Shown here: positions 1 through 33,061 of the stretch, in pieces | How positions within the stretch are numbered: position 1 is the stretch's first letter | How the letters are laid out: each line of letters starts with the position of its first letter | DNA from: a virus | Virus record (IMG/VR): IMGVR_UViG_3300025154_002805 | Span: 1-33,061 of that record | Strand: one strand, 5' to 3' | Length of the DNA: 33,061 nucleotides | Notes under the pieces: model-generated | Told to the model about the DNA's origin: nothing | Database searches by the model: none | Seen by the model: the letters and a program-made list of their open reading frames with translations, nothing else | Made by a program: the position numbers and the translations under genes

Positions 1-1659
1 TATTGACTGGATCCATCGCCCCTGGAACCGGTCAATACCGAAATACGCCCCGGCCGTATGGGCCAGGAGGCACCGGAACGTGAACCCGGCAAAGCGCACA
101 ATGTCATCCACCTCATACTCGATGCCCGTGCGCCAGGCCTCCGTTGTGGTGTCGAGCGTGATGTCCGCCAGGCGGAACTCCATCACCTCCACGGATCCAT
201 CGTCCGATGTGATCTCCTGAACGCCGGCAGCCACCAGTGCATCCATGCGCTCGGTGCGGGCCTGGCGGTAATCCCACGCAACCATAAGCTCCGGCGAAAA
301 CCAGGCGCGGGCAATGCGCAGGGTGCGGGTGGCGTTTGCAAGGTCGGTGGCCGGAGCCCCGGTCTGGCAATCAGCCGTGGCAACCGTAGCGGCGGAAGAG
401 CGCAGCGGCCGCGCGCTGTCGTCCACCGTGGTCAGGCTGCCGAGCAGGCCGTTGCCGACATCGGCAGCCCAGTCCGTGGCGATGTGGGCGGCGGCGCCGG
501 TTGCGTGCTGCACGGTGTCGCCGATGTGCACAACCACATCTCCGGATGCGATGGTGATGCCTGGCTGCCACAACCGGCAGCCAGACGGCGTGCCGGGCAG
601 AACCTCGGTGAGGCTGGAATCCGACACGATATAGCCGGAGGCATCGCCAATTCCCTGGCCGCGCGCCGGCCAGCGGGCGGCAAAATCCGTGCCGGTCAGC
701 GTCGAGACATAGGCCGGATCAGACCCCATGGCCGAAAGCACGGCGGAGGTGATGTCCGTCTCTCCGCTCGCCTGCTGCGTCCACTGGGCCTCAACACGCA
801 CGGCAATGCGCCGCACCGGTGCATCCGAGATTTCCATCTGCATGGATTTCCAGGCGTGCAGGCCGGTGAGGTCAATCGTGGACGTGGCCGCCGTGAGCGA
901 GACCAGCGACAAAGCGCCGGTCGCACGGTGCCAGTGGTAATGCGCTGCGCGGCCCGCAAGCGCATCCTCCGGCTGGGGGTGGGCAGCAAGGTCAAAAAAC
1001 AGGGCATCGTAATAGGGGGCGACGCGCAGGGTTGTGGCCAGCGCATCGAGCGCAGCACGCCAGCCTGGCGGCTGGGCGATCAGCTCAAGCTCCGCCGTGC
1101 CGCCGTCCGCCATATGCGGCGTTCCGGTAACCTGCCCACAGAAAATGAGGTCGGCCCCACCCGCGCCATTGCTCTCCGAGATGTAGGCCCAGCGTTTTCG
1201 GCCAGAAGCCAGCAGCCCGGAGGCAGGCGTGAGGACGCGCACCATCGCGGCCGCGAACTCTCCCTCGCGCTCGGCGATGTCCAGCTGGAAAACCACTTCA
1301 TCATTCCGGGCATGTATTTCCGGATCGAACGCTTCGCCAGCAGCCGAGGCCACGGTGATGGTAAACTCATCGCCCAGCACGAAGTCCGTGCCGCCGTCCG
1401 AGATGGTGAAGGTTAGGCCACCGCCCGTGAATTCTGTTCCGACAATCGCCTGGCCGGCATAGCGCCCGCCTGGAAAGTTGATGGCGAATGTGCCGCCGTT
1501 CTCATCTGCCGCCGTGCAGGTGGCGCGGTAATCCCCGATCATGGCGGTGGACGCCACGGCAACCACGCTCATGGTGCCGGTGCCGGATCCATCGAAGGCG
1601 ACGGAAGCCGACCCGGGGACCAGCGGCGGGTCAACCCAGGCAAAATAAAGATGGTCCAT
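1..1659 (-). CDS. Large tail-tip/baseplate-type protein, C-terminus beyond the left edge (partial)
   Basis: Reading leftward from ATG 1659 there is no stop through base 1, so 553 codons are visible and the gene continues outside the window. A GGGAG sequence lies 9 nt before the ATG, and the upstream gene ends 3 nt away. Residues about 29-107 form a beta-rich module containing EFTGGGLTFTISDG and GDEFTITVA, nearly the same as a module in the capsid decoration protein at 9468-10397. The remainder has no motif I can assign. Position after the tape measure and one further tail gene suggests a distal-tail or tip component. The plus strand has a long open frame over the same bases (58-1416), but its low-complexity Arg/Gly/Ala composition marks it as a shadow. 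Coding assignment is firm; the function is inferred from gene order only. Confidence 0.8.
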   Translation of the reverse strand, partial: MDHLYFAWVDPPLVPGSASVAFDGSGTGTMSVVAVASTAMIGDYRATCTAADENGGTFAINFPGGRYAGQAIVGTEFTGGGLTFTISDGGTDFVLGDEFTITVASAAGEAFDPEIHARNDEVVFQLDIAEREGEFAAAMVRVLTPASGLLASGRKRWAYISESNGAGGADLIFCGQVTGTPHMADGGTAELELIAQPPGWRAALDALATTLRVAPYYDALFFDLAAHPQPEDALAGRAAHYHWHRATGALSLVSLTAATSTIDLTGLHAWKSMQMEISDAPVRRIAVRVEAQWTQQASGETDITSAVLSAMGSDPAYVSTLTGTDFAARWPARGQGIGDASGYIVSDSSLTEVLPGTPSGCRLWQPGITIASGDVVVHIGDTVQHATGAAAHIATDWAADVGNGLLGSLTTVDDSARPLRSSAATVATADCQTGAPATDLANATRTLRIARAWFSPELMVAWDYRQARTERMDALVAAGVQEITSDDGSVEVMEFRLADITLDTTTEAWRTGIEYEVDDIVRFAGFTFRCLLAHTAGAYFGIDRFQGRWIQSI

Positions 1660-1662
1660 GTA

Positions 1663-2202
1663 TCATATCTCCCGCGCGTCGAGCGACCAGTTATAGGTAG
1701 CGGCCCATTCGTCAAAATCGCAGGTCCAGTTTTCCACGCGGCAGGTCAGGATGGGGCGGTAATAAATCCACGCCTGGCCGGAAAGGCTGCCGTCCCCGAA
1801 GTCAACCGCAGCCGTGCGGTTGCCGGTGCCGGAGAGCGTGGCGCTCGCCTGCGCGCCCGTGGCGGCAACGGCCCGGCCAGTCCCGGCCACGGCATCGCGC
1901 GGCAGGGTGGCGGAGCCGACACCAGCCGCAAGCGTGATTGGAATGCCTCGCTCCTGGATGCACGAGATAACAATCTGCTGGCCATAGACCAGATCGCCGA
2001 ACGCCGGAGCGGCCACATCTTCGCAGGAGATGGATGTGCGCAGCTTCTGGAATGAGGCCGGCAACGGAATGTCCTTGAGGCTGCCGTTGACGTCCCGCTC
2101 CATCTGCGCATCTACATCCGGCGTCAGGTTTTGCCTGGCGCCACGGCACGACCAGGGCGGGATCCCGCAACCGGAAATGACAAGAAGGGTATCGGTCATC
2201 AT
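1663..2202 (-). CDS. Tail protein of unknown function, after the tape measure
   Basis: A 179-residue protein. ATG 2202 overlaps the tape-measure stop as ATGA, and GGAG lies just upstream; ATG 2199 is equally possible and has better spacing to GGAG, while ATG 2211 would overlap more. The protein begins with TDTLLVISGCGIPPWSC and ends with a Trp-rich stretch (ENWTCDFDEWAATYNW). I see no transmembrane segment or catalytic motif. Its place between the tape measure and a large tail-tip protein fits a distal-tail or minor tail component. I do not recognise the family with certainty. Confidence 0.75.
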   Translation of the reverse strand: MMTDTLLVISGCGIPPWSCRGARQNLTPDVDAQMERDVNGSLKDIPLPASFQKLRTSISCEDVAAPAFGDLVYGQQIVISCIQERGIPITLAAGVGSATLPRDAVAGTGRAVAATGAQASATLSGTGNRTAAVDFGDGSLSGQAWIYYRPILTCRVENWTCDFDEWAATYNWSLDAREI

Positions 2203-4034
2203 CGGCTCCATTCTGGCACGCGCTGCGTAATCGCGCGCCGTTCCGCATCTGTCAGTTTCCGTGTCCAGCTATCCAGCTTATCCTTTGAGGTTGCGGTCAG
2301 CAGGGGTTCTCCTGCGATATTCAGGGTGAGCATGGCATCATACGTCTGCCCTTTGCTCATGATCTCAGATGAAACTCCATAGACTGTTTGCCCTGCAGGG
2401 GCTGCCAGGATGAACTTTCGGTTGTCAACCTGCCCGCTGCTTGTGCCGGTAAGGTCCTGCCCGCCTGGCAGACGCTCCGAAAGCGTACCGCCCTTCCAGC
2501 CAGTGCCGTCGGTCGATCCGGTTTTGATCTGGTTGTAGAGCGCGCTGCCAACGTCAAAAGCCTTTTTATCCAGCTCCATCCATGCAGAAATCGGATTGAC
2601 CAGCGGGGATTTCAGGACATCGCCCAACATCTTCACGCCATCCACAGCTTTACCAACCCAGTCTGCAATAGTCATCATGGCATTGGCCGTAGCCTTGAGG
2701 GCCGGACCAACACGGTCGAGCGCGCTCTTGATGTCATCCCAGCTTGGGGCGATCTCCTGGAGGCGATCGCGCATGTCGATCAGCCACTTGTTCTGGACAT
2801 CCCCATCCTTACCCTGAATCATGGCCACGATGTCCTGGAACACCTGGACGAACTTGCTGGATATGCCGCCGAGGATGTCCGCGATCTTGTCGCGGTTATC
2901 AGCCAAGGAATCCGTGATGCGACCGAACAGGTCTATGAATTGCGCCACCACCTTCTCGCCGATGGCCAGCTTGACACCCTGCCAGGCTTTACCCATTGTA
3001 TCGAGTGCATCATTGAACTGCTGGCCATGCCGGGCCATGTCGGCTGTTACCTCAAGACCAAGCCGCTTCACGGCGGCCTCATAAACCGCCAGCCCCTTGG
3101 ATCCCTGATCAATCATCGTCAGGAACGAGTTTCCGCCGCGCTCACCGAAGATGCGCAGGGCAGCCGCTACACGACTGGGAGCATCCGGTATTTTCTTGAT
3201 GGCATCGAAAACGTCCTTGAGAATATCAACCGTGCCGCGCAGCTGGCCATTCGCCGTGCGCGTGTTGACGCCGATGTCCTTGAATGGATCCGTCTTGCCA
3301 GGCCTCCCGGAAGCGGCAAGGGCCTGGTTGTATTTCTTGAGACCGACCTCGATCTCCTGAAATGAAATGTCGCTTTGCTCCGCCGCAGCGCGCAGGGCGG
3401 ACAGGGCTTCCGTAGCAATGCCCGTCCGGATTGACATCTTGCCGATTTCATCGGTGTATTCCGCACTGGATTTTACGATGCGGAAAATGGCGTAGCCGGT
3501 CGCGCTCACGGCGGCCGTGAAGGCAAGCGCCATGTTGCGGGCAAAGCGGGTTACCCGCAAAACGCTGGATCCAATCTTGGTGAGACCACCCGTGATCTTT
3601 GCAATGCTGGCCTTGGCCGATGTGGCGAGGCGCGCCCAGCTGAAACGCTGCTTTCCGACAGAGGCGTCGATCCTGTCCAGCTTCTCTTGGGCGCGCGCCC
3701 ATGCGCGCTGGATTTCCTCGGCCGAGTATTTTCCGGATTTCTTGATCTCGTCAAACTGGTCAACAACCTTTTTGCGGCGGTTGTCTGCTTCCTCATTACT
3801 GATCGCGCCCAGGGATTTCCAGACATTCTCCAGTTTCTTGGCGGCTTTCTTTTCTTCCTCGGCAACCTCCTGGGCGGTTTTCCCTGCCTCGGCGCCGAGC
3901 TTGTCCACATCAGCGGCCGCATCTACCGCCGCATTTCCGACCGCCTCGGTGCCCGCCGCGAACTTGCGGACAGCATCCGTTGCCTTGTCGGTATCGGCAT
4001 CAACCTCGACGATAAGCGCCTTTTTCCTGGCCAT
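2199..4034 (-). CDS. Tail tape measure protein
   Basis: A 611-residue protein that would span the tail lumen, set tail length and be ejected with the DNA. Residues 1-125 are Lys/Glu/Ala-rich and probably coiled coil (EVAEEEKKAAKKLENVW). A hydrophobic stretch near residues 165-185 (NMALAFTAAVSATGYAIFRI) is followed by the usual tape-measure core: SAEYTDEIGKMSIRTGIATEALSAL-like sequence, then an ALRIFGERGG motif. The C-terminus is globular. The ATG at 4034 has GGAG 9 nt upstream. At a typical 1.5 angstroms per residue the tail would be roughly 90 nm, an inference. The gene follows the tube and chaperone-position genes as in other siphophages. Confidence 0.92.
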   Translation of the reverse strand: MARKKALIVEVDADTDKATDAVRKFAAGTEAVGNAAVDAAADVDKLGAEAGKTAQEVAEEEKKAAKKLENVWKSLGAISNEEADNRRKKVVDQFDEIKKSGKYSAEEIQRAWARAQEKLDRIDASVGKQRFSWARLATSAKASIAKITGGLTKIGSSVLRVTRFARNMALAFTAAVSATGYAIFRIVKSSAEYTDEIGKMSIRTGIATEALSALRAAAEQSDISFQEIEVGLKKYNQALAASGRPGKTDPFKDIGVNTRTANGQLRGTVDILKDVFDAIKKIPDAPSRVAAALRIFGERGGNSFLTMIDQGSKGLAVYEAAVKRLGLEVTADMARHGQQFNDALDTMGKAWQGVKLAIGEKVVAQFIDLFGRITDSLADNRDKIADILGGISSKFVQVFQDIVAMIQGKDGDVQNKWLIDMRDRLQEIAPSWDDIKSALDRVGPALKATANAMMTIADWVGKAVDGVKMLGDVLKSPLVNPISAWMELDKKAFDVGSALYNQIKTGSTDGTGWKGGTLSERLPGGQDLTGTSSGQVDNRKFILAAPAGQTVYGVSSEIMSKGQTYDAMLTLNIAGEPLLTATSKDKLDSWTRKLTDAERRAITQRVPEWSR

Positions 4035-4037
4035 ATG

Positions 4038-4601
4038 TTATTGCTCCATGAATTTTTGGATGTCGCGTTTATCGCCGCGCGAAGCCACCAGCATCGCGGA
4101 CGCCTGGTCCTTGAGGTCTGCCTTGCGGGTATTCTCGCCAGCCGCAAGCCAGGCGAGCGCCTGGCGCGGGGAATAACGCAGCGGGTCATGATGCCCCATG
4201 GATACCAGGCGCGCCGCCACCAGCGGCCACATATCCCGCGATTGCATGCGGGATGGTGCGGCAGGACGGGAAGGCATATCATCATCCACAGCATCCGGCA
4301 TGGTCATGGCAAGAACATCAGCCACGGCCATGAGCAGCTTGCGCGGGCGCAGGTGCATGCGGCTGATCTTCTTCGCAGGCATGCCAGCGGCGAGCGCCAG
4401 CACCTCATGCAGCACGGGGCGGCCACCCACCACCATGCTGTCAAAAATATCATGCCCGGTAAAAATCCCGGACATGCAGGGATGCCGGGCCGCCAGCCCG
4501 CCAAGCTGCGCCAGCGAAAGCGGACACAGCGAAACGCGCCGGCCCCAGTGCCGCAGGACGGCAACGCGGGGCGACATGTCGGCGAGCTGGGGACCGGTCA
4601 T
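4038..4601 (-). CDS. Putative tail assembly chaperone (by position)
   Basis: A 187-residue protein lying between the major tail tube gene and the tape measure, where siphophages encode the chaperone that keeps the tape measure soluble. ATG 4601 has AGGAG 8 nt upstream; a GTG at 4604 is the alternative start. It is Met- and Arg-rich (RMHLRPRKLLMAVADVLAM). The C-terminal YSPRQALAWLAAGE segment is helical and recalls the second half of gpG/gpGT-type chaperones. I see no separate second reading frame that would require the frameshift typical of lambda. Assignment rests mostly on position. Confidence 0.6.
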   Translation of the reverse strand: MTGPQLADMSPRVAVLRHWGRRVSLCPLSLAQLGGLAARHPCMSGIFTGHDIFDSMVVGGRPVLHEVLALAAGMPAKKISRMHLRPRKLLMAVADVLAMTMPDAVDDDMPSRPAAPSRMQSRDMWPLVAARLVSMGHHDPLRYSPRQALAWLAAGENTRKADLKDQASAMLVASRGDKRDIQKFMEQ

Positions 4602-4604
4602 CAC

Positions 4605-5399
4605 TTAGGCTCCTGCAAATCCGTTCAGCGGCGTAACCTTGCCAAACGGATAATTGGAGCTAGTGGAATCCGACAGGCATTTCCCAGTGAGCGGAAGCTG
4701 GGCAAACTCATCCGAGATGAACGGGATACCGCCAGACGGCTTCAACTTCACGCGTGGGATCTCGATTTTCTGCTTGTTGCCAACCTCATTCTTACCAATG
4801 CACATCAGGCTGATTTCCTGGTCAGTATCCTTGAGGATGGCAATCACATTCAGATTGTCGGCAACACCGATGGCAGCAGCATCGAAGGTGATTTCAAGAT
4901 CGGTTCCGGCCCCGTCTGGCTTGGCGAGGACACGCAGCATTCCGGACGCATAATCAAGCTCGAAATTGGTGCCTTCTGTGTAAGCAACAGGATCTGTTTC
5001 TGCTCCATCATCAGCCGATACGCTATCAGCTGTGATGTTGAGGTAACCGATGTCATAAGCCTTTCCAACCTCAACACCTTCCAGCAGAACAACCTTGTCG
5101 GTTTGAGCCGCCTGTGTTAGTTGCGAAGTGGAGCCGAGCAAAGACCGCGCAAGATTTTTGCTGGTAATCTCTTCCAGGGTCAGTGAAACTTCACCGCCAA
5201 CCTGGGTGGTGATTTCCGCATCCTGCGATTTCACACCAGCCATGGAGCTGAAATGCTCGGCGGTCTCGACGTTAAGCGTCAGGGTAAATTCCGGCACGTT
5301 ACCGAGATGATCCCAGCCGATTTCACCTTTTTTGCGGGCATAAAGCTCGCCTTTCAGGATGGAATAATTGTCAGTGGATGGAGAGACAGCTTGCGGCAT
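4605..5399 (-). CDS. Major tail tube protein
   Basis: A 264-residue protein with an excellent AAGGAG site before ATG 5399. It is rich in beta-strand patterns: VPEFTLTLNVETAEHFSS near the N-terminus, then QVGGEVSLTLEEIT, GTNFELDYASGMLRVL and DLEITFDAAAIG, ending in a polar segment. This matches tail tube proteins of long-tailed phages, which stack as hexameric rings around the tape measure. It sits between the terminator-like gene (5415-5837) and the chaperone-position gene, the standard order. No unusual features. Confidence 0.85.
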   Translation of the reverse strand: MPQAVSPSTDNYSILKGELYARKKGEIGWDHLGNVPEFTLTLNVETAEHFSSMAGVKSQDAEITTQVGGEVSLTLEEITSKNLARSLLGSTSQLTQAAQTDKVVLLEGVEVGKAYDIGYLNITADSVSADDGAETDPVAYTEGTNFELDYASGMLRVLAKPDGAGTDLEITFDAAAIGVADNLNVIAILKDTDQEISLMCIGKNEVGNKQKIEIPRVKLKPSGGIPFISDEFAQLPLTGKCLSDSTSSNYPFGKVTPLNGFAGA

Positions 5400-5414
5400 G
5401 ATGATTACTCCTTG

Positions 5415-5837
5415 TTACTTGTCATAAATCAGGGTGAGAGTGAGGCGGAATCCCGCAAGGGTTGTCCTGCCTGTGGCGTAATAAGTCTCAAACCGGACAG
5501 AGGACACGCCCTCATCCCTGGCCAGCATTCCCATCAGAATTGCATCAGCCCTGATGACATCGAGAACAGACTGGTAGGCCTTGTTGACCGACACGCCATC
5601 TGATGGATTTAGGTAGTAGACAATCTCCGGCTCCATGCGCCACCGCATGAACATGCGTCCTTGCGGCGTGTTTCCAGGCGGAGCAATCTCTTCTCCGCCA
5701 TCATTCAGGACAATACGCGGAAGATCTTCCTCCGGGATTTCCAGCTGCCGGTTGCGTTCGACAGGCACGCCGATCGGAGACAGAACGTCAGCAATGCGGG
5801 AGAGTATCTCTTCCCGCTTGTCAGGTGTATCCACCAT
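5415..5837 (-). CDS. Tail terminator / completion protein, gpU-like
   Basis: A 140-residue protein. The N-terminal helix (DKREEILSRIADVLSPIG) is followed by RNRQLEIPEEDLPRIVLNDGGEE, and the C-terminus ends FRLTLTLIYDK. This layout, a helical start, a middle with polar loops and a final amphipathic beta strand, is typical of tail-terminator proteins that cap the growing tail tube. It lies directly upstream of the tail tube gene, as lambda U lies upstream of V. The family call is from layout and context, not from a clear signature residue. Confidence 0.65.
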   Translation of the reverse strand: MVDTPDKREEILSRIADVLSPIGVPVERNRQLEIPEEDLPRIVLNDGGEEIAPPGNTPQGRMFMRWRMEPEIVYYLNPSDGVSVNKAYQSVLDVIRADAILMGMLARDEGVSSVRFETYYATGRTTLAGFRLTLTLIYDK

Positions 5838-5840
5838 TGA

Positions 5841-6356
5841 TCAGATTCCTTTTATGATCTCGTTTTCCAAGTCATCAACATAAGCCGGAAAATTCCGCAC
5901 AACCGTATCTTCAAACCCAAGCTTGGCCTTGATCGTTACCCGCCGCATCAGCACGGCAATAGGCTTTGCCACCGCCCTGGAAATCTTGCGCATCAGGATC
6001 TTCTTCCCGTTTCGGTTGAGAATGAAGGTCTTGCCTGTGCTATCCAGTGTCTTGGCATCCTTGAAACGCACCATCAGAAACTTGGATTTTTTCGGGCCAA
6101 TCGTGCCACCTTCCTCATGGATGGATGCACCGGGCGAATAATCACTGAAAACCACATGGCTTCCATGCGGCGTGATGAACGCCCGCACAGAATCCAGGCG
6201 ACGCTTTCCGGCGCCTGGGTATTGCTGCTTGATGCGCCGCTTCTGGTCCCGCAGCACGGCGGTCTTGAGCTTTTTCCCAGCCCGCAGCTTGGCCTTGGTA
6301 AAACCGCGCTCGATCTCATCCCCAAGCGTCCGGTTGTATGTAACCTTTGCAGGCAT
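5841..6356 (-). CDS. Minor tail / tail-completion protein, gpZ-like
   Basis: A strongly basic 171-residue protein (FTKAKLRAGKKLKTAVLRDQ, RNGKKILMRKISRAVAKP). ATG 6356 shares one base with the preceding stop (TGATG). The pattern HGSHVVFSDYSPGASIHEEG followed by a basic helix recalls the head-tail/tail-completion group (gpZ or HK97 gp10 type; DUF6441 is another possibility). Order FII-like, Z-like, U-like, tube is the same as in lambda, which supports a role at the head-proximal end of the tail. Confidence 0.6.
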   Translation of the reverse strand: MPAKVTYNRTLGDEIERGFTKAKLRAGKKLKTAVLRDQKRRIKQQYPGAGKRRLDSVRAFITPHGSHVVFSDYSPGASIHEEGGTIGPKKSKFLMVRFKDAKTLDSTGKTFILNRNGKKILMRKISRAVAKPIAVLMRRVTIKAKLGFEDTVVRNFPAYVDDLENEIIKGI

Positions 6357-6658
6357 CAGACGACCTCAAGCGCCATGGAGATCATGCCGCGCCCATCCCG
6401 GGACAGGGAAAGAACGCGGTACTGGATGGTGCCGCGGGTGATGGTGTCGCCGCGGGCGGCACCGTGAACATCATCCTCACGGAAGTCAGCCTTGATGGCA
6501 GCCGTAGCGATCTCGCCACCGCCGAGGTTCACCACATCGGTGGGAGCGGAGAATATCCCAGTGACGGAAGCCGGAGCCCCGCCCTGCTGCGTCCAGGTCA
6601 TGCTTTCCCCGAAAGCGCCCAGGAACACGTTCGGCAGGGCAGCGAAAACTCCGCTCAT
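6356..6658 (-). CDS. Head-tail joining protein, gpFII-like
   Basis: A 100-residue protein; ATG 6658 overlaps the upstream stop as ATGA (a GTG at 6664 is possible). The segment ALPNVFLGAFGESMTW followed by GIFSAPTDVVNLGGGE and a last beta region with DTITRGTIQYRVLSLSRDG matches the compact beta-barrel of lambda FII-type joiners (Phage_attach family), which form the surface between the head connector and the tail. Length is close to lambda FII (117 residues). Confidence 0.7.
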   Translation of the reverse strand: MSGVFAALPNVFLGAFGESMTWTQQGGAPASVTGIFSAPTDVVNLGGGEIATAAIKADFREDDVHGAARGDTITRGTIQYRVLSLSRDGRGMISMALEVV

Positions 6659-6891
6659 TGCCACACCTGCCGGGGGGTATCGCCCCAGCCCAGGGCGCGA
6701 AGTTCAGCCACGCGTTCCTCTGTTGGGGAAAGAAGCCGGAGGAAAAATCCATCCGGCTGCTGCGTTATGGCATGGTCATGGCTGTCAGCCGCTACAATCT
6801 CATCCATTTCGGTATCAACATAGGCCACAATACCGGAAGCATTCAGATCATCGACACCAGCCTGGGCGCGATAAAGATCCACAATCCTCAT
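6655..6891 (-). CDS. Small hypothetical protein in the connector region
   Basis: A 78-residue acidic protein (IVAYVDTEMDEIVAADSHDH) with the tail SPTEERVAELRALGWG. ATG 6891 overlaps the stop of the fibre-like gene (ATGA) and has GGAGG 8 nt upstream, so translation is well supported. It occupies the place of lambda FI or a small connector accessory factor, but I see no sequence reason to equate them. Function unknown. Confidence 0.65.
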   Translation of the reverse strand: MRIVDLYRAQAGVDDLNASGIVAYVDTEMDEIVAADSHDHAITQQPDGFFLRLLSPTEERVAELRALGWGDTPRQVWQ

Positions 6892-8021
6892 TCCGAAATC
6901 CTCCGCAAGTGTTCGTCATGGAGTGGCACCTGCCAGAACCGGAACCGCTGCAAAACCATGATGCCGTTGTAGCTCCCGCCGCCCCGGACGTTGAACCTGA
7001 TCATGGTGGGCGTCGGAACGGATGTCGGAGTATCAACGGCGGCTGGACGTATAAAGCCATTCACAGCGTGGACCGCACGACCAGGCCCGAATGTGACCGC
7101 ATTCCTTGATATGACGCCATATTCTGCAGGATAATTCACATCTGCAGATGAGGCCTTTACAATGCCGCCAACCTGCAACTGCGCAAACCATATCGACGAT
7201 GACGGAGCAAATGTTCCGACATCAAACGCATTTCCATCCGTGCCATTGGAAACAACGCACAGCTGCGGGTAGCCTTGCGGCGGGACCGGAATCATGGCGT
7301 CCACCATCAGGGAAAAGGCAGAAAGGTCGAGCCCGGTTACGTCCACGGTCAGCACATCGGCCGATCGTGTCAGGGCAGCCCCGGCCGTCATGATGGCGGA
7401 TGTTGGCAAAACAACCCTGTTTCCGCCAAAATACTCAATCTGCGCGGCATCGACCGCAACCACGTCCCCACTTGTTGCCAGCCGGATCCCAACAACAGGA
7501 TTTGCCCCGGTCGGCAATAAGGTAAAGCGCTGCCAGCTTGTGGTCAGTGCGCATTCCGTCCAGGTTGTGCCGCCATCTTTGGTGATGGAAACAGTGCCGG
7601 TGCCGGACACCCGGCGCAGGTAAACCGAGTAGCCCCAGGATGTGGCGCCAGACGAAAGCGAATAAATCGCGGTCGCACCATCAGCCGTGGCCGTCAGGCT
7701 GCTGGCAGCATTGGCTGCTCCATCAATTCCTGCCTGGTCCTTGGCCGCCGTGCAATTCGTTTTGGCCCAGTTCGCTTTTGTAAAATCCCGCGCCCACAAA
7801 ATCAGGTTCGTGCTGCCGGCCTCAATGAGCAGACCTTGCCCAGCCACAATGCGCGGTGCATCAACCGCGACGGTCTTATAAACCCCGTCGCTGTCCATGT
7901 ATCCGGCCGTGGATGCGCGCGAAAACACCAGGCGCTCATCAAGCGTTGCCTGCCGCGCGTCAATATCCAGCAGCGGGCGCGGCACCGGCGGCCTGCCGGA
8001 CATCATGGGGAACGGGCGCAT
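6888..8021 (-). CDS. Phage fibre/spike-type protein located in the head module
   Basis: A 377-residue protein. Residues about 32-75 contain LVFSRASTAGYMDSDGVYKT, then APRIVAGQGLLIEAGSTNLI, a signature seen in phage fibre/spike proteins annotated as head spike fibre or tail fibre. The following region (NWAKTNCTAAKDQAG, SLSSGATSWGYSVYLR, TTSWQRFTLLP) looks like a carbohydrate-binding beta-sandwich. The C-terminal half (ALTRSADVLTVDVTGLDLSAF) resembles a LamG/concanavalin fold. The gene lies between the capsid and connector genes rather than after the tail-tip genes, so it may decorate the head. GAGGT precedes ATG 8021. Confidence 0.7.
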   Translation of the reverse strand: MRPFPMMSGRPPVPRPLLDIDARQATLDERLVFSRASTAGYMDSDGVYKTVAVDAPRIVAGQGLLIEAGSTNLILWARDFTKANWAKTNCTAAKDQAGIDGAANAASSLTATADGATAIYSLSSGATSWGYSVYLRRVSGTGTVSITKDGGTTWTECALTTSWQRFTLLPTGANPVVGIRLATSGDVVAVDAAQIEYFGGNRVVLPTSAIMTAGAALTRSADVLTVDVTGLDLSAFSLMVDAMIPVPPQGYPQLCVVSNGTDGNAFDVGTFAPSSSIWFAQLQVGGIVKASSADVNYPAEYGVISRNAVTFGPGRAVHAVNGFIRPAAVDTPTSVPTPTMIRFNVRGGGSYNGIMVLQRFRFWQVPLHDEHLRRISE

Positions 8022-8023
8022 GG

Positions 8024-8359
8024 TCAGGCGACCTCTGCCGCGGGGGAGATGAAGAGGTAACCGTCAAGGCTGTCGCGCACGGCGGCAACCATCTGCCCCG
8101 GCGTGATCATGACGATGTGGGTTTCCCCGGCCGAAAGCGGGAAGGAGCCGGCCGCGTTTTCCGCCACCGGGTTATCCCCGATCTTGTAAAAGCAATCCCG
8201 CGTGGACTTGAGGAAGACCACCCCGGCAGCGACGGGGGCCGACTGCGCAGATGTGGCACCGACGGCAATGCGCTGCCCAGCGGCATGATTATGAGCAAGG
8301 ACAGGAAGCGGGGAAAGGTTCGGGCCAGCGAGGGGGGCCTTGATTTGTGGGATAGGCAT
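8024..8359 (-). CDS. Small beta-rich structural protein, downstream of the capsid gene
   Basis: A 111-residue protein with a GGAGG site before ATG 8359. After a Pro/Ala-rich N-terminus it shows APVAAGVVFLKSTRDCFYKI, then GDNPVAENA and FPLSAGETHIVMI, ending DGYLFISPAAEVA. Similar short beta-sandwich proteins (a strand with a Cys, a GxNPxA turn, then a Phe-Pro-Leu strand) are found in phage structural operons. It is paired with the fibre-like gene and may attach it to the capsid; that is inference. Confidence 0.6.
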   Translation of the reverse strand: MPIPQIKAPLAGPNLSPLPVLAHNHAAGQRIAVGATSAQSAPVAAGVVFLKSTRDCFYKIGDNPVAENAAGSFPLSAGETHIVMITPGQMVAAVRDSLDGYLFISPAAEVA

Positions 8360-8436
8360 TCATTCCTCCATTTCAGGAAAAGGTTGGGGCGGAAGCCGTG
8401 ACACTCCCGCCCCGAGGCTCAAGCGGCCCGGAGGGC

Positions 8437-9456
8437 TCAGGTACGCTTGGCCTTGATCAGCGTCCTCGGCTTCGTGCAGTAGCAAAGCGGGTTGGACTGA
8501 ACCTCAAGCTCGACGAACTTGTTGAACCGAGTGTCCGGCGCCTGCTTGGCGTAACGCGGAATTCCGATGGTGTTGACGGTTTCCACATAATCCGCCGGAG
8601 CAAAGCTGGTCTTGAACAGGCCAGGGACGCCAACGGGGAAGAAGTGGGCTTTGTCATCGGCGATGAACTTCACGCCGTTCACCACACCGCGGTATTCCTC
8701 GAACACGATACCGAAGATCTCGAAGGTACGGCGCGCGGTGCGCGCGCCGAGGAATGCGCCGGAGTTCTGCAACTCGTATGCCTTGCGGGCGTCCGGGTGT
8801 TCCACGAGGTCATCGAAGAACTGGCTGCTGCAGAAGCAATGGATGTGGTCATAGACCGCCGCACCCAGTTCATCCTCAATGGCGCGCTGCACTTCGCTGC
8901 ACTTCTTGCGCAGGGCACCGGCCTTCGGGGTGGCCGCATCGAGGTCGAAGTCGATTTCACCGATCTGGCTGACATTGAACTCGGTGAACAGATTATAGAG
9001 CGGCGTGGTTCCATCAGAATCATAGACGATGCCCTGAATGGCACCGAGGCGCATGTGCTCGATGGTGGCATCAATTTTCGGGACCATGCTCCCCATGCGG
9101 TCGGACACGACCTGCTGCGGACCGGCCAGTGCGTTATCCGAACCGAACTGCCGCACATTCTGGATTTCGTCGGCATTGACGGTATCCGTGATGCAAATGT
9201 GGGGAATGCGGAGGTTGCGCATTTTGCGCTTGTCCACCTGGTTTGGGGTGCCGGGGGCGCCGCGGGCAGTGGTCGGGACCAGGGAAAGCGTGCCGTTCTT
9301 TTCCTCGATGGCGACCGTGGTCGTTGCGACACCGGCCTCCTCGAAGATGTTCAGCGCACCGACGCGGCCTGGAACATAGGGCATGCTGTTGACGGCGGCC
9401 GTCAGGCTTGCAACGTTGAACGCGTCAGAATTGAAGATGTCTGCAATATTGTTCAT
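8437..9456 (-). CDS. E: Major capsid protein, lambda gpE family
   Basis: A 339-residue capsid subunit of the Phage_cap_E type, close to lambda E in length (341). Recognisable segments are FNSDAFNVASLTAAVNSMP near the start, the central ARGAPGTPNQ loop, KRKMRNLRIPHICITDTVNA, VSDRMGSMVPKIDATIEHMR, the CFCSSQFFDDLVEHPDARKA helix and the C-terminal PADYVETVNTIGIPRYAKQ. An AAGGAG site lies 7 nt before ATG 9456. It follows the decoration gene as E follows D in lambda. The plus strand holds a 410-codon open frame over it, which is a shadow. Confidence 0.95.
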   Translation of the reverse strand: MNNIADIFNSDAFNVASLTAAVNSMPYVPGRVGALNIFEEAGVATTTVAIEEKNGTLSLVPTTARGAPGTPNQVDKRKMRNLRIPHICITDTVNADEIQNVRQFGSDNALAGPQQVVSDRMGSMVPKIDATIEHMRLGAIQGIVYDSDGTTPLYNLFTEFNVSQIGEIDFDLDAATPKAGALRKKCSEVQRAIEDELGAAVYDHIHCFCSSQFFDDLVEHPDARKAYELQNSGAFLGARTARRTFEIFGIVFEEYRGVVNGVKFIADDKAHFFPVGVPGLFKTSFAPADYVETVNTIGIPRYAKQAPDTRFNKFVELEVQSNPLCYCTKPRTLIKAKRT

Positions 9457-9467
9457 GGTTTTGCTCC

Positions 9468-10397
9468 TTATCGGGCAATGAGGTTGATGGCGGAAAGCTG
9501 CGCCAGCGCAACCGCCTTCTGGCCGTCGGTGATGGCGTCGGGCCAGGAGATTTCGGCAGCGTTCAGCTCGGCGTTGCGGACGACGGCCACCGCAGGCGCA
9601 TCGGCCAGCGAAGCGTCAACAGCATCGTAGAGAACACCGGCGGCGATCTGAGAACCATCGAACGCTGCGGGTGCCAGCTCCGAGAATTCCCCGGTGCCGG
9701 AAACTGTGACATTGATCACGGCGCCAACGGCCCAATCAGTCGAGCCATCAGCAACCGTGAGGTTGATATGGTCGCCCGTGTAAGCAGCTCCAACCGTGAG
9801 ATTCGGCAGGGCGTAGCCGCTCGGGGTCTTGACAGAGAATTCGCCAGCGCCACCGGCATTAGCCACGGTGATGGCGAATTGATCGCCAGCCGCGAAATCG
9901 GTTGCACCATCGGCAATGGTGAAGGTCAGGCCGCCGCCGGTGAACTCAGTTGCCACCACGCCAGTTCCGACATTGGTGCCATCAGGCGCTTCCACCGAGA
10001 AAGTGCCAAGGTTCTCGACGGTCTCAATGAAGGTGACCTTGTAAACGCCGATCTGAGCGCCAGAGCCAACCGTGACCGAGCCGATGGTGCCGCGCGTGCC
10101 AGCCGTGCCGACAAAGGCACCGCTCGCCGTCCCGACGGCAGAGTTCGAGAGGCAGGTCAGGGCATAGACACCAACCTCGGCCAGGGCACCAAGCGGGGCT
10201 TCCGCCATGGTAATGGTGCCATTCCCGTCACCGCTTGCCTTGGCGGCCGCCACCGTGTCTTTGGTCAGCTTGCCGAGGACAGCGCCTGCGGCAAGGTCGT
10301 TGCCCGCAGCCAAAACAATGGCATCGCGAGAAAGCGAGCCGGGTGCCTCTGACTGCAGGAATTCGCCGGCGTACCGGCCTTCAGTGAGTTCATTCAT
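9468..10397 (-). CDS. D: Head decoration protein, gpD-like with added repeat domains
   Basis: A 309-residue protein, almost three times the length of lambda D (110). Residues 1-90 are the D-like part (GRYAGEFLQSEAPGSLSRD, ending in EVGVYAL). Residues about 131-185 and 186-240 are two similar beta modules, each with a TIADGATDF/TVADGSTDW signature followed by a GD.F.ITV-type strand. The end (AAGVLYDAVDASLADAPAVA) returns to the D-like fold. Decoration proteins stabilise the expanded capsid and display extra domains outward. The same module is found in the tail protein at 1-1659. A GGGAGA site precedes ATG 10397. Confidence 0.88.
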   Translation of the reverse strand: MNELTEGRYAGEFLQSEAPGSLSRDAIVLAAGNDLAAGAVLGKLTKDTVAAAKASGDGNGTITMAEAPLGALAEVGVYALTCLSNSAVGTASGAFVGTAGTRGTIGSVTVGSGAQIGVYKVTFIETVENLGTFSVEAPDGTNVGTGVVATEFTGGGLTFTIADGATDFAAGDQFAITVANAGGAGEFSVKTPSGYALPNLTVGAAYTGDHINLTVADGSTDWAVGAVINVTVSGTGEFSELAPAAFDGSQIAAGVLYDAVDASLADAPAVAVVRNAELNAAEISWPDAITDGQKAVALAQLSAINLIAR

Positions 10398-10399
10398 AA

Positions 10400-10717
10400 T
10401 TATTCTCCCTTGGAGGTTTTGCGCCGGCTTTCATAGATGGAAGCCGCATCGAGGCGGGGTGCCGGCGTGGCTCCCGCAGAGGGCTGTTGGGCGTTCGAGA
10501 TGCTTTGGCTCGCGGCGGCCAGGACATCGACCAGCTTGCCGCGCGCAGCATCAATCGGAACTCCGGCGCCGAGCAATTCCGCGGCCATTTCGGGGCGCTT
10601 TGCCTCGATGCAGGCGCGGGCAATTTCTGCGGCTTCCGCGTGGCTGTATCCGGCGGGCCTCGGCGCTGCCGCCTGGACGGCGGCGTCTTGGGTTGCCGGG
10701 ATGGTTTCTTCAGGCAT
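10400..10717 (-). CDS. Nested in-frame capsid scaffold (Nu3-like)
   Basis: An internal ATG at 10717 (residue 282 of the protease) is preceded by AGGGAGG with 7 nt spacing, as strong as any site in this operon. It would yield a 105-residue Ala/Glu-rich helical protein (YSHAEAAEIARACIEAKRP, ending ESRRKTSKGE). Lambda makes its Nu3 scaffold the same way, from an internal start in C. No other scaffold gene is visible between portal and capsid. The overlap is same-frame, so the start site is the main evidence. Confidence 0.7.
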   Translation of the reverse strand: MPEETIPATQDAAVQAAAPRPAGYSHAEAAEIARACIEAKRPEMAAELLGAGVPIDAARGKLVDVLAAASQSISNAQQPSAGATPAPRLDAASIYESRRKTSKGE

Positions 10718-11560
10718 GGGTTTTCCTCCCTGTGAGATGAATGTTGAAAGAGCAAGGATGGCGTCCGGCAATGTGCCGACCTCATCCGCAAGGCCGACAG
10801 CTACGGCGTTCTCGCCGTAAAAGCAGCCAGCTTCCGTTGCCTTGGTCGCCTCTGGTGAAATGCCTCGATTGCGGGCAACGGTGTCGATGAAAATCTGGTA
10901 GATGCGATCCACCTCCGACTTGATGGCGGCGGCGGCCACATCGCCCAGCGGGAAATCCAGTGAGCCGTCGGCCTTGTGTGCGCCAGCGTAGATCAGCGTG
11001 GGTTTCAACCCGGCCTGCTCATTGGCACCGCTATGGTCAACATGCCAGGCGATCACGCCGATGGATCCGGCGCCGCCGGTGCGGGTGATGAACACGCGCT
11101 CTGCGGAGGATGCCAGGGCATACGCCGCCGAGAATGCGCTATCGTTGGCCACCGCCCAGATGGGCTTGATTCCGCGCGCCATGTAGATCTCGTCGGCCAG
11201 GTCGAAACACCCGCTGCATTCGCCGCCACAGGAATCAATGTCGAGGAGGATTCCGGAAACGAGCGGGTCGGCGAGCGCTGCCTGGATATTCGCGGCGACA
11301 TCGTCATAGGTTGAGAGGCCGGATGCTGCTTCCATCCAGCCACCGCGCTTGATGAGCGTTCCGACCACCGGGATGACAGCGATACCGCCAAGGTTCTGGC
11401 GGGTGGCTTCATTCCGCGTCTCCGGGGCGGAGTCGGGAGAGGAAGGTGCGGCGACCCGCAAGCGATCGGACAGCGCGGCGAGGATGACATTCCCCTTCCG
11501 GGCATCAATCATGAGCGGGGCGCCGAGAAGGCGCGCGGCAAGGTGGGGGTAATCAGGCAT
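10400..11560 (-). CDS. C: S49-family capsid maturation protease (gpC-like)
   Basis: A 386-residue protein. ATG 11560 is chosen because GGAGG lies 5 nt upstream and it overlaps the portal stop by 8 bases; longer open sequence upstream lies inside the portal gene. Residues 58-215 are the ClpP/SppA fold: GGIAVIPVVGTLI, then GILLDIDSCGG. The nucleophile is probably Ser144 in AFSAAYALAS, with Lys196 in YAGAHKADG as the general base. The C-terminal 105 residues are helical and Ala-rich, and can be made separately as a scaffold from ATG 10717. The protein cleaves the scaffold and other procapsid proteins during head assembly. Confidence 0.92.
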   Translation of the reverse strand: MPDYPHLAARLLGAPLMIDARKGNVILAALSDRLRVAAPSSPDSAPETRNEATRQNLGGIAVIPVVGTLIKRGGWMEAASGLSTYDDVAANIQAALADPLVSGILLDIDSCGGECSGCFDLADEIYMARGIKPIWAVANDSAFSAAYALASSAERVFITRTGGAGSIGVIAWHVDHSGANEQAGLKPTLIYAGAHKADGSLDFPLGDVAAAAIKSEVDRIYQIFIDTVARNRGISPEATKATEAGCFYGENAVAVGLADEVGTLPDAILALSTFISQGGKPMPEETIPATQDAAVQAAAPRPAGYSHAEAAEIARACIEAKRPEMAAELLGAGVPIDAARGKLVDVLAAASQSISNAQQPSAGATPAPRLDAASIYESRRKTSKGE

Positions 11561-13043
11561 TGCTGCCTCCCTTCTGTTGGTTGTCCTGAGGCTGTTGATC
11601 GGATGCCGGAACGAGCCAATCCGGAGCCGTAGTGCGGCCATCGCTTTCGTAGACAAGTCCCATCGCATCAGCCCGGGCGTTGTCGGCAGCAATCTCGCGG
11701 TCAACTACATTCGCGTCGTAGCCGGTCTCGGAAACCACTTCCGTGCGCGACTTGAAGCCGGCGCGCACGCTCATGGCCTGCGCCTGCACATCCTGCACCG
11801 GATGCAGGTAGGGCCAAGCTTGCGGCGTCCATTTCACCTGCCAGAGCGCGCGGCCCCGCAGCTTGGTCTTGATTGCGCCGGAAAGCACGGCCATGTCCAG
11901 CCAGCGCCGCCACACCGGCATGCACAAGCCGAAAACCATGAGATGGTGCTGCCACATCTGGCACGACCTGCGGAACTCGTGCAGGGCAGCGCGCAGGGTG
12001 CGGTCGTTGATCTGGCTGTAATCGCCGGTGAGCTGCTCATAAAGAAGCCCAACAGAAGTCGCGATGATGCGCGCCTGCTGCCGCATGAAGGCCTCGTAGT
12101 TCCCGCCCACATCTGCGGGCTCGGTGATCTTGATCTCCTCCCCTGGATTCAGTGTCTGCAGCGTGCCAGGCTCAAGCGATGCTTCCGAGATCCCATCAGC
12201 ATCGGGATCGCTCTCTCCAAAGCGTGTGCCGGTGGGGTCGGGGCGATAGACGAAGCCCACGAACATGGCGGCCAGCTTTTTGCGCAAAAGCTCGGCATCG
12301 TCATAGGCGTCCAGGTCGCGCAGCTTGATGAGAGCACGCACCAGCCACGGTTCGCCGCGCAGCTGACCGGGACGGAGCGGAATGTAAACATGCCGGATAT
12401 CCTCTGCCGGAATCCGCACCAGTTCGTTCGGGCCCTTTTCTGTTCCTGTGGTATCGCCGGGGTGGTAACGCCACATCCAGTAAGCCACCCGCTTGCCGAT
12501 GGCGTTGAACTCAATACCGCAGCGGATGATGTTCCCTGAGGTCAGAACCTCATTTTTATCCACCGGGCATTGTTCGCTTTCCAGCACCTGAAGCTGCAGC
12601 GGAACAGAGAGCCCATCCGACATGAAGCGCGGGCGCATCCGAATGAAGACCTCGCCGGATGCAACCACGGACCGCATGGCCAGCGCCTGCATGCCGTAGA
12701 AATCTACCAGACCATCAGCATCAGCCTCATCGACCCAATCCCACCAGAGCTGCTGGATGGCGTTTTTCAAATTCTCGTCTTGAACCATGGACTGCGGCTT
12801 GATGCCGGTGCCGATGGTATTTGCCGTAATGCGCTCAACCGCAGCTGCGGCATAGGTATTGTTGCGCACAAGACTGCGCGCGCGATTGCGCAGGGAATCA
12901 AGCGTTGAGGAAAGGGCGTTGTTCGGACCTACCATCCCCACCATCCAGCGGACCATGCGGCGGCCGATGCCTGCAGCTTCATAGGGGGCGGATGGCCCGG
13001 GTGTCGATGATCGGAAAAGGCGGTGGATAAATCCCATCGTCAA
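11553..13043 (-). CDS. B: Portal protein, lambda gpB family
   Basis: A 496-residue portal subunit forming the dodecameric DNA gate at one capsid vertex. Family landmarks: RSLVRNNTYAAAAVERITAN near residue 50, IQQLWWDWVDEADADG, MRSVVASGEVFIRMR, then HVYIPLRPGQLRGEPWLVRA and the conserved QLTGDYSQINDRTLRAA segment. The length fits Phage_portal_2 (lambda B is 533). ATG 13043 overlaps the gpW-like stop as ATGA. The C-terminal tail is Gln/Asp-rich and probably flexible. Confidence 0.95.
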   Translation of the reverse strand: MTMGFIHRLFRSSTPGPSAPYEAAGIGRRMVRWMVGMVGPNNALSSTLDSLRNRARSLVRNNTYAAAAVERITANTIGTGIKPQSMVQDENLKNAIQQLWWDWVDEADADGLVDFYGMQALAMRSVVASGEVFIRMRPRFMSDGLSVPLQLQVLESEQCPVDKNEVLTSGNIIRCGIEFNAIGKRVAYWMWRYHPGDTTGTEKGPNELVRIPAEDIRHVYIPLRPGQLRGEPWLVRALIKLRDLDAYDDAELLRKKLAAMFVGFVYRPDPTGTRFGESDPDADGISEASLEPGTLQTLNPGEEIKITEPADVGGNYEAFMRQQARIIATSVGLLYEQLTGDYSQINDRTLRAALHEFRRSCQMWQHHLMVFGLCMPVWRRWLDMAVLSGAIKTKLRGRALWQVKWTPQAWPYLHPVQDVQAQAMSVRAGFKSRTEVVSETGYDANVVDREIAADNARADAMGLVYESDGRTTAPDWLVPASDQQPQDNQQKGGSNA

Positions 13044-13249
13044 ACCCCCTTGTCCGAATCAAGTCGTATCTGACGGGTCACCCGCGGTGCAGCGGCACCA
13101 TCAAGATCAAGATCCATCTGGCGGAGGATGTCGCGCATCTCCTGCAGGGAGCGATACTCGACAGAGTTGCCGCCATAATTGACACGCAGGACGCCAAGCG
13201 CCACCGCCCGGCGCAGCGCTGTCCGTTCAGCTTCGGTGAAGATGGCCAT
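13040..13249 (-). CDS. W: Head-tail joining protein gpW
   Basis: A 69-residue protein matching gpW in length (lambda W 68). It starts with a helix (FTEAERTALRRAVALGVL), has a short beta hairpin (RVNYGGNSVEYRS) and a second helix (LQEMRDILRQMDLDL), exactly the gpW fold. It is located between terminase large subunit and portal, as in lambda. gpW binds beneath the portal and prepares the connector for tail attachment. Confidence 0.92.
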   Translation of the reverse strand: MAIFTEAERTALRRAVALGVLRVNYGGNSVEYRSLQEMRDILRQMDLDLDGAAAPRVTRQIRLDSDKGV

Positions 13250-13256
13250 GTTGCCC

Positions 13257-15218
13257 CTATTTGCTCAGGTAACTGCTGTGGGTTACGCGCCTCTGAAAGC
13301 GCGGCGCCGGTTTGACGATCTGGGCGGTTGCCCGTGGTTCATTCGCTTGTTCGGCTCCAAGGGCTTCCTGCATCTGCAGCCACTGCCGCTCCGACATACG
13401 CTCGATGCCGAAGATTGCGGCGGCCGCGCGGGCGTAAACCCGGCAATCCAGCGCCTCGTTCCTCGTGTTCGGATCCTTGACCCACTGGGCTTTCGGATAT
13501 CCCTTTATGATCCTGGTCACCAGCCGCTCGCTTGTGAGCTGCTTGAAGTAGTCCTCGGTGTAGCGCGGGAAGTGGCAGAAACCTGCCGGACATTCCTCAC
13601 CACGCTCCATTGCCTCCTCGGTCGGCGGCTCAAGTTTCAGGCGCCGGTAAAGCTCGCTTTTCCCGACAGGCCCGCCAATCGACCAGACCTTGATGCCCTT
13701 TCGCTTGCCACCGGCATCGCCGCGGGAGACGCGGAGCAGGAGCGCCGTATCATCGTCGCGGCCCTTGATGGCCACCGCCGTGCGAGGCTGCCGGGCAGCT
13801 GCGCCCGCAGGGCCCCACATGGCCTGCGGATGCTTGCGGATAAACTCGTAAACTTCTTCCGTTGCAAAGCCACTGTCCACGCACATCACGCGGATGGGAA
13901 GTGTGTTTCCTCTTGCGTGCGGCCAGTCCGTGGCCAGCACCTTTTCAAGTTGCTCCCACACCTGCGGGCGCGTCGGGTCGCCATCCAACATCCGGTAATC
14001 AATCGACCAGGATTCCTTATCGCGGCCCCAAGCCACGATCTCGACCTCGATGCGGTCCTTCTGGATGTCAACGCCCGCGGTGAGGAACAACCCGCCCTCA
14101 GGCACCGTACCGATTTCGTAGGCTTCGCGCCGGTCGTAGAGCTTGCGCCAGTCCGGAGACTCGGATTGCTCCTCGAAGGCCTCGCCCATGACTGTGTTCA
14201 CAAAACCCTTCATCAGGTCTGGGTTCTTCTGCGCGGCCTCGAACATCGCAGCGGCCTCGCCCCACGAAAACCACCCCACCGGGGAATAGAGGCTGGAAAG
14301 GTGATAGCCGGCCGTGCGGCCATCGCCCTCTGAGGTTGCGCGCCACTCGCCTTTATCCAGCATTTCCGTCTTGTGCCGCTCGCCGATAAGGCTACCGCAA
14401 TGCTCGCAGGCGTATTCCGCTTCCCTCGGTTTTCCTTCCGGCCACCGCAGCTGCGCGAATTTCAGCGCCTGGTATTCATGGCAATGCGGGCACGGCACGA
14501 AAAACAACCGCTTGTCGCTCGCCTCGAATTCGCGCTCGATGCGGGACAGGCCCTTGACATTTGGTGTTGACACCATAAAAACCTTCCGCCGCTGGAATGT
14601 CGCCGTTCTCCGCTCAGCCAGCAGAATCGGATCACCTTCTCCTTCAACATCGCCCGGGTAGCCGTCCACCTCGTCGAGGAACAGGTTGCGCGCCGGCATG
14701 GAGCGCAGACCCACCGCACTGTTCGCCCCAGTCATGATAAGAAGGCCGCCGCGAAATTCTTTGGACAGGACCGTGTTGCCACTATCCCGTGATCGTTTGT
14801 CCTTCACCAACTCGCGCAGTTCAGGGCATTCCTCAATCAGTGGATCAATGCGCTGCTTGCTGCCTCGCTTGGCGAGCTCGACCGTTGGCGAAACCGACAT
14901 CATGGGCCCGGGCGCGTGGTGGATGACGTAACCTATCCAGTTGTTGCCGCACTCAGTGCCGCCAACCTGCGCGCCCTTCATGAACACCACCCGCTCGATG
15001 GGCGAGGTGGTGGACAGATCGTCCATGATCTCGCGCAAATAGGGCGTGCGGGATGTTCGCCAGCGCCCTGGCTCGGATGCCGCCTTGGAGGAAAGCATGC
15101 GGTGCGCATCGGCCCATTCGGATACAGTAAGCGCAGGCTCAGGCCTAAGGCCGGAACGCCACGAACGCCCGATGCCATCAAGGCCGTCGGTGGTGTCCGG
15201 CCCGATCGGGTCGGACAT
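13257..15218 (-). CDS. A: Terminase large subunit, gpA-like
   Basis: A 653-residue packaging motor and nuclease (lambda A is 641). The ATPase region has a Walker A-like FMKGAQVGGTE around residues 79-89 and the Walker B NLFLDEVDGYP with Asp182-Glu183. Two Cys pairs, CPHC at 243 and CEHC at 271, form the zinc-binding site seen in this GpA family. The nuclease domain follows (FLTAGVDIQKDRIEVEIVAW at about 385-405, including the usual Asp). GGGAGA precedes ATG 15218. With the Nu1-like partner upstream, this predicts cos-type packaging. Confidence 0.95.
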   Translation of the reverse strand: MSDPIGPDTTDGLDGIGRSWRSGLRPEPALTVSEWADAHRMLSSKAASEPGRWRTSRTPYLREIMDDLSTTSPIERVVFMKGAQVGGTECGNNWIGYVIHHAPGPMMSVSPTVELAKRGSKQRIDPLIEECPELRELVKDKRSRDSGNTVLSKEFRGGLLIMTGANSAVGLRSMPARNLFLDEVDGYPGDVEGEGDPILLAERRTATFQRRKVFMVSTPNVKGLSRIEREFEASDKRLFFVPCPHCHEYQALKFAQLRWPEGKPREAEYACEHCGSLIGERHKTEMLDKGEWRATSEGDGRTAGYHLSSLYSPVGWFSWGEAAAMFEAAQKNPDLMKGFVNTVMGEAFEEQSESPDWRKLYDRREAYEIGTVPEGGLFLTAGVDIQKDRIEVEIVAWGRDKESWSIDYRMLDGDPTRPQVWEQLEKVLATDWPHARGNTLPIRVMCVDSGFATEEVYEFIRKHPQAMWGPAGAAARQPRTAVAIKGRDDDTALLLRVSRGDAGGKRKGIKVWSIGGPVGKSELYRRLKLEPPTEEAMERGEECPAGFCHFPRYTEDYFKQLTSERLVTRIIKGYPKAQWVKDPNTRNEALDCRVYARAAAAIFGIERMSERQWLQMQEALGAEQANEPRATAQIVKPAPRFQRRVTHSSYLSK

Positions 15219-15236
15219 GAATTGATCTCCCTACTA

Positions 15237-15845
15237 TCAGGTTACCGCTTCCACATCGGAGAGCGATGTCAGATGTTCACGAACATGTTTATCAAGCGCC
15301 GCCAACATGGATACCGTATCAACGCCAAGGTCGGCCGCCATCATAGCTGCCACCCGCGCCGGCCAGTTCATCCAGGCGTCCCGGTTCTGGCGGGCCATTG
15401 CGAAAACCTTACTCTCGACGCGGACCTTTTCCACTAGCTCCCCGCGCGCCCTGAGAAACTTCAACTTCGCGGTGTGCGCCTTGATGATCTCATTCGCCGT
15501 CTGGGCTGCGAGGAACGTCATCTCCGCACCGATCAGCGGTATGTCCTCACCGGCCTCAAGAAGAATTTCCCGCACCGTGGCTATGGCATCAGGGGAAACC
15601 GCTTGCTGTTTCCCATCAGCTGGGGCATTCAACTTTTTCGCCTTCGAATGTTTACATCCGGCTTGCCGCTTCGATGCGGATTGTCTTTTGGCGTTGGTGT
15701 TCGCCGCCAGCGCCGCATCTGCCTTGTCAGGATCGATGGATCCATCAGGTTCAACAGGGATGCGCCCGGAGGCAATCGCCTTCTGCACACCCTGCGCCGT
15801 CATATCCCCACGATAATTGGCGTAAGCCCGCCGCGACATACCCAT
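15237..15845 (-). CDS. Terminase small subunit, Nu1-like
   Basis: A 202-residue protein. The N-terminus, RRAYANYRGDMTAQGVQKAI followed by SGRIPVEPDGSIDPDKADAAL, is the winged-helix DNA-binding motif of Nu1-type subunits. A basic linker (NAKRQSASKRQAGCKHSKAKK) is followed by a helical domain (TFLAAQTANEIIKAHTAKLKF) that should bind gpA. ATG 15845 has GAGGG 6 nt upstream; ATG 15839 is an alternative. It would recognise cos sites, probably in the adjacent intergenic region. Confidence 0.9.
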   Translation of the reverse strand: MGMSRRAYANYRGDMTAQGVQKAIASGRIPVEPDGSIDPDKADAALAANTNAKRQSASKRQAGCKHSKAKKLNAPADGKQQAVSPDAIATVREILLEAGEDIPLIGAEMTFLAAQTANEIIKAHTAKLKFLRARGELVEKVRVESKVFAMARQNRDAWMNWPARVAAMMAADLGVDTVSMLAALDKHVREHLTSLSDVEAVT

Positions 15846-15872
15846 GCTTGACCCTCGGAGCCGGAATCAAAA

Positions 15873-15963
15873 CGGGGTGTAAACTCACAACTGGTTTACA
15901 CCCCGTAGAAAACGGCGGAAATCTTGACTATTTCAGAACCTACTACCCGTAGGTGTAAACTCA
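15873..15963. promoter_or_regulatory. Three GTGTAAAC sites: candidate cosB/terminase-binding region
   Basis: Within the gap upstream of the terminase small subunit, a 12-bp inverted repeat (CGGGGTGTAAAC at 15873-15884 and its complement at 15894-15905, loop 9) is followed by a direct copy GGTGTAAACTCA at 15952-15963. That gives three GTGTAAAC cores, two in one direction and one inverted. A second, more distant dyad (CCGGGGTC at 15991-15998 and GACCCCGG at 16030-16037) lies beside it. Lambda cosB has three Nu1-binding repeats next to Nu1, so this is the best cos candidate; the inverted repeat could also be a hairpin terminator or a leader structure. Confidence 0.45.
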
Positions 15964-16150
15964 AGCGAAACCCCTACCGCTAGCGAAATACCGGGGTCAG
16001 TCGCGCCCTCATTCTCCACGGGTTACAGGGACCCCGGCGTTGTTTTTATGCCATAGTGTGGTATTTCTGCAACATCTCTGCAAAATCCACAGAAAACCGC
16101 ACGAAACACCCATAAACGCACCGAAAAGCGGTGGTGAACGCCTCAAAACA

Positions 16151-16183
16151 TACGCCCGCGCCAGATTTCTCCGGGCGGGCGTA
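16151..16183 (-). terminator. Hairpin just after the late promoter, tR'-like
   Basis: Arms TACGCCCGC (16151-16159) and GCGGGCGTA (16175-16183) can pair perfectly over 9 bp. Read on the minus strand, the stem is followed by TGTTTTG. It begins about 9 nt after the predicted start of the late transcript, so it could end transcription early unless an antiterminator acts. The U tract is short, so strength is uncertain. Confidence 0.45.
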
Positions 16184-16198
16184 TACGATATGGTATCC

Positions 16199-16226
16199 AA
16201 TATACATCATTTCAGATTATCTGCAA
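16199..16226 (-). promoter_or_regulatory. Predicted leftward late promoter, pR'-like
   Basis: On the minus strand TTGCAG (16226-16221) and TATATT (16204-16199) are separated by 16 bp. The -35 element overlaps the 3' end of the Q-position gene and the predicted transcript runs into the terminase and structural genes. No other good promoter was seen in the gap 15846-16216. Confidence 0.5.
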
Positions 16227-16789
16227 GTCTTTTTGTTATGACCAGCGAGGACGGCCAGAGCTCCGATCACGAGCCCCTTGGCTACCTGCGGGTTCATGGG
16301 ACGGCCAGCCCATCCTTCTTTGGAGGCAAATTCCTTAATAGTGAGGTTGAACCCAAGAACCCACCATGCAGCAAGAGCGATCGGCGTGTGACTACCTCCG
16401 AGGTTCTTGAGGTGATCCCACACACGGTTGCGTGCATCGCATATGCTGTCCGTCAGGGTTGGGCCATTCCAGTTGCTGGGGTTTGATACCTTAGCCCAGT
16501 CTACTGATCCGACAGTTTCAAAATGGGCAAGGTCGAAATCATGCTGGAAACGCCGGCCAGCATCGACTTCCTCGTCTGATATTTCCCCACGTTCATGCAA
16601 AGCAGAAATTGCATCTGTGATGCGGAAGCTTGGCGCTCCGATCCCGCCCTTGTCGTCCGGGATGGTGCCCTCGAACCTTGCCACGCATGTTGTCATACCA
16701 GGGAGCGGAACATGTTGGCCACGGAACCGCGCCCATTCCGCATCATCTGCCTGCCTCTTTGCGAGCTGTTCAGCCGCCGTCAATCCCAT
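16217..16789 (-). CDS. DUF6456-like protein in the late-regulator (Q) position
   Basis: A 190-residue protein from ATG 16789, which has AGGGGAG 8 nt upstream; the frame is open further upstream. Its second half shows RFQHDFDLAHFET, then SICDARNRVWDHLKNLGG, and ends in a helix-turn-helix-like segment (LTIKEFASKEGWAGRPMNPQ) followed by a hydrophobic helix. This order resembles DUF6456 proteins of alphaproteobacteria and their phages. It is the last early gene before the late promoter and the terminase, where lambda has Q, so a role in late gene control is likely but inferred. Confidence 0.65.
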   Translation of the reverse strand: MGLTAAEQLAKRQADDAEWARFRGQHVPLPGMTTCVARFEGTIPDDKGGIGAPSFRITDAISALHERGEISDEEVDAGRRFQHDFDLAHFETVGSVDWAKVSNPSNWNGPTLTDSICDARNRVWDHLKNLGGSHTPIALAAWWVLGFNLTIKEFASKEGWAGRPMNPQVAKGLVIGALAVLAGHNKKTCR

Positions 16790-16793
16790 GGCA

Positions 16794-17288
16794 TTATCTC
16801 CCCTTGTATGCCTGCGCGCCGCCCAATGGCGCATAGATCTCGTTCATCTCGCTTTCGGTGATCAACCACCCGCGATGGCGTTTCTTTCCCCTCGGGGCTT
16901 CGTCGTCCTCATCCTCATCGATCCCGTCGATCTCAACAGCCATGTCATCCCCGGCCTGTTCACAAGCCTCCGGAGCATCAGCGGAAGGCTGCTGTGCGGC
17001 TGGGCGGGAATGGATGACCGGGATCCGCACCTTGACGAACTTCGGTTCAGATTTTGCGGCTTCCGGTGCAGGCTGGTGCGTTTTCGTCTCGGCCTGGTGT
17101 GCATTTGTTGCAGGCTGGTGCGTTTCCGTCTCACTCTCCGGCTTCCACGCCTCGATGATCTTCAACCCGTCAAGGTCCGTCCCCAGGCAATTGGCGATGT
17201 GGCGGCGGCATTGCCCGGCCCGCAGTGCAACCCCGATAAAGTGCTGCTGGCTGGATTTCGACATCTTGTTGACGAAGGTGGCTTTCAT
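16794..17288 (-). CDS. Acidic hypothetical protein with a short internal repeat
   Basis: A 164-residue protein; ATG 17288 overlaps the preceding stop as ATGA, which is why the longer upstream extension is rejected. A basic N-terminal segment (ALRAGQCRRHIANCLGTDL) is followed by a repeated ETxTHQPA motif (DNA repeat near 17078-17100 and 17109-17132), then a very acidic run (EIDGIDEDEDDEAPRGKK) and a C-terminus RGWLITESEMNEIYAPLGG. Function unknown; the gene lies between replication and late-control genes. Confidence 0.6.
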   Translation of the reverse strand: MKATFVNKMSKSSQQHFIGVALRAGQCRRHIANCLGTDLDGLKIIEAWKPESETETHQPATNAHQAETKTHQPAPEAAKSEPKFVKVRIPVIHSRPAAQQPSADAPEACEQAGDDMAVEIDGIDEDEDDEAPRGKKRHRGWLITESEMNEIYAPLGGAQAYKGR

Positions 17289-17803
17289 CTGGAAAATTTC
17301 TCCCAGCTGTCGATGATTTCCACGATCGCTCGAAGCTGTGAGCGCATGGCATAAGTCGCCTCGTCCAGCTTTTCCTTCAGCTCTGCGAGCAGCGGGAAGA
17401 AGCGGTTGGCGCGCGGCCATTCGGTCAGCACATTCCGCACAGCCTCCCCGGGCCACGCCTGGAGCTCATCAGCCAGCGCCGCAAAGCGCAGCTTGTTTTC
17501 ATCGGGTGAGGAATCCTTGGGCGGCAGGGTGAGGTAATGCACCCGCACCAGCCACGAAATGATGGTCCGGCCATCTGCGGGCGGGTTCATGGCGCGCACC
17601 GCGGCGATGTATTCCCGCCCGGCGGCTATTTCAACCGGAGACACAGGCTGGCAGAGAATTGCATCCCGCCTGGCTTTGTAGGTTCCGTAATCCAGCCCGC
17701 TGGCAATTTCCTTCAGGCATTTCAGCGATGAGCTCAGCAAAGGCGTCGGCTGAGGTCCGACGGCCACGACGGCTTCCCCCCGCGCTGCCGCCGCCATGCC
17801 CAC
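17285..17803 (-). CDS. Replication-region protein in the lambda P position
   Basis: A 172-residue protein if started at GTG 17803 (GAGG 6 nt upstream); ATG 17797 is the other choice. The frame is open further upstream but there it lies within the initiator gene. It has CLKEIASGLDYGTYKARRD, then HYLTLPPKDSSPDENKLRFA and a helix with WPGEAVRNVLTEWPRANRFF, ending in PLLAELKEKLDEA, a pattern I have seen in alphaproteobacterial phage proteins without defined function. It follows the O-like initiator, so a helicase-loading or replication accessory role is plausible. It overlaps the initiator gene by about 170 bases in a different frame. Confidence 0.6.
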   Translation of the reverse strand: MGMAAAARGEAVVAVGPQPTPLLSSSLKCLKEIASGLDYGTYKARRDAILCQPVSPVEIAAGREYIAAVRAMNPPADGRTIISWLVRVHYLTLPPKDSSPDENKLRFAALADELQAWPGEAVRNVLTEWPRANRFFPLLAELKEKLDEATYAMRSQLRAIVEIIDSWEKFSR

Positions 17804-18500
17804 CGACAACCTCGCGTCGGATCCAGTTGCGCCATGTGGCTGGCCAGTCGAGCTTGGTGCCGTCGATGCCGGGCTTGGCGAGCCAGTAATCCCGGAAGCG
17901 GTCCGCGATTGCGGGAATGTCCTGAGGTTCGATGCCTGCGGATGTTGCAAATTCGATGTCGTCATCGGTTGGGTTCCAGTCTGGTGAGATGCGGGTGGCT
18001 GTCGTGGCATGCAAGCGTTTCGGTTTTTTGTTTTCAGGTGGCCCACCATCATCGCCATTTTCATGCGCGCGCACTCTCTGACGGTTAAGTGATGGTTTAC
18101 TTAAAGGTTCAGTGACGGTTATGGGTGCAGATTCTGCGGGGGTGGGGTGCAAAATCTGCGGGGGTGGTGGTGCAAAATCTGCGGGGGTGGGTGCATTTTT
18201 TGCGGGGTGCAAAATCTGCGGGGGTGCATTTTCTGCGGGGGTGCAAAATCTGCGGGGGTTGATCCGGTAGAGCGTGCTCCGCCCGCGCCGGATATCCCGC
18301 ACCACCATTCCGGCCTGCTCAAGATCGGCCAGGTGCCCCTGCACGGCGCGCTCACACATGCTGCACTTGCCGGCAATCCGCTGGATGGAGGGGTAACATT
18401 CCCCTTGGTCGTTGGCATTGTCGCACAAAGCCAGCAAAACGAACTTCCGGCCTGTAGGCATGTCAGTCTTCCAGGCTTCTGTCATCAAGGCGATGCTCAT
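17631..18500 (-). CDS. O-like replication initiator with an internal origin
   Basis: A 289-residue protein. Residues 1-85 are a winged helix of the HTH_36 type (GRKFVLLALCDNANDQGECY, then QRIAGKCSMCERAVQGHL and RRGRSTLYRINPRRF). Residues about 85-135 are a Pro-rich linker encoded by seven DNA repeats. The C-terminal part, SPDWNPTDDDIEFA followed by FRDYWLAKPG and DWPATWRNWIRRE, is a common tail of phage replisome-organising proteins that contact the helicase system. ATG 18500 overlaps the antirepressor stop (ATGA). In lambda the O gene has the same arrangement: N-terminal DNA-binding domain, iterons in the linker, C-terminal partner-binding domain. Confidence 0.8.
   Translation of the reverse strand: MSIALMTEAWKTDMPTGRKFVLLALCDNANDQGECYPSIQRIAGKCSMCERAVQGHLADLEQAGMVVRDIRRGRSTLYRINPRRFCTPAENAPPQILHPAKNAPTPADFAPPPPQILHPTPAESAPITVTEPLSKPSLNRQRVRAHENGDDGGPPENKKPKRLHATTATRISPDWNPTDDDIEFATSAGIEPQDIPAIADRFRDYWLAKPGIDGTKLDWPATWRNWIRREVVGGHGGGSAGGSRRGRRTSADAFAELIAEMPEGNCQRAGLRNLQSQAGCNSLPACVSG
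18125..18258. repeat. Seven iteron-like repeats, candidate origin of replication
   Basis: Seven copies of GTGCAAAATCTGCGGGGG (some with GATT or TTTT in the centre) start at 18125, 18147, 18170, 18191, 18207, 18224 and 18241. Spacings are 22, 23, 21, 16, 17 and 17. Most are not multiples of three, so the same DNA is read in all three frames as PQILHP, ADFAP and RRFCTP: the DNA, not the protein, is what repeats. An AT-richer stretch lies beside it at about 18015-18120, possibly the unwinding region. Confidence 0.7.
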
Positions 18501-19222
18501 GCGGCCCTCCTTGATGAAATGTCCGATGGCTTGACACCAAGCAGTCGCGCCATGCTTGCGATGATGGAAACGCGGATATCCACTCGGGGCTTGTCCGGCG
18601 GAAGAATAACGATGGAACCGGCGCGCCGCCTGTTTTCATCTTCGATCAGCCAGCCGTATTGGGTGGCAAGGTTCATGCCCTGCACGAATTCGACGGCGGC
18701 AGGAAAGCCCGCGTCCGGGATGTCGTGGTAGGTTGTCACCGCGAAGCGGGCCTTGAGGTCGTTCCATGCGTTCGCATAGGCTGTCCCGCGCAGGTGCTGT
18801 GGCAGCCGTGAAACCTGCGACCAGAGAACTTTGCGTAGCTGTTCCCGGTGCACTTGGGAAAGGCGGTGCGGCGGAAGCGCTTGACGGGTTGTTCCCTCGA
18901 GTACGTCCAGTACCCAGCGCCTGAATGCCTTTGCCTTTGGCGTCCTGCTGAACATGGCGATCAGGTGGCAGCCGCGCGGGCTGAAAATCCGCTTGTTCGT
19001 CCTCAGGTTTCCCGAGCCCCCCGAAACGGGGGCCTCGATGACTTCCGCCATATCCTGCGTGAATTCATCCCTGTGGCTCGTGAAGATGCGGCTCACCTTG
19101 TCCTCGCGCTCATAACCAAGGGCGCGGGCGATGTCGGCAGCGGTCAGCCAAGGGATGCCGTTATTATCGATGATCGACAGCCGCATTCCCTCAAATTCGA
19201 CGATGGCCGGCAGATTATTCAT
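18497..19222 (-). CDS. BRO-N / P22AR-C type phage antirepressor
   Basis: A 241-residue protein. Residues 1-120 are a BRO N-terminal domain: VEFEGMRLSIIDNNGIPWLT, then ARALGYEREDKVSRIF, and NKRIFSPRGCHLIAMFSRTP ending FRRWVLDVLEG. Residues about 125-235 match the P22 antirepressor C-terminal domain type (SQVHREQLRKVLWSQVSRLP, TYHDIPDAGFPAAVEFVQGM). Such proteins inactivate phage repressors or act as regulators. It lies in the early operon between the methylase and the initiator, with ATGA coupling to the initiator gene. Confidence 0.85.
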   Translation of the reverse strand: MNNLPAIVEFEGMRLSIIDNNGIPWLTAADIARALGYEREDKVSRIFTSHRDEFTQDMAEVIEAPVSGGSGNLRTNKRIFSPRGCHLIAMFSRTPKAKAFRRWVLDVLEGTTRQALPPHRLSQVHREQLRKVLWSQVSRLPQHLRGTAYANAWNDLKARFAVTTYHDIPDAGFPAAVEFVQGMNLATQYGWLIEDENRRRAGSIVILPPDKPRVDIRVSIIASMARLLGVKPSDISSRRAA

Positions 19223-19815
19223 GATTCCCTCCTCTCATTCACCATTCCGGCGTTTTTCGGGCGCCCGATTGGTTTGAAAACAGTGTTCCAGTTCGGGATG
19301 TCTCCCCGCCATACAACCCACATCACATCCATGGTGGGAGCGCCGCGATCCAGAAAATCCGGCCGCCAGGTCAGGGGATAAATCGTGTGAGGCCTCCACT
19401 CGTTGAACAGGGAAAGCCGCGACTTCGCGTTCCAGAACTGCGATTTCAGCAGGAGCGCGAGGTATGAAACGCCCAGCCTCCGGGCGTGGAGAATAAAATC
19501 CTCTGCAATGCGAAACGGTGGGTTGGTGACGATGGCCGTGCACGGGGCCTCCTGCGTCTTGAGAAAGTCGGCGGTGGTGCCATACCCGTAATCGCGCAGG
19601 TCGGAGGAGATGACACGGAACCCTTCATGCTCCATGACCTTCGATATGGCCCCGCTCCCGCAGGCCGGTTCCCAGATGGCGGGCTGGGCGGCCAGCGCCA
19701 CCCGCTCCTCGGCGATCAGGGCCCGGGTAACATCGGCGGGCGTCGGGTAGAAATCATCCGCCTGCCTGCCCTGCGGCTGCAGGCCACCGCACATCATTTG
19801 CCCGAGCCCGGCCAT
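19219..19815 (-). CDS. N6-adenine DNA methyltransferase-like protein
   Basis: A 198-residue protein. The FYPTPADVTRAL start is followed by the SAM-binding motif WEPACGSGAI at residues 48-57 and the catalytic NPPF at 98-101, the combination of amino-methyltransferases acting on adenine. TRPs such as TWRPDFLDRGAPTMDVMW in the C-terminal third are typical of small phage methylases. It probably modifies phage DNA, either against host restriction or for regulation. ATG 19815 overlaps the upstream stop by one base (TGATG); a GTG at 19818 is the alternative. Confidence 0.85.
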   Translation of the reverse strand: MAGLGQMMCGGLQPQGRQADDFYPTPADVTRALIAEERVALAAQPAIWEPACGSGAISKVMEHEGFRVISSDLRDYGYGTTADFLKTQEAPCTAIVTNPPFRIAEDFILHARRLGVSYLALLLKSQFWNAKSRLSLFNEWRPHTIYPLTWRPDFLDRGAPTMDVMWVVWRGDIPNWNTVFKPIGRPKNAGMVNERRES

Positions 19816-20093
19816 CACTTCACCTCATCGGGGTAGAAATCATATTCCCCCGTCATGAGAAAGCCCGCGATATGGTTGGCGAGCTGCAGCATGTGGCACG
19901 GGGAAGCTGGCGGGAGATCATCCGGAACTGTCTCCGGTGCGCAAAACTTCGCAGCCACCTGCATGGCGAACCAGCGTATTGCGACTGCATCCCGCGCCGC
20001 CGGGAGACTGATTACGGATAAATCCGGGAAGACGGGTGCGGGGCCAGCGCCCGGATTGAAAAGCGGCTCGAACGGTTTCTGCTGCTCGCTCAT
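19815..20093 (-). CDS. Hypothetical early protein
   Basis: A 92-residue protein; ATG 20093 overlaps the RusA stop as ATGA, so the longer upstream frame is rejected. The C-terminal segment, SPCHMLQLANHIAGFLMTGEYDFYP, is similar in layout to RAKMIADFILTGE in the protein at 21447-21671, pointing to a shared small domain. Function unknown. Confidence 0.7.
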   Translation of the reverse strand: MSEQQKPFEPLFNPGAGPAPVFPDLSVISLPAARDAVAIRWFAMQVAAKFCAPETVPDDLPPASPCHMLQLANHIAGFLMTGEYDFYPDEVK

Positions 20094-20551
20094 TTCATCC
20101 TCCCGTACATGGGTGAGATGCGGACGACGGTGCGGGGATGGCTGGCGCACCATGTTTTCTCGATGGTGTGGGTTACAACCTGGCCGTCGTCCTTCCAGAC
20201 GACCTTGTTCAGGGCGTCGAGCACAAGCTTGGCGCAATTATCGGAATCTGGTTTGAAGGTGTGGTCCAGCCATCCGACAAGCGCTTCCTCCCGCTTCTTC
20301 TTCGACCAGCTTGGCGGCGGCACGAACATGGCAACGATTTCAACCTGCACGCCGCCGATCAGAAGCGGGCGCCCGGCCATGGCCTTCTTTGCCAGCCAGC
20401 CGATCTCCTGCTCCCGCGACAGCGTGGCCACGGGAGTGTAGGTGTGCATCCCGCCATTCCGGTGGCGACAGAAGCGCGGCCTTCCCTTCCCCATGGGCTT
20501 GCCGGGGATGGTTATGACGATGGGGAATGTGTCGGGGACCTGGGTGCTCAT
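20090..20551 (-). CDS. rusA: RusA-family Holliday junction resolvase
   Basis: A 153-residue protein from ATG 20551, which overlaps the stop of the upstream small gene as ATGA. The start FPIVITIPGKPMGKGRPRF is the RusA N-terminus. Acidic catalytic residues are in KPDSDNCAKLVLDALN (Asp102, Asp104) and VVWKDDGQV (Asp121/Asp122). RusA resolves four-way junctions; in phages it processes recombination and replication intermediates before packaging. Confidence 0.93.
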   Translation of the reverse strand: MSTQVPDTFPIVITIPGKPMGKGRPRFCRHRNGGMHTYTPVATLSREQEIGWLAKKAMAGRPLLIGGVQVEIVAMFVPPPSWSKKKREEALVGWLDHTFKPDSDNCAKLVLDALNKVVWKDDGQVVTHTIEKTWCASHPRTVVRISPMYGRMK

Positions 20552-20748
20552 GGCTGGCCAGCCTTGCCAGCTCCGGCGGACTTGAGGAAGTCGAGATTGT
20601 TCACCAGCCGCCGCAGCTTTTCGGAAATCCGGTGGCGTGAAATGAGGATGCTGATAAATCCGAGCCGAAGGCAGGAATGAAACAGGTCGTGCCGGGCAGC
20701 GAAGCTGATGCCTTCCCAACGGTGGAACTCAATAATCACGGAACTCAT
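20548..20748 (-). CDS. Small basic hypothetical protein
   Basis: A 66-residue protein with GAGGG upstream of ATG 20748 and ATGA coupling to rusA. The N-terminus is hydrophobic/aromatic (SSVIIEFHRWEGISFAARHD), followed by RLGFISILISRHRISEKLRR and a C-terminus with LVNNLDFLKSAG. No family recognised. Confidence 0.6.
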   Translation of the reverse strand: MSSVIIEFHRWEGISFAARHDLFHSCLRLGFISILISRHRISEKLRRLVNNLDFLKSAGAGKAGQP

Positions 20749-20784
20749 GCGTTTTGCCCTCGCTGTTATCCGTTATTGTGATCT

Positions 20785-21117
20785 CTAGCCACGCAGAATG
20801 CGGATGGCCTCGTCTATGCGTTTGCGTTCGTCGTCTGTCGGTTGAAATCCCTTGCGTCCAGCCAGCGCCATAACAGCGTCGTAAACCTCACCGAATTGGC
20901 TCATGAGCTCGATGAGCTCGGCAGCGCGGGGTGGACAGCGACCCCCGAGCCAGTTTTTTACAGCGCGGGGATCCCGGCCGACCTGGCGTCCGATTTCCTT
21001 TGCTGCATGCCTGCGATCACGGAAGGCGTGGAGAAGCGCGGTCGAAACCGCACCTGCTACCCTTTCCTGCGTGATCGCTGCGCTATGCATTTTGTGGTCC
21101 TTCTTGGCCCATGACAT
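20785..21117 (-). CDS. HTH regulator in the cII position
   Basis: A 110-residue protein with GGGAGG 5 nt before ATG 21117. A helix-turn-helix lies in AAKEIGRQVGRDPRAVKNWL, followed by a helical RAAELIELMSQFGEVYDAVM. It is between the Cro-like gene and the replication module, where lambda places cII. Function as a lysis-lysogeny activator is possible but unproven; it could also be a replication-linked DNA-binding protein. Confidence 0.7.
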   Translation of the reverse strand: MSWAKKDHKMHSAAITQERVAGAVSTALLHAFRDRRHAAKEIGRQVGRDPRAVKNWLGGRCPPRAAELIELMSQFGEVYDAVMALAGRKGFQPTDDERKRIDEAIRILRG

Positions 21118-21238
21118 GTTTGCCTCCCTCGGTCATTGTTGCGACGACCGACGGGGTTGGACTTGCAAACGAAAACTCGAAGCTCGGGGGAAGAAGGCGC
21201 TGGATGGCTTGCATCAGACCATCCAGCGCCGCTACCAT
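21083..21238 (-). CDS. Possible small protein overlapping the HTH gene
   Basis: A 51-residue frame (MVAALDGLMQAIQRLLPPSF at the start) with AGGG 6 nt upstream of ATG 21238; ATG 21262 is an alternative. It overlaps the next gene by 35 bases, including that gene's ribosome binding site. The amphipathic N-terminal helix looks protein-like but the evidence is weak. Confidence 0.35.
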   Translation of the reverse strand: MVAALDGLMQAIQRLLPPSFEFSFASPTPSVVATMTEGGKHVMGQEGPQNA

Positions 21239-21273
21239 GCCCTTCCCTAAAACATCAGACATGGAGTTTAAGA

Positions 21274-21483
21274 ATGGCGGAAGTGTATATGGAATTGCAT
21301 CTTGCAGCCGTCGAAATGACAAAGCTGCTGGCCTCAATCGAACAGGACGAAGTTGACCGCGAATGGGTCTATCGGACCTTTGCGGAATGCATGGAGGTCG
21401 TGAGCGGTAGATACTTCCGGAAGAAGAAAAAGGAAGAATCATCTCATCACTCCGGAAGAGCCGAGATTGCGGAAACGGATTGA
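21274..21483 (+). CDS. Small plus-strand protein inside the leftward operon
   Basis: A 69-residue protein with GGAG 7 nt before ATG 21274. Sequence is protein-like: an acidic helical region (LHLAAVEMTKLLASIEQDEV) and a basic segment (GRYFRKKKKEESSHHSGR). It is opposite to its neighbours and overlaps the end of the gene at 21447 by 37 bases. The minus strand in 21239-21446 has no convincing frame. Function unknown. Confidence 0.5.
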   Translation: MAEVYMELHLAAVEMTKLLASIEQDEVDREWVYRTFAECMEVVSGRYFRKKKKEESSHHSGRAEIAETD

Positions 21484-21671
21484 CCGTCCTCAACCTTCGC
21501 CGGGGGGGATGGAACCTCCCCGGTGAGGATGAAGTCCGCGATCATCTTCGCCCGATGAAGTACAGTTTCCAGTGGTTCCGACAACCCCGATGGGATGGTG
21601 GATAACGCCTTGTCAAATGCATGGGCGCGACCGGTGGTATCGTGGTCGAGAATTGACAGGTCCATGGGCAT
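21447..21671 (-). CDS. Small hypothetical early protein
   Basis: A 74-residue protein with AGGA upstream of ATG 21671; it starts 2 bases after the preceding stop. LHRAKMIADFILTGE near residue 40-55 resembles the C-terminus of the protein at 19815-20093. No known function. Confidence 0.6.
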   Translation of the reverse strand: MPMDLSILDHDTTGRAHAFDKALSTIPSGLSEPLETVLHRAKMIADFILTGEVPSPPAKVEDGQSVSAISALPE

Positions 21672-21673
21672 GG

Positions 21674-21862
21674 TCAGGTTCCTTTCTTGCAGGGCTTCGT
21701 GGCCTCTGCGGAAGGTGTCGGTGAAATCTTTTGTGAATTGAGGACAGGATGAACGAGACAGGCAACATCATCACGCTGGCGAGCCGGAGGCGCTGTAACG
21801 CCCCGCCCGCCGTTGTCTGGCTGGTTACCCCTGAAGGACTTTTTCGGATCGATGACCAGCAC
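21674..21862 (-). CDS. Possible small protein coupled to the Cro-like gene
   Basis: A 62-residue frame starting at GTG 21862, whose G is shared with the Cro-like TAG stop (TAGTG), with GGGAGG 7 nt upstream. It ends 2 bases before the next start. This spacing favours a real gene. The sequence (KKSFRGNQPDNGGRG, ending EATKPCKKGT) is low in hydrophobic residues, and an opposite-strand frame at 21749-22075 is a competing reading. Confidence 0.45.
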   Translation of the reverse strand: MLVIDPKKSFRGNQPDNGGRGVTAPPARQRDDVACLVHPVLNSQKISPTPSAEATKPCKKGT

Positions 21863-22083
21863 TATGCAGCCTCCCTTTTCGAGGCTGCGATGGTGGCGAA
21901 CAGTTCAATGGACACGCCTTCAATTCCGCGCGCAGAAGCGGCGGAAACGATCGCCTGCCAATACCTGGGCGGGATGCTGTTGCGGTGTTTCCAGACCGCA
22001 GCTAGCCCGACATATACATCCACATCCACCGCGAAATCTGCGATGGACGGCCATTTATTTATGATTTCCGAATAGGTTTGCAT
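21862..22083 (-). CDS. Cro-like repressor
   Basis: A 73-residue protein (MQTYSEIINKWPSIADFAV, then GLAAVWKHRNSIPPRYWQAI and SAASARGIEGVSIELFATI). The helix-turn-helix is in the first half, and this sequence pattern is common in alphaproteobacterial phage Cro-like proteins. It is divergent from CI and first in the leftward operon. ATG 22083 is chosen because the -10 element ends at 22091, so an upstream ATG at 22092 would precede the transcript; this makes the mRNA start at the AUG. Confidence 0.8.
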   Translation of the reverse strand: MQTYSEIINKWPSIADFAVDVDVYVGLAAVWKHRNSIPPRYWQAIVSAASARGIEGVSIELFATIAASKREAA

Positions 22084-22090
22084 GACCGAC

Positions 22091-22118
22091 ATATTACCAA
22101 ATGTAAATACGCTGTCAA
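22091..22118 (-). promoter_or_regulatory. Leftward early promoter (pR-like)
   Basis: On the minus strand TTGACA (22118-22113) and TAATAT (22096-22091) are 16 bp apart, near-consensus sigma-70. The start should be at about 22083-22084, so the Cro-like mRNA would be leaderless. Operator O1 lies across the spacer and -10, and O2 abuts the -35. Confidence 0.75.
22094..22106. promoter_or_regulatory. Operator O1
   Basis: TTACCAAATGTAA, a 13-bp partial dyad (TTAC-ATGTAA type). It overlaps the leftward promoter between -35 and -10, so bound repressor would block it. Confidence 0.6.
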
Positions 22119-22130
22119 TACAAAATGTAA
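22118..22130. promoter_or_regulatory. Operator O2
   Basis: ATACAAAATGTAA, identical over all 13 bases to the operator copy at 25322. It abuts the leftward -35 and ends 11 bp before the rightward -35, a place from which repressor could act on both promoters. Confidence 0.65.
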
Positions 22131-22141
22131 ATCCATCAGCC

Positions 22142-22170
22142 TTGCGCTCGGCGGGCTGCGAACTTACAAT
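22142..22170 (+). promoter_or_regulatory. CI promoter (pRM-like)
   Basis: TTGCGC (22142-22147) and TACAAT (22165-22170) are 17 bp apart. The predicted start is at about 22177-22178, which is the A of the CI ATG. The -35 is poor, as in lambda pRM, suggesting need for activation. Confidence 0.6.
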
Positions 22171-22176
22171 ATGAAA
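22164..22176. promoter_or_regulatory. Operator O3
   Basis: TTACAATATGAAA, the weakest match to the 13-bp operator. It covers the -10 of the CI promoter, so its occupation would switch off CI, like lambda OR3. Confidence 0.5.
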
Positions 22177-22177
22177 T

Positions 22178-22834
22178 ATGACGAGCAAGAGCCCAGCAGA
22201 ACGCCTACGCCAGGCCCGCACGGCGAGATATAAAACCGCCCGACAATTTGCGGAAATCCATGACATACCCCAGCCAACCTACACGACGCACGAAACCGGA
22301 ACGCGCTCCATAACCAAAAAAATGGCGGAAAAATATGGGCATCTCCTGGGCGTTTCTCCCCAGTGGATCCTTTTCGGTGAAGGCGCACCGCCAACGCCGA
22401 AACCCCAACACAATTCCTCCGCTGTCATCGAATATGATGTGCAGGCAAGCGCCGGCGGCGGCGCCTTTGTCGATCATGAGCACGCCATAGGGGAATGGTG
22501 CTTCCCGCAGCGATACCTCCACAACATCACCAATTCCCCCAAAGCAGCCCTGTCCGTCATCAGCATGGTGGGCGATTCCATGGAGCCAACGCTCCACCCC
22601 GGCTGCAAGCTCCTCATCGATCACCAGCAGCGCATCCCTACCCCGCCCGGCCTGTTTGTATTGTGGGATGGCATGGGAACCGTCTGCAAGCGTCTGCACT
22701 TCGCCCACGACCGCAAGGGCAAACCAATATCCCTTGTCGTTAAATCCGACAATCCAGCCTACCCCCCCTATGAATGCGACCTCGGAGAGGTCAGCATCGT
22801 CGGCCGCGTCATCGCCGCCATCAACCAGGTATAG
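22178..22834 (+). CDS. CI-type repressor with S24 self-cleavage domain
   Basis: A 218-residue protein. Residues 5-65 are an XRE-type helix-turn-helix (TARQFAEIHDIPQPTYTTHE). The S24/LexA peptidase domain has Ser134 in VGDSMEPTL and Lys171 in TVCKRLHF. The probable self-cleavage site is Ala92-Gly93 in VQASAGGGAF. It would hold the prophage silent and be inactivated through RecA during the SOS response. No ribosome binding site precedes ATG 22178; the mRNA is predicted to be leaderless. Confidence 0.93.
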   Translation: MTSKSPAERLRQARTARYKTARQFAEIHDIPQPTYTTHETGTRSITKKMAEKYGHLLGVSPQWILFGEGAPPTPKPQHNSSAVIEYDVQASAGGGAFVDHEHAIGEWCFPQRYLHNITNSPKAALSVISMVGDSMEPTLHPGCKLLIDHQQRIPTPPGLFVLWDGMGTVCKRLHFAHDRKGKPISLVVKSDNPAYPPYECDLGEVSIVGRVIAAINQV

Positions 22835-22911
22835 CCCATGTCTAGGCATCTAGCGCCACGGATGATCAAAAATCATAATCTTTTCAATCTAATTGACAGG
22901 GGTTGATTTTT

Positions 22912-23406
22912 ATGTCAACATTAGATCGTCTTATTGCAGATGAGAAAATCATCCGGTGTCCATCAATGGATAAAGAAGATTGCAAGCCAATCCGAAGCAT
23001 GTTTCTAACTGTGGAATTTGACCGATGGTTGAATGATTTATTGGATACCCATCCGGATCGGGGCGATGAGGGATTGATGGATCAGGTGTTGACAAAAATT
23101 CAGCATTATATCGCATCACCTAAAGTCGACATAGGTATCTTTAGAAAAGAGAATTTCGTCTGGTGTATGCATACTGTAGATTTAAGGATATTCGGTTTTT
23201 TTTATCGTCCCGGGGTTTTTATAGCGGTCTGTGGCGAGAAAAAAATGGATATCAAAGGCACATCATACGGATCGTATTATAGTAAGACGCAACGCGTGGC
23301 TGATGGCTTGGGTCTAGATCCACCGCCATACATGACAAAAAAGAATGCAATGAGTATGAAATATGATTGGGAGAGGATGTATGCCTACAGTGACCAGCGT
23401 CTTTGA
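22912..23406 (+). CDS. RelE/HigB-like protein, first gene of the AT-rich cassette
   Basis: A 164-residue protein from ATG 22912 (AGGGG 9 nt upstream; a TTG at 22903 is the alternative). TVEFDRWLNDLLDTH and LTKIQHYIASPKVDIG followed by VDLRIFGFFYRPGVFIAV and CGEKKMDIKG resemble the strand-helix layout of RelE/HigB/Gp49-like toxins, but the protein is longer and I cannot see a firm active-site set. Base composition is clearly AT-richer than the phage backbone. It overlaps the next gene by 26 bases. Confidence 0.6.
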   Translation: MSTLDRLIADEKIIRCPSMDKEDCKPIRSMFLTVEFDRWLNDLLDTHPDRGDEGLMDQVLTKIQHYIASPKVDIGIFRKENFVWCMHTVDLRIFGFFYRPGVFIAVCGEKKMDIKGTSYGSYYSKTQRVADGLGLDPPPYMTKKNAMSMKYDWERMYAYSDQRL

Positions 23407-23740
23407 TCGGATTCGCCCCGGTCGTAAAGCATATATAGCGTTATCATACGCAGTTCATGAGGCAATGTGCGATGCATATCGCGAAAGAGAAGCATCCGAT
23501 GGTATGACACAATCCAAATTGGCAGAAAAATTAGGTAAGGATAAATCTTTTGTTTCAAGGGTTTTAAAGAATGAAGAAAATCTTACGCTAAAGACGATTG
23601 CCGAATTCATGTGGGCAATGGGTAAGAAGCTCCGCATACAGTCGGTTGATATCAATCACACTCCAACCAATTTTCCGGCCCCACACGATGTGGTTATTCA
23701 ACTTAATGACCCCATGCCCACCTATCACCCATACCAATGA
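23381..23740 (+). CDS. XRE-family HTH protein, candidate antitoxin
   Basis: A 119-residue protein from ATG 23381; upstream residues in the same frame lie inside the preceding gene. MTQSKLAEKLGKDKSFVSRV near residues 48-67 is an XRE helix-turn-helix, followed by TIAEFMWAMGKKLRIQSVD, as in HigA-like antitoxins. It overlaps the end of the RelE/HigB-like gene, the usual toxin-first order for higBA. AT-rich codon use like its neighbours. Confidence 0.7.
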   Translation: MPTVTSVFDRIRPGRKAYIALSYAVHEAMCDAYREREASDGMTQSKLAEKLGKDKSFVSRVLKNEENLTLKTIAEFMWAMGKKLRIQSVDINHTPTNFPAPHDVVIQLNDPMPTYHPYQ

Positions 23741-23753
23741 TGGATTCTAATAG

Positions 23754-24158
23754 ATGAATATCCAAGCAATAACGGTTTTTTCTGAATATGTACGTAAGGA
23801 ATCTGACAATAAGATTACGATTATCGGATTCTTAGGAAATGATACCGGGATTTCCCAAAAGAAGGGGGAGGCAATCGTAGCACCTCCAATCATGGCAACA
23901 ACTTTCATCCGTTTCCCCGCAAATGAGATGCTAAAGAATTTTAAGATGATGGCTGTTGATGGAGACAAGGAGATTGCATCTGTTAAAGCCGAGATCGAGC
24001 ACATTCCTACAGACATTCCATTCAGGTCACTATCCATCTCTATGCAAATCCCCTCGATCAATACATCTCAGAACAAGAGAATCGTTATCCTGCTATCGGT
24101 TCTTGATTTAGGGGAAACCATAGAGACAGGATCCGTGAATTTATTTTTTAAAGATTAA
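23754..24158 (+). CDS. DUF6941-like protein, third gene of the cassette
   Basis: A 134-residue protein: AITVFSEYVRKESDNKITII, GFLGNDTG, then a beta-rich body (MATTFIRFPANEMLKNFKMM, SLSISMQIPSI) ending LDLGETIETGSVNLFF. The opening strand and KITIIGFLG segment match the DUF6941 pattern; function of that family is unknown to me. It follows the HTH gene by 13 bases and shares its AT-rich codon use, so the three genes were probably acquired together. Confidence 0.6.
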   Translation: MNIQAITVFSEYVRKESDNKITIIGFLGNDTGISQKKGEAIVAPPIMATTFIRFPANEMLKNFKMMAVDGDKEIASVKAEIEHIPTDIPFRSLSISMQIPSINTSQNKRIVILLSVLDLGETIETGSVNLFFKD

Positions 24159-24166
24159 CCCTCCAC

Positions 24167-24326
24167 AAAGATACGGATCCGGAAAAATAAAGACGCTTGA
24201 GCTATCTTTTCTGGCTCTGGTAGCCAAGGCCGCTTATTTTCGGAATAAGCCGCCTTCCCGTATCTTTTTACGCTCCCCGGCCGAAAGATACGAAATCCGG
24301 AAATAAGACCGCTTGAGCTATCTTTT
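24167..24326. repeat. Imperfect direct repeats with AAAGATA/TATCTTT ends
   Basis: Two copies of about 44 bases (24167-24210 and 24284-24326) match closely and each begins with AAAGATACG and ends with TATCTTTT, so each can fold on itself. Between them CGTATCTTT (24259-24267) pairs with AAAGATACG (24284-24292), and GCTTATT (24232-24238) with AATAAGC (24244-24250) over a 5-base loop. This fills the 209-base gap 24159-24367; no gene is seen in it. Confidence 0.75.
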
Positions 24327-24367
24327 TACGGGTTGACGTCCGCAACCCAAAGTGGCTTCATAGGGGC

Positions 24368-25204
24368 ATGAAACACATCCATACCATCCTCTTGGCCCTT
24401 CTCATGCTCCCGGCGCCGGCCCTGGCCGACATGCAGGCGGCAGCCGAGGCTCTGGCAAGGAAGGACTATGTCGCCGCAAGCAACGCATTCCGGCCGGATG
24501 CCGAGGCAGGAAACGCCCAGGCGCAATATGCTCTCGGTCGCCTCTATGAGCTTGGCCTTGGCGCGCCAGCCGACCCGCAGATGGCACTTGCCTGGTATCG
24601 CAAGGCAGCCGCACAACAGCATGAAAAGGCCGTGTCTGCCCTCATTCGCTTGCGTTGGCCAGACACGAACACAAATACACCAACACAGGCCGAATCAGAG
24701 CGCGGGATTATTCAAACCTCAAAACCAATCCCTTTTTGGGTTATAGAACAAGCGCTATACGAGGTAAATAACCCAGCCCGCCAAGATGATTTTGTTGCGG
24801 CTGTCGTTTCCGCCAGAAACATGTATCGAGACGCCCTGGATTCCAAAAATGAAGTCAGAAAATCAGAAGTTAGAGCATATCGCAGACAACGCTTATGCGA
24901 TCTTCCAAGTACCTATACGCAGGATTGGACGGGGTATGTCGATAAAATCGACAACGCATCTGATGACGGCGCATACGTCTCTATCGTCATTGCGGAGGAT
25001 TTCACCCTGCACGCCAAGGTGGATCCAGGCTACAACCTCATGAGCATTGTGCGAACCCTCAACCATGGGGACAACATCATGTTCTCCGGTGATTTTGAGA
25101 AAGATCCGGAAGGCAAGGATTGCTTCCGCGAGCGCAGCATCACAACATCTGGCTCCATGATGGAGCCGGATTTTTCCTTTACCCTATACGAAATCATGCG
25201 CTGA
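24368..25204 (+). CDS. Secreted Sel1-repeat protein
   Basis: A 278-residue protein. A signal peptide (MKHIHTILLALLMLPAPALA) with likely cleavage after residue 20-21 predicts export to the periplasm. Residues about 35-95 contain Sel1-like repeats (GNAQAQYALGRLYELGLG, MALAWYRKAAAQQHEKAV). The rest is not recognised; the segment LCDLPSTYTQDWTGYVDKID opens a beta-rich C-terminal domain ending DFSFTLYEIMR. It is a probable cargo gene expressed in the lysogen, sitting between the immunity cassette and the second operator cluster. The function is unknown. Confidence 0.75.
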   Translation: MKHIHTILLALLMLPAPALADMQAAAEALARKDYVAASNAFRPDAEAGNAQAQYALGRLYELGLGAPADPQMALAWYRKAAAQQHEKAVSALIRLRWPDTNTNTPTQAESERGIIQTSKPIPFWVIEQALYEVNNPARQDDFVAAVVSARNMYRDALDSKNEVRKSEVRAYRRQRLCDLPSTYTQDWTGYVDKIDNASDDGAYVSIVIAEDFTLHAKVDPGYNLMSIVRTLNHGDNIMFSGDFEKDPEGKDCFRERSITTSGSMMEPDFSFTLYEIMR

Positions 25205-25242
25205 TTCCCGGCTCCACAAACAGACAGTTCCCGCACACCAAA

Positions 25243-25267
25243 AAGGCCGGGCTTTATGCCCGGCCTT
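25243..25267. terminator. Strong hairpin after the Sel1 gene
   Basis: AAGGCCGGGC (25243-25252) pairs perfectly with GCCCGGCCTT (25258-25267) over a TTTAT loop. On the plus strand the stem is followed only by GCTTC, but on the minus strand by a TTTTT run (bases 25245-25240). It may end transcription in both directions and insulates the next promoter. Confidence 0.6.
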
Positions 25268-25288
25268 GCTTCATATTTGCCCCATAAT

Positions 25289-25301
25289 TTACATCATGTA
25301 A
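25289..25301. promoter_or_regulatory. Operator O4 (OL-like cluster)
   Basis: TTACATCATGTAA, a perfect palindrome (6-1-6) and the best example of the 13-bp operator. It lies 10 bp upstream of the rightward -35. Confidence 0.65.
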
Positions 25302-25310
25302 TTTTTTCTC

Positions 25311-25337
25311 TTGACTGCAACATACAAAATGTAATAT
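25311..25337 (+). promoter_or_regulatory. Rightward early promoter (pL-like)
   Basis: TTGACT (25311-25316) and TAATAT (25332-25337) are 15 bp apart, a little short. It is upstream of the rightward gene run and operator O5 lies across the spacer and -10, as O1 does at the leftward promoter. Confidence 0.55.
25322..25334. promoter_or_regulatory. Operator O5 (OL-like cluster)
   Basis: ATACAAAATGTAA, identical to O2 at 22118-22130. It overlaps the rightward promoter, so the same repressor is expected to control both early operons. Confidence 0.65.
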
Positions 25338-25396
25338 CCATTCACCTGTCAGCCGGGCGGTTGACCGCTGCGAATAGGACGCTGCGAACAGCAACC

Positions 25397-25432
25397 GGCC
25401 GGGGGATGGGCGAACGCACCAAGCCCCCGGCC
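25397..25432 (+). other. Leader hairpin of the rightward operon
   Basis: GGCCGGGGG (25397-25405) pairs perfectly with CCCCCGGCC (25424-25432) over an 18-base loop. It is in the untranslated leader between the promoter and the first gene at 25450. It could be an attenuator, a nut-like element or an RNA stabiliser; no U tract follows, so it is not a simple terminator. Confidence 0.45.
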
Positions 25433-25449
25433 AAACCGGGCAGGTAGAT

Positions 25450-25581
25450 ATGAACTCCGGCATTTTGAAAACCATGGTCGTCGGGCTCGCCGAGATGGTG
25501 ACCTTCGTTTTTTTCCTCGGCAGTCTGTTTGCCGTGGTCATTGTTGTCGATGCCCTGATCAACCCCGGGGTGATGCAATGA
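25450..25581 (+). CDS. Small membrane protein, first gene of the rightward operon
   Basis: A 43-residue protein: short hydrophilic start, then one transmembrane helix (MVTFVFFLGSLFAVVIVVDA) and a short tail. AGG lies 5 nt before ATG 25450. It is coupled by ATGA to a mini-ORF. Function unknown. Confidence 0.55.
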   Translation: MNSGILKTMVVGLAEMVTFVFFLGSLFAVVIVVDALINPGVMQ

Positions 25582-25634
25582 GCGAGCATCCCTGCACACC
25601 ATACAAGCCAGAACACGAAGGAGAGAACTCATGA
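25578..25634 (+). CDS. 18-codon linking mini-ORF
   Basis: Encodes MSEHPCTPYKPEHEGENS. Its ATG overlaps the stop of the membrane protein (ATGA) and its own stop overlaps the GapR-like ATG (ATGA). Its last codons include GAAGGAGAG, which is also the GapR ribosome binding site. It may act through translation rather than as a protein. Confidence 0.35.
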   Translation: MSEHPCTPYKPEHEGENS

Positions 25635-25882
25635 GCAACGAAATTGCCGGCGTGAATGGCGACCGCCTGAAATCCATCATCGAGCGCATCGAGCGCCTTG
25701 AACAGGAAAAAGGCGGCATCACCTCCGACATCCGCGACATCTACGCCGAAGCCAAGGGCGTTGGCTACGACACCAAGATCATCCGGCAGGTCATCAAGGT
25801 CAGGAAGATGGAGCAGGCCGAACGCATGGAACAGGAGGAGCTTGTGCAAGTCTACATGCACGCCCTCGGAATGACGGCGTGA
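25631..25882 (+). CDS. GapR homologue (DUF2312 nucleoid-associated protein)
   Basis: An 83-residue protein covering the whole DUF2312 domain: LKSIIERIERLEQEKGGITS, then DIRDIYAEAKGVGYDTKIIR, QVIKVRKMEQAER and the C-terminal helix LVQVYMHALG. In Caulobacter GapR is a DNA-clamping protein that prefers overtwisted DNA ahead of replication forks and supports topoisomerase action. Chromosomal GapR has nearly this length. GGAGAG precedes ATG 25631. In the phage it is the first sizeable early gene, suggesting a role in phage replication or takeover of host chromosome structure. Confidence 0.9.
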   Translation: MSNEIAGVNGDRLKSIIERIERLEQEKGGITSDIRDIYAEAKGVGYDTKIIRQVIKVRKMEQAERMEQEELVQVYMHALGMTA

Positions 25883-25892
25883 GGGGAATGTT

Positions 25893-26441
25893 ATGACACC
25901 GGGAATCAAAAAACGATATGTGGCGCCCACGAACAGGGAACGCCTCTGCGAAATGATGAAGGCCAACAACCTCAACCGCGCACAAGTGGCGCGGATATGT
26001 GGGTGGAGCAAGTCCGCTGTCGATCGCTGGTTGTCTGGAAGCCGGAATGTGTCCGATAAGCGCCTGACTGAAATCAGTGTCGCGCTGGCCACCCATGCGA
26101 ACCAGAACTGCAAGGAAGATGCCATGGTGCTGAAGCCGGTGCCATTGGCGGTCAAACACCGCATCGATGTCGATGTCCAGTTCCACATCAGAAAGACCAT
26201 GGCCGAACGCCTGCGCGGCATCGGGCGCGGGATCTATTCCGGAATCTGTGGGCTGGTGAACCATGCCCTCATCCCCGTCGTCCTTCCCCTTTCCACCTTT
26301 GCGCTTGTCGCACCCAGGGTGGATGACGCGATCAAGAGCGTTGCACCGGATGCAGGCATGGTGCGCTTTGTCGTGGTGCTGGCATGGGCATTCGCCGCTG
26401 GCTGTATGTCTGTTTTCCTCATGGAAAAGGCGGCGGAGTGA
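25893..26441 (+). CDS. HTH protein with two C-terminal membrane segments
   Basis: A 182-residue protein. Residues about 28-50 form a helix-turn-helix (RAQVARICGWSKSAVDRWLS). After a polar linker, residues about 116-140 (ALIPVVLPLSTFALVAP) and 156-177 (MVRFVVVLAWAFAAGCMSVF) are hydrophobic enough to span the membrane. The combination suggests a DNA-binding protein held at the inner membrane. The family is not recognised. It is followed 3 bases later by another HTH gene. Confidence 0.65.
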   Translation: MTPGIKKRYVAPTNRERLCEMMKANNLNRAQVARICGWSKSAVDRWLSGSRNVSDKRLTEISVALATHANQNCKEDAMVLKPVPLAVKHRIDVDVQFHIRKTMAERLRGIGRGIYSGICGLVNHALIPVVLPLSTFALVAPRVDDAIKSVAPDAGMVRFVVVLAWAFAAGCMSVFLMEKAAE

Positions 26442-26444
26442 GCC

Positions 26445-26675
26445 ATGCAGAATCTCAACAATGAATTCCGCCGCCTGATCAGGAAGTGCCAGCGCACGCG
26501 CAGGTTTTCCCTCGTTGCGTTGGCCAAGATGATCGGCATGGATAAGCGGGCCCTGGCATGGAAGATGTATGGCCTCGGCGAACTGAACCTCCGCGAGATC
26601 GCCGACATCTTCACCGCGCTCGACTATCGCGTCCGGGTCACCGTCGAGGACATCGAGAAAGAGGACGGCAAATGA
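26445..26675 (+). CDS. Small HTH protein
   Basis: A 76-residue protein with a helix-turn-helix-like centre (FSLVALAKMIGMDKRALAWK) and NLREIADIFTALDYRVRVTV, as in small XRE-type phage regulators. Its stop overlaps the ligase ATG (ATGA). Function not established. Confidence 0.65.
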   Translation: MQNLNNEFRRLIRKCQRTRRFSLVALAKMIGMDKRALAWKMYGLGELNLREIADIFTALDYRVRVTVEDIEKEDGK

Positions 26676-27622
26676 AACCCTTCCGCCCCCTCCTCGCCGA
26701 GTCGGTTGATGATCTGAAGGCGCTGCGCTGGCCGCTGCTCATCAGCCCGAAGATAGACGGCATCCGCGCCATCGGCGGAACAGATGGCCGGTTGATGTCG
26801 CGCTCCGGCAAGCCGTTTCCGAATGCCGCCCTGAATGCCCTGTTCAACGATGCCATCTACCTGCCGGGCATTGACGGCGAGCTGGTAGTTGGGGACCCGA
26901 CGGCAGAGGATGCCTTCCGCCGGACGGAATCCGTGGTTATGGCGAAGGACGCCTCCATCGATGGGCTGGTGTTCCATGCGTTCGACCTTGCCCCGGTGTT
27001 CCGCTACGGCGAAACCCGCAAATTCAACCTGCTCGATGATGAGGGGGATTATTCAGAGCGCCTTGAATGCCTGCACGATTGCGAAAGCGCACTTACCGAG
27101 ATGGGGATCCCCGTGAAACTCGTCCAGCAGGACTTGGCGTCCAGCGCGGAAGAAGCCCTCATCATCGAACGTGCATACCTTGCAGCGGGCTACGAGGGCA
27201 TCATGCTGCGCGACCCCCACGGGATTTACAAGGAGGGCCGCAGCTCGCTCCGGGAACAGATCCTGCTGAAGCTAAAGCGCTTCCATGAAGCCGAGGCCGA
27301 GATCATCGGTTTTCAGGAGCGCCAGCGCAACGACAACGCTCCGACGGTGGATGCGCTCGGCCACACAAAGCGATCGAGCCACAAGGCCAACATGGTGGGC
27401 ATGAACACCCTCGGGGCCCTGCATGTGCGCGACCTAAAAACCGGGGTTGAGTTCGACATCGGCACCGGCTTCGATGACAAAACCCGCCAGCGCATCTGGG
27501 ACAACAGCGACCATTTCACGGGCAAGGTGGTAAAATACCGCTTCTTCCCGACAGGTTCAAAAGACAAGCCGCGGTTCCCGACATTCCTGTGGTTCCGCGA
27601 CGCCATCGACATGGGAGAATGA
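26672..27622 (+). CDS. ATP-dependent DNA ligase
   Basis: A 316-residue protein. Motif I is SPKIDGIRAI with the adenylated Lys27; motif III is DGLVFHAFDLAP; motif IV is YEGIMLRDPHG; motif V is LLKLKRF. The C-terminal part (GALHVRDLKTGVEFDIGTGF, VVKYRFFPTGSKDKPRFPTF) is the OB-fold. Size and layout match T7-type phage ligases. It seals nicks during phage DNA replication. ATG 26672 overlaps the preceding stop. Confidence 0.95.
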   Translation: MKPFRPLLAESVDDLKALRWPLLISPKIDGIRAIGGTDGRLMSRSGKPFPNAALNALFNDAIYLPGIDGELVVGDPTAEDAFRRTESVVMAKDASIDGLVFHAFDLAPVFRYGETRKFNLLDDEGDYSERLECLHDCESALTEMGIPVKLVQQDLASSAEEALIIERAYLAAGYEGIMLRDPHGIYKEGRSSLREQILLKLKRFHEAEAEIIGFQERQRNDNAPTVDALGHTKRSSHKANMVGMNTLGALHVRDLKTGVEFDIGTGFDDKTRQRIWDNSDHFTGKVVKYRFFPTGSKDKPRFPTFLWFRDAIDMGE

Positions 27623-27623
27623 C

Positions 27624-27818
27624 ATGACCACCATCACCTACGCCCTCGCGCAGTTTTTCCTCATCTCCCTCTTTTCCGGCGCCGGAGCCATCATGGCCTC
27701 TGGCCTCACCAAGCGGGAATGGCTGGAAGACGCCCTGATCTGGCTGGGCTGCGCCTGCATGGGTGGCTGCTTTATCGCGGTTGTCCTGCTCATCTCCGTC
27801 AAGGTGGCGGAGCTATGA
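27624..27818 (+). CDS. Small membrane protein with two predicted helices
   Basis: A 64-residue protein: ALAQFFLISLFSGAGAIMAS, a short polar KREWLEDAL turn, then WLGCACMGGCFIAVVLLISV. GGGAGA precedes ATG 27624. Phage small membrane proteins of this kind may alter the envelope or exclude other phages, but nothing here fixes the role. Confidence 0.65.
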   Translation: MTTITYALAQFFLISLFSGAGAIMASGLTKREWLEDALIWLGCACMGGCFIAVVLLISVKVAEL

Positions 27819-28054
27819 GCATCCACAAGGTGCGCATCATTCTGGCCCGCCGGGTTCTGGCCCTTCGCCAGGCCGGGGAGGAACCGCTGACCATTTACCA
27901 AAAGCTGACCAGGGACGAGGACGCCCTGCGCGCCGACCAATACAACGCCGTCCTCATGAGCCTTGTACACAAAACCACCGAGCAGCTGGAGAAAATCTCC
28001 CGGATGCCCATGGAACCGAAACCCGAAATCTACACACCAGGAGCAAAACCATGA
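27815..28054 (+). CDS. Hypothetical helical early protein
   Basis: A 79-residue protein; ATG 27815 overlaps the previous stop as ATGA. RIILARRVLALRQAGEEPLT and MSLVHKTTEQLEKISRM are helical, and the end is Pro-rich. No known family. Confidence 0.6.
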   Translation: MSIHKVRIILARRVLALRQAGEEPLTIYQKLTRDEDALRADQYNAVLMSLVHKTTEQLEKISRMPMEPKPEIYTPGAKP

Positions 28055-28389
28055 CACCGGAACAGATGGCAGTCATCAAGTGGTTGTTCAGTGGCGATGT
28101 TGGGGTGTCTTCGAGATCACTGGCTGCGGAATTCCTAGGCGTCAGCTATCACGATTGCGACATCCCATGGGATCCTGACGACATGGGCCGTTGCCTGCGG
28201 CTCATAAAGATCGTTCCCGCCATTCGCCAATGTGTTGACACCTTGGCCGATAAACATTCGGGCTGGAAAAAGATCGCTCCCGCGTGGGATGCCATCTCCG
28301 CATCTATGGAGGTGGAGGTTGGCATTGATTGGTCGAAGGGCAAGAACGCGCCAAAAACATACAAAATGATGCGGGAGGCGCGGTCATGA
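28051..28389 (+). CDS. Conserved phage hypothetical protein
   Basis: A 112-residue protein with CAGGAG 7 nt before ATG 28051 and ATGA coupling at both ends. GDVGVSSRSLAAEFLGV is followed by IPWDPDDMGRCLRLIKIVPA and a helical region with SGWKKIAPAWDAI. The DPxDxGRCxRLI pattern is frequent in proteins of temperate phages, without assigned function. Confidence 0.7.
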   Translation: MTPEQMAVIKWLFSGDVGVSSRSLAAEFLGVSYHDCDIPWDPDDMGRCLRLIKIVPAIRQCVDTLADKHSGWKKIAPAWDAISASMEVEVGIDWSKGKNAPKTYKMMREARS

Positions 28390-28607
28390 CAAGGGCAATG
28401 AAGAGGATACCTATCTCGGCGGCGAAGAGAATAGCCAAAGAGTTCGGATACGATCAGGTTGTCATATATGCCCGCCGCGTTGGCGAGAAACCGGACCCGT
28501 GCGGTGAGCACATGACAACCTACGGTGTAAATAAAGAGCATTGCGCTGTCGCCGCCAGAATTGGGGTGACACTACAGCGCTTTATGGGTTGGAAGACGGG
28601 GGAATGA
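28386..28607 (+). CDS. Small hypothetical protein
   Basis: A 73-residue protein; ATG 28386 overlaps the upstream stop. ISAAKRIAKEFGYDQVVIYA followed by RRVGEKPDPCGEHMTTYG is a phage pattern I associate with small accessory proteins. Function unknown. Confidence 0.65.
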   Translation: MTRAMKRIPISAAKRIAKEFGYDQVVIYARRVGEKPDPCGEHMTTYGVNKEHCAVAARIGVTLQRFMGWKTGE

Positions 28608-28608
28608 C

Positions 28609-29199
28609 ATGACACAGGAAATGCACGATAAAAGCACGAAATGCACGGAAGCACTCGCCCTGTCGCAGTTTGATGGCCTCGAAGCAGGGCCTTGGGGATG
28701 GTTTGGCCATGGGCGGGAAGTGTACCTTGCTACGGTTCACTACGGCAGGCGGTATGTAATTGGATTTACCCGTTCCGGATTTTCCGGGGCGCAGCCACGC
28801 TTCCGACACAAAGGCATTCTGCACAAGGCAGAGGAGTTCCTTAAGTTCGAGGTTGGGCCGCAGGAAGTAACCGGGCTGGCTGCAGCCCGCGCCTGCGGTG
28901 AGGTGTACCGCGAGGACGTGCGGGACATTGCCCACCCCGTTGCACAGGCCATAAAGCTCATCCCCGACATGATCGCTGAGCTGAAGGCAAATCGCGCCCG
29001 CATTGCCGAGCTTGAGCGGGGGATACATTACAGCTCGGATGTTGAGACTCTGATGCCCTCGAAAGAGCTCATCCAGGGGGCCCTTGCCGTCCTGTCAAAT
29101 GCGATGATCGCATCGAACGGCCGAAGCGCGACATTTGAAATCGGCAATGATGTGGACGGGGCTTTCATATTCAGGGCAGAACGCCGGAGGGCAGCATGA
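28609..29199 (+). CDS. Phage accessory protein with LSQFDG motif
   Basis: A 196-residue protein starting one base after the previous stop. LALSQFDGLEAGPWGWFG near the start matches the same motif in the protein at 30501-30896, and the ELKANRARIAELE coiled coil is also shared. The end (SNAMIASNGRSATFEIGNDV) is a separate domain. Ead/Ea22-like phage proteins have a comparable layout. Function unknown. Confidence 0.65.
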   Translation: MTQEMHDKSTKCTEALALSQFDGLEAGPWGWFGHGREVYLATVHYGRRYVIGFTRSGFSGAQPRFRHKGILHKAEEFLKFEVGPQEVTGLAAARACGEVYREDVRDIAHPVAQAIKLIPDMIAELKANRARIAELERGIHYSSDVETLMPSKELIQGALAVLSNAMIASNGRSATFEIGNDVDGAFIFRAERRRAA

Positions 29200-29846
29200 C
29201 CGAGCGCCCTATCCTGTTCTCGGCGCCGATGGTGCGCGCCATCCTCGATGGCCGAAAGACGCAGACGCGCCGCCCGATCAACCACCTGTTGGGCCATGGC
29301 CGGATCACGGACTTCGGGCCGGCGTTGCATTTAAATGCAACCGAAATATCGTGGACCTTCATCGACGGACGCCATCCCCGGCAGGAGCTTCCTCTGGCTG
29401 GGGTGTTCCGGCGCTGCCCATATGGATGCATGGCCGGCGACCGCCTGTGGGTGAGGGAGACTTTCGGATGGGGGAAGCTGATCGGAGAAAAACAATTTAT
29501 ATTTTACAAGGCGACCAACGACACCGACGATGATCGCGATGACGATGCCATGGATGAAGGTGCTCCTTGGAAACCATCTATCCACATGCCGCGCTGCGCC
29601 AGCCGCATCACCCTCGAAATCACCGGCGTGCGCATCCAGCCCCTGAATGAAATCAGCAGGGATGATGCCATGGCTGAAGGAATCCAGCCCGGGTATGACG
29701 GATTCCACACTGAGGAAGGCCGCCACTTCCATGCTGCCGACCCGCGCAAGAGCTTCGCCATGCTTTGGGAACAGATCCACGGCAATGATGCATGGGATGC
29801 AAACCCGTGGGTCTGGGCCATCGACTTCAAGCGGGTGCAGCCATGA
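29196..29846 (+). CDS. ASCH/PUA-like phage protein, copy 1
   Basis: A 216-residue protein: FSAPMVRAILDGRKTQTRRP at the start, CMAGDRLWVRETFGW in the middle, CASRITLEITGVRIQPLNEI and the closing NPWVWAIDFKRV. This motif series is typical of ASCH-like phage proteins, a PUA-related fold that binds nucleic acid. The next gene is a second copy. ATG 29196 overlaps the preceding stop. Confidence 0.75.
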   Translation: MTERPILFSAPMVRAILDGRKTQTRRPINHLLGHGRITDFGPALHLNATEISWTFIDGRHPRQELPLAGVFRRCPYGCMAGDRLWVRETFGWGKLIGEKQFIFYKATNDTDDDRDDDAMDEGAPWKPSIHMPRCASRITLEITGVRIQPLNEISRDDAMAEGIQPGYDGFHTEEGRHFHAADPRKSFAMLWEQIHGNDAWDANPWVWAIDFKRVQP

Positions 29847-30466
29847 CAGAGCATCCCATCGTCCTTTCCTCCCCGCAGGTGCGCGCCATCCTCGATGGCC
29901 GGAAAACCCAGCACCGCATCCTCATCAAGCCGCAACCACGCATGGGGATTCTGACCGACGGCGCCGCGGCCACCGGCTGCCCGCAAGAATATGGCCTCAT
30001 CCACCACAGCCGGGGGGATGAACTCACGACGCGGGACTGCATCCATGGCCAGGTCGGAGACATGCTTTGGGTACGGGAGGCTTGCCGCATCAGTATCCCG
30101 CCTTCAGGATCGAAGCACGGGAAGGTTGTTCGCTACAAGGCAGATGGTTACGGACCGCCATTCAATCATTGGACCTGCTTCGACTACACCTCAGGGTTCA
30201 TGCCCAGGGCCATGGCTCGGATCAGGCTTGAGGTGACCGGCTTGCGCATTGAGGCCCTGCAGAACATCTCCGCGCAGGACGCCAGCGCCGAAGGCCATCA
30301 TCATTCAGACGGAAGGCCGGATCAATGGGGAATGCCAACGGAACTTTTTGTCGATGCCAGGGATGAGTTCCGCCACCACTGGGAAATCAAGCACGCCGGC
30401 ATCGCCAGCGCCTGGGAAAATAACCCGTGGGTGTGGGTGATTGAGTTCAGGATGGTGAAGCCATGA
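29843..30466 (+). CDS. ASCH/PUA-like phage protein, copy 2
   Basis: A 207-residue protein with the same series as copy 1: SSPQVRAILDGRKTQHRI, QVGDMLWVREACR, MARIRLEVTGLRIEALQNIS, then NPWVWVIEFRMV. Middle segments differ (SKHGKVVRYKADGYGPPFNH), so substrates may differ. ATG 29843 overlaps copy 1's stop. Derived from duplication or acquired as a pair. Confidence 0.75.
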   Translation: MTEHPIVLSSPQVRAILDGRKTQHRILIKPQPRMGILTDGAAATGCPQEYGLIHHSRGDELTTRDCIHGQVGDMLWVREACRISIPPSGSKHGKVVRYKADGYGPPFNHWTCFDYTSGFMPRAMARIRLEVTGLRIEALQNISAQDASAEGHHHSDGRPDQWGMPTELFVDARDEFRHHWEIKHAGIASAWENNPWVWVIEFRMVKP

Positions 30467-30504
30467 GCCGTAAGAAAATCATCGAGAAAAGGGCCTCGGC
30501 ATGA
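30463..30504 (+). CDS. 13-codon linking mini-ORF
   Basis: Encodes MSRKKIIEKRASA. It overlaps the ASCH copy 2 stop at its ATG and the next gene's ATG at its stop, both as ATGA. It bridges an otherwise untranslated 34 bases. Confidence 0.3.
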   Translation: MSRKKIIEKRASA

Positions 30505-30896
30505 CACAGGAAAACAAACAGATCGACTTGTCGCAGTTCGATGGACACACGCCAGGGCCGTGGGAGAAAGGACATAACGGGGCAATAGAAAGGAAGTTCC
30601 CCGGATGTGTCGTCCCCGGAACCATTGCGACTGCGCATTGGTGCGGGTCAAAAGAAGGGACATCAGCGAATGCGGCACTCATAGCCGCGGCTCCTGCTTT
30701 GAAAGAAGAGGTCCTCACGAACCGCCAGCGTATCGCGGAACTCGAAAAGCAGCTTGCCAACGCTCTGCGCTTTGAGACTCCGGATGGTGTGCTCGATGAC
30801 GGAAGCCCAATCTGCCCGAAATGCGGTGATCCGATGGTTATGACCTGCCCCGGGTGCGAACACACCATCATGCCACTTCCGAGGGAGGAATGGTAA
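30501..30896 (+). CDS. LSQFDG-motif protein with a zinc ribbon
   Basis: A 131-residue protein: DLSQFDGHTPGPWEKG at the start, AALIAAAPALKEEV and a coiled coil (RQRIAELEKQLANAL) in the middle, then a zinc ribbon with CPKCG and CPGCE. The N-terminal half is related to the protein at 28609-29199. Function unknown. Confidence 0.7.
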   Translation: MTQENKQIDLSQFDGHTPGPWEKGHNGAIERKFPGCVVPGTIATAHWCGSKEGTSANAALIAAAPALKEEVLTNRQRIAELEKQLANALRFETPDGVLDDGSPICPKCGDPMVMTCPGCEHTIMPLPREEW

Positions 30897-31132
30897 TGGC
30901 CCGGGATGTAAATAGGCACCACGCTGAAAGGATTTCATCGCGCCACTCGAAAACGCCAATAGGCCGGTCATGCCTGCGTGGGGCTGATCATGACGATGAA
31001 AACAGAATGCGCGGGCAATGGCGCAAGACCAGGGTTTATTGCTCCGGAGATTGTTGTTCAACCATGAGGAAATATCACGGGCCGACGATAAGCGAACGGC
31101 GGAGGATGGAAGATGACGAAGCCAACGACTGA
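30896..31132 (+). CDS. Basic Cys-containing hypothetical protein
   Basis: A 78-residue protein; ATG 30896 shares one base with the previous TAA, and GGGAGG lies upstream. Rich in Arg and His (RHHAERISSRHSKTP) with YCSGDCCSTMRKYHG, perhaps metal-binding. No family recognised. It overlaps the next gene by 20 bases. Confidence 0.5.
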   Translation: MARDVNRHHAERISSRHSKTPIGRSCLRGADHDDENRMRGQWRKTRVYCSGDCCSTMRKYHGPTISERRRMEDDEAND

Positions 31133-31340
31133 CGACAGTAAGGAAGCCATCGAAGCGTTGGCCGCTGCCTTGCGCCAGCATGTCGAGGAGGAAAAGGACA
31201 TACATGCCTATGGGGAATCTCACGAATACATGCATGCAGCCAACGGTGTCCTCTCCATCCTCGAAAAGAATGGGTTCATGGTCATCCGTTGTCGGAAATT
31301 CCTTGGCCTGAAGCTTCTCGTGAGGATGAGCAAGCCATGA
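31113..31340 (+). CDS. Small hypothetical protein
   Basis: A 75-residue protein with GGAGG upstream of ATG 31113. An acidic helix (EAIEALAAALRQHVEEEKDI) is followed by HAYGESHEYMHAANGVLSIL and a basic hydrophobic C-terminus. Function unknown. Confidence 0.6.
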   Translation: MTKPTTDDSKEAIEALAAALRQHVEEEKDIHAYGESHEYMHAANGVLSILEKNGFMVIRCRKFLGLKLLVRMSKP

Positions 31341-31525
31341 CAGGGCAAGAAACCATCCACCTGAAGGACGAGGAGCGCCAGCCCTGCGAAATCTGGACGC
31401 GGGTGATGGGATACCACCGCCCGGTGTCAGAGTTCAACATAGGCAAGAAATCAGAGTTCAATGAGCGGGTGCCATTCAAGGCGCCGAAGTTTGAGGATGA
31501 GAACCATGCACGAATTGATTGTTGA
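31337..31525 (+). CDS. NrdD C-terminus-like small protein
   Basis: A 62-residue protein; ATG 31337 overlaps the preceding stop. CEIWTRVMGYHRPVSEFNIG followed by KKSEFNERVPFK resembles the end of anaerobic ribonucleotide reductases and small phage proteins annotated after them. The catalytic barrel is absent, so it cannot be an enzyme on its own. It overlaps the start of the methyltransferase by 20 bases. Confidence 0.6.
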   Translation: MTGQETIHLKDEERQPCEIWTRVMGYHRPVSEFNIGKKSEFNERVPFKAPKFEDENHARIDC

Positions 31526-32849
31526 TAATTTCGCTGGCGGTGGCGGTGCGAGCACCGGGATTGAAATAGCCCTCGGGCGCCCGGTGGACATCGCCATCAA
31601 CCACGACCCGGAAGCTATCGCCATGCACGCGGCCAACCACCCCGGCACGCAGCACCATTGCGAAAGCGTATGGAAGGTGAAGCCGCGCGACCTGTGCGAC
31701 GGCCAGCCCGTCGGGTTGATGTGGCTCTCGCCGGACTGCAAGCATTTCAGCAAGGCCAAGGGCGGCAAGCCACGCGACAAGAACATCCGTGGCCTCGCCT
31801 GGGTTGCGCTGCGGTGGGCGGCAACCGTCCGCCCGCGGATCATCATGCTGGAAAATGTCGAGGAGTTCATCACCTGGGGCCCCGTAGATGGCGAAGGCAA
31901 CCCCATCAAGAAGCTCTCCGGCCATACCTTCGGCAGCTATGTGCGTGCCCTTGAAAGCCACGGCTACAAGGTGGAGTGGCGCGAGCTGCGGGCCTGTGAC
32001 TATGGCGCACCCACCATCCGCAAGCGCCTGTTCCTGATTGCCCGCTGTGACGGCCAGCGCATTGCCTGGCCGGAACCGACACATGGAACCGGACGGGAGC
32101 CATACAGGACGGCGGCCGAGTGCATCGACTGGTCAATTCCGTGCCCGTCGATCTTCGACCGGCGCCAGCCCCTCGCGGAGGCCACCTGCCGCCGCATCGC
32201 CAAGGGTATCATGCGCTATGTCGTGAACGCGCCAGCGCCGTTCATTGCCCCCGTCATCGGCGGGCAACCTGCGGGGCATGGGGAAAATGTCGCCGCGTTC
32301 CTTACAAAGCACTATGGCGGGGTCGTCGGCCAGGCGGTCAACCAGCCCGTCGGCACGGTGACCAGCATTGACCACCATTCCCTCGTGGCATCTACCATTG
32401 TCAAGATGCGCGGGCAGAATGTGGGTCAGCCGGTTTATGAGCCCCTGCACACCATCAGCGCAGGCGGCACCCACCACGCCGAGGTGCTGGCCTTCATGGT
32501 CAAATATTATGGAACCGACCAAGACCCGAAGATGCTCGAACCGCTGCACACGATCACTTCAAAAGATCGCTTCGGCCTCGTCACCGTAAACATCCACGGC
32601 GAATCCTACGCCATCGTGGACATTGGCCTGCGGATGCTTTCGCCGCGGGAGCTGTTTCGCGCGCAAGGCTTCCCGGAATCCTACATCATCGAACACGGCG
32701 CCGGGCCAGAAGGCCAGCGCATCAACCTCACAAAATCCGCACAGGTGCGCATGGTAGGCAACAGCGTCAGCCCTCCCCCGGCCGCAGCGCTCGTGCGGGA
32801 GAATTTCCAGATAGCCAGCGCCCTGGCAGAAAAGGCAGACGCAGCATGA
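31506..32849 (+). CDS. C5-cytosine DNA methyltransferase
   Basis: A 447-residue protein from ATG 31506. Motif I is DNFAGGGGASTGIEIAL; the catalytic cysteine is Cys78 in LSPDCKHFSKAKGG, a variant of the usual PCQxFS; ENVEEF (116-121) is the ENV motif; RALESHGYKVEWRELRACDY and YGAPTIRKRLFLIA follow. Between residues about 260 and 380 there are three repeats with QPVGTVTS, EPLHTISA and EPLHTITS. The end has LRMLSPRELFRAQGFPE and VGNSVSPP. No partner restriction enzyme is seen, so it is a solitary phage methylase, probably for protection or regulation. Confidence 0.93.
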   Translation: MHELIVDNFAGGGGASTGIEIALGRPVDIAINHDPEAIAMHAANHPGTQHHCESVWKVKPRDLCDGQPVGLMWLSPDCKHFSKAKGGKPRDKNIRGLAWVALRWAATVRPRIIMLENVEEFITWGPVDGEGNPIKKLSGHTFGSYVRALESHGYKVEWRELRACDYGAPTIRKRLFLIARCDGQRIAWPEPTHGTGREPYRTAAECIDWSIPCPSIFDRRQPLAEATCRRIAKGIMRYVVNAPAPFIAPVIGGQPAGHGENVAAFLTKHYGGVVGQAVNQPVGTVTSIDHHSLVASTIVKMRGQNVGQPVYEPLHTISAGGTHHAEVLAFMVKYYGTDQDPKMLEPLHTITSKDRFGLVTVNIHGESYAIVDIGLRMLSPRELFRAQGFPESYIIEHGAGPEGQRINLTKSAQVRMVGNSVSPPPAAALVRENFQIASALAEKADAA

Positions 32850-33061
32850 ATGCGAATCACTCTATGAATATAAACCATGAGTTTCTCCGCCCTAATGAGC
32901 TTGTACAGAGGTGGAGGAATGCCGTCACCGAGACAACGCTTGCAAACTGGAGATGCATGAAGATTGGACCGCGCTATCTGAAACTCAGGGGGCGTATATT
33001 GTATCCGCTGGATTCTGTGATCGAATATGAGCGCTCGCATGAAAATGGATGTGCGGCTTGA
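32846..33061 (+). CDS. Excisionase / AlpA-like HTH protein
   Basis: A 71-residue protein ending at the last base of the window. FLRPNELVQRWRNAVTETTL and ANWRCMKIGPRYLKLRGRIL with YPLDSVIEYERS match the small winged-helix layout of excisionases and AlpA-type regulators. ATG 32846 overlaps the methylase stop; ATG 32864 is the alternative. Its place suggests that an integrase and attachment site lie just beyond the right edge. Confidence 0.65.
   Translation: MNANHSMNINHEFLRPNELVQRWRNAVTETTLANWRCMKIGPRYLKLRGRILYPLDSVIEYERSHENGCAA

Follow-up and report, generated by a model that had tools for sequence, protein, structure and literature searches.

The window, meaning the whole stretch of DNA analysed here, is a record of 33,061 bases from one virus. 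Family searches identified genes for a CI-like repressor, terminase, portal and capsid proteins in it, which mark it as a temperate tailed phage. The locus of interest is a replication initiator gene on the minus strand. Along the encoded protein, a winged helix (aa 1–82) is followed by a Pro-rich linker and a DnaT-like domain (aa 170–231). The winged helix contains an HTH_36 match at aa 14–64 (Pfam, 2e-11). The profile PHROG 1032 matches over aa 1–230, covering most of both the profile and the protein (4.6e-30), and PHROG 391 matches with 1.6e-25. By these profile matches the gene product belongs to the PHROG 1032 / 391 / 1408 initiation proteins, which combine HTH_36 with a variable C-terminus. 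The Pfam match of the DnaT domain PF17948 at aa 170–231 is weak (0.0011, under the curated cut-off); the same C-terminal part matches PHROG 3992 and 1408 (primosomal or replication initiation protein). The coordinates of all features are collected in Table 1.

Table 1. Features of the initiator gene and of the candidate origin within it (positions in the window).
Feature	Sequence	Position	Strand	Remarks
Replication initiator gene		17631–18500	−	289 aa; HTH_36 and PHROG 1032 / 391 (replication initiation, O-like)
Winged-helix DNA-binding domain		18255–18500	−	Predicted recognition helix, residues 50–62; AlphaFold2 model
Iteron 1	CCCCGCAGATTTTGCACC	18240–18257	−	
Iteron 2	CCCCGCAGAAAATGCACC	18223–18240	−	
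Iteron 3	CCCCGCAGATTTTGCACC	18206–18223	−	
Iteron 4	CCCCGCAAAAAATGCACC	18190–18207	−	Opens the AT-proximal quartet (spacings 21, 23, 22)
Iteron 5	CCCCGCAGATTTTGCACC	18169–18186	−	
Iteron 6	CCCCGCAGATTTTGCACC	18146–18163	−	
Iteron 7	CCCCGCAGAATCTGCACC	18124–18141	−	3 bp ahead of the second array
Predicted duplex-unwinding element		18079–18134	.	Least stable 50 bp of the gene: 18085–18134
Second array, unit 1	AACCGTCA	18113–18120	−	
Second array, unit 2 (degenerate)	AACCTTTA	18102–18109	−	AACC core preserves the 11, 12, 11 spacing
Second array, unit 3	AACCATCA	18090–18097	−	
Second array, unit 4	AACCGTCA	18079–18086	−	
GC palindrome, tentative third element	TGCGCGCGCA	18064–18073	.	Beyond the second array
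C-terminal DnaT-like domain		17808–17993	−	Candidate helicase-recruiting part; PF17948 and PHROG 3992 / 1408

The winged helix was modelled with AlphaFold2 from an alignment consisting exclusively of the window and fetched-locus sequences (pLDDT 93.8). A PDB sequence search with this domain gave no significant match, and a PDB fold search with the model returned generic winged helices, mostly of transcriptional regulators. The hallmark of iteron-plasmid Rep proteins (TrfA/RepE), two tandem winged-helix domains, is absent from the protein, which has a single N-terminal winged helix and a DnaT-like C-terminus. The C-termini vary among relatives (e.g., Phg_2220_C in an Aeromonas phage), which suggests that the part comprising recognition and origin acts as a cassette.

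Directly upstream, a BRO-N / ORF6C antirepressor-like gene (18497–19222, minus strand) overlaps the initiator start by four bases (ATGA); phage LESphi3 has the same antirepressor–initiator gene order. The initiator shares its 3′ half with a long ORF in a different frame (17285–18064, minus strand), for which neither Pfam nor PHROG gave a match. No helicase-loader partner, such as the P-type loader expected next to a gene of the lambda O family, was found downstream by family search; the real downstream gene probably starts within the long ORF, overlapping the initiator end. The phage also has two DNA methyltransferase-type ORFs, at 31461–32849 (plus strand) and 19219–19818 (minus strand), matching PHROG 116 and 799.

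Seven 18-bp iterons with the coding-strand consensus CCCCGCA-N5-TGCACC occupy positions 18124–18257, in the linker between the winged-helix and DnaT-like domains, and none departs from the consensus at any of its 13 fixed columns. The preliminary description had placed seven iterons within the initiator gene at 18125–18258, spaced 16–23 bp apart, mostly not in multiples of three, and translated in three frames within the Pro-rich linker; every one of them was recovered. In coding order the spacings are 17, 17, 16, 21, 23 and 22, and the iteron start phases are 0,2,1,2,2,1,2. Since 21 is the only spacing divisible by three, the iterons use all three frames. Codon shuffles preserving the protein produced a mean of 0.063 exact iterons (maximum 2), and none of 2000 reached seven. 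When up to two mismatches were allowed, 3 of 2000 codon shuffles contained seven copies, a consequence of the constraint that the repeated peptides place on the DNA; hence, the exact-copy test is the one to trust. Mononucleotide shuffles gave at most one copy at the same looser level. These tests rule out a chance origin of the repeats. The step from frame-shifting repeats to selection on the DNA, taken earlier from this one genome, holds in its conclusion, but a single array is not accepted as sole proof, since recent tandem duplication can also yield repeats that shift frame; it is the comparison across phages that demonstrates selection.

The same iteron occurs in the initiator linker of Pseudomonas, Aeromonas and Sphingopyxis phages and of many uncultured viruses. 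Spacings among initiators are bimodal, at 16/17 and 21–23, and the commonest full arrangement is 17,17,22,23,22, in which a quartet with steps of about 22 bp lies on the AT-rich side and the tightly packed copies lie farther off. Local duplication clearly adds or removes copies among homologues. Relatives without the iteron of the window mostly have another palindromic iteron at the same site (TGACACATTGTCA, TGCCAATTTGGCA, TGAACGTGGTTCA, TGGCACCTGTGCCA and others). Across relatives the half-sites are GCA, GAA, GAC and GCC, while the palindromic form and the site are unchanged. Judging from these comparisons, the iteron array is an old feature that has been conserved. Conservation of columns by codon position was kept out of the main argument because part of that set had been fetched with iteron patterns; the main counts are from protein-found loci. 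A Massilia violaceinigra plasmid of 87 kb (L332 / NZ_CP024609) carries this initiator together with degenerate copies of both the iterons and the second array described below, and no other replication initiator (Rep) is annotated on it. This replicon looks like a phage-plasmid, with genes for an N4-gp56 family capsid protein, a tail fibre, ParAB and integrases.

The variation in iteron sequence was compared with that of the protein. The half-site and the flank base were scored against each of the 82 winged-helix columns in 70 non-redundant genes; this set comprised all loci, and residue identity was never used as a search criterion. Column 50 (E50 in the window) accounts best for the half-site, followed by its neighbours 55 and 49. 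Genes with a GCA or GCC half-site carry E at column 50 in 53 of 58 cases and those with GAA carry D in 8 of 9, while GAC goes with T or A. For the flank base, column 54 (Q54 in the window) has the most explanatory power: Q accompanies flank C in 53 of 54 genes, and F, Y or R accompanies flank T or G in 13 of 16. Residues 50 and 54, the top-scoring of the 82 columns, both lie on the recognition helix (50–62) of the model. Contrasts between closest relatives display the same residue and half-site switches. In a tree-based covariation test, the supported independent pairs (4 and 5) all changed, on average, in the expected direction; with so few pairs the test is underpowered, and its sign test is not significant alone. 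Taken with the modelled recognition helix, the covariation is strong, though not decisive, evidence that the encoded winged helix reads the iterons of its own gene.

A second array, of AACCRTCA units at steps of 11–12 bp, usually comes after the last iteron; in the window it occupies 18079–18120. The preliminary description had reported an AT-richer strip at about 18015–18120. That strip is indeed richer in AT than the gene (52% vs. 40.5%), but its AT-rich core is narrower, 18079–18120, with 59.5% AT, and is really the second-array element of about 42 bp. Neither this array nor the correspondence between half-site and recognition helix had been noticed then. No 8-mer of the region is more widespread among the protein-found genes than AACCATCA, which 55 of the 86 contain. 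In 74 non-redundant genes there are 131 copies of AACCRTCA, against 13.7 expected from codon shuffles (maximum 23 among 200), and 45 genes have at least two copies (1.1 expected). Neighbouring copies are most often 11 bp (35 cases) or 12 bp (18 cases) apart, with 10 and 13 rarer. Chains of at least three AACC cores at 10–13 bp were found in 38 genes, compared with 5.3 expected (maximum 9). The commonest chain pattern is 11,12,11, and all 38 chains use more than one reading frame.

The array starts 3 bp past the last CACC in 22 of 45 genes. It coincides with a peak in AT content (0.60 vs. about 0.40). The 50-bp window of lowest stability begins no more than about 40 bp from the array start in most of the 45. 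Iterons that differ widely in sequence are followed by the same array. When about 700 bacterial genomes were scanned blind for triple arrays, seven distinct places were hit, three of them in winged-helix phage initiators, and the reversed control gave none. In viral contigs, 68 of 110 array matches fell in winged-helix initiators, and the remainder were mostly initiators cut at the contig end or simple protein repeats; the latter (RNRHRN and similar) were set aside as unrelated. Three loci (L434, L473 and L500) have initiator-like ORFs that look unrelated and lack an A1 winged-helix match, yet carry tight arrays of AACCATCA or AACCGTCA with 11-bp steps; the second array may therefore reach into another class of initiators. 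Lambda-type origins have an inverted repeat past their AT-rich DNA. Among the relatives, an inverted repeat at +40 to +69 was found in 19 of 45 genes (7.9 expected), and the status of the corresponding palindrome TGCGCGCGCA in the window is tentative.

The layout was compared with that of known origins. The preliminary description had likened it to the origin of phage lambda, with four iterons inside the O gene, and the annotated lambda record agrees, giving four with spacings of 20, 24 and 23. From the annotated coordinates the lambda iterons start in phases 0,2,2,1, so reading in three frames is not special to the phage studied here. Similar to lambda ori and to the origins of Stx phages 933W/P27 and of phage P22 (gene 18), the candidate origin lies inside the initiator gene, between its two parts. 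Its palindromic iterons of about 18 bp, read in several frames, stand between the DNA-binding and the putative partner-binding parts, and AT-rich DNA, predicted to melt easily, adjoins them on the 3′ side. The origins of Stx phages have six iterons, of which the four AT-proximal ones bind best (PMC7466680), and the window has a comparable arrangement, with four AT-proximal iterons as a putative core and extra distal copies. It differs from the lambda, Stx and P22 origins in iteron sequence, iteron count and the DnaT-like C-terminus, and lambda and P22 lack the AACCRTCA array at 11–12 bp steps. In BLASTP and profile comparisons the winged helix showed no detectable homology to either lambda O or P22 gp18, and there is no Phage_rep_O match; therefore, the locus is said to work like lambda ori, and the protein is not called a member of the lambda O family.

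The second array also has counterparts among iteron plasmids. Similar to RK2 oriV with its four 13-mers, all of which are required (PMC4081077), and F oriS with its four 8-mers, the window carries short direct repeats inside an AT-rich element beside the iterons. AACCRTCA differs from the plasmid repeats in sequence, in its spacing of 11–12 bp and in its location inside a protein-coding gene, and, unlike them, it is identical across initiators of different iteron specificity. The open-access literature yielded no description of this iteron or array, nor of an origin for the PHROG 1032 / 391 / 1408 family. The candidate origin is of a known kind, with a lambda-like architecture, and its new part is the second array, apparently unreported.

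We consider it very probable that 18064–18257 is a theta-type phage origin situated within its own initiator gene, with the layout and the working of lambda ori. According to the proposed mechanism, winged-helix dimers of the encoded protein would bind the seven palindromic iterons, with the AT-proximal quartet (steps of about 22 bp) as the core and the tightly packed 16–17-bp copies as accessory sites. The nucleoprotein complex would melt the adjoining AT-rich DNA bearing the four AACCRTCA units, and these would be recognised, as duplex or as melted DNA, probably by the initiator itself. The DnaT-like C-terminal domain would then recruit the host helicase machinery. Since the quartet has steps of about 22 bp and the second array of about 11, the array units may extend a shared register into the melting element. 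In iteron plasmids, the winged-helix initiators TrfA and RepE remain on the iterons as they bind a single strand of the unwinding element (PMC4081077), and a mechanism of the same kind is envisaged here.

The candidate origin is well supported, if not proven, by several lines of comparison: the initiator family (PHROG 1032 and 391), the same iteron layout in related linkers, the correlated variation of half-sites with the recognition helix, the position of the iterons next to the gene's least stable DNA, and the Massilia phage-plasmid with its initiator and degenerate arrays. The GC-skew minimum, at 17813 in the window, is near the iterons there and likewise in one Aeromonas phage, but about 10 kb off in LESphi3.

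Among the alternatives, the one deserving most weight, although we hold it to be rather unlikely, is a variant that differs only in the reader of the second array, which would lie in the origin but be bound by a host replication or architectural protein. The constancy of the array while iterons and recognition helix change would suit such a reader. However, AACCRTCA matches neither the DnaA box nor the IHF consensus, and the array is found in phages of distant hosts, including Actinomycetota-type genomes.

It is improbable that the iterons function as operators, through which the initiator is autoregulated or replication is controlled (handcuffing), with the true origin elsewhere. Plasmid iterons can play both roles, and the regulators that prevail among the fold neighbours of the winged helix fit an operator; yet in dozens of phages the iterons lie in the middle of the gene, a long way from a promoter, where both the least stable DNA and a second phased array adjoin them, and a second iteron cluster, sought across the 33-kb record, was not found. 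There is similarly little likelihood that the second array acts on RNA outside the origin, as a Rho utilisation site (YC dimers every 11–12 nt) or an antitermination site. Its coding strand is C-containing, G-poor and regularly spaced, as such a site would be, but the array keeps to the last iteron, from which it is mostly just a few bp away, and is specific to initiator genes, and Rho sites are not known to have a fixed 8-mer. Finally, selection for a flexible Pro-rich linker, with DNA likeness as a by-product of tandem duplication, could draw on the Pro-rich linkers of many homologues and on the local gain and loss of copies, but is very improbable in view of the frame changes, with copies encoding different peptides (PRRFCT, PQILHP, TPAESAP) and the second array in several frames, and of the codon shuffles; the tracking of half-sites with the recognition helix also speaks against it.

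Returning to the lambda-like origin, the array stays fixed while iterons and recognition helix diversify together, and would thus be a common melting or loading signal. We see about an even chance that AACCRTCA, repeated roughly once per helical turn, represents a second element, independent of specificity and not described before, in a large class of phage origins. If so, its reader would be either a conserved initiator part or a common partner. With a constant array beside changing iterons, the question of what marks strand opening as origin recognition diversifies becomes directly testable. The correlations of residue 50 with the half-site and of residue 54 with the flank likewise constitute a testable recognition code, which would help to predict whether prophages and phage-plasmids are incompatible. 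The position of the origin, the specificity of its iterons and the melting element would be predictable from sequence alone in many uncultured temperate phages.
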